This document shows positions 1 to 34,148 of a stretch of DNA of 34,148 bases, piece after piece (the first letter of the stretch is position 1; each line of letters begins with the position of its first letter). A program made the position numbers and the translations under genes. The DNA is from Candidatus Gastranaerophilales bacterium (lineage in GTDB: Bacteria; Cyanobacteriota; Vampirovibrionia; Gastranaerophilales; Gastranaerophilaceae): the NCBI GenBank assembly GCA_944323035.1, contig CALUQY010000020.1, positions 1 through 34,148 on the forward strand, written 5' to 3'. A model generated the notes under the pieces. That model had not been told where the DNA came from and did no database searches. It saw nothing but the letters and a program-made list of their open reading frames with translations.

Positions 1-204
1 TCATAAGGCAATAGGTCATTAAGGCATTTAGGCAATAAGACCTTTATATTATTTTCTTCTATTTCGGGCATATTCCTCATTAACTTTTTAACTCTTTAAC
101 TTATTAACTTTTCTCGTCCATTCGGCCATAACGACTTATTGCCCTATTGCCTTATTTACTTATTGCCTTCTTAATTATGCACCACATTTCTCTTTAATAA
201 AGAC
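1..204. repeat. T-rich dispersed repeat DNA, no gene
   Basis: No coding region is supported here. The stretch is built from reiterated short words (TTATTGCC, TTATTAACTTTTTAAC, AGGCAATA). Bases 69-182 match 7823-7928 in the same orientation and the same word order: CATATYCC, TTATTAACTTTTTAAC, TTAACTTAT, TCATAA/CCATAA, ATTGCCTTATT, then TTAATTATG. It lies just downstream of the minus-strand TPR/NHL gene. A weak 6-bp inverted repeat (TCTTTA/TAAAGA, 191-203) could form a hairpin at that gene's 3' end. Confidence 0.6.
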
Positions 205-1077
205 TTAAATCTTATACCTTACAACGGTATTTGTACCCTGTGATGAGATAAAAAGATACCCGCCGCTTACGTATAAATAGTAAGGCTTATCAATATTTTC
301 GATAAGCGTTGTAAGCTGGTGCGAAGAAGAAAGTTTCAACACTGAATTATTATTATAGTTTGCGATATAAAGGTTTCCGACCTCATCCATAGCAAGCCCG
401 ATTGGCCCGTTAAGTTTCGGGGTTTTAAGATAAACCATTTTTTCGCCGGTCGGTGTAATCCTGTAAATCAAATTATCAGAATAGTTTGCGACATAAAGAT
501 ATCCAACAGAATCAACAACAATTCCGGTCGGACTCGGCAGATTTTCATAGTAAAAATTGCCGGCAAAAGTACCCTGCGGAGCAGGTTTTTCAGCAGGAAT
601 TTCATCTTCTTGAGGAGTAGAAGCTTTTATTGTTTGAATATCTGTTCCCATTTTGCGTGCAAGTTCCTGTCCTTTATAGTAAAGCGGATTGCTCACCGGA
701 AGTTTTGCCAGATATTCTTTTGCCTGCTCCGGCAGGTTCATTTTATAACTTACAAGAGCAGCGCGGTAAATTGCGTCATAATCATCAGGCTTGCGCTCAA
801 GAAGCTCTTTAAACATTGAAAGTGAAGCTTCATACTGTTTCAGGTAGTCAAAAGTCATACCAAGATTATAATAAGCATCAATATAATCAGGTTCTAAATC
901 AATTGCCCTCCTGAAACAGTCTACCGCTTCGTCAAATTGTCCTGAGTTGTAATAATCAATCCCTTTATTATATTCAAGTTTTGCATCTGTTTCGACCCGA
1001 ACCGGCAAATTCTGAGCCGGAGCCGGCGCCGGCATAATACAAAACAAGAATATTAATATAAGGATTTTTTTTAGCAT
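205..1077 (-). CDS. Exported TPR and NHL-repeat protein
   Basis: A 290-aa protein with an N-terminal signal peptide: lysines, a hydrophobic core at residues 5-14, then a Pro/Ala stretch ending near residue 21. About three TPR units follow (roughly 33-66, 67-100 and 101-130, with typical EAVDCFRRAIDLEP spacing). A low-complexity linker (150-170) leads to NHL/SMP-30-like beta-propeller strands at 179-208, 222-250 and 262-290 (GIVVDSVGYLYVANY and GLAMDEVGNLYIANY). Three strands are too few for a closed propeller, so it may oligomerise or pack differently. It probably acts in the envelope as a binding scaffold; the ligand is unknown. Its ATG overlaps the end of malQ by 7 bp, so the two are translationally linked. 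Domain calls are good; the function is not known. Confidence 0.8.
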   Translation of the reverse strand: MLKKILILIFLFCIMPAPAPAQNLPVRVETDAKLEYNKGIDYYNSGQFDEAVDCFRRAIDLEPDYIDAYYNLGMTFDYLKQYEASLSMFKELLERKPDDYDAIYRAALVSYKMNLPEQAKEYLAKLPVSNPLYYKGQELARKMGTDIQTIKASTPQEDEIPAEKPAPQGTFAGNFYYENLPSPTGIVVDSVGYLYVANYSDNLIYRITPTGEKMVYLKTPKLNGPIGLAMDEVGNLYIANYNNNSVLKLSSSHQLTTLIENIDKPYYLYVSGGYLFISSQGTNTVVRYKI

Positions 1078-2951
1078 ATTTCTTCTAACTCTTTGATTAA
1101 TTTTTCATTTTTTTCAGCGAATTCATGCCCTCTTGCAATAATCGCAAGTTTGAGAAGATTTGCCAGATTGATTGTTTGAAGCTCTTTATAGTTATCCGGA
1201 AGTCTGAGGCTCCAGTTTTGATCACCTGCGGTTCCCGGTCTGTTGTAAACATCATAAACATTAAAATAATCCGTGAAGAAAATTTGAATGTTTTGAGCTT
1301 TTGAAGCAAAGAGTTCAACGAGTTTTGTTTCGGTGAGGAAGTTTGCATCATTCGTCATTCTGACAATAATATCATCTTTGTTGCCGCATTCTGCAAAAAG
1401 GTCGTCAACAAGATTTTTAACGTGCAGATAACCTTCATGAGTATGAATCATAGAATCCGCCCACATTTTTGCCGGTTCATTGTCGTGTGTTCCGACCATT
1501 GCCCAGCATTTTTCGTCAATGTTACAGCAGCGGTAAGGATCGTTTTCTTTTTCCGGTTCTGTAAATTGTGTGAGCTTCATACCTTGAAGTTTATATTCTT
1601 TCATTACTGCTGCAACCGGATTTGTCAAGGTTCCGAGATCCTCGCAGACGATTGAATTTTTATCAAGGCCTTCTTCTTTAGCCGCGTCAATAACAATCTG
1701 AATTAAACGGCCGTACTGTTTAATCTGTTTTTTAGAAAGTTTTTTAACGCGTTTTTCCTTATCCGCATCAAGTTCCATATCCAGATCATCAATAGAAGGG
1801 ATTGCAAATCGTGAAAGTTCAGGATGTTCAGGAGATGAATATAGCCTTCCTGCACCTTCTTCAATTTTCGGTTTTTTACCGGCTTTATAAACCCACGGGT
1901 CAATTAAGCCTACGATGTGATCAATTCTTACCCCGCCCGGATTTTCTCTGAACATTTTGCGGAAAAGATTTTTCATTAATATACCGCCCTCATCAAGTGT
2001 TCCGTCAGGGTTGAAAAGTTTTTCAGGGTTCATAACAGGGAAGCCCCATGCCTGCCCGTCTTTTGAGAAATAATCCGGCGGGCAGCCAAGACACCAGCCG
2101 TCTAAAAAGAGTGACTGATATGCCCAAGTGTCGCGATCAGAAAAAGCGACCTGTCTGTCGGCAATCATTTTGACACCGTGGTCAAGCGCAAATTCCAGAG
2201 TTTCTTTATTTTGTTTTGCACAGATAAACTGAATAAATTTATACTGTTCAATATCATCAGCGTATTTTGATTCAATTTCGGCAATGCGTTGTGCAAATTG
2301 AATTTTTTCCTCATAAGATTTTGGATTTAATAAGTTTTTATCCGTTTCGCTGGTCCAATTTGGCCAGTAATCATTGTCATGCTCAATTGTCAGAGCCTCG
2401 TAAACTGCGTCTTTATCAAGCCAGGAGGCATTTTCTTTCTTGAATTTTTCAAATTCTTTTTCTATTTTTTTAGAATGTTTGTTTTTATAATTGTTCCAAA
2501 CTTCAGTTAAAGCAATATTTTGCTGCCTGTAAATGTATGAATATGCTGTTTTATTGATATTTTTGTTAGGGTTGTTTGCAACAATTTCGTTATAGGTATC
2601 TAAGGATAAAAAGTTTTCCCATTTTTTAGTTGTTAAAGCTTTAAGGTCAATAAACAACGGGTTAGATGAAAAAATTGTGCCCGTATAAGGAGAGGAGTCA
2701 CAGCTTTTAGTTTTACCGGCAGGCCCGAGCTGGATTGCGTCAAACAAGCCTTTTGAATATTCAATAAATTCACGTCCCGCATTGGAATTAATAGTACCGA
2801 AGCCGGTATTTTCACCAGCAGCAGCCGGAAAACTTCCGTTGTGCATAATAATAACAAAGTTCTTTTTGCCCAAAGTTTTTAAAGCTTTTCTTATAACTTT
2901 TTTAGACTTTTCATTCAAAACGTTACAAGTTCTCTCTAACAGACAATTCAT
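1071..2951 (-). CDS. malQ: 4-alpha-glucanotransferase (amylomaltase, GH77)
   Basis: A 626-aa cytoplasmic enzyme that moves alpha-1,4-glucan segments between maltodextrin or glycogen chains. GH77 landmarks are present in order: the nucleophile motif VRIDHIVGL (Asp344), the acid/base motif VCEDLG (Glu437) and the transition-state Asp in GTHDNEP (Asp490). It is longer than the usual roughly 500 residues. The extra length includes a Lys/Glu-rich helical insert around residues 150-250. The ATG at 2949-2951 has a strong GGAGG four bases upstream. The next gene starts inside its last codons, so the TPR/NHL protein is co-transcribed. The lack of other glycogen genes nearby leaves the physiological substrate open. 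Confidence 0.93.
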   Translation of the reverse strand: MNCLLERTCNVLNEKSKKVIRKALKTLGKKNFVIIMHNGSFPAAAGENTGFGTINSNAGREFIEYSKGLFDAIQLGPAGKTKSCDSSPYTGTIFSSNPLFIDLKALTTKKWENFLSLDTYNEIVANNPNKNINKTAYSYIYRQQNIALTEVWNNYKNKHSKKIEKEFEKFKKENASWLDKDAVYEALTIEHDNDYWPNWTSETDKNLLNPKSYEEKIQFAQRIAEIESKYADDIEQYKFIQFICAKQNKETLEFALDHGVKMIADRQVAFSDRDTWAYQSLFLDGWCLGCPPDYFSKDGQAWGFPVMNPEKLFNPDGTLDEGGILMKNLFRKMFRENPGGVRIDHIVGLIDPWVYKAGKKPKIEEGAGRLYSSPEHPELSRFAIPSIDDLDMELDADKEKRVKKLSKKQIKQYGRLIQIVIDAAKEEGLDKNSIVCEDLGTLTNPVAAVMKEYKLQGMKLTQFTEPEKENDPYRCCNIDEKCWAMVGTHDNEPAKMWADSMIHTHEGYLHVKNLVDDLFAECGNKDDIIVRMTNDANFLTETKLVELFASKAQNIQIFFTDYFNVYDVYNRPGTAGDQNWSLRLPDNYKELQTINLANLLKLAIIARGHEFAEKNEKLIKELEEIC

Positions 2952-3010
2952 AAAACCTCCTATATATACTAAGTGTTATTAAAAACCCCTATTACTCTCT
3001 CTTACAAAAA

Positions 3011-3040
3011 TATAAAACCACATAAATATAGCGTTGGCAA
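3011..3040 (-). promoter_or_regulatory. Putative malQ promoter
   Basis: On the minus strand, TTGCCA (3035-3040) and TTTATA (3011-3016) are separated by 18 bp, in the gap between the divergent malQ and pyrH genes. The -10 match is only moderate. Confidence 0.35.
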
Positions 3041-3078
3041 GTTAATCTACTATATAGTTACAAAAATTAAATGTTTTC

Positions 3079-3105
3079 TTTACAATAGGCTTGTTTTTGT
3101 ATAAC
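3079..3105 (+). promoter_or_regulatory. Putative pyrH operon promoter
   Basis: TTTACA (3079-3084) and TATAAC (3100-3105) are 15 bp apart and lie 34 bp upstream of the pyrH ATG. The spacing is slightly short, so this is a tentative call. Confidence 0.35.
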
Positions 3106-3138
3106 ATAAATATAAAAGGGGTACTAGGAGAGATAATA

Positions 3139-3855
3139 ATGGAACTTAAATATAAAAGAATATTATTAAAGATAAGCGGGGAGGCATTACTGGGCGAACA
3201 GCAATTCGGTATTGACCAGACTCCGGTAAAAAAGATTGCGCTGGAAATAAAACGCGCGCATGAACTCGGCGCAGAAATTGCCGTTGTTGTCGGGGGCGGA
3301 AATATTTTCCGCGGGATGAAAAACAGTGCAAAACTTGGCATGGATCAGGCTTCCGGAGATTATGTCGGAATGCTTGCAACTGTTATGAACGCAATCGCGC
3401 TTCAAAGTGCACTGAAACAACTGAACGTTGACTGCCGCGTTCAAACAGCTATTGCAATGAACCAGATTGCAGAACCATACATCCGCCACCGCGCAATCCG
3501 CCACCTTGAAAAAGGCCGCGTTGTAATATTTGCAGCCGGAACCGGGAACCCGTTCTTTACAACCGATACCGCATCTGCCCTCAGAGCGTCAGAAATCAAT
3601 GCAGAAGCAATGCTTATGGCTAAGAACGGTGTTGACGGTGTTTACACAGACGATCCGCGTACAAACCCGGATGCTAAAAAAATTGAAGAAATGACCTATG
3701 ATGATATCATCAAAAATGAACTGAAAGTTATGGATACTGCAGCCTGTGCGCTCTGTAAGCAAAACAATATTCCGATTATAGTATTCAATTTTGACATGGA
3801 TAACGGAATTTGCAAAATCCTTAATAACGAAAAAATCGGAACTTACGTACATTAG
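3139..3855 (+). CDS. pyrH: UMP kinase
   Basis: A 238-aa amino-acid-kinase-fold enzyme that phosphorylates UMP to UDP with ATP; it is hexameric and cytosolic in the family. Visible motifs are LLKISGEAL at the N-terminus, [11 protein letters not shown] (about 49-59), [14 protein letters not shown] (about 132-145) and [19 protein letters not shown] (about 163-181). The open frame runs further upstream, but the ATG at 3139 is chosen. It has a GGAG nine bases upstream, and the family begins right at this point with residues before [10 protein letters not shown]. It heads a pyrH-frr-cdsA operon, with frr starting 22 bp downstream. Confidence 0.96.
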
Positions 3856-3877
3856 AAAATAAAAGAAAGAGGTTAAT

Positions 3878-4444
3878 ATGTCAGAAGCATTAGATGAATT
3901 ATTTTTATTTGGCGAAGAGAAAATGGAAAAAGCAATCACCCAGCTTCACCGTGAATTTGCAAGCGTCCGCACAGGCCGTGCAAACCCGCTTGTTCTTGAC
4001 AAAGTAGTAGTTGATTACTACGGCGCACCTACACAGCTCCGTCAAATGTCGCAGGTTTCGGTTCAGGAAGGTACAACCCTTGTTATTACTCCTTATGACA
4101 AATCCGTTCTTAAAGAAATCGAAAAAGCAATTATCAAAGCAGATTTAGGTGTAAACCCTAACAGCGACGGCATTTGCATCCGTCTGAACTTCCCGCCTTT
4201 GACAGAAGAAAGCAGAAAACTTATCGTTAAAGACGTTAAGAAAATGGGCGAGGACGCTAAAGTTGCGGTTCGTAACGCAAGACGCGATATGACAGACGAT
4301 TTGAAAAAAATCGAAAAAGAAGAAAATCTTCCGGAAGATATGGTTAAAGATGTTCAGGATAAAATCCAAAAACTTACGGACAAATACACCGGAATCGTTG
4401 ACAGCGAAGTAACAGCAAAAGAAAAAGAGGTTTTAACCGTATAA
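3878..4444 (+). CDS. frr: Ribosome recycling factor
   Basis: A 188-aa protein of standard family length. With EF-G it splits post-termination ribosomes. It shows the RRF signatures HREFASVRTGRANPLVLD near the N-terminus, the domain II core (VVDYYGAPTQLRQMSQV, then TLVITPYDKS) and the long helical C-terminal arm (RRDMTDDLKKIEKEENLPED). The ATG is preceded by AGAGG at 3868-3872. The stop codon overlaps the cdsA start by one base (TAATG), which implies coupled translation. pyrH-frr adjacency is a widespread bacterial arrangement. Confidence 0.97.
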   Translation: MSEALDELFLFGEEKMEKAITQLHREFASVRTGRANPLVLDKVVVDYYGAPTQLRQMSQVSVQEGTTLVITPYDKSVLKEIEKAIIKADLGVNPNSDGICIRLNFPPLTEESRKLIVKDVKKMGEDAKVAVRNARRDMTDDLKKIEKEENLPEDMVKDVQDKIQKLTDKYTGIVDSEVTAKEKEVLTV

Positions 4445-5310
4445 TGGATTTAGGATTGAATAAAAACGCAACAAGAATGCTGACCGGATTTATTCTCGGG
4501 TTAATAGTGCTATCCGCAATTATGCTGGGCGGGATATGGATTGCATTAATGATATTAGGCTTCATTTGTCTTGCCTCGCGGGAATACGTAAAAATTCTTG
4601 AGAATAAAGGATTTTTCCCAAGCCTGAAAATCATTATTGCATCAGAAATCTTCCTTGCTGTAATTGCGTATTTCAAACAGTTTGATCTCGTGTCGCTGGC
4701 GTTAACGCTCTGTACAATGGCAGCATTTTTATGGGTTTTATTCAGAGGCAGACAGCCGTATATCGCCAATGTAGCAACAACAATTCTGGGATTTGTCTAT
4801 TGCGGCTGGTTTCCGCTTCACCTTATTTTCCTGCGTGACTTACACTCTTGCGCGTATTCAAGCGGACTGGGGTTTGTCATCATGATGTTCACCTCAATCC
4901 TTTTGACAGACATAGGCTGCTATTACGTAGGAACAAAATTCGGCAAACATAAACTTGCCCCGATTGTCAGCCCGAATAAAACAATAGAAGGTTCTATCGG
5001 CGGGGTAATTTGTGCAATGACAGGAGCTTCTCTGGTAGGTCTGGCTATCGGTGTTGAGTGGTACCTGTCAGCACTTGCAGGATTTTTATGTACTGTGTGC
5101 GCACAGTTGGGAGATTTATGCGAATCCCTCATCAAACGCGACGCAGGCGTAAAAGATTCAGGCAACAGCCTTCCTGGACACGGCGGTTTTCTGGATAGAG
5201 CAGACAGCTTTATCTTCACTATTCCGGCGATGTTCTACTTCACTAAATGGGTGATAATGAACGACAATGCAATGCCAGCTGTAATTGAATTTTTTAAAAA
5301 TTTAATTTAG
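4444..5310 (+). CDS. cdsA: Phosphatidate cytidylyltransferase
   Basis: A 288-aa multi-spanning inner-membrane enzyme that makes CDP-diacylglycerol from phosphatidate and CTP, the branch point of phospholipid synthesis. Hydrophobic segments cover most of the first 220 residues. The family loop SPNKTIEGSIGG is at about 176-187. The diagnostic C-terminal signature (about 223-258) contains CESLIKRDAGVKDSG and LPGHGGFLDRADS. The start codon overlaps the frr stop. In many bacteria uppS sits between frr and cdsA; here it is absent. A hairpin terminator follows immediately. Confidence 0.95.
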   Translation: MDLGLNKNATRMLTGFILGLIVLSAIMLGGIWIALMILGFICLASREYVKILENKGFFPSLKIIIASEIFLAVIAYFKQFDLVSLALTLCTMAAFLWVLFRGRQPYIANVATTILGFVYCGWFPLHLIFLRDLHSCAYSSGLGFVIMMFTSILLTDIGCYYVGTKFGKHKLAPIVSPNKTIEGSIGGVICAMTGASLVGLAIGVEWYLSALAGFLCTVCAQLGDLCESLIKRDAGVKDSGNSLPGHGGFLDRADSFIFTIPAMFYFTKWVIMNDNAMPAVIEFFKNLI

Positions 5311-5331
5311 GAGCTTAAAAGCTCCTTTTTT
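5310..5331 (+). terminator. Rho-independent terminator after cdsA
   Basis: GGAGCT (5310-5315) pairs with AGCTCC (5320-5325) around a four-base loop and is followed by a T6 run. It begins at the last base of the cdsA stop codon. Confidence 0.85.
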
Positions 5332-5366
5332 ATAGTATCATCAGGGTAAGGGGTTTTAACAAAACG

Positions 5367-6059
5367 GTGCAGCGATTAGAAGAAATTTTTAAAATTAAAA
5401 TAAAAGACGAGGAGCTTTTCAGACGGGCTTTAACGCACCCGTCTTACACTAAAGAGCAGGAGAAAACTTTTTTAGATTCTTACGAACGGCTGGAATTTTT
5501 AGGCGATGCGGTGCTAAAACTTTTAACCTCAGACATCCTTTTTGAGATGTATCCGGATTTTCCGGAAGGCAAACTTTCTAAAATCCGTTCTATCGTTGTG
5601 TCAGATATGACACTGGCTAAAATCTTTAAATCTTACAAATTAGAGAGCCTTCTTTTTGTGGCAAAACATGAGAAAAAGCAGCATTTAAGCGAAAACGATA
5701 CAATTTGTGCCTGCGCATTTGAGGCGCTTCTGGGTGCATTTTATCTTGAGGGCCGGTTAAACGGATTAAGAAGATTTTTGAGAAAAGTTTTAAAGCCTTA
5801 TATTGAAGATGTGAACGCAAATTATGTGAACTTTAATGCCAAAGCGCTTTTGCAGGAATACACGCAGGGAGTGAATAAACAGCTTCCGGAATATAAACTT
5901 CTTGATGAAAAAGGGCCTGCACATAAAAAAACATTTACAGTTCAAGTTTTGTTTAAGGATGAAGTTTGCGGTACCGGCACCGGCAGTACGAAAAAAGAAG
6001 CAGAGCAAAACGCTGCGGCAGAAGCATGTCGAAAATTTAACGTAGGGGAAGGGGAATGA
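5367..6059 (+). CDS. rnc: Ribonuclease III
   Basis: A 230-aa double-stranded-RNA endonuclease for rRNA and mRNA processing. The RNase III domain carries the signature YERLEFLGDAVL (Glu40, Glu43, Asp47) and FEALLGAFYLEG (Glu119). A dsRNA-binding domain occupies about 158-228, ending with the typical STKKEAEQNAAAEA helix. The start is GTG at 5367; no in-frame ATG lies nearby, and an AGGGG stretch is 13 bases upstream. The Asp that normally sits three residues before the catalytic Glu (ADxxEA) is Cys116 here (ACAFEA), so one metal ligand is replaced. Its end overlaps rpe by ATGA. Confidence 0.94.
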   Translation: MQRLEEIFKIKIKDEELFRRALTHPSYTKEQEKTFLDSYERLEFLGDAVLKLLTSDILFEMYPDFPEGKLSKIRSIVVSDMTLAKIFKSYKLESLLFVAKHEKKQHLSENDTICACAFEALLGAFYLEGRLNGLRRFLRKVLKPYIEDVNANYVNFNAKALLQEYTQGVNKQLPEYKLLDEKGPAHKKTFTVQVLFKDEVCGTGTGSTKKEAEQNAAAEACRKFNVGEGE

Positions 6060-6703
6060 AAACGATTATATCACCGTCAATTTTATCGGCGGATTTTGCC
6101 AATCTTGAGCGCGACATAAAACTTGTTGAGCAAAACGGCGCAGACTGGATTCACATTGACGTTATGGACGGACATTTTGTGCCCAATATTACAATCGGAA
6201 TCCCTGTCACCGCAGCGTTGAAACGGATTGCAGCTATTCCGCTGGATGTTCATTTGATGATTGATAACCCCGAAAAATATGCAAAAGATTTTATCAACGC
6301 CGGTGCAGACATTCTCACTTTCCACTACGAAGCAATGGATAATGATGAAAAGGTTCTGGAACTGATAAAATTTATTAAAACTGCAGGCGTGAAAGCAGGC
6401 TTATCAATCAAGCCTAAAACTCCAGCAGAAAAAATTATTCCGTTCTTAAACGAAGTTGACTTACTTTTAGTTATGACAGTAGAGCCGGGGTTCGGCGGAC
6501 AAAAATTTATGCAGGATTGCGCGCAAAAGATAAAAGTTATCAGAAAAAATGCGCCGGTCACATTGATTGTGCAGGTAGACGGCGGGATTAATGCCGAAAC
6601 CGGACGGATTTGCAGAGATTTCGGAGCGAATTCTCTTGTTGCCGGCAACTATATTTACAAATCTGCCGATATCACATCTGCAATTGCGTCACTGCGCAAA
6701 TAA
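6056..6703 (+). CDS. rpe: Ribulose-phosphate 3-epimerase
   Basis: A 215-aa TIM-barrel enzyme interconverting ribulose-5-phosphate and xylulose-5-phosphate in the pentose phosphate pathway. It carries SPSILSADFANL at the N-terminus, the metal/catalytic segment HIDVMDGHFVPN (His33, Asp35), His66 in DVHLMID, the phosphate loop VEPGFGGQKF (142-151) and Asp175 in VDGGINAETG. Its length is standard. It is translationally coupled to rnc through the ATGA overlap. Its stop lies close to a remnant pseudogene on the other strand, which overlaps the last codons. Confidence 0.96.
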   Translation: MKTIISPSILSADFANLERDIKLVEQNGADWIHIDVMDGHFVPNITIGIPVTAALKRIAAIPLDVHLMIDNPEKYAKDFINAGADILTFHYEAMDNDEKVLELIKFIKTAGVKAGLSIKPKTPAEKIIPFLNEVDLLLVMTVEPGFGGQKFMQDCAQKIKVIRKNAPVTLIVQVDGGINAETGRICRDFGANSLVAGNYIYKSADITSAIASLRK

Positions 6704-6934
6704 AGGTTTGACGCAGATTACAGTATAAGAATCTTTCCGCGGGTGAATCCTATATGCCCCCATAGGAAAATCAAGTAAACGGCCTTTAAGTGTACCGTTT
6801 TCTACTACTGTTCCGGACGACCAAACTCTAGACCAGGATTCCTGATAACCTATCAAAGAACGGTTTGTCCATAATTATACCAGCTCCTCAAATGTCGGGA
6901 TACGGCACTCCGGATTGCTCGTTGTACACGCCTT
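6689..6934 (-). pseudogene. C-terminal remnant of a pilin-type surface protein
   Basis: Reading the minus strand from 6934 down to the stop at 6689-6691 gives one frame with a single internal TAA. It encodes NPECRIPTFEELV, stop, LWTNRSLIGYQESWSRVWSS, then GTLKGRLLDFPMGAYRIHP and YTVICVKP. This order (RIP/RMPS-x-EL segment, SR-WSS, then ending in a V-C-VK motif) matches the C-terminus of the intact pilin-like protein at 32934-33965 (YRMPSQLEL, RYWSSS, AVRCVKR). No start or N-terminal pilin helix is attached, and an in-frame stop lies at 6935-6937, so this is a truncated, decayed copy. Confidence 0.6.
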
Positions 6935-7028
6935 TCAACGTTATTATTTTGCTGGAAATCCCGCAATCTTTGAGGTGATTACTGTCTCAAATATTGTTGA
7001 TTTTCATAACCTTTGAAAGCCCTGCCGT

Positions 7029-7310
7029 TAATAAAGCAGTTCTCCGTCGCCTGCTTGCCCTGCTCAAAGCGTAAGCCGATGCTCGCAGTGTCACCTCGTG
7101 AGAACGAGGGGAGCAGGCGAGCATAATATCACCGCCGTTTCAAATCTTTGATTTGTCAGGCGGGATAACGCAGGTCAATCCGCTTTCCTCTCGAAAAACA
7201 GTTCACCGGATTGTTTTGCTCGGCAGAGTGCCACTCAAAAGACTCGGCCACTGAGTGGCTCCCCCATTTGGTTCATACGCTCTCGGTAGCGATTGATACA
7301 AGTATGGTTC
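7029..7310 (+). repeat. Diverged partial copy of the 152-bp structured repeat
   Basis: The left end AATAAAGCAGTTCTCCG (7030-7046) is identical to the left end of the copies at 11378 and 28939. Further right, GCCACTCAAAAG (7230-7241) followed by a short palindrome (GCCACTGAGTGGC) mirrors GCCACTCAAAAG plus a palindrome in the intact copies. The interior differs and contains its own hairpins (CCTCGT-GAGA-ACGAGG). The boundaries are approximate. Confidence 0.45.
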
Positions 7311-7431
7311 CGGCTCAGCCAGGCGGCCATGGTGAAGGCACTGAGTGCCATCCACAAGGGTTGAACATGACTTTTTAACGAACAACCCAAACAGGAAGCC
7401 GCCTTGACCGGCAGCCCGTGGCGTTCTCAAC

Positions 7432-7470
7432 TGGATTGCCACGCCGACATGCGTCGGCTCGCAATGACGA
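7432..7470. repeat. Short palindromic repeat (CATTGCGAG type)
   Basis: It contains the palindrome GCCGACATGCGTCGGC (7443-7458) between GGATTGCCAC and CTCGCAATGACG. This resembles the widespread intergenic CATTGCGAG-GCAATCC palindromes of bacteria. Only one copy is seen in the window. Confidence 0.4.
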
Positions 7471-7476
7471 TAAATT

Positions 7477-7562
7477 GTCACCCTGAACTTGATTCAGAGT
7501 CTGGCCCACATTACGGACTACCGGTATCGTTGGACAGTTCCCGAAATAAATTCGGGATGACA
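7477..7562. repeat. REP-like inverted pair
   Basis: The left arm GTCACCCTGAACTTGATTCA (7477-7496, followed by GAGTCTGGCC) and the right arm, ending TTCGGGATGACA at 7562, are the same palindrome family in opposite orientations, giving an 86-bp element. The right arm, CCCGAAATAAATTCGGGATGAC, matches the reverse complement of 33961-33982 exactly over 22 bases. Confidence 0.6.
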
Positions 7563-7602
7563 TTTCGGATACAGATTGCGCACTAGTACCTGTTAAGAGA
7601 GG

Positions 7603-7615
7603 CCCCCCCCCCCCC
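7603..7615. repeat. Poly-C tract of 13
   Basis: An uninterrupted run of 13 C bases inside the gene-free repeat hub. It lies within no supported gene, so any length variation would not obviously switch a reading frame. Confidence 0.8.
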
Positions 7616-7727
7616 TGCATTTGTTAATACATTTCTGCGGTTTCTCATTTCTTCTATCCTTTCTCCGGGATGTCACCCGGGTTTTATCATGGTACCGGCG
7701 CGACCGCCGGTCCTTTCTTTTTGTTCC

Positions 7728-7747
7728 GTTGGGCTGGAAAGCCCAAC
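7728..7747. repeat. GTTGGGCT hairpin repeat
   Basis: GTTGGGCT (7728-7735) pairs with AGCCCAAC (7740-7747) around a GGAA loop. The same stem occurs at 18825-18844, and CCTACT/GTAGG extends the resemblance on one flank. Confidence 0.5.
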
Positions 7748-7822
7748 CTACTTTCTTTTTTCTAGTTAATAAGTTAATTAGGGTTATAAAATGTTACCCG
7801 GGTTTATTTTCGTCAATTCGGT

Positions 7823-7928
7823 CATATCCCTTATTAACTTTTTAACCTATTAACTTATATCTTCCATTTTGTCATAAAGACTCATTGCCTTATTCTCTTA
7901 TTGCCTTATTGCCTCTTTAATTATGTAC
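7823..7928 (+). repeat. Second copy of the T-rich TTATTGCC repeat
   Basis: It shares word order and orientation with 69-182: TTATTAACTTTTTAAC, TTAACTTAT, TCATAA, several ATTGCCTTATT units, then TTAATTATG. Identity is partial, with small indels. The two copies flank blocks of unrelated genes. Confidence 0.55.
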
Positions 7929-7999
7929 TATTTTTTACTTTCGTCAAGTAGCCGCGCCGTAACATTTCTTTGTAAAAATTAGCCCAAAAGGTTTGTTTG

Positions 8000-8008
8000 T
8001 GCTACAAT
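8000..8008 (+). promoter_or_regulatory. Putative extended -10 promoter of gyrB
   Basis: TGCTACAAT is a TGn-extended -10 element 30 bp before the gyrB ATG. No good -35 box is visible at the expected distance, as is common for extended -10 promoters. AGGGAG at 8025-8030 is the ribosome binding site. Confidence 0.45.
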
Positions 8009-8026
8009 TAAGGTATATAGAATTAG

Positions 8027-10570
<2,544 letters not shown>

Positions 10571-10657
10571 AAAGAAGGCAACATGTCAGTAGATACTAAA
10601 AATATTAAAGATATCATTACCCGCATGCACCAGCAGAAAAATGGGAGAGAAAATCAA

Positions 10658-11314
10658 ATGAGAAAACAACTAATCTTTTTAGGACCGCCGGCCTGCGGCA
10701 AAGGAACACAAACCAATATGCTGGCAGAACATCTTAAACTACCTCACGTTGATACCGGTTCACTTCTCAGAGCCGAAATCAAAGGAGAAACTCCGAACGG
10801 GATTGTCGCAAAATCTTTTATTGACAAAGGTTTACTTGTTCCTGTAGAACTGGTTGCCAAAATAATTAAAGACAGACTTGCACAAGAAGACTGCCGGCAC
10901 GGCTATATTCTTGACGGGTTTCCGAGAAGCCTTGAACAAGCAGAAGCGCTTGAGGCTATGAATCAGGAACTTAACGGCCCTGAAGGTTCGGATTTCAGAG
11001 CAATATATTTTGATCTGGATCAGGATGTTCTTATCTCAAGAATAGTAAACCGCCGTTCCTGCTCCAAATGCGGTGAAATTTATAATATCAAAACCCACCC
11101 GACCAAAGTTGAAGGAATTTGCGACAAATGCGGCGGAGAGTTGACACAAAGAAAAGATGACAACGAAGAAACCGCAAAAGCGCGTTTTGACACATATTTC
11201 CACGAAACTGCACCTTTGATTGACTATTACAAGAACAAAGGCGTTTTAAGAACAATCGACGCTAACGGAACAATCGACGAAGTCTGGGAAAGACTTTTAG
11301 AAGTAATCAAATAA
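10658..11314 (+). CDS. adk: Adenylate kinase
   Basis: A 218-aa enzyme catalysing 2 ADP to ATP plus AMP. It shows the P-loop GPPACGKGTQ (9-18), the NMP-binding segment and DGFPRSLEQAEAL (86-98). The long LID carries a four-cysteine zinc site at Cys135, Cys138, Cys155 and Cys158. The start is placed at the ATG at 10658: the family begins right before QLIFLGPP, and GGGAGAG lies just upstream. An in-frame ATG at 10583 with AAGG five bases upstream would add 25 hydrophilic residues, so a longer form is possible. It follows gyrB by a short gap and ends at a strong terminator. Confidence 0.93.
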   Translation: MRKQLIFLGPPACGKGTQTNMLAEHLKLPHVDTGSLLRAEIKGETPNGIVAKSFIDKGLLVPVELVAKIIKDRLAQEDCRHGYILDGFPRSLEQAEALEAMNQELNGPEGSDFRAIYFDLDQDVLISRIVNRRSCSKCGEIYNIKTHPTKVEGICDKCGGELTQRKDDNEETAKARFDTYFHETAPLIDYYKNKGVLRTIDANGTIDEVWERLLEVIK

Positions 11315-11319
11315 AAAAA

Positions 11320-11343
11320 GGAGCCGACCGGCTCCTCTTTTTT
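11320..11343 (+). terminator. Rho-independent terminator after adk
   Basis: GGAGCC (11320-11325) pairs with GGCTCC (11330-11335) around GACC and is followed by TCTTTTTT. Confidence 0.88.
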
Positions 11344-11352
11344 ATCTACAGT

Positions 11353-11373
11353 GCGCAGCCCGACGGGCTGCGC
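11353..11373. repeat. Perfect GC hairpin
   Basis: GCGCAGCCC (11353-11361) and GGGCTGCGC (11365-11373) form a perfect 9-bp stem with a three-base loop, between the adk terminator and repeat copy A. No T run follows on either strand, so it looks like a palindromic repeat rather than a terminator. Confidence 0.6.
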
Positions 11374-11377
11374 CAAG

Positions 11378-11529
11378 CAATAAAGCAGTTCTCCGCCGCA
11401 CCGCCTCGCTGAACCGCGAGCCGTTAGCGGCTGCGCTGTCTAATACGCCACTCAAAAGGCTCGCTTGCGTGAGCGGGAGTTGCTACGCAACTCATTCACG
11501 CCACGTTCCTTATCGCGAGCCTTTCTCGG
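11378..11529 (+). repeat. 152-bp structured dispersed repeat, copy A
   Basis: It starts CAATAAAGCAGTTCTCCGCC and ends CGCGAGCCTTTCTCGG. It matches 28939-29090 over its full length with only two differences, both in the loop of the GAGTTGC/GCAACTC hairpin (TAC here, TCT there). Other internal pairings include CCG-TTAG-CGG and an outer GGCTCGC (11458-11464) with GCGAGCC (11515-11521). It ends six bases from the nadE stop codon. Confidence 0.85.
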
Positions 11530-11535
11530 ACAACT

Positions 11536-12951
11536 CTAATACAGTTTTTGCACAACCGGAAGATTTATTCCTTTTGTAAAAGATTTTTCGGTCAGACGGA
11601 CGCCCAGACAGTTTTGTTTACGTTTAAACTGTGCGCGATAAATTCGTCTTACGGTTTCTTTGACTAAATCTCTATCATATTTTTTTGCGATATCATCAAT
11701 TTGCAGATTTTGTTCCAGATACATTTCGATAATATCATCCAGAACCGCGTATTCCGGCAGACTGTCCTGATCTTTCTGCCCCGGATGAAGTTCTGCGGAT
11801 GGTGCTTTATCAATAATTTCCTGCGGAATAATAATTCCGTTTCTGTTTATATAATTAGCAACCATATAAACATTTGTTTTGGTAAGGTCGCAAATCAAAT
11901 TCAGACCGCCGCAAAGATCTCCGTAAAGCGTGCCGTAGCCCATTGCGGCTTCTGACTTGTTGCCGGTCGAAAGCAGGAGATAGTTTTCGCGGTTGGAATA
12001 GAACATCAAAATCAGCCCGCGAAGTCTTGCCTGAAGATTTTCTTCTGCAAGGTCATTTTTGCGAACTTTTGCTATATCCGAGATAAATTCATCAAACAAA
12101 GGTGTAATCGGATGAGTAATAGTTTTAATCCCTAAATTTTTGGCAAGCGCAAGAGAATCGTCAATGCTGCCCTGAGAAGAATACATACTCGGCATCAAAA
12201 TTCCAAGGACATTTTTTTTGCCGATAGCTTCAACTGCAAGCGCCGCGGTCAGTGCGCTGTCAATGCCACCTGAAAGCCCCAGTACCACCTTTTTAAATCC
12301 GGTATTTTCACAGTATTCACGCAGCGCGAACGTAATAACGTCAATAATTTGTTGTTCAATAGGTGCATTATTAGGGGTTACAGGCTTTGCAAAATCAATT
12401 ATTTCAATACTTTCTTCACACAAAGGCGCCTGATAAACGAGTTTTCCGTCAGCGTTTTTCGCAAAACTTGCACCGTAATAGATGCTTTCATCAGCCATAC
12501 CAACGCCGTTAACGTAAATAAAATTGCAGTGAGGCTGGATTGAATCCATAAATTCTTCGACAGAATTTATAGCATAATAACGGTTGTGCGCAAGGATATA
12601 CAAATCACATTCAATGTCATCTTCAAATTTATCGGAAACGTAAACTTTTTTGCCTTTAATATCGTACATGCCAAACTCATCCGGCTCGACGAATTCACCG
12701 CTGTGATACAGGAGATCGCCGATAAACACGTATTTTTCACCAACACGGGCTGCAATTTTTTCAAAGAAATCCCCTTCGCGCTTTCCGGCCCTCTCGTCAA
12801 GTATCAAATCCTTACCGCCGCAATTTGTCAAATCATACTGCGGGAAAACAATGATTTCCGTCTGGATTTTTTCCAGATTTTCAAATACCTGTTTAAGGTT
12901 AAAAGCGAAATCCGCTGTTTTAAAACGACTTTGAACAACTGTTATTTTCAT
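11536..12951 (-). CDS. nadE: NAD synthetase with a degenerate glutaminase domain
   Basis: A 471-aa enzyme for the last step of NAD synthesis, amidating deamido-NAD with ATP. The synthetase domain is intact: LGLSGGIDSALTAALA (PP-loop, about 224-239), LLLSTGNKSEAAMGYGTLYGD and PSAELHPGQKDQDSLP. The N-terminal nitrilase-like domain is recognisable (FIYVNGVGMADES, then YGASFAKNADGKLV) but short. The usual catalytic Glu of FPEL is Gln38 (VFPQYDLT), the Lys segment is gone, and the ICEDLW cysteine position reads VSDKFED. The protein therefore probably uses free ammonia or a separate glutaminase. The ATG lies four bases after the ftsQ stop, with GGAG inside ftsQ. It is last in the mur operon. Confidence 0.9.
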   Translation of the reverse strand: MKITVVQSRFKTADFAFNLKQVFENLEKIQTEIIVFPQYDLTNCGGKDLILDERAGKREGDFFEKIAARVGEKYVFIGDLLYHSGEFVEPDEFGMYDIKGKKVYVSDKFEDDIECDLYILAHNRYYAINSVEEFMDSIQPHCNFIYVNGVGMADESIYYGASFAKNADGKLVYQAPLCEESIEIIDFAKPVTPNNAPIEQQIIDVITFALREYCENTGFKKVVLGLSGGIDSALTAALAVEAIGKKNVLGILMPSMYSSQGSIDDSLALAKNLGIKTITHPITPLFDEFISDIAKVRKNDLAEENLQARLRGLILMFYSNRENYLLLSTGNKSEAAMGYGTLYGDLCGGLNLICDLTKTNVYMVANYINRNGIIIPQEIIDKAPSAELHPGQKDQDSLPEYAVLDDIIEMYLEQNLQIDDIAKKYDRDLVKETVRRIYRAQFKRKQNCLGVRLTEKSFTKGINLPVVQKLY

Positions 12952-12955
12952 AAGC

Positions 12956-13810
12956 TTACTCCAATTTTAGATAAGGATCTTTCCAACGTAAATCCAGATA
13001 TTTAATACGTTCATCCATCAATTTGATTTCAGGCAGGATTGCCGGAAGTTTTTGAACTCTGTCGCAGGCGGTTTTGTCAAACTTGCCAAGACGGATATTC
13101 AACGATGATATTTTAACATAAACATCCTCAGGGTTGCGAAAATCTATATATTCGACCCGTTCTTTTGAATATGTTTCAACGCATTTTGCGAATTGCACAA
13201 GATCATCAACCCGTTCTTTACCCCATTTGTGGTAATCATCACCTTTATTACCGTACGATAGGATTAACAAAGTGTGAAAATCTGCGATATAAGGTGCATA
13301 TTCTCTGCCGACAAGCGTTCCGTCCTGCGTAAAGTACGCGACAGGAGCTGTTTCAATATCCGGAGAGATTGTAATTACAGGGATACGTTCTTTAAATATC
13401 AAATCTATACGCGCAGGAAACGCATAGCGTCTGATATAAACATCCTCCACAGGCGGAAGTTCCAGAAGAAGTTTTTTTAATTCGTCTGTTTTTTGTACAA
13501 AAATCGGTGTTCCTTCTGCCTGAAAACCGCTCAGGAGAGTGTAAATTTTCTCATCCGGAACAATATCGTTATTCAAAAGCTTAATAACTTCCGAATCAGA
13601 ATGCGCAAAGGCTTCCGGATTAATGTACCAGCCCGGAAGTTTCAAAAGATAATAAGTTCCGACAATCAAAAGCGAACTCACGAGAAATCTGCAAAAGGTG
13701 TGAATATGTTTCAAATGCACCTGTTTGCCGCGCACACGTCTTTGACGCAGGCGTTTTTTCACTTCCCGCTCGTGGTTTTCTATGTCAAATTCTTCCATTT
13801 CTTCTGTCAT
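12956..13810 (-). CDS. ftsQ: Cell division protein FtsQ/DivIB-like
   Basis: A 284-aa single-pass membrane protein. A charged cytoplasmic N-terminus (1-38, Arg/Lys-rich) precedes one membrane span (about 39-58). A POTRA-like segment follows (about 70-142, with LPPVEDVYIRRYAFPARIDL and KERIPVI), then the FtsQ domain (GTLVGREY and the C-terminal IKYLDLRWKDPYLK). In the family it bridges early and late divisome proteins in the periplasm. Identification rests on this topology, the YIRR-P-IDL-ERIP pattern and its place after ddl. It starts in a one-base TAATG overlap with the ddl stop. No ftsZ follows; nadE does. Confidence 0.88.
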   Translation of the reverse strand: MTEEMEEFDIENHEREVKKRLRQRRVRGKQVHLKHIHTFCRFLVSSLLIVGTYYLLKLPGWYINPEAFAHSDSEVIKLLNNDIVPDEKIYTLLSGFQAEGTPIFVQKTDELKKLLLELPPVEDVYIRRYAFPARIDLIFKERIPVITISPDIETAPVAYFTQDGTLVGREYAPYIADFHTLLILSYGNKGDDYHKWGKERVDDLVQFAKCVETYSKERVEYIDFRNPEDVYVKISSLNIRLGKFDKTACDRVQKLPAILPEIKLMDERIKYLDLRWKDPYLKLE

Positions 13811-14754
13811 TACTTATTAAGTCCTGCGCTTTGTAAAATCAGTAACACCAAGTTGTCATAATCAATACCCATAACGGCAGACTGTGCCGGCAAATCGCTG
13901 GTTTCAGTCATTCCCGGGCTTGTATTTATTTCTAAGAAATATGGTTTATCTTCTTTTATCATAAAATCGACACGTGAAACACCCGAACATCCCGCAGTTT
14001 CATGCGCTTTAACCGCTATTTTTTTAACAAGCTCCGTTGCTTCTTTTGAAAGTCCGGTTGCAGGAACGATGAATTCTGAAAGTCCTTTTGTATATTTTGC
14101 ATCAAAATCGTACCATTCGGTTTTAGTTCTTATCTCAAGAATTTCTGTTGCAAAAGCTTTGCCGTCTTTTTCCAGAACCCCGACTGTTACAAAAAATCCG
14201 TCAATAAATTCTTCAATCAAAACATCGTCGTTATATTTAACAGCGTCGTTATAAGCTTTTTCAAGTTCTTCCGGCTTATTAACCTTAGTCATCCCAAAGC
14301 TTGAGCCTTCGCTGACCGGTTTTGTAATAAGCGGATATGAAAGCGATTTAACCGCTTCCATGACATTTTCACCTTTGCGGACAAACACGGATTTTATCAG
14401 AGGAATTTCTTTGCAGGTGGAAAGCATTCTTTTTGTATATTCTTTATTCATGCAAACCGAACTTGCCATAACCCCGCAGCCTGTGTAAGGGATTTTGAGG
14501 ATTTCCAGAAGCCCCTGAATACAGCCGTCCTCGCCGTACTTCCCGTGAAGCGCGTTGTATGCTATATCAAAATTGCCTTCTTTTAAAGTTTGAGCAATAT
14601 TCTCGTCTACAACTACCATTTGGGCATTTTTAAACCCTAAACGCTGCAAAGCCTCAAAGCAGCCCTTGCCGGAACGCATTGAAACTTCACGTTCTGACGA
14701 CATTCCGCCGCACAAAACAGCTATTTTTGCATCTTTTGATATAACATTTTGCAT
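13810..14754 (-). CDS. ddl: D-alanine--D-alanine ligase
   Basis: A 314-aa ATP-grasp enzyme that joins two D-alanines for the peptidoglycan pentapeptide. It shows VLCGGMSSEREVSMRSG at the N-terminus, NALHGKYGEDGCIQGLLE, the ATP-binding stretch ITKPVSEGSSFGM, EEFIDGFFVTVGVL, and the C-terminal active-site segment FLEINTSPGMTETSDLP. The length is normal. The start overlaps the last 34 bases of murB, and the stop overlaps the ftsQ start by one base, so it sits in a tightly coupled wall-synthesis operon. Confidence 0.95.
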   Translation of the reverse strand: MQNVISKDAKIAVLCGGMSSEREVSMRSGKGCFEALQRLGFKNAQMVVVDENIAQTLKEGNFDIAYNALHGKYGEDGCIQGLLEILKIPYTGCGVMASSVCMNKEYTKRMLSTCKEIPLIKSVFVRKGENVMEAVKSLSYPLITKPVSEGSSFGMTKVNKPEELEKAYNDAVKYNDDVLIEEFIDGFFVTVGVLEKDGKAFATEILEIRTKTEWYDFDAKYTKGLSEFIVPATGLSKEATELVKKIAVKAHETAGCSGVSRVDFMIKEDKPYFLEINTSPGMTETSDLPAQSAVMGIDYDNLVLLILQSAGLNK

Positions 14755-15632
14755 AATTCGTCCTCTCTTTTATTATTTCCGCCAAGAAAAATTATTTCCG
14801 GCTCCAAGTTTATTCCAAATTTTTCCTTAACCGCATCGCGCATCTTTAGCATTAGTTCAAGCACATCCAGCGAACTTCCGCAATTTGAATTAACAATAAA
14901 GTTAGCATGGTTTTCCCAAACTTCGACCCCTCCCTGTTTTAAACCTTTTACGCCGCACTCATCCAGAAGTTTTCCGGCAGAATTCCCCGGCGGGTTTTTG
15001 AAAATGCTCCCGCAATTCGGCAGACTGAGTAAAGGCTGGTGTGAACGCCGGAATTCAAGACAGGCCTGCATCCGCGCATTGACCTTTTCCGGTTCCATAG
15101 GCTCCAGTTCAAACACTGCACTTAAAACTTTTATCCCTTTTTCCTGACAGATTGAAGTGCGGTAGCCAAAATTCATCTCATCTTTTGTAAGTGCAAAAAC
15201 GCCGCGTTCTAAACTGTAACAGCGGGCTTTAATAAAGTTATCAGAAACCGCCTGCCCGTTGGCGGACGCATTCATATAAACCTCACCGCCGACAGCCCCC
15301 GGGAAACCTATCATAAATTCTAACCCTGCAAGCCCCGCTCTTGCGGCTTCCTGCGCAAGTTTCTGGCCTTTAACCCCGCATTCGGCGCTGACACGGCGGC
15401 CTTCAATACAAATTCTGTTCATTTTTGACGTCAAAATCACAGCCCCAGGATAACCGCTATCCGAAATCAAAACATTTGAAATGTTTCCAAGAACCACAGC
15501 CTGCGGCTCTTGCACCAGAATTCCAACGAAATCCTCTTCACATTCAGGGAAATACGCACGCGCAACTGAACCGCCAATTTTAAAACTGGTAAGTTTTTTT
15601 ATCTCAAAATTTTCCTCAAAATTAATTACCAA
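14721..15632 (-). CDS. murB: UDP-N-acetylenolpyruvoylglucosamine reductase
   Basis: A 303-aa FAD enzyme that reduces enolpyruvyl-UDP-GlcNAc to UDP-MurNAc. It shows LTSFKIGG, the FAD loop region LGNISNVLISDSG, MIGFPGAVGGEVYMNA, NFGYRTSI, the catalytic loop NCGSIFKNPPG and the C-terminal GGVEVWENHANFIVN and LEPEIIFLG. The compact C-terminal layout suggests a type II MurB. The start is TTG (15630-15632) with AAGGAG at 15643-15648; no ATG competes. It overlaps murC by 11 bases and ddl by 34. Confidence 0.94.
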   Translation of the reverse strand: MVINFEENFEIKKLTSFKIGGSVARAYFPECEEDFVGILVQEPQAVVLGNISNVLISDSGYPGAVILTSKMNRICIEGRRVSAECGVKGQKLAQEAARAGLAGLEFMIGFPGAVGGEVYMNASANGQAVSDNFIKARCYSLERGVFALTKDEMNFGYRTSICQEKGIKVLSAVFELEPMEPEKVNARMQACLEFRRSHQPLLSLPNCGSIFKNPPGNSAGKLLDECGVKGLKQGGVEVWENHANFIVNSNCGSSLDVLELMLKMRDAVKEKFGINLEPEIIFLGGNNKREDELCKMLYQKMQK

Positions 15633-17001
15633 GTTTCAAAATCTCCTTATCAAGAGTCAAAAGTTCTTTGCCTAAATTCGTAATTGTTCCTGCACCAAGA
15701 CCGATTACGACATCACCGTCTTTTAAGAGCGGAAGCAAAGTTTTAGCAACAGCTTTCATATCGCCGCCAAGGTATTTAGCGCCAAGTTCAGAGGCAAAAT
15801 TTTCACCGCTAACCCCTTCTATAGGCTCTTCCGATGCAGCATAAACATCCGTTACAACAACCAAATCCGCCTTCAATGCAGCAATAAAATCCTGCCATAA
15901 ACTTTGAAGTCTGGTATAGCGGTGCGGCTGGAATACGGCGACAACGCGTCTGCCTTCAAACGCTTTTGCTGCCTCAAGTGTTGCCCTGATTTCAGTCGGG
16001 TGGTGCGCATAATCATCATATAAATCCGCCTTAACACTATTTTCAAGTTTGCCGACATGCTGGAACCGCCTTCCCATGCCGGAAAATGCAGCGAAATACT
16101 CTTTCAATCCGGCGACATCCACACCTGCCAGATAAAGCGCCGCAATAACAGCGAGAGAATTGTAAACATTATGGCGGCCTTTGAGAATAATTTTAAACTC
16201 TGACACAAATTGATTTTTATAATAAACATCAAAGGTCGTAAAATCAGCGCCGTATTTAATATTATTAGCAACGAAATCGGCATCCGCGTCAATTGCATAC
16301 GTATAAATATCCCCGCAAATTATCTTTTTCAACTGACAAACGCCTTCATCATCTTCGTTTAAAAGGATTTCAGCCCCGTCTTTCAACTTTGAGATAAATT
16401 TATGGAAAGTCGCAACAACAGATTTTAACCCTTCCTTATAAAAATCAAGGTGGTCAGCTTCAAGATTATTTACGACAATAATATCCGGCGAATATTTAAC
16501 AATTGTTCCGTCACTTTCATCAAGTTCCGCAATAAAGTATGCGCCATTTTTGCACTGCGCATTTGTGTTCAATTCCGGAACTATTCCGCCGTCAACAAAA
16601 GAAGGTTCAAGCCCGCCTTTTTCAAGGACATAAGAACACAAGCCGCTTGTCGTTGTTTTGCCGTGGGTTCCTGAAAACCCGATAAAACATTTTTCGCTTC
16701 TCGAAATTTCCGCAAGCAAATCCGAGCGGTGGTAAACCGGCAAGCCTAATTCTTTTGCTTTTTTCAATTCCGGATTATCTTCTTTCACGGCAGAACTTGC
16801 AATAACTACGCAATTTTCAGGAAGATTTTTTTCATCATGACCGATAAAAACTTTTGCGCCGAGTTGACGCAGTTTTTCAATATATTTGCCGTCGGAGATG
16901 TCTGAACCTGAAACCTCACAGCCGTTTTCCAATAAATACTTAGCTAAACCGCTCATTCCGATTCCGCCAATAGCGATAAAATGATATTTCTTCTTATTCA
17001 A
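15622..17001 (-). CDS. murC: UDP-N-acetylmuramate--L-alanine ligase
   Basis: A 459-aa Mur ligase that adds L-alanine to UDP-MurNAc. It shows the nucleotide-binding N-terminus IAIGGIGMSGLAKYLLENG, the ATP loop GFSGTHGKTTTSGL, ELDESDGTIVKYSPD, NLEADHLDFY, and the Mur C-terminal motif YDDYAHHPTEI followed by VFQPHRYTRL. The start is TTG at 16999-17001 with AGAGGA about 10 bases upstream; the next in-frame ATG would remove the dinucleotide-binding loop. It is the first gene of murC-murB-ddl-ftsQ-nadE. A TATAAT lies at 17040-17045 on the minus strand upstream. Confidence 0.95.
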   Translation of the reverse strand: MNKKKYHFIAIGGIGMSGLAKYLLENGCEVSGSDISDGKYIEKLRQLGAKVFIGHDEKNLPENCVVIASSAVKEDNPELKKAKELGLPVYHRSDLLAEISRSEKCFIGFSGTHGKTTTSGLCSYVLEKGGLEPSFVDGGIVPELNTNAQCKNGAYFIAELDESDGTIVKYSPDIIVVNNLEADHLDFYKEGLKSVVATFHKFISKLKDGAEILLNEDDEGVCQLKKIICGDIYTYAIDADADFVANNIKYGADFTTFDVYYKNQFVSEFKIILKGRHNVYNSLAVIAALYLAGVDVAGLKEYFAAFSGMGRRFQHVGKLENSVKADLYDDYAHHPTEIRATLEAAKAFEGRRVVAVFQPHRYTRLQSLWQDFIAALKADLVVVTDVYAASEEPIEGVSGENFASELGAKYLGGDMKAVAKTLLPLLKDGDVVIGLGAGTITNLGKELLTLDKEILKLGN

Positions 17002-17039
17002 AATTAAAATTCCTCTAAATCCCTAATCTTTATATTTAA

Positions 17040-17045
17040 ATTATA
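17040..17045 (-). promoter_or_regulatory. Putative -10 box of the murC operon
   Basis: A consensus TATAAT on the minus strand lies 38 bases before the murC TTG start, in the 96-bp gap shared with the divergent permease gene. No convincing -35 hexamer accompanies it. Confidence 0.35.
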
Positions 17046-17097
17046 ATACAAAAAAATAGTTTGAGATACCAGTTTTTTATGATAAATTAAATATATT

Positions 17098-18402
17098 ATG
17101 GAAGTAATATTTAATCCCGTTGTAGTATCAGTAATAGTGCTTTGCCTTCTTTGTCTTGGCAGAGTGAATGTTTTGCTTGCGATTTTTGTTTCATCAATTG
17201 TTGCAGGGCTTTGCGCGAAAATGCCGGTTACAGAAATTATGAATGACTTCATCTCCGGTATGGGCGGCAACTCTGAAACCGCACTGAGTTATATTCTGTT
17301 AGGCGCATTTGCCGCAACAATGACTCATTCGGGATTAGAAAGCGTTTTATCCAAGAAAATTTCAACCGTCATAAAGGGAAATGTTTATATTTTAATCGGG
17401 ATTTTAACCTGTATGGCTATATTTTCGCAGAACTTAATTCCTGTGCACATCGCGTTTATTCCGATAATTATTCCGCCTTTAATAAAGACCATGAATGCAA
17501 TGAAACTTGACCGGCGGCTTGTTGCCTGCGCTCTGGCTTTCGGGCTGAAAGCGCCTTATATTGTATTGCCGACAGGTTTCGGACTCATTTTTCAGGGGCT
17601 TCTTGCCGATAACTTAACCCAGAACGGTATTGAAATAGCAAAAAGCGAAATCTGGAAATCAACCTGGTTTCTTGGTGTTGCAATGCTTGTCGGTTACTTT
17701 TATGCAATATTTATCTCCTACAGGAAACCGCGTGAATACGCAAACTTTGAATTCGCGGGCGAAGAAGTAAAACGCTCCGATACAAAAATGAAAAAAGAGC
17801 ACTACTTAATCCTTCTTGCAGCAGCCGTAACTTTCCTTGTTCAGCTGTGGACAAAATCACTTCCGCTCGGCGCGCTTATCGGCCTTGGCGTAATTTTCGG
17901 CACCGGCGCAATAAATTATCAAAAAATGGATAAAGTTATCAACGAAGGTATCGGTTTAATGGGGTATGTCGCTTTTGTAATGCTTGTTGCAGCAGGATTT
18001 GCCGCAGTATTGAAGGCAACAGGCGGAATAGATACTTTCGTAAACGCGGTTCTGCCATTTATGACAAATAAAATTATTGCGGCAACGCTAATGCTTTTAA
18101 TCGGTCTATTTATAACCATGGGAATCGGTACGTCTTTTGGTACAATCCCGATTCTGGCAGTTCTGTTTGTACCGATTTGTATAAAGCTCGGATTCAGTAT
18201 TCCGGCGACTGTAATCGTTCTTGCCGCAGCTGCAGCGCTTGGTGATGCGGGTTCACCGGCTTCCGACACGACACTCGGACCTACCTCGGGCTTAAATGTC
18301 GACGGACAGCATAACCACATCTGGGATACCTGCATTCCTACCTTCCTACATTACAATATACCTTTGTTACTTTTCGCAATATTGTCCGTTATTATCTTTT
18401 AA
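17098..18402 (+). CDS. NhaC/YuiF-type membrane permease
   Basis: A 434-aa polytopic membrane protein with about 11-12 hydrophobic segments. It shows family features of the Na+/H+ antiporter-like group that includes B. subtilis YuiF: an N-terminal GRVNVLLAIFVSSIVAGL segment, GLESVLSKKIS, PTGFGLIFQGLLADN, and the highly characteristic loop LGDAGSPASDTTLGPTSGLN followed by DGQHNHIWDTCIPTF. Members have been linked to sodium/proton exchange or to amino-acid (histidine) uptake, so the substrate here is open. No ribosome binding site is obvious before the ATG. It is divergent from murC and followed by a small exported protein. Confidence 0.85.
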   Translation: MEVIFNPVVVSVIVLCLLCLGRVNVLLAIFVSSIVAGLCAKMPVTEIMNDFISGMGGNSETALSYILLGAFAATMTHSGLESVLSKKISTVIKGNVYILIGILTCMAIFSQNLIPVHIAFIPIIIPPLIKTMNAMKLDRRLVACALAFGLKAPYIVLPTGFGLIFQGLLADNLTQNGIEIAKSEIWKSTWFLGVAMLVGYFYAIFISYRKPREYANFEFAGEEVKRSDTKMKKEHYLILLAAAVTFLVQLWTKSLPLGALIGLGVIFGTGAINYQKMDKVINEGIGLMGYVAFVMLVAAGFAAVLKATGGIDTFVNAVLPFMTNKIIAATLMLLIGLFITMGIGTSFGTIPILAVLFVPICIKLGFSIPATVIVLAAAAALGDAGSPASDTTLGPTSGLNVDGQHNHIWDTCIPTFLHYNIPLLLFAILSVIIF

Positions 18403-18416
18403 ATTCAAAAAAACTA

Positions 18417-18425
18417 TGTTAAAAT
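18417..18425 (+). promoter_or_regulatory. Putative extended -10 promoter
   Basis: TGTTAAAAT, a TGn-extended -10 match, lies between the permease stop and the small exported gene at 18457. A strong GGAGGG ribosome site follows at 18444-18449. Confidence 0.4.
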
Positions 18426-18456
18426 AAATACAGATACGTATTTGGAGGGTTAAATA

Positions 18457-18756
18457 ATGAAAAAAATAGTTTTAACGTTTACAGCGATAGTTTTGAGTGC
18501 TGCAATTGCTAATGCCTTTCCTGAAACATCCTCTTTCAATACGCTGGAAATGCAGCAAATTCAACATTTGCAATACAACACCAGAAACGACTACGACAAT
18601 GTTCAAAATTTTAAAGAAAGAAAAGAAGAAAGAGAACAACGCGCTAAAATGATTGAAGAACGCCAAAAACGTCTTGAAGAACGCGCAGAACAGCCTATTC
18701 AGACAAATTCCCAATTCGTCAACGATAACGGCACTATCAGGATTGAAAATAAATAA
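18457..18756 (+). CDS. Small exported charged protein, unknown function
   Basis: A 99-aa protein. A clean signal peptide (MKKIVLTFTAIVLSAAIANA, cleavage expected after the ANA) is followed by a short region rich in Asn and Gln. A highly charged helix (about 50-80, many Glu, Arg and Lys) resembles a coiled coil, and the tail is polar. No family was recognised. GGAGGG eight bases upstream, an apparent promoter and a strong terminator make it a self-contained transcription unit that is probably well expressed. It is likely periplasmic. Confidence 0.8.
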   Translation: MKKIVLTFTAIVLSAAIANAFPETSSFNTLEMQQIQHLQYNTRNDYDNVQNFKERKEEREQRAKMIEERQKRLEERAEQPIQTNSQFVNDNGTIRIENK

Positions 18757-18770
18757 GAGTAAATCAACTT

Positions 18771-18809
18771 AAAAAACAGCTCTCCCGGAAATCAGGAGGG
18801 CTGTTTTTT
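18771..18809 (+). terminator. Rho-independent terminator
   Basis: AAAAAACAGC and CTCC pair with GGAG and GCTGTTTTTT across a loop, giving a long stem closed by a T6 run (18804-18809). It follows the small exported gene. Confidence 0.85.
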
Positions 18810-18820
18810 ATTTTAGGCAA

Positions 18821-18848
18821 GTAGGTTGGGCTTGCAAGCCCAACTTAC
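18821..18848. repeat. Palindromic repeat GTTGGGCTTGCAAGCCCAAC
   Basis: A perfect 20-base palindrome at 18825-18844 extends to 28 bases with one mismatch. It is related to the hairpin at 7728-7747. It lies in a 192-bp intergenic region that otherwise holds only the terminator before it and the kinase promoter after it. Confidence 0.6.
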
Positions 18849-18948
18849 AATACGTATTACCCGAAAGTATAATATCAGCAGAATTTAGCAAATTTTAGCC
18901 TGACCGGCTAATACCTTTTACAAAAAATTTTAATATAATAATTCTGGT

Positions 18949-20370
18949 ATGAATAACTTAATAAATGAAGTTGATAATAACAAAATTCTCTACATTGAAA
19001 ATATCAATGAGTTTGACACTAATCAACTTAATTCAAGCAAAAAATTATGCATTATAAAAACCAATTTTAAAGACCTGCAACAAATTAAAGATTTCTGCTC
19101 CGCATATACAAATCTTGACATCTGGCTTACTTCCGAAAATATTACACGAAAAAACATCTTTGCTGCAAATACCTGCGGTATTAAAAATGTTATTGCATAC
19201 CCTATAGATGCACAGATGGTCAGAGAATACTTTAAATGCAAACCGCAGGAGAGCAAAAAGAATGAAAACTTCAACGACGAATTTCTAAAAGATAAGCACA
19301 TCTTAATTCTTGACGACAATATACTCAATATTGAATTGCTTGAAGAAACACTTGCGCCCTTAAATATCAATATTCATAGCTTTATTAAGCCTCAGGAGGC
19401 AATTGCGAGTTTAAAAGAGCATAAATACGACTTATTTCTACTTGATATTATGATTCCTGAAATCTCAGGATTTGACGTTGCCAATGTGATTAAATCATCG
19501 GAATTAAATAAAAATACCCCGATTATTTTCATCTCCGCGCTCTCTGATGCGGATAATAAAATCAAGGGCTATAATCTCGGCTCTGTTGCCTTCATAGAAA
19601 AGCCTTTCAATATAAATGTTGTACAATCCCAGATTTATAACATCCTGAAAAGCCAATCCCTGCAAGAGGCTCTTGAAGAAACAAAAGAAACTTTTCTTGC
19701 AATGGTTACGCACGATTTAAAAACCCCGATAAATGCCGAAATCTGCGCGCTTGAACTTCTACTAAAAAATAACGCATCAAAGACTGATGATTTTGAACAC
19801 GAACTTATCTGCGATATGCTCAGCGCTTCAAAATATATGAAAAATCTTGTTGAAAACCTGCTGCTTAAATACAAAAGCGAGAAAAATCAGATTGTTTTAC
19901 AGCTTGAACCCTATCCGCTTGAAGATATCATTAAAAAGTGTTTAGAAGAAATTCATTATCTGACGCAGGATAAAGGGCAGCAAATTATATTCAAAAACGA
20001 AACCCGAAACAGCATTTGTAATGTCGATTATCTGGAAATAAAACGAACAATCAATAATCTTTTAACAAACGCAAACCAGTATTCTGTTCCGAACTCCACA
20101 ATTACAATAGAATTAAAAGAAAATGAATCTAATTTTCTTATTGAAATAACAAATCAGAGCGACAGCGAAAACTCAAAAAACCTTAAACCGGATATCTTTG
20201 AGAAATTCGTACAATATAACAAGAACACTAAAACTATCAACACCGGACTGGGGCTATATATCTGCAAAAAAATTATTGAGCTTCACCACGGCAAAATCTA
20301 CTATGAACCGTTGAGCAACAACCGTAATAAATTCTGCTTTAATCTTCCAAAACCAGCTCAGCAGAAATAA
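18949..20370 (+). CDS. Receiver-histidine kinase protein with tandem receivers
   Basis: A 473-aa soluble signalling protein with no membrane span. Residues 1-98 resemble a degenerate receiver (ending KNVIAYPIDAQMVREYF, with Tyr where the Lys should be). Residues 116-235 are a full receiver (acidic pair Asp122/Asp123, phosphoacceptor Asp166 in LLDIMIPEISG, Lys218 in IEKPF). A HisKA domain follows (H-box MVTHDLKTPI, His255), then a HATPase (N-box NNLLTNANQYS, F-box DIFEKF, G2 box TGLGLYICKKI). The usual G1 motif DxGxG is not visible; that position reads TNQSDSENS. A TATAAT lies nine bases before the ATG and no Shine-Dalgarno is seen. Its 3' end overlaps prmC by 32 bases on the opposite strand. 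Confidence 0.88.
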   Translation: MNNLINEVDNNKILYIENINEFDTNQLNSSKKLCIIKTNFKDLQQIKDFCSAYTNLDIWLTSENITRKNIFAANTCGIKNVIAYPIDAQMVREYFKCKPQESKKNENFNDEFLKDKHILILDDNILNIELLEETLAPLNINIHSFIKPQEAIASLKEHKYDLFLLDIMIPEISGFDVANVIKSSELNKNTPIIFISALSDADNKIKGYNLGSVAFIEKPFNINVVQSQIYNILKSQSLQEALEETKETFLAMVTHDLKTPINAEICALELLLKNNASKTDDFEHELICDMLSASKYMKNLVENLLLKYKSEKNQIVLQLEPYPLEDIIKKCLEEIHYLTQDKGQQIIFKNETRNSICNVDYLEIKRTINNLLTNANQYSVPNSTITIELKENESNFLIEITNQSDSENSKNLKPDIFEKFVQYNKNTKTINTGLGLYICKKIIELHHGKIYYEPLSNNRNKFCFNLPKPAQQK

Positions 20371-21184
20371 CACGGTCAATTCCGGCTAAATCTTTTACAA
20401 TGTTTATATTGCAAAATCCGTTTTCAACTAAAAGCCGTTGAACTGCAGGCGCCTGATTTATGCCGAGTTCAAGCGCAATAAACCCGCGTTTCACAAACAA
20501 ACGTGCAGCGCCTTCAATAATTCGTTCGTAAAATTCAATCCCGTCCTTATCGTGCGTAAAAAGTGCAATTTCAGGATCAAATTCCACTTCTTTCTGTAAT
20601 TTGCCTTTTTCACTAAGCGGAATATAAGGCGGATTTGAAACAATAATATCAAATTTTTCACGCTCTCTGACATTGGAATAGATATCAGATTTTCTAAATA
20701 TCGCCCTGTTAAAAAGGTTGTGTTTTGTTGCGTTGTCAAGCGCTATATGAAGCGCCTCGTTAGAAATATCCACACCAATCACAGGGATCTCTGAAAGTTT
20801 TGCTATCATACAGGCAACGCAGCCGGAGCCGGCCCCGATTTCAATTGCCTGTTTCAGGTCATTTTCCTTAATAAGTCTGGCAGCTTCGCGAACAAGGAAT
20901 TCCGTTTCATCACGCGGGATAAGAGTATGTTCATTTACAATAAACTTTTCACCCATAAAATCAGCCAGCCCGATTATATGCTGGATAGGCCGGCGGGTTC
21001 TGACGCGCTCGCGCGCCTTTTCTTCAACAAAAGCCAAATCTTCAGCGGATAAATTTTCACCCATAATTTCTTTTTTAGCGTCATAATTACAAAAATGCTC
21101 CAGCAAAAGCTCCGCCTCAACACGGGCTTCACCTGCCTCTATTCCGCCATCAGTCAATATTTTTATAATCCGCTTTATGCTCAT
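20339..21184 (-). CDS. prmC: Release factor glutamine methyltransferase
   Basis: A 281-aa SAM-dependent enzyme that methylates the GGQ glutamine of peptide release factors. It has a helical N-terminal substrate domain and the RRPIQHIIG and LIPRDETEFLV family segments. The SAM loop EIGAGSGCVA is at 115-124, GVDISNEAL follows, and the catalytic NPPYIPL is at 184-190. The C-terminus has the family pattern ELGINQ. The length is standard. The start overlaps the upstream 168-aa gene by 35 bases, making it the last gene of a three-gene unit. It converges with and overlaps the receiver-kinase gene. Confidence 0.94.
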   Translation of the reverse strand: MSIKRIIKILTDGGIEAGEARVEAELLLEHFCNYDAKKEIMGENLSAEDLAFVEEKARERVRTRRPIQHIIGLADFMGEKFIVNEHTLIPRDETEFLVREAARLIKENDLKQAIEIGAGSGCVACMIAKLSEIPVIGVDISNEALHIALDNATKHNLFNRAIFRKSDIYSNVREREKFDIIVSNPPYIPLSEKGKLQKEVEFDPEIALFTHDKDGIEFYERIIEGAARLFVKRGFIALELGINQAPAVQRLLVENGFCNINIVKDLAGIDRVISAELVLED

Positions 21185-21656
21185 CTATTATCCTTGAAAT
21201 TCTCTCTTTTAAGTCAAACCGCGATAACTCATCAGTATTTTCCTTTTCAAGCCCGTACTTCTTACACAGTGCATCATAGTAATAAAGCTGCTTTTTGGTC
21301 GGCTTTTCAGATTTCATTTTTAATTCTTTCAAAAATTCGCGTTTTTGTTTTTCAAAAGCCTTCTGCGCCTGAATTACAGGTTCCTGTGATTTCTTATAAT
21401 CAAAATACTTTTTGCACTCGCGTATAAACAAAATCGTATCGTTATAAAAATCTTCCTCATCAATAATATCACATAAAAATTCAAAACGTGAAGAATTCAT
21501 TTCAAGATAATACTTCTCGTCATCGTAAAATTTTTGCCATATTTCATCCGCGCCAAGATCGGGCATTTTTTTCACAAATGCCCGTAAATAATTACACAAC
21601 GCCGACTTCTGATTTTTAGAAAGCAACGGGTAAACACGTTTTTTCACTTCATACAT
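21150..21656 (-). CDS. Unknown 168-aa charged protein
   Basis: The family was not recognised. The protein is helical and highly charged, has no signal peptide or membrane span, and is probably cytoplasmic. Residues 1-35 include a basic stretch (VKKRVYPLLSKNQKSALCNY). A Lys-rich region sits at 95-120. The C-terminal third carries PTKKQLYYYDALCKKYGLE followed by a charged helix. It lies between a 57-aa gene (four bases upstream) and prmC (35-base overlap), so all three are probably co-translated. A role near translation or ribosomes is suggested only by this context. Confidence 0.75.
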   Translation of the reverse strand: MYEVKKRVYPLLSKNQKSALCNYLRAFVKKMPDLGADEIWQKFYDDEKYYLEMNSSRFEFLCDIIDEEDFYNDTILFIRECKKYFDYKKSQEPVIQAQKAFEKQKREFLKELKMKSEKPTKKQLYYYDALCKKYGLEKENTDELSRFDLKERISRIIDEHKADYKNID

Positions 21657-21660
21657 ATTT

Positions 21661-21834
21661 TTACTTGAATAAATCAGTTATTCTGAATTTATTCTTAGCC
21701 TTTTCCTTATTGAAATCCAACAACATCTTTCTTATAGGCGAGGTAACTTTAGAAGAAAGCTCCGGCTTTTCAGGTGTTTCTTTCTTTACACCTGCAACCA
21801 GTTTCAAATTCTTTTCATCAGAATTTTCTCTCAT
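21661..21834 (-). CDS. Unknown 57-aa small protein
   Basis: A small Lys/Glu-rich protein ending with a basic segment (FNKEKAKNKFRITDLFK). The start is placed at the ATG at 21832-21834, because AGAGAGG lies directly before it at 21840-21846. An in-frame ATG six codons earlier lacks a good site. No signal peptide or membrane span is present. It is the first gene of the unit leading to prmC and is divergent from the 1942-aa gene. Its coding status is supported by the ribosome site and the tight spacing to the next gene. Confidence 0.65.
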   Translation of the reverse strand: MRENSDEKNLKLVAGVKKETPEKPELSSKVTSPIRKMLLDFNKEKAKNKFRITDLFK

Positions 21835-21986
21835 AATTACCTCTCTATACATTTATTAAAAAATATTTTACAAAAAATTTGCCCTTTCATGTTCGGTTAT
21901 TAAGTTTTGTAACGAAACATCCCAAAAAACTAAAGATTACACGGGAAATTCCGACATCAAAAGTAAGAGTAAAGGAAAGTCAAGTT

Positions 21987-24900
21987 ATGTCTATTGAAGC
22001 AAACATGAAAGCAGTTATAGAAAGTAGAAGCGGAAACTTCTACAGCTTTCTTGATGGTTTTGATACAAGTGATGCAATTTATACAGACGATCCTACAAGC
22101 CCGTATTACGGCTACAGCGTCAGCGAAATTTTTGCTGCAATAAACGACGGGGAAACAGTTCCGCCAACGATTATAGACTGGGCTTCTGAAAATAGTGAAG
22201 CTAAATTTGAAAAACCGGAAGATCCGGACTTTGATTTTATTAAGGAATACGATGCAGACGGTAACCCAGTCTTTACAGATCCGGCCAAAGCCAAAGCTTA
22301 TAATTTAAGAATCGCTCATTTTAATGCGGTAAGACAAACAATTGATAGCAATTCAAATATTTACTATACAGAAGACGAAAGCAGCGAGTTCTTCGGCTAC
22401 ACCTACGATGAAATCATCGGTATGGCTAACAACGGCGTTACTATCCCGGATGAAATCCTTGACTGGGCATATTCTATGGCTGATGCCAACGCAGTTGAAA
22501 TAACAACCGAAACCGAAGGCGCTAGCGCTCACGACCTTTACATTTCCTTAAAAAATAATCCTTTACTCAACATCAAAACTATTACAAAAATTTTCGTCAA
22601 CAAATGCCAGGATCAAACTCAGGAAATCGAAGCTTATTTAGACGAAATTAATCCTATTGAAAAAGAGATGGAAGCAGCAAGCGTTGACGCTGAAACAGAA
22701 AAAGAAAAGGCGCTCAACAATATCAAATCCTTAGTTAAAGAATGGAAAGATCTTCAAGCAAAATTTGCAAGCGGAGAAGAACTGAATGATGCTGATCAAC
22801 AAAGATTTGAAGAATTGAAAGGGCTGTTCGGTGAAGAAGACGAAAAATATCAAGATACTATTGACAATACCACCAGAAATTTCACCAACACACGTTCAAA
22901 ACTTTCTATGGTAACCGGCAAAGCAGATACCGCATTTGATTTCGGTTCCGAAACAATACTGATAGCACAAGAACTCGCTGAATTTGAAAAAACTTCCAAA
23001 AACAGAAGCGTATTCGGCGGTCTGGTAGGTTCCGGTATTGCCGGAGTCCTCGGCTCCGTTGAGCTATCAGGAAGTAAAAAATTCTCAGAAACTGCCCACA
23101 CCGTCGGGATGAATACACAATACTTTGCTGATGATGTAAATACTACCATTCAGGAAGTTCAATTGTTAATGCAGGATACTGCCGATACTGCAGGCTTTGA
23201 TCTGGAAGATCCTTCCTATACAGTTGAACCATTAACCGGTGATGAAGGTATTGTAGATCCGACCTTCACCGTTAATACTAAATCAAAACAAAGTACAACA
23301 CCAACAGAAACATCATCATTAGATAATGACGCAACTACCGTTGAACCGCCGCAAGCTGAAACAGAAGCAGCACCTGCCGAAACTAATCCGGAAAATATAG
23401 ACGGTTCCGGAGCTGCGGAAACTTCAGAAGAAGGCGCAACTGACGCAACAGAAGAAGGCGAACAAACTGATGAAGAAATGATGTCTGACGGTGAAACAAG
23501 CCTTGAAGAAGTTGATGCCAAAACTCTTGCGCTGCCAAAACTTAAACGCTTAATTCAGGATGAAGGCGTTGACTCCGAAAAGAAAGGCAAAGACGCGTTA
23601 AAACTCGTTGAACAACTGAAAGCACAATCAACAGTAGTTGAAGAAAAAGAAGAACAAGTTCAGGAAGATACAACAGAAGTAAAAGAAGCCTCAGAAGCAG
23701 AACCGGAAGAAGGTACACAAGGTACTGACAACGAAGGTGAAATGGAAGAAGCTCAAACCACAGCTGCCGCAAGTCAGGGTGATTTAGAAAACGCTACAGA
23801 AGAAGAATCCTTAACCGTTCAAGGCCTAAGAGAAACCTTCCAGGCTTCAACAAAGGCTAACAAAAAATACTCTAAAGATGTTGACTATGCTAATAAAGAA
23901 ATGAACGAAAGCATGTATTCCGGTGCCTTCACAATTGCAGGCGGCGGCTACATGACCGGCGTTGGTATTTATAACGTTGTTCAGGGTACAGCTCTTTTGA
24001 GTGCTGCCGGCTGGTGGAACCCGTTCATTACAGCTATTGCAACTTATATGATTAATATGGGTACAATGGAAATCGGGCTTGGCTCCACTATGATTGCAAG
24101 CGGTACTGCATTAACTGTTTCCGCAACCGAAGGTATGGAAATAAACGAAGAAGCCGGCGAAAAAATCGGTGTTTCCGGTGAAGATATCTCCACCGCAACA
24201 GAAAGTCTTGATCAGATTGAACAAGAACAAAGCCAGGGCGTTGAAGGCGAAGAAAATAAAACTGAAAACGCTGATGAAGAAGACAATACCGAAGAACCGG
24301 ATGAAGATGACGCCCGTAATAAAGATCAGTCTTTATTAGGTAAAATGTATACCGGCAACGAACAACTTCCGCCGCAAAGGAGTTTAGTCACCGCTGACGG
24401 CAAAAAGTCTTCCGCAACCGGCAAAGAAAACGTAACAAAACTTACAACTCTTGAACGTCAAATACCATCTCTTATAGAAGAAACAATTGAAATGGAACAG
24501 GCAAAACAAGAACAGGCAGCACAAAGCGTTGATCCGGAATCAACCGGCAGTGCAGCTACTGTTCAAGATCCTGCAGAAGTCTATGAAGCTTACCGTCAAG
24601 ACTACAACGCTGACCTTGCAACAAATAAAACATACCAAAAGGATATTAAAGAAACCAACGAAAACGCAAAACTTAATCTCGGCTACGCTGCAACAGGTAC
24701 AGCAGCCGGTACGGCAAGAACTGCTCTGGGCGCAAGTGAAATCGCAATGGGTACAATTCTTGCCGCTCAATGGTGGAACCCTGCGGCAATGATGCTGGGC
24801 ATTGCATTAATCAAAAAAGGTACCGAAGATACAGCTCTCGGTACTGAAATGATTACTGTCGGTCTTGCATTAACCGTAAACAGCTCAGTAACACTTGCTG

Positions 24901-27815
24901 CCGGCGCTATTGCCTCTGCTCAGGTTTCCGAATCCAACGACAAAACAAATGAATCCCTCGAAACCGTTGACACTATTGAAGATGAAATTAATACTGCCGT
25001 TCAGGAACAACTCGCTGCTAACGGCGAACAAGATTTAAGCGGTATGTCCGTTATTGAACTGCTTACTTTAATCATTAATAACGGTATTCAATCTTCTGTT
25101 CTCGGTACAGAAAACACTGAAATTCTTGAAACTTTAAAATCACAACTTCCGCAATTGGTAGAAAACGCCGGAGCTGCTGAATCTGCAGATGTAGAAGAAA
25201 CATCTGAAACAACACAAGATACTGTTGCGGAACCGGAAACAGATGCTAACAGTCAGCAAGATGAAGAAGGCGAAAAGGATTCTCCTCTCGCGCAATACAA
25301 AAACGACTTCAAAACTGACCTTGCAACAAATGAAAGATATTCAACAGAAATCAAACAGGCAAGAGGTATGTCACCGATTTTGAAAACCTCTTTCTTCCTT
25401 GGCGCACCTGTTGAAAAAGCAAGTGCTAAAATTGAAACTTCCAACGAACAAACCAATACTGCTTTAGATGAAGTTGAAAAAATGGAAACTGAAATTGAAA
25501 AAGCAGAAGAAGAAAAACGTCAGGCTCAAGAAGAAGCCCAAACCACAGGAGAAACAACTACCACAAATTCGGGAAATAACGGTGAAAACGAAGAAGATGA
25601 AGAAGTTACACCAGAAAATGCAGAAGATGCTGTTGCCAGCGCTGAAGACGAAGAAAACAATGCACAACAAGAAAATGAAAAAAATGCCAATATAGAAAAG
25701 AAAACTAAAAAAGAAATTAAAAAGCAGGAAAAACAAACAAAAAAATTAGATAAAGAAGTAAAACTTAATGCTAAAGAAGCAACTACCGCAGGACAAGAAG
25801 CTGCTGTTAATCAACAGTTAGGAGAAGAAGAAAGTCAAAATGCAAACACTGATGAAGCTCAAAGCGCAGCAGATAAAACGACGACAGAAGCAAGTGAAGC
25901 TGAAACTATTTCCGAAGAAGTTACAGCTTTGACAGATGAAGTTCAAAAAATGACTGAAGAAACAAAAAGCGAAGCCGAAGCTGCAACAGCTGAAAACCAG
26001 GGTATTGTTGTTGAAATGAATGCAATTAACCTGGAGTTAGAACAAGATCAAACCCAAATGAAAAGCCTTGAAACACAACTTCAACAAGAAAGTAAAAAAG
26101 ACTCCTCAGGTTCACAAAGCTCACAACAACCTCAACAAACAAAACCGGAACCAACGGTTAAACCTAAAAAATCGGCAAAAGTTGAACAACCAAAAGAAGA
26201 AAAACCAAAAGCAGAAGATAAACCAGTTGAAAAACCGGAATCAACTCCGGCAGCACCTGCTAAAACCCGTGCAGTTACTCAACAATCCACAGAAGATTCC
26301 GAACCAACTGTTCAGAATGCTCCCGAAGGTTCAGATAGAATCGAATACGCTTCCGACAAAGAAAAACAACCTGATTTCGTAGGATTTGTCGCTCAAAGTG
26401 ACAGCCTTGCTTCCGGCAGCGTATTCGTAAACTCTAAAGCAAAAGCTGCTCCGGCGCAAAATGAGAATAATAATGGCAAAACTAATCAAAATAGCAGTAT
26501 TTTAGCTCTTAGAAACAAACAAAAACAGAGTGCTAAAAAAACATCTGCGAAAAAAGAAATGACGCAAACAATCGCAAATGAGGCTGCACAACAATCTCAA
26601 ATCGTCGCGGCGAAAAGGACTACACCTAAAGCATTTGATATTGATTCCATGAACGGCGGAGCTGACAAAACAAAAACTATCAGAACCAGCATGGAAGCTC
26701 TCAGAGCTGCTGCATTCAATAAACAAGCAAAATTAAGTGCAATGGCAATCCGTGCAAACAACAATGTTATGGCTAATATTCAAAAAGAAGCTCAAGCACA
26801 AGCTGAAGCCGCAAGAAAAGAGCGTTTAGCAAGAGAAAAACAAGAACGTATCGCACAAATTAAACAGTATGCAGGTATTGTTCAAACTGTCGGTGGTCTT
26901 ACTTCCACGGCCGGTATGATTACAGAAAAAATCGGTACAGCTCAAATAACTGCAGGTACGGCTCAGATAACTGCAGGTACCACTCAAGTTACGACAGGTA
27001 CTATGCAAGTTGCGACAGGTACCATGCAAGTTACCTCAGGTACAACAATGGTTACCACAGGTGCGGCTCAGACGACTGCAGGCACGGCTCAAGTAGCAGC
27101 CGGTACGGCACAGATTACCTCCGGAACCACAATGACAACAACAGGTACAACGCTCATTGCGACCGGTACTCCGTTATTATCCAACCCGTTTACTGCCGCA
27201 GCCGGAGCTGCAATGATCGCAAACGGTTCTGCATTGGTATCAAGCGGTAGTTCATTAGTCGCGACAGGTACTGCAATGGTTACTACAGGTACTATGCAAA
27301 TATCACTTGGTAGTATTAATAATGCTACCGGTACAGCTCAAATCGCTGCCGGTACAACTCAAATTGGTACAGGTAATGCTCAAATCGCTGCCGGCACCGC
27401 ACAAATTGGAGCTGGAACCGCTCAAGTAACCAGCGGTACAGCCTTAACTGCTACGGGCGTTACCATTCAAACAATCGGTACTATAGTAACCGCCGCAGGT
27501 GCTGCAACAAGCGCCGGAGCCGACATTGCTAACGGCAATATCCTTGGCGGTATAGCATCAATAATCGGAGCTGCAGCATCCGTCGTCGGCGTATCAACAC
27601 AGGTTTCGCAATTAGGCAATGCTGCTATACAAGCTGGTTCGCAAGGTGTTGCACTCGCGGGTCAATTAACTACCTCCGGTACAAACCAAAATAACAGCAA
27701 CAACAATCAAGATCAAAAGAAAAAGAAAAAATTTAAAGAAGATGAAAGAACTCAAGGCATCATCGAAAAAACGGTGAACAAAAAGCAAAAAGTTCAAAAC
27801 AGATTCAGTAAATAA
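21987..27815 (+). CDS. 1942-aa glycine-heptad repeat protein, unknown function
   Basis: No family was recognised. The ATG at 21987 (AAAGGAAAG upstream) is preferred to an in-frame TTG 36 codons earlier, which has no ribosome site. Two copies of a motif (about 23-66 and 122-168: Y-GY-x-EI, then NxGxTxPxxIxDWA) are followed by helical coiled coils. Two hydrophobic units (about 628-748 and 882-1004) each have a flank YxxDI, Gly-spaced heptads around a WWNP centre, and a closing TNESLxxVDxIExE helix. A third unit (1116-1170) keeps the flanks but has lost the core. Glu-rich linkers, a Lys/Glu coiled coil (about 1226-1372), a Pro/Lys stretch, a basic helix (about 1595-1635), about 25 heptads of the GTAQITA type (1650-1842) and a basic tail complete it. 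It has no signal peptide. It probably self-assembles or associates with membrane from inside the cell; this is inference. Confidence 0.85.
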   Translation: MSIEANMKAVIESRSGNFYSFLDGFDTSDAIYTDDPTSPYYGYSVSEIFAAINDGETVPPTIIDWASENSEAKFEKPEDPDFDFIKEYDADGNPVFTDPAKAKAYNLRIAHFNAVRQTIDSNSNIYYTEDESSEFFGYTYDEIIGMANNGVTIPDEILDWAYSMADANAVEITTETEGASAHDLYISLKNNPLLNIKTITKIFVNKCQDQTQEIEAYLDEINPIEKEMEAASVDAETEKEKALNNIKSLVKEWKDLQAKFASGEELNDADQQRFEELKGLFGEEDEKYQDTIDNTTRNFTNTRSKLSMVTGKADTAFDFGSETILIAQELAEFEKTSKNRSVFGGLVGSGIAGVLGSVELSGSKKFSETAHTVGMNTQYFADDVNTTIQEVQLLMQDTADTAGFDLEDPSYTVEPLTGDEGIVDPTFTVNTKSKQSTTPTETSSLDNDATTVEPPQAETEAAPAETNPENIDGSGAAETSEEGATDATEEGEQTDEEMMSDGETSLEEVDAKTLALPKLKRLIQDEGVDSEKKGKDALKLVEQLKAQSTVVEEKEEQVQEDTTEVKEASEAEPEEGTQGTDNEGEMEEAQTTAAASQGDLENATEEESLTVQGLRETFQASTKANKKYSKDVDYANKEMNESMYSGAFTIAGGGYMTGVGIYNVVQGTALLSAAGWWNPFITAIATYMINMGTMEIGLGSTMIASGTALTVSATEGMEINEEAGEKIGVSGEDISTATESLDQIEQEQSQGVEGEENKTENADEEDNTEEPDEDDARNKDQSLLGKMYTGNEQLPPQRSLVTADGKKSSATGKENVTKLTTLERQIPSLIEETIEMEQAKQEQAAQSVDPESTGSAATVQDPAEVYEAYRQDYNADLATNKTYQKDIKETNENAKLNLGYAATGTAAGTARTALGASEIAMGTILAAQWWNPAAMMLGIALIKKGTEDTALGTEMITVGLALTVNSSVTLAAGAIASAQVSESNDKTNESLETVDTIEDEINTAVQEQLAANGEQDLSGMSVIELLTLIINNGIQSSVLGTENTEILETLKSQLPQLVENAGAAESADVEETSETTQDTVAEPETDANSQQDEEGEKDSPLAQYKNDFKTDLATNERYSTEIKQARGMSPILKTSFFLGAPVEKASAKIETSNEQTNTALDEVEKMETEIEKAEEEKRQAQEEAQTTGETTTTNSGNNGENEEDEEVTPENAEDAVASAEDEENNAQQENEKNANIEKKTKKEIKKQEKQTKKLDKEVKLNAKEATTAGQEAAVNQQLGEEESQNANTDEAQSAADKTTTEASEAETISEEVTALTDEVQKMTEETKSEAEAATAENQGIVVEMNAINLELEQDQTQMKSLETQLQQESKKDSSGSQSSQQPQQTKPEPTVKPKKSAKVEQPKEEKPKAEDKPVEKPESTPAAPAKTRAVTQQSTEDSEPTVQNAPEGSDRIEYASDKEKQPDFVGFVAQSDSLASGSVFVNSKAKAAPAQNENNNGKTNQNSSILALRNKQKQSAKKTSAKKEMTQTIANEAAQQSQIVAAKRTTPKAFDIDSMNGGADKTKTIRTSMEALRAAAFNKQAKLSAMAIRANNNVMANIQKEAQAQAEAARKERLAREKQERIAQIKQYAGIVQTVGGLTSTAGMITEKIGTAQITAGTAQITAGTTQVTTGTMQVATGTMQVTSGTTMVTTGAAQTTAGTAQVAAGTAQITSGTTMTTTGTTLIATGTPLLSNPFTAAAGAAMIANGSALVSSGSSLVATGTAMVTTGTMQISLGSINNATGTAQIAAGTTQIGTGNAQIAAGTAQIGAGTAQVTSGTALTATGVTIQTIGTIVTAAGAATSAGADIANGNILGGIASIIGAAASVVGVSTQVSQLGNAAIQAGSQGVALAGQLTTSGTNQNNSNNNQDQKKKKKFKEDERTQGIIEKTVNKKQKVQNRFSK
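26934..27500 (+). repeat. 21-bp degenerate tandem repeats encoding Gly heptads
   Basis: Units begin GGTAC and encode G-T-x-Q/M-I/V-x-x. About 11 run consecutively to 27166. A longer non-heptad insert (LLSNPFTAAA) interrupts them, and about 14 more follow. Third codon positions have drifted while the residues stay conserved, which points to selection on the protein rather than recent DNA amplification. Confidence 0.85.
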
Positions 27816-27825
27816 CACAAAAGAT

Positions 27826-27848
27826 GGCGCGGATATTAAATCCGCGCC
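27826..27848. terminator. Hairpin between convergent genes
   Basis: GGCGCGGA (27826-27833) pairs perfectly with TCCGCGCC (27841-27848) around a seven-base loop, between the 1942-aa gene and mtnA. T runs are weak on both sides (TCTTC on plus, ATCTTTTG on minus). It may serve both genes. Confidence 0.6.
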
Positions 27849-27855
27849 TCTTCAA

Positions 27856-28914
27856 TTATTTTCTAAATGCTTCTGCAATTGAGATTTTATAATCCGGTCG
27901 TAAAATCCCTTTTTCAGTTATAATACCTGTGATTAATTCGTGCGGTGTAACATCAAACCCCGGGTTAATGACGTTAACATCTTTCGCGCAGATAATTTTA
28001 CCGTTAATATGGGTTACTTCTTCTCTATCGCGTTCTTCAATAACTATTTCATCACCGCTTGCGATTGATGTATCAATAGTCGAAAGCGGAGCCGCAATAT
28101 AAAACGGAATATTATGATATTTAGCCGCAATTGCAACGGTGTAAGTTCCGATTTTATTTGCAGTATCACCATTTGCGGCGATTCTATCTGCGCCTACGAC
28201 TACCATATCAATCATGCCTTTTTTCATAAAATAGGAACACATACCATCCGTTATAAGCGTGGTTGGAATTCCGTCCATTGTAAGTTCAAATGTCGTAATT
28301 CTTGCCCCCTGCTGACGCGGTCTGGTTTCATCCGCAAATACCTGAACTGTATTATCCTTCGCAAATGCAGAACGCACAACACCCAATGCGGTTCCGTATC
28401 CAACCGTTGCTAAAGCTCCCGCATTACAGTGGGTCAAAATCGTTGCGCCTCTGGGAACGACTTGCGCACCGTAATCACCGATTTTTTTATTAATTGCGAT
28501 ATCTTCATTTTCCATTTTAATCGCATTAGCTTTTAATTCCTCAATAATTCCGGCAATATCTTTTTGACTTTCACTGATAACTTCTTTTTGTTTTTTGACC
28601 GCCCACATCAAATTCACCGCTGTAGGACGGGATGTTGCCATGTAATCAGCCTTTTCCAAAAGTTCGGCGACAAAATCCTCACGGGAAAGTCCTTTTTTAG
28701 CAAGTTCCTGAGCAAAAAGAATTACACCATGCGCGCCTGCGATACCGATTGCCGGAGCCCCGCGCACAATCATTGTTTTTATTGCCGCAAACATCTCTTC
28801 GCCGCCTGTAATATTTACGTACTTAAATTCATTCGGGATAACGGTCTGATCAACCATTCTGGAATATGTATCCACCCATTCGATTGTTTTTATTTTTGAA
28901 TTAAATTCTGCCAT
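27856..28914 (-). CDS. mtnA: S-methyl-5-thioribose-1-phosphate isomerase
   Basis: A 352-aa enzyme of the methionine salvage pathway, related to eIF2B subunits, converting methylthioribose-1-phosphate to methylthioribulose-1-phosphate. It shows RGAPAIGIAGAHG (51-63), THCNAGALATVGYG with the catalytic Cys163, ADETRPRQQGARIT (194-207), and VVGADRIAANGDTANKIGTY with the catalytic Asp242. The family length is normal. No other salvage genes are in the window. An AAGGGA lies upstream of the ATG, and repeat copy B begins 25 bases further upstream, so transcription may read through that repeat from the ruvC side. Confidence 0.94.
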   Translation of the reverse strand: MAEFNSKIKTIEWVDTYSRMVDQTVIPNEFKYVNITGGEEMFAAIKTMIVRGAPAIGIAGAHGVILFAQELAKKGLSREDFVAELLEKADYMATSRPTAVNLMWAVKKQKEVISESQKDIAGIIEELKANAIKMENEDIAINKKIGDYGAQVVPRGATILTHCNAGALATVGYGTALGVVRSAFAKDNTVQVFADETRPRQQGARITTFELTMDGIPTTLITDGMCSYFMKKGMIDMVVVGADRIAANGDTANKIGTYTVAIAAKYHNIPFYIAAPLSTIDTSIASGDEIVIEERDREEVTHINGKIICAKDVNVINPGFDVTPHELITGIITEKGILRPDYKISIAEAFRK

Positions 28915-28938
28915 TTTATTTTTTCCCTTTTAGATTAT

Positions 28939-29090
28939 CAATAAAGCAGTTCTCCGCCGCACCGCCTCGCTGAACCGCGAGCCGTTAGCGGCTGCGCTGT
29001 CTAATACGCCACTCAAAAGGCTCGCTTGCGTGAGCGGGAGTTGCTCTGCAACTCATTCACGCCACGTTCCTTATCGCGAGCCTTTCTCGG
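28939..29090 (+). repeat. 152-bp structured dispersed repeat, copy B
   Basis: It is full-length and colinear with copy A at 11378-11529, with two substitutions confined to the loop of the GAGTTGC/GCAACTC hairpin. Its right half lies inside the 3' end of the small membrane-protein gene and supplies that gene's last 25 codons and stop. Its left half fills the gap before mtnA. Confidence 0.85.
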
Positions 29091-29531
29091 GCATTTAAAT
29101 GTTCCGATACTGCTGGTTACATAAAAGTATACCATAGATGTAAATGCATTAAACATTACACTCACAATCGACATAAAAATTGTAAACATCAAAATCAAAC
29201 CGGGGCTGCTAAGTTTAAGCATCAAAACAAAACCGCCGAGATAGTCGATTGCAAAGATACTGCTTAACAAATAAATAAGCGGTAAATATATAATTGAAAA
29301 CACTATATAAGAAACAAACCCGCATAAAGCTCCTGTCCACAAGCTTTCTTTTACCGTAAATATCTGCAGAGCGCCGGCTCTTCGTAAAAGAATTATCACC
29401 GCAAGCGACACACAGGTCATCAGAACAAACACAGCTATTTTTACAACAACCGGCAAAAGAGCAAACAATGAAAGAGCAACGCCAAACAATGAACTTAATA
29501 TCAGAATTTGTTTAAAGGTTTGTTTTTCCAT
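29013..29531 (-). CDS. Small membrane protein with a repeat-derived tail
   Basis: A 172-aa protein with four hydrophobic spans (roughly 8-30, 32-51, 66-95 and 105-140). No family was recognised. The ATG at 29529-29531 has AGG five bases upstream; a GTG two codons earlier is the alternative start. The final 25 residues (from PRKARDKERGVNELQ onward) and the stop are encoded by repeat copy B, so the native C-terminus was probably replaced when the repeat arrived. The tail is Arg/Lys-rich and would face the cytoplasm if both termini are inside. It follows the matrixin-like gene by 23 bases, in an operon with ruvC. Confidence 0.7.
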   Translation of the reverse strand: MEKQTFKQILILSSLFGVALSLFALLPVVVKIAVFVLMTCVSLAVIILLRRAGALQIFTVKESLWTGALCGFVSYIVFSIIYLPLIYLLSSIFAIDYLGGFVLMLKLSSPGLILMFTIFMSIVSVMFNAFTSMVYFYVTSSIGTFKCPRKARDKERGVNELQSNSRSRKRAF

Positions 29532-29554
29532 CGTCACCTGCGCTGTTAAGCCGT

Positions 29555-31297
29555 CTATTTAAACTCAAACGGCGGATTATTCGGGAACAGTTCTTTTGCA
29601 CGTACCTGAAGTTTTTTCAATTCTGCATACTGTTCGGTCTTGTAATAAATCTGAGCAAGCAGTCCGTAGCCCATCAAAGAATCATACTTGTCAACCGAAA
29701 TAGAGGCAAATTCTTCCGCACCATCATAATCTTCATTCAAGAAACGTGTATATGCTTCTATATAAGTACTGCATTTTGATTCACGAATTGAGTAAGCTTT
29801 ATCCGCGCACTTTTGAGCATCGGCATAGTTTCCGACTTTAATATAAACACAAGCCAGATTCATCAAAAGTCTATGGAACGATTCTTTATTATCAACAAAC
29901 TGAATTGCTGTCTGGAATGCTTTTAAAGAATCATTGAATTTTGCCTGTTGATAGTAGATAAATCCTAAATTAAAATAAACGTTAAACCGATTATTTTTAT
30001 CGTTCAATGATTTTAATGAGAGTTTATAAGCCTCAAGAGCTTCCAGATAGCGGTGTTGAGAGCTGTAAGTGTCGCCGACTTTGACATAAACTCTTGCTTT
30101 AAAGGCCGCATCATTCAGCAAAACAATACTTCTTGAATACACAGCCAGTGCTTCATCGTATTGCTTGTGTTCGCTATAATAATTTGCAAGAGCAATGTGC
30201 AAAGAAGGAAGATCCGGAGAACGTTCAATATTATACAGAATGGCTTTTTCTGATGCTACGGAACGTTCTATGGTATCACCCCAGACTTCTTCCGGTCGGA
30301 TGAGTTTTTTCCTTTGTTCTTCCGAAAATTCTGAGTTTGTTTTATCCGGCAGTACAGAATAAATCAATTTAAGAGTATTTATATCTGCGACATTAATTTC
30401 CGGTCTTACACTTTCGTTTTTATTTGCTACCGGATAATAAAGAACTTTATTCTGAAAAATTCCACTATGGCCTCTAAGCCCTAAGGAATGTCCTATTTCG
30501 CGGAGTGCAAATGCATATACAAGATCTTCCGCATAAATTTCTCCGTTACAATCTTTATAAGTCAAATCAATATGAGATTTTTTAATGTATCCATTATCAT
30601 CATAAGTAAAATACTGCTTAGAAGTAACCGAGGACTGATCAGAACTGCACGAACGGTAAAAATCCTGCGGATAAGAGCATATAATATCGGCAGCTTCCGG
30701 ATTATCAACAAATTCAAAATTCATAAAGCCTTTTGTAGTATCTGACCACTTGGTAAAAGCATTATATATTTCATTAATATGTGAAGTCGGAACTTCGGCA
30801 GGTTTTTGGACATAAACTTTCAACGGAAAACTTGCCGGATTCCACCGTTCCAGAGTTCCGTAAGACAGAACGCTGTCAATATAGTTCTTGCCGACCTTTT
30901 GATTTATAATTTCACGTTTTTTTGCCAGAATATCTTCATTTTTTATACTGTCGAAATACAATTTATCAGGCATAGCTTTTACATTAAGTTTAAAAGTATA
31001 GCCTGCATGGCTTGCGGTTTGAGCATCTTCATCGTCCAGAAACATATTAAGTTCATCTTCCGCAGAAGTAGTGTAGCCCAAATCCAGCAGTTCATCGGCT
31101 GTTTCATCAGCAACTTCCGTATTAATATCATCCTTTATCATTTGCTGTTCAGCTCTGTTTTTTGCCGAATTAGTTTCTTTCGGGAATATAGCTTTAGCCA
31201 GAGCGATCACACACCAGACAACCACCGCTATCAGCGAAATTACTGTCAGCCACTTTATTGCTAAATTAAGATTATCTTCAAAATCATCAAACTGCAT
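29555..31297 (-). CDS. Matrixin-like domain with TPR repeats, zinc site altered
   Basis: A 580-aa protein anchored by one N-terminal membrane span (about 13-36). A linker precedes a matrixin/M10-like domain (about 150-315): FPLKVYVQ, the F-KW helix, ADIICSY, and the zinc region LREIGHSLGLRGHS. Bacterial members normally read HExxHxxGxxGHS there. Here the first His is Arg266 (codon CGC), while Glu267, His270 and His277 remain, and the Met-turn position reads VLYYP with Leu. At least five TPR units fill about 355-575. Peptidase activity is doubtful; it may be a binding scaffold at the outer face of the membrane. It starts nine bases after ruvC and is followed by a small membrane protein. Confidence 0.82.
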   Translation of the reverse strand: MQFDDFEDNLNLAIKWLTVISLIAVVVWCVIALAKAIFPKETNSAKNRAEQQMIKDDINTEVADETADELLDLGYTTSAEDELNMFLDDEDAQTASHAGYTFKLNVKAMPDKLYFDSIKNEDILAKKREIINQKVGKNYIDSVLSYGTLERWNPASFPLKVYVQKPAEVPTSHINEIYNAFTKWSDTTKGFMNFEFVDNPEAADIICSYPQDFYRSCSSDQSSVTSKQYFTYDDNGYIKKSHIDLTYKDCNGEIYAEDLVYAFALREIGHSLGLRGHSGIFQNKVLYYPVANKNESVRPEINVADINTLKLIYSVLPDKTNSEFSEEQRKKLIRPEEVWGDTIERSVASEKAILYNIERSPDLPSLHIALANYYSEHKQYDEALAVYSRSIVLLNDAAFKARVYVKVGDTYSSQHRYLEALEAYKLSLKSLNDKNNRFNVYFNLGFIYYQQAKFNDSLKAFQTAIQFVDNKESFHRLLMNLACVYIKVGNYADAQKCADKAYSIRESKCSTYIEAYTRFLNEDYDGAEEFASISVDKYDSLMGYGLLAQIYYKTEQYAELKKLQVRAKELFPNNPPFEFK

Positions 31298-31306
31298 ACA
31301 ACCTCA

Positions 31307-31774
31307 CTAAACATTTCGAGTATGGCATATTGCTATCGCAATTGCATCAATCGTATCGTCTAATTTTGGTAAATTATCAGTTGAAAGTGATAATTTAACC
31401 ATTTTTTCAACTTCCTTTTTATCTGCTCTGCCATAGCCTGTCAGAACCTGTTTAACTTCCATTGGAGTGTATTCAAATATAGGTATATTAAACTTCTCAA
31501 GTACAGTTAATATTACGCCTCTTGCATGCGCGACCGGCATTACAGTTGTACGGTTTCTAAAGAAAAACAATTTTTCAATAGCTGCGGCATCAGGTTGGAA
31601 TTTATTAACTATCAGCTCCATATCATTATATATCTCTAATAATCGGGCTGATTCCCGCGAGGTTTTATTGGTTCGTATGGATCCGGACGACAACAGGGCC
31701 GGGGTTGCATTTTCATACTCTAACACGCCATAACCAACGATTGCCATTCCAGGATCAATACCTAATATTTTCAT
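31307..31774 (-). CDS. ruvC: Holliday junction resolvase RuvC
   Basis: A 155-aa RNase H-fold endonuclease that resolves Holliday junctions with RuvAB. The acidic catalytic set is complete: Asp7 in ILGIDPG, Glu67 in AAIEKLFFFRN, and Asp140 and Asp143 in LDDTIDAIAIAICH. The start is the ATG at 31772-31774, where the family begins; the frame upstream overlaps the promoter. No Shine-Dalgarno exists, and the -10 box ends only seven bases before the ATG, so the transcript looks leaderless. It is the first gene of an operon with the matrixin-like and small membrane proteins, and divergent from trpS. Confidence 0.94.
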   Translation of the reverse strand: MKILGIDPGMAIVGYGVLEYENATPALLSSGSIRTNKTSRESARLLEIYNDMELIVNKFQPDAAAIEKLFFFRNRTTVMPVAHARGVILTVLEKFNIPIFEYTPMEVKQVLTGYGRADKKEVEKMVKLSLSTDNLPKLDDTIDAIAIAICHTRNV

Positions 31775-31781
31775 AATATTT

Positions 31782-31810
31782 ATTATAACAAAATCCGGTT
31801 CATAATGCAA
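31782..31810 (-). promoter_or_regulatory. ruvC promoter
   Basis: On the minus strand, TTGCAT (31805-31810) and a consensus TATAAT (31782-31787) are exactly 17 bases apart. The predicted transcription start falls at about 31774-31776, at or next to the ruvC ATG. Confidence 0.75.
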
Positions 31811-31838
31811 ACACTTGATTTAAATTTTTATTTTTTTC

Positions 31839-31847
31839 TGATATATT
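31839..31847 (+). promoter_or_regulatory. Putative extended -10 promoter of trpS
   Basis: TGATATATT is a TGn-extended -10 match 26 bases before the trpS ATG, divergent from the ruvC promoter. An AGGAAAGGAAGG ribosome site spans 31857-31868. Confidence 0.5.
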
Positions 31848-31873
31848 GGAGCTAGCAGGAAAGGAAGGCCAAT

Positions 31874-32908
31874 ATGAAAGAAAGAATAGTATCAGGTATG
31901 AGATCAACCGGTAAATTACACCTCGGGCACTATCTGGGTGTAATTGACAACTGGGTAAAATTACAGGAAAAATATGAAAGCTATTTCTTCGTTGCAGATT
32001 GGCATGCCCTTACTACAAAATATGACAAAACCGAAAATTTAAGACAGGATGTAAATGATGTTGTAATTGACTGGCTGGCTTCCGGAATTGACCCGGAAAA
32101 ATCAACTATTTACGTCCAGTCGCTTGTACCGGAAATCGCCGAATTACATATCTATTTGAGTATGATTACACCCCAAAACTGGGTTGAACGCGACCCGACT
32201 TTAAAAGATATGGCAAAAGCACTGCGCTTAAAAGAAGGTGCGTCACAAGAAGATGATAGCGAAGCCGCAATAAAATCTCAAATAAATTACGGTCTGCTCG
32301 GTTACCCTGTTCTGATGAGTGCTGATATTATGGCACTTAACGCGCAATGCGTGCCGGTCGGGGTTGATCAGGTGGCACATATTGAAATTACACGCGATAT
32401 TGCAAGAAGATTTAATAATATTTACAAAACAGATTTCTTCAACGAACCGAAACCTATCTTAAACGAATGCTCTTTAATCTGCGGGCTTGACGGAAATAAA
32501 ATGGGTAAATCTTTTAACAATGATATAAAAATTTCGGATACGGAAGAAGTTACAACCAAAAAGATAATGACAGCCATCACCGACACAAACCGCATAAGAA
32601 AAGACGATTTAGGCAATCCTGAGAACTGTCTTGTCGCGTTTAAATACTGGAAAATTTTCGGCAATCCGGAAGAAATTACACTTACGGATAAAGAATGCCG
32701 CGCGGCTGAGCGCGGATGCGCACAATGCAAACGCGAACTTGCAAGAGTCATTAACGAACGCCTTGCACCTATTCGTGAAAAACGCAGTTACTACGAAGAA
32801 CATCCTGAACTTGTCCGTGAAATAATCAGCACCGGAAGCGCAAGAGCAAGAAGAAAAATTCAGGAAGTAGTCGGAGAAGTAAGAGAAATTATCGGAATGT
32901 ATAAGTAA
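31874..32908 (+). CDS. trpS: Tryptophan--tRNA ligase
   Basis: A 344-aa class I aminoacyl-tRNA synthetase charging tRNA-Trp. It shows the GMRSTGKLHLGHYLG segment with the HIGH-type HLGH (16-19), ADWHALTT, GYPVLMSADIMAL, VGVDQVAHIEITRDIARRFN (162-181), and KMGKS (209-213) as the KMSKS loop. The length is near the usual 330-340. A Glu/Asp/Ser-rich stretch (121-131) replaces the shorter loop seen in many members. A strong purine-rich ribosome site precedes the ATG, and a bidirectional hairpin terminator follows the stop. Confidence 0.96.
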   Translation: MKERIVSGMRSTGKLHLGHYLGVIDNWVKLQEKYESYFFVADWHALTTKYDKTENLRQDVNDVVIDWLASGIDPEKSTIYVQSLVPEIAELHIYLSMITPQNWVERDPTLKDMAKALRLKEGASQEDDSEAAIKSQINYGLLGYPVLMSADIMALNAQCVPVGVDQVAHIEITRDIARRFNNIYKTDFFNEPKPILNECSLICGLDGNKMGKSFNNDIKISDTEEVTTKKIMTAITDTNRIRKDDLGNPENCLVAFKYWKIFGNPEEITLTDKECRAAERGCAQCKRELARVINERLAPIREKRSYYEEHPELVREIISTGSARARRKIQEVVGEVREIIGMYK

Positions 32909-32935
32909 AAAAGAGGGGGCAAGCCCCTCTTTTTT
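32906..32935. terminator. Bidirectional terminator between trpS and the pilin-like gene
   Basis: AGAGGGG (32912-32918) pairs with CCCCTCT (32924-32930) around a five-base loop. An A run precedes it and a T run follows it, so it can terminate both convergent genes. Confidence 0.9.
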
Positions 32936-33965
32936 AACGTTTAACACACCTTACAGCCATATTCTCAAGAAGGGTATCGGAATTAAATATACCAAGACTA
33001 TAATTAATGTACCAGTGATTTGTAGAATAGCGTCCTCCCGAACCGGAAGTCGCGAGTGACGAAGACCAGTAGCGCTCTTCATCCATATTTCCTATAATAT
33101 TTTTATTAGTAAACATAGAAGCTAATTCTAATTGAGAAGGCATACGATAACCATCATCCTGTTTTTTACATACAGAGCCAATATCATCTGACGCAATAGA
33201 AGTTACTGCATCCTGCGCTGCTAAGTCCGGTGCGACAACTTCACTATCTGTAGGATAGAATGCCGTTATAATTCCAATATCCTTACCAAAAGTATTAGGC
33301 CCTTTTGTTCCGTTTAAATCATAAATAAAGTTCGCGCACATATAATTTTGCGACATATAATATGTAGTATAAGCTAATTTTGTACAAGTCGGATTGTAAT
33401 ATACAGCAATACTTTCACCGTTTGCGGTTTCAATACCGGCAGCTTTAGAATCTATCGTTTCATACGTCGGATTAAAAGTCCCACCAATAGAAACCCAATC
33501 AACAACCGCATCAATATTTTTCGGGTTCAATTGAGATAATGTAAGCGGGAAAGAAATATTTTCACTTGAAAGAGTTGTTATTTTTTCAGGTAATCCGCAA
33601 TCAGACAAATGTTCGCTATCACAAATATTATTAATCTTTAAAACTTTAGAAAGCCCGGCAGTAACGAACGTTTCTGCGGCGGTATCCTCTATTGATGTTG
33701 ACCCTGCACTGTCGGTTTCTTCTCTTAGTGTACCATAACCATTCAACGCCGGCATAAGAGAAATTGCCTGTGAAAACCGCGCATAAAGTGCTTTTCTTTG
33801 CGTATTCCATGTTCGTTCGTTTATGTTTCCGGTGAGTGACGGAAGCGTTATCGCCGCGACCACACCGATTATCGTCAGGGATAATAATATCTCCGCCATG
33901 GTAAAGGCACATTTCTTGACCGACAGCCTGTTTACCAAACATAGAACCGACTCAGTCGGTGTCAT
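32934..33965 (-). CDS. Type IV pilin-like secreted protein
   Basis: About 343 aa. It has the prepilin N-terminus: basic residues (SVKKCA), then FTMAEILLSLTIIGVVAAIT, with Ala at -1 instead of the usual Gly and Glu at +5. A long hydrophobic helix and a large exported domain with several cysteines follow. The C-terminus has YRMPSQLEL, RYWSSSLATS and AVRCVKR, a surface-domain style also seen in the remnant at 6689-6934. It is probably a pseudopilin or minor pilin processed by prepilin peptidase. The start is uncertain: the ATG at 33965 and a TTG further upstream lie inside a REP-like palindrome, and a TTG about 20 residues downstream (L of CLVNRL) is also possible. No clear ribosome site is seen. 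Confidence 0.78.
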   Translation of the reverse strand: MTPTESVLCLVNRLSVKKCAFTMAEILLSLTIIGVVAAITLPSLTGNINERTWNTQRKALYARFSQAISLMPALNGYGTLREETDSAGSTSIEDTAAETFVTAGLSKVLKINNICDSEHLSDCGLPEKITTLSSENISFPLTLSQLNPKNIDAVVDWVSIGGTFNPTYETIDSKAAGIETANGESIAVYYNPTCTKLAYTTYYMSQNYMCANFIYDLNGTKGPNTFGKDIGIITAFYPTDSEVVAPDLAAQDAVTSIASDDIGSVCKKQDDGYRMPSQLELASMFTNKNIIGNMDEERYWSSSLATSGSGGRYSTNHWYINYSLGIFNSDTLLENMAVRCVKR

Positions 33966-33990
33966 CCCGAATTTATTTCGGGATCTGGCC
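33961..33990 (+). repeat. REP-like palindrome at the pilin gene 5' end
   Basis: GTCATCCCGAATTTATTTCG followed by GGATCTGGCC. Its first 22 bases are the exact reverse complement of 7540-7561, and the whole is a diverged match to 7477-7505 in the same orientation. It overlaps the most upstream start codons of the pilin-like gene. Confidence 0.6.
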
Positions 33991-33992
33991 AA

Positions 33993-34148
33993 CGTTACCG
34001 GTAGTTTGCGACATGGGACAGATGCTGAAACTGTCTTGCTCGACTCGCGAAAAACGGCACCGCGAAAAGCATGGTTTTCGCTTTGTGCCTCTGCTCGCTC
34101 GCGCAGGTCAGCATGACATGGGGAACTAACATCCTCAATACCTAATTT
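33993..34148. other. Intergenic palindromic DNA at the window end
   Basis: No gene is supported. It contains GCGAAAA-GCATGG-TTTTCGC, a 7-bp perfect stem, and GC-rich words (CTCGCTCGCGC) like those in the other repeats of this window. It would lie upstream of the pilin-like gene. Confidence 0.45.

What the first reader, a model, noticed from the sequence alone, without database searches (positions are those of the whole stretch)
21987..27815. Giant cytoplasmic protein built on glycine heptads with no recognised family
The largest gene here encodes 1942 residues with no signal peptide. Its C-terminal domain has about 25 seven-residue units (G-T-x-Q/M-I/V-x-x), joined to long acidic linkers and a Lys/Glu coiled coil. 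Regular Gly plus small and hydrophobic residues every seven positions could form a helical glycine-zipper array, a lipid-coating amphipathic surface or a stacked beta structure. The YhgE/Pip proteins carry vaguely similar heptads but differ in architecture. It stands alone with its own leader and terminator, so it may be an independent structural system.
Basis: partly seen in the sequence, partly recalled or inferred. Interest (0 to 1): 0.85.

Follow-up and report, generated by a model that had tools for sequence, protein, structure and literature searches.

The report
Giant glycine-heptad hairpin protein of Gastranaerophilales
A 1942-residue protein of a gut cyanobacterial relative carries three hairpin-like segments with a glycine every seven residues, belongs to an undescribed family found almost only in its bacterial family, and may be a membrane-engaging protein exported by a flagellum-type secretion apparatus, although the export step is inferred and not shown.

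Summary
In detail: 21987-27815 (+) encodes 1942 residues, and residues 1636-1844 hold 29 heptads that all start with Gly (14 before and 15 after an SNPF turn). No Pfam, NCBIfam, PHROG or PDB family matches it. It is not an isolated oddity. A conserved N-terminal domain (113-400) defines a family of about 440-2050 residues in a set of Gastranaerophilaceae genera. The heptad array is an enlarged copy of a short hairpin that occurs twice more in the protein (641-720, 896-985) and in most relatives. Three results indicate an antiparallel helical hairpin: symmetry around the turn, paired +7/+7 (or +7/+6) length changes in both arms, and a distant homologue whose Gly heptads run in register into ordinary Lys/Leu heptads. 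AlphaFold2 gave no usable model. The hairpin also occurs in a second protein class, present in 10 of 10 family genomes tested, which lies 17-25 kb from flagellar-type type III export genes in three genera. The window's genome has that export apparatus but no flagellin. My best mechanism is a translocator-like, membrane-engaging protein exported by this apparatus (about 0.4); export is inferred only. The main rival is an inner scaffold.

The parts
21987..27815 (+). gene for the 1942-aa giant protein
   Evidence: open frame; relatives at the same chromosomal place in four other genomes of the genus
21657..21986 (+). intergenic leader with a purine-rich AAAGGAAAG just before the ATG
   Evidence: sequence read; no promoter match above chance
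22080..22199 (+). first, degenerate copy of the N-terminal motif (YGYSVSEIFAAINDGETVPPTIIDWA)
   Evidence: profile A2 match, E 1.4e-4
22359..22499 (+). conserved N-terminal motif (YTYDEIIGMANNGVTIPDEILDWA)
   Evidence: profile A2 match, E 6.8e-25; invariant positions across 21 relatives
22368..23171 (+). family-defining N-terminal helical domain
   Evidence: alignment A1 and class-wide profile search
23004..23072 (+). Gly-rich hydrophobic stretch inside the N-domain (residues 340-362)
   Evidence: hydropathy peak 1.57, 2.04 in L003; Gly-rich hydrophobic run at the same place in a paralogue
23895..24143 (+). hairpin 1 (HD1), turn WWNPF
   Evidence: A5 profile E 1.5e-26
24690..24902 (+). hairpin 2 (HD2), turn WWNPA
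   Evidence: A5 profile E 4.5e-11
26892..27518 (+). hairpin 3 (HD3), the heptad array: 14 heptads, NPF turn at 27183-27191, 15 heptads
27513..27671 (+). hydrophobic C-terminal module (ADIANGNILGGIASIIG...)
   Evidence: aligned with relatives; hydropathy peak 1.98
27672..27812 (+). Asn/Gln linker and basic C-terminal tail
   Evidence: basic tails in most relatives; 28% K+R
27826..27848 (.). palindromic terminator-like stem between two convergent genes

Best explanation
The protein is a modular, mostly helical protein: a conserved N-terminal domain, acidic disordered linkers, coiled coils and three Gly-heptad hairpins. In each hairpin two helices pack antiparallel around a (W/S)NP(F/A) turn, with Gly at one core position of each heptad allowing close packing. 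In this genus the last hairpin grew from about 4-5 to 14-16 heptads per arm. The apolar tip (Leu/Met) was kept and a Gln/Thr-rich stalk was added. I propose that it works like the hydrophobic translocator of a type III secretion system: exported without a cleaved signal by the flagellum-derived export apparatus of this flagellin-less organism, after which the hairpin tips engage a membrane. Shown by sequence: family, hairpin homology, symmetry, paired arm growth, presence of the export apparatus. Inferred: helical fold, export, membrane insertion.
For: Hairpin: arm lengths (arm 1, arm 2) are (103,113) in four genomes, (110,119) in L002 and (110,120) in L036, so a heptad was gained in both arms together. 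Gly and turn positions are shared by 15 hairpins of two sizes. Helix: in homologue L126 the same Gly heptads around the same SNPFTAAAGAAL turn run in register into Lys/Leu heptads on both sides. Tip versus stalk: Gln at heptad position 4 is 4/40 in the four heptads nearest the turn and 59/100 further out (the rows are related, so the p value overstates). Export link: hairpins of a second class of about 450-720 aa are homologous (hhalign 98.1%); that class is in 10/10 family genomes tested and lies 17-25 kb from the FlhA-type gene in 13 genomes of three genera (coordinates; genes read). The window's genome encodes FlhA, FlhB, FliO/P/Q/R, FliE, FliF, FliH and a FliN-like protein but no flagellin. 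All hairpin hits at E<=1e-5 that I could check lie in genomes with FlhA. Known type III translocators have helical hairpins and transmembrane segments of intermediate hydrophobicity (PMC9993115). There is 1 Cys against about 30 expected.
Against: AlphaFold2 gave pLDDT 43 and 36, and drew low-confidence strands through the array. The array is too polar to be a transmembrane segment by crude sums. In the window's genome neither hairpin gene is linked to export genes on the assembled contigs. Linkage in three related genera may be inherited gene order, since housekeeping genes lie between. Co-occurrence with FlhA is confounded by descent. No chaperone or needle gene was identified. Short members L041 and L044 have no hairpin. 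No sequence match to any known translocator.
Confidence: 0.4

Rival explanations
1. An internal scaffold: the protein stays in the cell, the hairpins and hydrophobic segments bind the inner membrane or each other, the acidic linkers act as spacers and the basic tail binds lipid or nucleic acid.
For: No signal peptide by eye; long acidic linkers and basic tail; not linked to export genes in its own genome; hairpins optional in the family.
Against: Hairpin shared with a second class that lies near export genes in three genera; strong Cys depletion.
Confidence: 0.33
2. The heptad array is a beta roll like the grass ice-recrystallisation inhibitor or YadA-type heads, with seven residues per half coil.
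For: Weak Pfam match to LbR_Ice_bind (E 0.0015), weak PDB matches to a trimeric adhesin and an ice-recrystallisation protein (E 0.013 and 0.059); high Thr/Val content; low-confidence strands in the AlphaFold2 model.
Against: Matches below the Pfam cut-off; hydrophobic residue and Gly are 3 apart, not 2 as in the beta rolls (spacing of those recalled, not tested); symmetric arms and paired +7/+7 (or +7/+6) changes are not expected in a continuous solenoid; the homologue continues as leucine heptads.
Confidence: 0.1
3. The array is an unstructured spacer without a fixed fold.
For: Low pLDDT throughout; Gly/Thr/Ala composition.
Against: 29 of 29 Gly kept in register, invariant Gly and turn across genera, paired arm lengths.
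Confidence: 0.08

Closest known systems
Hydrophobic translocators of type III secretion systems (SctE type; described in PMC9993115)
   Same: coiled coils, helical hairpin segments of intermediate hydrophobicity, no cleaved signal peptide, genome with a type III export gate
   Different: no detectable sequence similarity, much larger, several hairpins, Gly-heptad packing, not encoded beside the export gate in this genome, no injectisome needle or chaperone identified
YhgE/Pip and other xxxLxxG heptad proteins (from memory)
   Same: heptad with Gly and a hydrophobic residue three positions before it
   Different: no NCBIfam match; different architecture; heptads here form a symmetric hairpin around a Pro turn
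Grass ice-recrystallisation inhibitor beta roll (LbR_Ice_bind, PF21300)
   Same: seven-residue repeats with Gly and Val/Ile; weak profile match
   Different: below cut-off; spacing between hydrophobic residue and Gly differs; homologue continues into leucine heptads

Membership tests
Type III hydrophobic translocator (SctE-like) | sequence match to a known translocator family | tested here: not met
   Pfam, NCBIfam and PDB searches of the window protein, relatives and the second class gave none
Type III hydrophobic translocator (SctE-like) | type III export apparatus in the same genome | tested here: met
   FlhA, FlhB, FliO/P/Q/R, FliE, FliF, FliH, FliN-like; flagellar type, below the SctV equivalog cut-off
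Type III hydrophobic translocator (SctE-like) | hydrophobic helical hairpin with coiled coils | tested here: inconclusive
   sequence symmetry and homology support it; AlphaFold2 did not resolve it
Type III hydrophobic translocator (SctE-like) | secreted through the apparatus and inserted in a target membrane | not testable with these tools
   needs experiment
YhgE/Pip heptad proteins | match to the family models | tested here: not met
   no NCBIfam hit at E<=1
LbR_Ice_bind beta roll | score above the Pfam cut-off | tested here: not met
   19.1 bits against a cut-off of 30
Family defined here (Gastranaerophilaceae N-domain family) | N-domain with YxYxEIIxMxxNGVxIPxEVLxWA followed by a long helical region | tested here: met
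   118 of 289 genomes of the class, nearly all in one family

The most novel reading that the evidence does not exclude
Flagellin-less Gastranaerophilaceae keep a flagellum-derived type III secretion apparatus that exports a lineage-specific set of Gly-heptad hairpin proteins, the short second class and this giant class, which act as a new kind of translocon towards host, protist or bacterial membranes.
Probability: 0.27. Interest if true: 0.85.

Novelty: new variant of a known kind. Interest (0 to 1): 0.52.

Why it matters
Non-photosynthetic cyanobacterial relatives are common in animal guts, yet how they contact other cells is unknown. A conserved export apparatus without flagellin, together with conserved hairpin proteins, would give these supposedly non-motile commensals a means of contact. 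Independently, the protein is a natural case of a hairpin enlarged by paired heptad gain, useful for studying how coiled-coil hairpins evolve.

Tried and rejected
Phage origin: no relative in IMG/VR or in phage records, and no PHROG match. YhgE/Pip membership: no NCBIfam match. Beta roll: weak sub-threshold matches only. AlphaFold2 of the C-terminal 395 and the N-terminal 1010 residues with three-row alignments: confidence too low to use, so no fold search was run. An export leader shared with the second class was looked for: that leader matched only second-class-sized proteins, one per genome in nine of ten genomes and two in the tenth (the extra match weak, E 0.008), not the giant. Papers: no report found of a type III system in Gastranaerophilales in the held library.

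Full report
What is there. The window lies in a 1.94 Mb genome. The nearest named relatives are Candidatus Gastranaerophilus phascolarctosicola and another Gastranaerophilales MAG. The reported gene is real: ATG 21987 to stop 27815, 1942 residues. It stands alone between a divergent ORF and a convergent gene, with a stem-loop after it.

The heptad array. Residues 1636-1844 contain no charged residue except E1647 and K1648 near the start. Every one of 29 heptads begins with Gly (p about 3e-32). The array is two arms, 14 heptads before and 15 after the sequence LLSNPFT. The DNA units are only about 70-85% alike, so the register is held at protein level and is not a fresh DNA duplication.

The same hairpin elsewhere. 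Two shorter segments of the protein, at about 641-720 and 896-985, have the same pattern around WWNPF and WWNPA. Relatives in other genera carry one or two such hairpins with about four or five Gly heptads per arm. In an alignment of 15 hairpins, three Gly before and three after the turn, and the Pro, are invariant. The long array is therefore best read as an enlarged copy of an older short hairpin.

Paired arm growth. From a conserved anchor to the turn, and from the turn to a second anchor, arm lengths are 103 and 113 in four genomes, 110 and 119 in L002, and 110 and 120 in L036. The L002 protein is closer to the window's (92% identical in the best segment) than the unchanged L003 and L037 are, and L036 is more distant, so the gains were probably separate. 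A heptad gained in one arm comes with one in the other, which is what two antiparallel arms that pair would require.

Helix or strand. AlphaFold2 was of no use (mean pLDDT 43 and 36; low-confidence strands drawn in the array). The best sequence evidence is the homologue L126 from another family of the class. Around the same SNPFTAAAGAAL turn its Gly heptads run in register into heptads with Leu or Met at position 4 and Ala, Val or Leu at position 1, with Lys and Glu outside. That is an ordinary coiled coil, with Gly at one core position near the tip. Position 4 of the window array is Leu or Met near the turn and mostly Gln further out (4/40 against 59/100 Gln over five related genomes). I read this as an apolar tip on a polar stalk. 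This remains an inference about structure.

The family. An N-terminal domain (residues 113-400) with the motif YxYxEIIxMxxNGVxIPxEVLxWA defines the family. A profile finds it in 118 of 289 genomes of the class, nearly all in one family. Most have one main copy, plus in some genera a roughly 400-residue paralogue with a Gly-rich hydrophobic hairpin. Lengths range from about 444 to 2045 residues. In many genera outside the window's own the gene sits divergent from an exonuclease-like and a GlpT-like gene (names by eye), which gives no functional hint. No Pfam, NCBIfam, PHROG or PDB family matches significantly.

A second hairpin class. The hairpin profile also finds proteins of about 450-720 residues in many family genomes. 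Their leader (typically MTxNGSIFNAP) is found in ten of ten family genomes tested, including the window's own. They have coiled coils around one hairpin. Profile comparison supports homology of the hairpins (98.1%), with the caution that both are Gly-rich repeats. In 13 genomes of three genera the gene lies 17-25 kb from the FlhA-type gene (coordinates). In the loci read, housekeeping genes lie between, together with several small genes of unknown function. This could be function or shared gene order.

The export apparatus. The window's genome has FliE, FliF, FliH, an FlhA-type protein, FlhB, FliO, FliP, FliQ, FliR and a FliN-like protein, but no flagellin. The FlhA-type protein scores below the curated cut-offs of both FlhA and SctV models. 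In the class, a form scoring about 720-735 bits is present in nearly every Gastranaerophilaceae genome sampled, and some genera have an 850-880-bit form. Strong N-domain carriers listed have only the lower-scoring form. Published work noted incomplete flagellar gene sets and inferred that koala-gut members are non-motile (PMC5877343). I found no report of a type III system in this group in the held library.

Mechanism. I propose a translocator-like protein: exported through this apparatus and engaging a membrane with its hairpin tips. Known translocators have helical hairpins, transmembrane segments less hydrophobic than inner-membrane ones and an amphipathic C-terminal helix (PMC9993115). The window protein shows moderate hydrophobic peaks, a basic tail and almost no Cys (1 against about 30). 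None of this proves export. The main rival is an internal scaffold. Membership in the translocator family is not claimed, because no sequence match exists.

Limits. Co-occurrence with FlhA is confounded by descent. Neighbouring gene order in related genera is not independent. The crude hydrophobicity sums do not predict a firm transmembrane helix in the long arms. No chaperone or needle gene was identified.

Noticed in passing
L105:13519-19803, L151:5087-8734, L152:8401-9459 (same genome): A flagellar-type export apparatus (FliE, FliF, FliH, FlhA, FlhB, FliO/P/Q/R, FliN-like) without flagellin; the FlhA-type protein falls below both FlhA and SctV cut-offs.
   Followed up: partly
L107:9500-10969: A 490-residue protein that matches only the C-terminal, cytosolic half of FlhA.
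   Followed up: no
L144:7922-9805 (-) and loci L122, L124, L128, L131, L146-L148: A second class of hairpin proteins with the N-terminal motif MTxNGSIFNAP, often next to a fabI-like gene.
   Followed up: partly
L122:15586-18203, L124:13275-16536: Conserved small genes of unknown function (MGMAASQARYLGLTARK..., MSYKNDSYLVIANKFGSASG..., a 90- and a 110-residue protein) upstream of fliE; possible exported axial parts.
   Followed up: no
L105, L108, L109: Many scattered genes with near-identical pilin-like N-termini (AEILLSLTIIGVVAAITLPSLTGNINERTW...) and differing C-termini.
   Followed up: no
L108:968-2494, L107:13210-14454: Enzyme-like proteins without an evident signal peptide but with a short N-terminal leader containing an NxxFxG- or SFSS-like motif.
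   Followed up: no
L002:12795-14021: In the closest relative the array has drifted (AGVATTTAGVSTQAAG..., FPT turn, some Glu) yet keeps the paired arm lengths.
   Followed up: partly
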